Below, piece after piece: positions 1 to 6,062 of a DNA stretch of 6,062 nt. The translations under genes were made by a program, and so were the position numbers. Position 1 is the first letter of the stretch. Every line of letters begins with the position of its first letter. This stretch comes from an uncultured Bacteroidales bacterium (lineage in GTDB: Bacteria > Bacteroidota > Bacteroidia > Bacteroidales > Bacteroidaceae): NCBI GenBank assembly GCA_902768605.1, contig CACXLY010000106.1, forward strand, positions 1 through 6,062, in the 5' to 3' direction. A model generated the notes under the pieces. It searched no databases and had not been told where the DNA came from. It was given only the letters and a program-made list of their open reading frames with translations.

Positions 1-1
1 G

Positions 2-820
2 TCTTTTGCTATGTGGACAAAGCGCTTGTTGGTTGGCGACATGAACATGTTCCGCGATTACATGACATACAATGAGTACGTCCATCCCTACCATGAGCCT
101 GCTCCAGGTTTCGATTGGCCGAGCTCCTCTGGTGGTGGCGGATTTGGCGGCTCTGGTTGGAGCGGAGGACGTGGGAGAGGCAGTTCCATAGACAATTACC
201 ACGGAGCAGGACGCTTTGGCGGAACCGTGCTCGACAATGAACAGTATCTTTCTCTTAAACCCGATTACTCGTGGTCTGCGCGTAACAGATGGTCAGACCC
301 TGCCGACATTACATGGCCTTCCTTAGGTGGCTATTCCCTTCGCGGTGGCGGTTGGAGCACTTCAAACAGGGTAGCGTTCTCTTATACAGGTCTCGATGGC
401 ATGACGCAGTCGCTTGATTACCTGCGCTCGCTCCGCTCTATCAGTCTCATCACGGATTATGCTCCGCGCATGGAGGGCAGCCGTCGCTATTGGGGAGCCA
501 ACCAGCCGACCGTTGACATTGGTTACGAGCCGCTTACCGAAGGCGTTCGTCCCACCTATCGCGACCGCCACTTCGTCCTGCATGGCTACGATGTCAGCGA
601 GGAGTTCTACAGCCCCTGCTACCGCCAGCGCCCGCTTCCGTCGCTCAAAGACTATCGCCGCACCCTCTACTGGAATCCGAATCTGGAGCTCGACGAGAAA
701 GGTCGCGCCGACGTTACGCTTTGGAACAACAGCCTCACAACAAGCATTACGGTCAGCGCGGAAGGCATCACGCCGACAGGAAAGGTGCTGACAGGCATCA
801 GCTACCCGGAGGACAGATGA
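2..820 (+). CDS. C-terminal part of a large carboxypeptidase-regulatory / TonB-plug family surface protein (5' end outside window)
   Basis: The frame is open to the left edge (S-F-A precede the first Met codon at 11), so this is the 3' end of a longer gene, with 272 residues visible. The last ~60 residues carry a pattern I recognise from large Bacteroidota secreted proteins that combine carboxypeptidase-regulatory or MG2-like repeats with a TonB-plug-like domain: EFYSPCY, then RRTLYWNPNLELDEKGRADV, then an Ig-like strand pattern ending in SAEGITPTGK. Residues around LDGMTQSLDYLRSLRSISL resemble the plug segment. No outer-membrane barrel follows, so it is probably not a complete receptor; the likely site is the outer membrane or periplasmic face, with unknown substrate. 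A Gly/Ser-rich stretch (nt 122-187) is unusual. Gene 862-2190 follows after 41 bp on the same strand, suggesting an operon. Family call is moderately sure; function is not known. Confidence 0.68.
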   Translation, partial: SFAMWTKRLLVGDMNMFRDYMTYNEYVHPYHEPAPGFDWPSSSGGGGFGGSGWSGGRGRGSSIDNYHGAGRFGGTVLDNEQYLSLKPDYSWSARNRWSDPADITWPSLGGYSLRGGGWSTSNRVAFSYTGLDGMTQSLDYLRSLRSISLITDYAPRMEGSRRYWGANQPTVDIGYEPLTEGVRPTYRDRHFVLHGYDVSEEFYSPCYRQRPLPSLKDYRRTLYWNPNLELDEKGRADVTLWNNSLTTSITVSAEGITPTGKVLTGISYPEDR

Positions 821-822
821 TG

Positions 823-862
823 GGAAAAGGTGAAAAATTAAAAAGTTGAAAAAGTAAAAAGA
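823..862 (+). repeat. Degenerate 8-bp tandem repeat (consensus TGAAAAGG) in the leader of the next gene
   Basis: Between the upstream stop (820) and the start codon at 862 the sequence reads as five octamers in register: GGAAAAGG, TGAAAAAT, TAAAAAGT, TGAAAAAG, TAAAAAGA. They are degenerate copies of TGAAAAGG, the reverse complement of the CCTTTTCA unit repeated in the coding sequence at 923-951. Positions 826-857 match the reverse complement of 920-951 at about 26 of 32 positions, so the transcript could form an imperfect long stem with the start codons at 862 and 886 in or beside its loop. The pairing is visible; a regulatory role is inference. Confidence 0.7.
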
Positions 863-2190
863 TGAAGACAAAAGAACATAGAAGTATGAAGGTGACAAGA
901 ATATGCTTGCTCTTTCTTTTTGCCTTTTCACCTTTTCACCTTTTCACCTTTGCTCAGGACTCGGTCAGCGCTGTCGTCATTGATGCCGAGACGGGAGAAC
1001 CTGTGCCGTACGCCAGCATCTACGTCTCTTCATCGTGCGGTACCATCAGCAACTACGACGGCGAGTTCTCGCTCGAGTGCCTTCCTTCCGACGTGCTCCG
1101 CATCTCGAGCATCGGCTATCAGCGCGTCAGTCATCAAGCATCGCATCTGCCCGACACCATCCTCATGAAGCCCATCTCCTCCACTCTGCGCGAGCTGACC
1201 GTCTTGGGAACAGACGACCTCCTGTACCGGCTGGTGCGCAAGATGCAGAAGGAGACCAAGAAGTACAAGAAGACGGTGAGCAACTACTTCTTCCGCCTCA
1301 CCACGCAGTACCCGGGGACCGACGAGCTGGCCGAGGCTTTCCTGAGTGCCAAGTCGTGTGTTCAGCTGCGCGACATGACCTTCCACAGCGGCAATCGCGG
1401 CGTGCTGAAGGAGCCCGGCGTGTTCGACAGTCCCGACCTCAAGGGCTTGGGACGCACCAACCTGCACGTCTTCCTCCGTCTCGCTCCTATTATCACTTAC
1501 TACAACGAGTGGGACTTCGCCATCGTCCCGGCCGACATCGTGCTGAGCAGGCGCGGCAAGCTTTACGACGTCTCGTGTACGGCATTCACGGAAGAAGACG
1601 GCACGGAGATACGCAAGATTCACGTCACGGGTAAGCCTGCCAGTGACGGCTACGTTATCCTCGAGGGGACGCTCTATGTCGATTACGCGAAGTGCCGGTT
1701 GCTGCGCTTCGACGGACAGATGCGAGGGCTGTATCTCAGGATGTACGATCATGCTCGGAGACGCACCTCCATCGATACCCTCAGCTACGAGATGCACGTC
1801 GATTACCGCCACGACCACGGCTTCACCGAGATAGCCAACATGTCGGGCACCCTCGTCAGGGACAAGGTGATGCTCAGGTACCTCCTCTTCAACCTCGGCG
1901 ACAAGGAGGTGACGTTCGCGAAGTCGAAGCGCATAAGTGGGAACATGCTGCAGGCCATCGACGAGGTGGGGTACGACTCCCTGCTTTGGGCCATGACGGA
2001 CATCGTGAAGCGCACCACGCTGGAGGAACGCATCGCTTTCGGAGACGCTGCTTTCCACAAACCTGAAGAGTCGAAATACGACGTGGCGCCTTCTCAGCAA
2101 GAGACCGATGCCAACGCTTTCCTGCGTGATGCCATCCACCGACTCAAAGCAGGCGCCATGCAACTGCACCGCGGCCTGCCGCAGAAATAG
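862..2190 (+). CDS. Secreted carboxypeptidase-regulatory-like domain protein
   Basis: This 442-residue protein has a signal peptide with a hydrophobic core at residues ~14-30 and likely cleavage near FA|QD (31/32). A CarboxypepD_reg-like beta-sandwich follows at ~34-105, recognised by VIDAETGEPVPYASIYV, the NYDGEF turn and LRISSIGYQ. The remaining ~330 residues (after ELTVLG) have no catalytic motif I can name. They include a Lys-rich helix (~122-138) and alternating beta-strand segments such as EGTLYVDYAKCRLLRFDGQM (268-287). In-frame ATGs at 862 and 886 (Met9) are both plausible: the second gives a compact signal peptide starting MKVTR, and neither has a Shine-Dalgarno sequence, as is normal in this phylum. 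It probably acts in the periplasm or at the outer membrane and is co-transcribed with the preceding gene. The signal peptide overlaps an 8-bp tandem repeat, so expression may be slippage-prone. The domain call is firm; the function is unknown. Confidence 0.88.
   Translation: MKTKEHRSMKVTRICLLFLFAFSPFHLFTFAQDSVSAVVIDAETGEPVPYASIYVSSSCGTISNYDGEFSLECLPSDVLRISSIGYQRVSHQASHLPDTILMKPISSTLRELTVLGTDDLLYRLVRKMQKETKKYKKTVSNYFFRLTTQYPGTDELAEAFLSAKSCVQLRDMTFHSGNRGVLKEPGVFDSPDLKGLGRTNLHVFLRLAPIITYYNEWDFAIVPADIVLSRRGKLYDVSCTAFTEEDGTEIRKIHVTGKPASDGYVILEGTLYVDYAKCRLLRFDGQMRGLYLRMYDHARRRTSIDTLSYEMHVDYRHDHGFTEIANMSGTLVRDKVMLRYLLFNLGDKEVTFAKSKRISGNMLQAIDEVGYDSLLWAMTDIVKRTTLEERIAFGDAAFHKPEESKYDVAPSQQETDANAFLRDAIHRLKAGAMQLHRGLPQK
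923..951 (+). repeat. 8-bp tandem repeat (CCTTTTCA x 3.6) inside the signal-peptide coding region
   Basis: Three perfect copies of CCTTTTCA (923-930, 931-938, 939-946) are followed by a partial copy CCTTT (947-951). In the used frame they encode the signal-peptide core around FSPFHLFTF. Eight is not a multiple of three, so one unit gained or lost shifts the frame. From the sequence, loss of one unit leads to a TGA at 981-983 and gain of one unit leads to the stop at 1166-1168, truncating the protein either way. Slipped-strand phase variation is therefore possible but not shown; 3.6 copies is a short tract. Confidence 0.85.
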
Positions 2191-2214
2191 TTGAGAGATA
2201 ATCCCCGCAAATTT

Positions 2215-3057
2215 TCATGGAAGCCTTTGAAATGTTTTCTTTCCAGTCAACTGCTCGTCCACAAAGAATGTGGATTCTTTCTGTTTTACTACAAGCACTC
2301 CGCCGACCTCTTCGAAATCACACTGAACTCGGCGACAAGTTGAGTGGGAGAGTAGTCCTTTCTTGTCCTGCCTTCCCATAATGTCAAAAGAAGAGGGGGT
2401 AATCAAATCTGCCTTGACTTGTATCAGGCGGAGCGTCTTTTTGTTGAAATATGCTGTGCCAGTATATTTAGCGGCGTTAAAGCCGTATTTAGGATATTTC
2501 CTCGGAGAGAAATCCACTCGGTATACGCCTCTGCCCTTTTCGTCGCTGATGCAGTATACTTTTACATAATGTGCACTCATCCATGCCTGAAATTCCTGAT
2601 ATTCTGGAACCGTATTAAATAAGTTGTCTTCCTGAAAATTTGTCAACAAGTTACCTTCAAGGCAATCCCTCAAGGCATAGTATATCGTGGCGGTGTCGCG
2701 GAGGTTCCTCAGGCGGGGTGGCCCCTCATAGTGGAACTCTTCTGCTTCTCCCAACGGTTTCCTCTTTATGTTTGCAATAGCATGATGAATACAGCTGGAA
2801 GTGGTCGGACGGGAAGTATGCAAGCCTGTGGTGTTAATTGTCTGATACTTGCAGCGGATAGGCTTTTGCTGCGCATCACGTATGACTTGTACTATAATGC
2901 TGTCCAACAGCGCCTTAGGCTTCTTGATAGGGACGATGGACATACCGCTGATAGAATCTTCCATCTCCGCCACCGGCTTTACAGAGTCTGGAAGTTCTTG
3001 GCTGGAAGCGGAAAGCAGCCAAGGCAAGAAGCAGAGAAGAAGAAATATGCGTTTCAT
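2215..3057 (-). CDS. Secreted protein of unknown function, AT-rich, resembling the C-terminal half of its convergent neighbour
   Basis: The frame is open to 3135, but I choose the ATG at 3057. It begins a textbook signal peptide (MKRIFLLLCFLPWLLSASSQ), and the promoter at 3078-3109 lies inside the longer frame. The product is 280 residues, with likely cleavage near residue 20. I recognise no enzyme motif. Residues ~164-216 (AHYVKVYCISDEKGRGVYRV, then GTAYFNKKTLRLIQV) resemble residues ~234-286 of the 862-2190 product (YDVSCTAFTEEDGTEIRKI, then EGTLYVDYAKCRLLRF). This suggests a shared beta-rich periplasmic domain without the CarboxypepD_reg module. The gene is convergent with that neighbour, with 24 bp between the stops and no clear terminator. 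Base composition differs: 2221-2280 has 23 G/C of 60 against 33 of 60 at 1441-1500, which hints at a separate origin. It appears monocistronic. Existence is well supported; function is unknown. Confidence 0.82.
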   Translation of the reverse strand: MKRIFLLLCFLPWLLSASSQELPDSVKPVAEMEDSISGMSIVPIKKPKALLDSIIVQVIRDAQQKPIRCKYQTINTTGLHTSRPTTSSCIHHAIANIKRKPLGEAEEFHYEGPPRLRNLRDTATIYYALRDCLEGNLLTNFQEDNLFNTVPEYQEFQAWMSAHYVKVYCISDEKGRGVYRVDFSPRKYPKYGFNAAKYTGTAYFNKKTLRLIQVKADLITPSSFDIMGRQDKKGLLSHSTCRRVQCDFEEVGGVLVVKQKESTFFVDEQLTGKKTFQRLP

Positions 3058-3077
3058 AAAATAGAGGTTTCCGTTTG

Positions 3078-3109
3078 CAAAGTTAGTGATAAGAAGTATA
3101 GCATCCAAA
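3078..3109 (-). promoter_or_regulatory. Bacteroides-type promoter for the minus-strand gene 2215-3057
   Basis: Read on the minus strand, a TTTG box (3106-3109) is followed by a 20-nt spacer and TAACTTTG (3078-3085), an exact match to the Bacteroidota -7 consensus TAnnTTTG. The start codon at 3057 lies about 20 nt downstream, implying a very short untranslated leader. This placement is the main reason to reject the longer in-frame start at 3135. Confidence 0.72.
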
Positions 3110-3221
3110 TGTTTCCCTGTCTTTTTGAGTTGCATAGCATAAAAACCTCTGCGAATTCTAAAGCCAATAATTCATAATTCTTCATTTTTGTACCTTCTTG
3201 AGCACCTACGGAGCGCAAGAA

Positions 3222-3243
3222 AGTACTTCCGCTCGGAAATACT
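3222..3243. promoter_or_regulatory. 22-bp near-perfect palindrome upstream of the map promoter
   Basis: AGTACTTCCG and CGGAAATACT are inverted copies with one mismatch in ten around a central CT. A second perfect palindrome, CAAAT-AA-ATTTG, abuts it at 3244-3255 and covers the -33 TTTG box of the map promoter. The heptamer CGCTCGG recurs at 3230-3236 and 3262-3268, 32 bp apart. The arrangement suits an operator or part of a dispersed intergenic repeat. No regulator can be named. Confidence 0.4.
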
Positions 3244-3251
3244 CAAATAAA

Positions 3252-3283
3252 TTTGGTATTTCGCTCGGTAATTCGTAATTTTG
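3252..3283 (+). promoter_or_regulatory. Bacteroides-type promoter for map (and probably tsaD)
   Basis: TTTG (3252-3255), a 20-nt spacer and TAATTTTG (3276-3283) match the Bacteroidota -33/-7 consensus. The spacing is the same as in the divergent promoter at 3078-3109. The map ATG follows 25 bp after the -7 box. No other promoter is visible before tsaD, so this one probably drives both genes. Confidence 0.7.
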
Positions 3284-3308
3284 CAGTCGAATTGCAACAA
3301 AGCGCTCG

Positions 3309-4181
3309 ATGAACAGCAAGAAAAAGAAGAAACAAAGATGGTTCGTCCCGGCCGGACTGGAGCCGACGGAAATGGACCTCAAAATCATGGAATGGGAGGC
3401 AAAGGGCAAGCTTGTGCCTACGCCGAACCTCATAAAGACGAAGGAACAGATAGAGGGTATCCGCAAGGCTGGCGTGCTCAATACGGCCGTCCTCGATGCT
3501 GTGGCTGCCCAGATTCGCGAGGGAATGAGCACCGCAGAGATTGACCGCATCGTCTATGACTACACGACGAAGCACGGCGGCATCCCCGCTCCGCTCAACT
3601 TCGAGGGCTTCCCCAACAGTTGCTGCACGAGCATCAACGACGTGGTCTGTCACGGCATCCCCAGCGAGGACGACATACTGGAGGAGGGCGACATCGTGAA
3701 CGTGGACTGCACGACCATCCTCGACGGCTACTACGCCGATGCCAGCCGCATGTTCATCATCGGGAGGACCAGTCCCGAGCGCCAGCGACTCGTCGATGTG
3801 GCGTGGGAGTGTCTCAAGATAGGCGAGCAGGTCTGCCATGAGCCTTACGTCTTCGTGGGCGACCTCGGCAACGCCATCGCCAAGCATGCTCACAAGAACG
3901 GCTACAGCGTGGTGCGCGACCTCTGCGGCCACGGCGTAGGACTTCAGTTCCACGAAGACCCCGATGTGGAGCACTACGGCAAGAAGGGCACAGGAATGCT
4001 GCTCGTCCCCGGCATGACGTTCACCATCGAACCCATGATAAACGGCGGCGACTGGTACGTCTGCGGCGACGAGGAAGACCCGACGGGGTGGATTGTCCTG
4101 ACCGAAGACGGCGAGGACAGCGCCCAGTGGGAACATACGTACTTGATGACGGAGAACGGAGTGGAGGTGCTGACGCACTAG
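3309..4181 (+). CDS. map: Type I methionine aminopeptidase
   Basis: Map is a cytoplasmic dinuclear-metal hydrolase that removes the initiator Met from nascent proteins when the second residue is small. All five metal ligands are present: D133 (NVDCTT), D144 (YYADAS), H208 (GHGVG), E241 (TIEPMI) and E275 (QWEHT). The substrate-site His is H115 (VCHGIP). The protein is 290 residues against ~264 in E. coli, and about 36 of its residues precede the E. coli-aligned core. That tail begins with a basic run (KKKKKQR) and lacks the Cys pairs of a zinc-finger linker. The ATG at 3309 fits the promoter ending at 3283. The stop TAG lies only 54 bp before the preferred tsaD ATG, and both genes are in the same frame. 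The 3' flank is immediately occupied by an inverted-repeat element (from 4183). The enzyme assignment is certain from the motifs. Confidence 0.97.
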   Translation: MNSKKKKKQRWFVPAGLEPTEMDLKIMEWEAKGKLVPTPNLIKTKEQIEGIRKAGVLNTAVLDAVAAQIREGMSTAEIDRIVYDYTTKHGGIPAPLNFEGFPNSCCTSINDVVCHGIPSEDDILEEGDIVNVDCTTILDGYYADASRMFIIGRTSPERQRLVDVAWECLKIGEQVCHEPYVFVGDLGNAIAKHAHKNGYSVVRDLCGHGVGLQFHEDPDVEHYGKKGTGMLLVPGMTFTIEPMINGGDWYVCGDEEDPTGWIVLTEDGEDSAQWEHTYLMTENGVEVLTH

Positions 4182-4182
4182 A

Positions 4183-4301
4183 AGCCCCCTCCCCGCTCCC
4201 CCTTTGGGGGAGTGCTGTTAAAGGCAATAAGTAAAATGAAAGAAAAATTAATACATGATGGTTCTGAGGCACTCCCCCAAAGGGGGAGCGGGGAGGGGGC
4301 T
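4183..4301. repeat. Palindromic element A: perfect 33-bp inverted repeats spanning the map-tsaD junction
   Basis: Positions 4183-4215 are the exact reverse complement of 4269-4301 (33 of 33), separated by a 53-bp AT-rich spacer. Each arm also holds its own hairpin: CTCCCCC-TTT-GGGGGAG at 4196-4212 and CTCCCCC-AAA-GGGGGAG at 4272-4288. The element starts 1 nt after the map stop codon. The spacer holds the best tsaD start codon (ATG 4236), and the right arm is translated as ALPQRGSGEGAG. No transposase is present and I see no clear target-site duplication, so it resembles a non-autonomous MITE- or REP-like repeat. No U-tract follows either hairpin, so it is not an obvious terminator. Confidence 0.93.
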
Positions 4302-5474
4302 GGCCCTACCTTTATCCTCGGCATCGAATCCAGTTGCGACGACACCTCAGCGGCTGTCCTTCGCGACGGCTTTCTCTTGAGCAACGTGACGGCCAGCCAG
4401 GCTGTGCATGAGGCTTATGGTGGCGTGGTGCCCGAGTTGGCGAGCCGTGCCCATCAGCAGAACATTGTGCCCGTGGTGGACGCTGCCTTGAAGCAGGCTG
4501 GCATCGAACGCGAGCAGTTGAGCGCAATCGCCTTCACGCGAGGTCCCGGACTGCTGGGCTCCCTGCTTGTCGGCGTGTCTTTTGCCAAAGGACTGGCCGC
4601 CTCGCTCGGCATCCCCATGATTGACGTCAACCACCTTCACGGCCACGTCTTGGCACATTTCATAAGAGAGGAGACCCCCTCTGACTCCCCCTTAAAGGGG
4701 GAGGACACAGGGCAGAAAGTCTCCCCTTTAAGGGGAGATTTAGAGGGGTCTGCTCCCTCCTTCCCCTTCTCTGACTCTCCCTTAAAGGGGGAGGACACAG
4801 GGCAGAAAGTCTCCCCTTTAAGGGGAGATTTAGAGGGGTCTGTTCCCTCCTTCCCCTTCCTCTGCCTTTTGGTGAGCGGCGGCAACAGCCAGATTGTCCT
4901 CGTCAAGAGCTACAAGGACATGGAAATCATCGGGCAGACCATCGACGATGCTGCGGGCGAGGCCATCGACAAGTGCTCGAAAGTGATGGGGCTGGGCTAT
5001 CCGGGAGGTCCGATTATCGACAAACTCGCGCGTCAAGGCAACCCCGATGCGTTCACCTTCTCCAAACCCAACATCCCGGGCTACGACTACAGCTTCAGCG
5101 GACTGAAGACGAGCTTCCTCTACAACCTTCGCGACTGGATAAAGGACGACCCCGACTTCATCGAACATCATAAAGAGGACCTTGCCGCCTCGCTCGAAAA
5201 GACCATCGTCGATATCCTGATGAAGAAGCTCCGGCTTGCTGCCCGCGACTTGAAGATACGGCAAGTGGCTGTGGCAGGAGGTGTCTCAGCCAATACGGGA
5301 CTCCGTAACGCTTTCCACGACTATGCCCGTCGCTATGGCTGGAAGATTTTCATTCCGCGCTTCAGCTACACCACCGACAACGCCGCCATGATAGCCATCG
5401 CAGGCTACTTCAAGTACCTTGACAAGGACTTCTGCCCCATGTCAGCCCCCGCCTACAGCCGCATCGCTACATAA
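4236..5474 (+). CDS. tsaD: tRNA N6-adenosine threonylcarbamoyltransferase with repeat-derived N-terminal and internal extensions
   Basis: TsaD transfers the threonylcarbamoyl group from TC-AMP to A37 of tRNAs decoding ANN codons, working with TsaB and TsaE in the cytoplasm, and is essential in most bacteria. Motifs, numbered from ATG 4236: ILGIESSCDDTS (27-38), GPGLLGSLLVG (103-113), metal site H133-x3-H137, VSGGN (213-217), GYPGGP (254-259), SFSGLKTSF (286-294), AVAGGVSAN (345-353) and TTDNAAMIA (379-387) with ligand D381. Length is 412 residues against ~340 for the family. The excess is ~24 N-terminal residues from element A plus ~50 residues at 147-204 from element B and its duplication. 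All motifs are intact and in frame, so I infer it is functional. The ATG at 4236 is preferred; a GTG at 4212 is in frame, and no start codon lies just before the conserved core. The operon probably includes map; a terminator follows at 5498-5529. Confidence 0.96.
   Translation: MKEKLIHDGSEALPQRGSGEGAGPTFILGIESSCDDTSAAVLRDGFLLSNVTASQAVHEAYGGVVPELASRAHQQNIVPVVDAALKQAGIEREQLSAIAFTRGPGLLGSLLVGVSFAKGLAASLGIPMIDVNHLHGHVLAHFIREETPSDSPLKGEDTGQKVSPLRGDLEGSAPSFPFSDSPLKGEDTGQKVSPLRGDLEGSVPSFPFLCLLVSGGNSQIVLVKSYKDMEIIGQTIDDAAGEAIDKCSKVMGLGYPGGPIIDKLARQGNPDAFTFSKPNIPGYDYSFSGLKTSFLYNLRDWIKDDPDFIEHHKEDLAASLEKTIVDILMKKLRLAARDLKIRQVAVAGGVSANTGLRNAFHDYARRYGWKIFIPRFSYTTDNAAMIAIAGYFKYLDKDFCPMSAPAYSRIAT
4672..4751. 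repeat. Palindromic element B inserted in frame inside tsaD
   Basis: An 80-bp element has imperfect terminal inverted repeats of 26 bp (4672-4697 against the reverse complement of 4726-4751; both begin AGACCCC and end TTAAAG). It contains two internal palindromes: CTCCCCCTT-A-AAGGGGGAG (4685-4703) and CTCCCCTT-T-AAGGGGAG (4721-4737). Its left arm resembles the element A arm (AGCCCCCTCCCC then CTCCCCC). It is read without a stop as SPLKGEDTGQKVSPLRGDLE. No clear target-site duplication is seen. Confidence 0.85.
4681..4860 (+). repeat. 90-bp in-frame tandem duplication within tsaD
   Basis: Copies 4681-4770 and 4771-4860 are identical at 87 of 90 positions; differences are at 4688/4778, 4753/4843 and 4770/4860. 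Each encodes 30 residues (149-178 and 179-208) differing only at A173/V203. Each unit holds most of element B plus about 19 bp of following sequence encoding PSFPF, part of which looks like the native lead-in to LCLLVSGGN. The order suggested is insertion of the element first, then duplication. Confidence 0.95.
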
Positions 5475-5497
5475 TCTGGGGTTTTTTACATACAAAA

Positions 5498-5529
5498 GGG
5501 GGAGTGCCATTTCGTATTGACACTCCCCC
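5498..5529. terminator. Hairpin terminator between convergent tsaD and nqrF
   Basis: GGGGGAGTG (5498-5506) pairs perfectly with CACTCCCCC (5521-5529) around a 14-nt loop. On the plus strand the stem is followed by CTTATTTAT. On the minus strand it is followed by a short T-run (TTTTGTATGT) and then further Ts. It can therefore serve both genes. The arm sequence GGGGGAGTGC is identical to part of element A, which suggests a shared repeat origin. Confidence 0.75.
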
Positions 5530-5551
5530 CTTATTTATGTGTGGCGGTGAG

Positions 5552-6062
5552 TTATCCGCCGAAATTGTCGAAGCGAATCATGTCGTCCTCTACACCGAGA
5601 GAATGCAAGAGGTCGAGCACGGTCTTTGCCATCATTGGAGGTCCGCAGAGGTAGTACTCGCAATCCTCGGGTGCCTCGTGTGCCTTGAGGTAGGTGTCGC
5701 CCATGACGGGAGCCACGAAGCCCGGCGTGTACTTGATGCCTGCTGCATCGGCCTTCGGGTCGGGACGGTCGAGTGCAAGGTGGAAGTGGAAGTTGGGGAA
5801 GTCCTTCTCGAGCTGCAGGAAGTCGTCGAGGAAAGGAATCTCCTCCAAAGCACGTGCACCATAGAAGTAGTGCATGGGGCGCTGACGGTCTTCGTCCTTC
5901 ACGCCATGACCCTTCAGCATGTGCATAATCTGAGCACGCAGAGGAGCCATACCGGCACCACCGCCAACCCAAATCATCTCACGACCTGTGCCGTACTGCG
6001 GACGGAACTCTCCGTAAGGACCGCTCATGATGACCTTGTCGCCGGGCTTCAGCGAGAAGATG
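5552..6062 (-). CDS. nqrF: Na+-translocating NADH:quinone reductase subunit F, C-terminal part (5' end outside window)
   Basis: NqrF is the NADH-oxidising entry subunit of the membrane Na+-pumping NQR complex; it passes electrons through FAD and a 2Fe-2S cluster. About 170 C-terminal residues are visible and the frame is open to the window edge. A Met codon at 6028 lies inside the conserved run IFSLKPGDKVIMSGPYGEF and is not the start. The visible part covers the end of the FAD domain (SGPYGEF) and the NADH domain: GGGAGMAPLRA nucleotide loop, HYFYGAR, HEAPEDCEYYLCGPPMM and the family-typical end FDNFGG. The N-terminal membrane helix and 2Fe-2S domain lie beyond the window. Lack of a downstream gene on this strand before the terminator fits nqrF as the last gene of an nqrABCDEF operon. 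The assignment is very firm. Confidence 0.96.
   Translation of the reverse strand, partial: IFSLKPGDKVIMSGPYGEFRPQYGTGREMIWVGGGAGMAPLRAQIMHMLKGHGVKDEDRQRPMHYFYGARALEEIPFLDDFLQLEKDFPNFHFHLALDRPDPKADAAGIKYTPGFVAPVMGDTYLKAHEAPEDCEYYLCGPPMMAKTVLDLLHSLGVEDDMIRFDNFGG

Follow-up and report, generated by a model that had tools for sequence, protein, structure and literature searches.

How a gene for a conserved enzyme can gain about 50 codons and keep its reading frame is the question raised by the tsaD gene of an uncultured Bacteroidales bacterium, which lies in a stretch of 6,062 nucleotides analysed here (the window; Table 1). The product is identified as TsaD by its profile match (TIGR03723, above cut-off in two stretches, 384 bits), and the gene is flanked upstream by that of a type I methionyl aminopeptidase and downstream by a partial NqrF-like gene on the other strand. 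As an earlier note on this DNA had claimed, the frame is open throughout, and the gain of about 50 residues that it estimated is 51 when measured: the loop has 62 residues in the window versus 11 in 54/74 parsed TsaDs. The surface loop proposed there is indeed a loop with an insert, and its exposure is backed only indirectly, by an AlphaFold2 model in which residues 146–200 (pLDDT <50) form a low-confidence, disordered loop. The element is also open on the opposite strand, as had been stated, in an antisense ORF of 89 aa with SPLKGE-type peptides (4637–4906, minus strand). Because each of the 16 genomes that carry an inserted tsaD has exactly one TsaD locus over the cut-off (16/16), the inserted tsaD is probably a working gene.

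Table 1. Coordinates of the tsaD gene and of the repeat elements within and around it (positions of the window).
Feature	Position	Strand	Description
Family B element	4183–4301	none	Two perfect 33-nt inverted arms around a 53-nt spacer with the start codon at 4236
tsaD, host gene of the insertions	4236–5474	+	412 aa; HxxxH at residues 133–137, VSGGN at residues 213–217
Whole TsaD loop segment, HFI to FPFLCLLVSGG	4665–4850	+	62 codons versus 11 in the common native loop
Family A palindromic element, complete copy	4672–4751	+	80 bp, ends AGACCCC..GGGGTCT, in frame as TPSDSPLKGEDTGQKVSPLRGDLEGS
Left inner palindrome CTCCCCCTTAAAGGGGGAG	4685–4703	none	Inside the 80-bp element
Right inner palindrome CTCCCCTTTAAGGGGAG	4721–4737	none	Inside the 80-bp element
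First 90-bp tandem unit	4679–4768	+	Element from its 8th base plus native PSFPF codons
Second 90-bp tandem unit	4769–4858	+	5′-truncated element (about 4769–4841), without its first 7 bp

The insert contains a palindromic element, here called family A, whose 80-bp form with inverted ends lies between the HxxxH and VSGGN motifs as first described. The complete copy forms a single long hairpin when folded (−47.4 kcal/mol, z −4.0), and palindromes matching CTCCCCNTNNAGGGGAG with at most two mismatches, counted on both strands, occur 11 times in the window versus a mean of 0.05 in shuffled sequence (200 shuffles, none reaching 11). The tandem duplication reported in the earlier note is confirmed, with its identity corrected from 87/90 to 88/90; the two units differ by C/T at 4688 and 4753. 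The second unit contains the native PSFPF codons again but not the initial 7 bp of the element, which places the insertion before the tandem duplication. We directly observe alleles with different copy numbers. One TsaD (P0002, 12 member sequences) equals that of the window minus residues 174–203, exactly 30 residues, and has a single copy, and thus the copy number varies, while another (P0003), from a different contig and with a different, native-type N-terminus, has two units. The second copy is therefore not an artefact of one assembly, and these alleles support the earlier description of a peptide-encoding repeat in a loop whose copy number is still changing.

Among relatives, most TsaD loops are short. 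A genome scan gave 80 tsaD loci, mostly from metagenome-assembled Bacteroidaceae and Prevotellaceae of rumen and gut; six of the 80 were not parsed by motif and were excluded, and the tree holds 75 sequences including that of the window. The loop is shorter than 18 residues in 58/75 and carries an insert in the other 17, and copies of the element are abundant elsewhere in the relatives' genomes, so that the insert is not one shared by all relatives and confined to this gene. Of the 120 homologues listed out of 8000 scored in a protein database, 59 carry an insert of at least 18 residues in the loop, and these inserts fall into 33 peptide types by shared 5-mers, and 73/120 of these listed homologues have at least 16 residues before the GIESSCDDT motif. 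Native and inserted loops are interleaved on the tree, with at least 10 changes, although the counts taken from it (10 and 19) are indicative only because the tree is poorly resolved (8/72 inner branches starred). A hairpin fold z of −2 or lower is found for 11/19 loop inserts of at least 18 residues, the remainder not being clear hairpins. The same loop also holds KEQGARSKEQ-type short-repeat peptides in L001 (6430–6528), P0034 and P0037, and in other species the IspH and TsaD loops that receive these inserts are filled by yet another repeat, read as ..SLFTLHSS.. (L199, L201, P0027).

The earlier view of the TsaD insert as a single curious case does not hold, as the insert belongs to a large class in the genomes of relatives. 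The counts that follow refer to those genomes, and nearly all insert carriers are metagenome-assembled. The 90-bp unit has 35, 50, 58, 53 and 49 BLAST matches in G001, G002, G003, G004 and G005, respectively, with some places matched on both strands. A palindrome pattern is clearly above its reversed control in 16/18 genomes (87 vs 0 in G001, 337 vs 16 in G004), the exceptions being two Bacteroides (0 vs 0 and 2 vs 2). Family A itself is narrow, since its strict right-half pattern occurs in 4/301 genomes sampled from the family.

For the first 40 copies (the 18 in the G001 listing plus the 20 best of G002 and the two best of G004, with at most 2 kb of context on each side and including seven partial copies), a single ORF spans 39. 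The gene is sense to the element in 29 and antisense in 10, a bias with p = 0.003 against equal directions; antisense copies, too, are thus read through. Of the 29 sense copies, 26 have the expected computed phase, two (L152 and L156) have the usual peptide in the right half, and one (L132) uses another frame. Against a null of 1/3, which is itself rough, p is 2e-5 for 26/39 and 1e-6 for 28/39. When a copy is called interior if its ORF has at least 120 aa with at least 30 aa on either side of the element, 34/40 are interior versus 16%, 37%, 21% and 27% in four in-silico length models of random insertion. Of 19 additional copies taken from G003, G004 and G005, 15 are interior, two are in a short ORF and two in none, which brings the interior family A copies to 49 of the 59 examined; these 59 are top BLAST hits rather than a random sample and include some instances of the same gene in two genomes. 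Because the in-silico null is free of selection, the in-frame excess is not due to chance and reflects selection or design, between which the comparison does not discriminate.

This excess concerns the frame rather than a preference for genes. When palindromes are picked in G001 without a coding query, 33 of the 50 listed (87 in total) are interior, nine are near an ORF end and eight are outside, which is not above the roughly 80% expected of random sites inside ORFs; thus, what the counts establish is frame keeping by the copies inside genes and not a general preference for genes. A second clade likewise has in-frame palindromes, of another family: 11/15 are interior in G014, and for matches to the insert of L038, 12/19 usable ones are interior, or 11/17 places once two both-strand matches are merged (one further locus was too short and was left out). 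A fixed element length modulo 3 was considered as the cause of frame keeping and rejected, as the 51 measurable copies are distributed as 35 at 2, 15 at 1 and 1 at 0. When the typed consensus is read in six frames, each direction has one frame free of stops and a further one with a single stop.

The host genes were named by Pfam and NCBIfam, and conserved enzymes are prominent among their products. They encode IleS (L127), AlaRS (L143), YidC (L131, and by its flanking peptide the same site in another genome, L139), MutS2 (L122), IspH (L159), PrmA (L145), QueA (L140), TrpF (L125), a Mur-ligase-family protein (L128), a TldD/PmbA-type protein (L123), a glycogen debranching enzyme (L150), glycosidases and outer-membrane proteins, with partial copies in Rho (L136), Fe-superoxide dismutase (L134) and DsbD (L135). 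Two of these hosts allow occupied and empty sites to be compared. In IspH, 23/29 orthologues have the native segment ..KEY-DADxEHK-KQIVIFGK.. or one of similar length, while elements occupy the site in sense in G002 and G026 and antisense in G027, with native codons lost in each; the same spot has a different repeat in G004 and G029 and a short extra stretch in G001. In AlaRS, compared as the query plus nine usable loci of 30 (L171 and L179, with unrelated frames, were excluded), the site between GDW and FVGYD carries the element in sense in G002 and antisense in G029, G007 and G027, other inserts in G030 and G032, and nothing in four. These varied inserts at the same spots indicate that particular loops are targets of the repeats. 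The loops of TsaD, IspH and AlaRS are repeat insertion targets, with different inserts per species and many relatives empty.

Near-full family A copies, found by a loose rule with fixed termini (a strict whole-element regular expression caught only nine), keep the termini RGRCC..GGGTCY in 51/54 cases, and their commonest length is 80 bp (24 copies). The insert of L038, a locus placed elsewhere on the tree, has arms of 25 bp that start with AAGACCC and outer ends as in family A; it has 115, 95, 96 and 74 matches in G016, G014, G009 and G008 and 16 and 21 in G001 and G002, many of them at places matched on both strands. AGACCC..GGGTCT ends are found in L038, L297 and L309 of this other family. 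The likeness of the L038 and family A ends suggests that elements with different bodies have their ends in common. Nesting occurs as well: in two different genes (L157 of G002 and L197 of G027), a family A element contains a small element with CAATTG-type arms. No target-site duplication is seen at IspH, where about seven native codons are lost instead; the insertions are old and clean empty sites few. A simple target-site duplication is thus not supported at IspH, where target bases are lost.

A second palindrome in the window, family B at 4183–4301, was absent from the earlier note. It folds with −85.9 kcal/mol (z −11.1) and its right arm encodes an N-terminal extension of TsaD, EALPQRGSGEGAG. 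The spacer contains the start codon of tsaD. As no ATG, GTG or TTG occurs in frame between it and the conserved ILGIESS, EALPQRGSGEGA is the expected translation of the right arm. A near-identical peptide is found in the TsaD loop of L004 (NEALPQRGSGE), and LPQRGSGEG lies within other ORFs of G001. TsaD of the nearest relative, L001, shares its N-terminal extension with the window but has a different loop insert. Between tsaD and the convergent nqrF-like gene, a terminator-like sequence at 5498–5536 (GGGGGAGTG..CACTCCCCCC, then TTATTT) has arms in common with the 4183–4301 element.

The TsaD insert is very probably one copy of a palindromic repeat that codes for protein and is mobile but non-autonomous. 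Such an element of about 80 bp would have RGACCC..GGGTCY as its inverted ends and, between them, two inner hairpins and a variable spacer; it would enter genes by replacing some target bases, survive where the frame stays open, and then be translated as an extra disordered loop of about 25–30 residues at a tolerated place. In tsaD, one element would have entered the loop that links the HxxxH helix to the VSGGN strand and later been duplicated in tandem with neighbouring codons, leaving one- and two-copy alleles that coexist, while a second family over the start codon (4183–4301) would supply the N-terminal extension. From the pattern of copies and sites, we infer that the elements are mobile and selfish, as the earlier note supposed of its own case; they would be moved by a trans-acting enzyme and be nearly neutral in their hosts, and the insert peptide would be made and kept in the mature protein. 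Neutral tolerance is the simplest account of their persistence, a role for the peptide being less likely.

Could the TsaD loop instead be an old, functional feature of the clade that has diverged in place, with no insertion at all? Inserts are frequent at this one site, as the 59/120 listed homologues attest, and some relatives have a type in common. This reading is nonetheless exceedingly improbable, given that native loops are interleaved with inserted ones (by the at least 10 changes on the poorly resolved tree), the site holds 33 peptide types among the 120 listed homologues, the element recurs in dozens of other genes of relatives, and the type at the N-terminus in the window occurs in the loop of L004. 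The different peptides at one spot also argue against an old shared loop at large. More credit is due to the proposal that the elements are ordinary intergenic palindromes of the REP/BIME type, moved by a RAYT (Y1 transposase), with genic copies as accidental spill-over. They are short hairpins rich in G+C and number in the tens to hundreds, some of them head to head as in BIMEs (4183–4301); 17/50 listed G001 palindromes are not ORF-interior, and Y1_Tnp has a match in 8/18 genomes. However, 10/18 genomes have no such match, including G003 with its 58 element matches; these elements are missing from all four of the best Y1 loci (L164 has a different CTCCC/GGGAG palindrome, the other three none); neither strand of the 80-bp element has a GTAG or CGTC tag; and family A copies that are interior and in frame in 49/59 cases are the opposite of an extragenic element. 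We consider this proposal quite unlikely. A RAYT/Y1 transposase as the mover is unsupported, as Y1 matches do not track the elements, and no element-linked transposase was found among the Y1_Tnp matches of the 18 genomes, Y1_Tnp being the only transposase family covered. Strong Y1 (RAYT-like) loci do occur in some carriers (L161–L164), not flanked by these elements, and other inverted repeats lie near L161 and L164.

Two further alternatives accept the insertions and differ on the fate of the peptide. If the peptide were selected, the elements would have been recruited as adaptive linkers that serve, for example, enzyme stability, localisation or interactions, as the bias to one direction (29/39) and mostly one peptide frame, together with the reuse of the same loops in TsaD, IspH and AlaRS, might suggest. 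Yet very different peptides occupy the same site across species, many relatives have no insert, the predicted structure leaves the insert of the window unstructured, and the frame bias may stem from insertion bias or from stops in other frames, which leaves adaptive recruitment unlikely. The elements might otherwise be absent from the mature protein, with the ribosome bypassing the hairpin or the RNA being processed. Bypassing elements exist in yeast mitochondria, and the hairpins inside these conserved genes are very strong (−47.4 and −85.9 kcal/mol), but frames are open across 39/40 copies, which neither bypass nor splicing would require, and this alternative is very improbable.

When compared to known repeats, the mobile, protein-coding elements proposed here most resemble the Rickettsia palindromic elements (RPEs) and those of Wolbachia, which are described as short palindromes present in many copies and inserted in frame into genes that are unrelated and often of housekeeping function; they encode a conserved peptide, and orthologues may hold different groups at nearly the same position (PMC3767692, PMC10969869, PMC2229807). 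The elements of the window type are likewise multi-copy, form a long stem-loop, are in frame in unrelated genes, whose Pfam names differ from gene to gene, and use shared spots in orthologues. They differ in their hosts, which belong to another phylum (Bacteroidaceae and Prevotellaceae rather than Rickettsiales), in their length of about 80 bp versus the 100–150 bp given for RPEs, and in having C/G-run hairpins with RGACCC ends. For R. conorii, 44 RPEs are reported with nearly half in ORFs (PMC10969869), whereas here one family has 35–58 BLAST matches per genome and 49/59 examined copies are ORF-interior. The two element peptides of the window match none of the families in NCBIfam, which includes TIGR01045 (RPE1), and no RPE model appears for six host proteins among the Pfam and NCBIfam matches listed. 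A genome search with TIGR01045 matched 0/8 genomes, and the control genomes likewise gave no match, so that the search has no positive control. By analogy, our best reading is that these elements may work like RPEs, with no sequence relation seen in a comparison that is incomplete.

Other small repeats share some of these properties. The enterobacterial ERIC and RU elements and the 107-bp form of the Neisseria Correia element are described as small non-autonomous repeats, bounded by terminal inverted repeats, whose sequence can form an in-frame part of a gene; these are reported to be mainly intergenic, whereas the copies examined here are mainly inside conserved genes (PMC2229807, PMC10969869). 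The terminal inverted repeats RGRCC..GGGTCY, kept in most near-full copies, recall MITEs; no target-site duplication is seen at IspH, in old insertions with few clean empty sites. Closer in host, the Porphyromonas BrickBuilt MITE is described as strictly intergenic (PMC10969869), and the Prevotella PINSR as a 188-bp intergenic repeat that lacks terminal inverted repeats and was judged non-coding (PMC4755523); both are multi-copy, lineage-specific repeats of related bacteria, unlike the mainly genic elements here. REPs are described as extragenic 20–40 bp hairpins tagged with GTAG or CGTC and accompanied by a RAYT gene (PMC3733652), and the numerous G+C-rich hairpins reported here, sometimes in inverted pairs, resemble them except in being 80 bp long, untagged, mainly coding in family A and without a consistent Y1 transposase. 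Inverted repeats embedded in protein-coding sequence are also reported from mitochondrial genes of Nematomorpha (PMC6649704), a case from animal mitochondria. We found no report of in-frame palindromic elements in Bacteroidota in the open-licence literature.

In-frame palindromes in housekeeping genes are best known from the obligate intracellular Rickettsia and Wolbachia, and here they are abundant in gut-dwelling Bacteroidota. The question of how repeats spread and how proteins tolerate them thus becomes testable in organisms with abundant genomes. For annotation, N-terminal extensions and apparent linkers in this group (SPLKGE, LPQRGSGEGA, PSLTGGVGGGS) are likely to be repeat-derived. A more far-reaching reading, which we offer tentatively and as less than an even prospect, is that rumen Bacteroidota have an active transposition system with elements effectively designed for translation, in which a trans-acting enzyme recognises RGACCC ends and puts stop-poor palindromes into genes in place of native loop codons. 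Were this so, the proteome, essential enzymes included, would be continually remodelled on a scale beyond that in Rickettsia, and these genomes would hold a living record of the gain and loss of enzyme loops.

Elsewhere in the window, no Rfam family reaches its gathering score. A 42-nt inverted repeat (81% complementary) with CCTTTTCA-type units lies at 821–956, across the start of the gene at 862–2190, and encodes the hydrophobic part of that gene's apparent signal peptide (FSPFHLFTFAQ); it is perhaps a further repeat family, here supplying a signal sequence.
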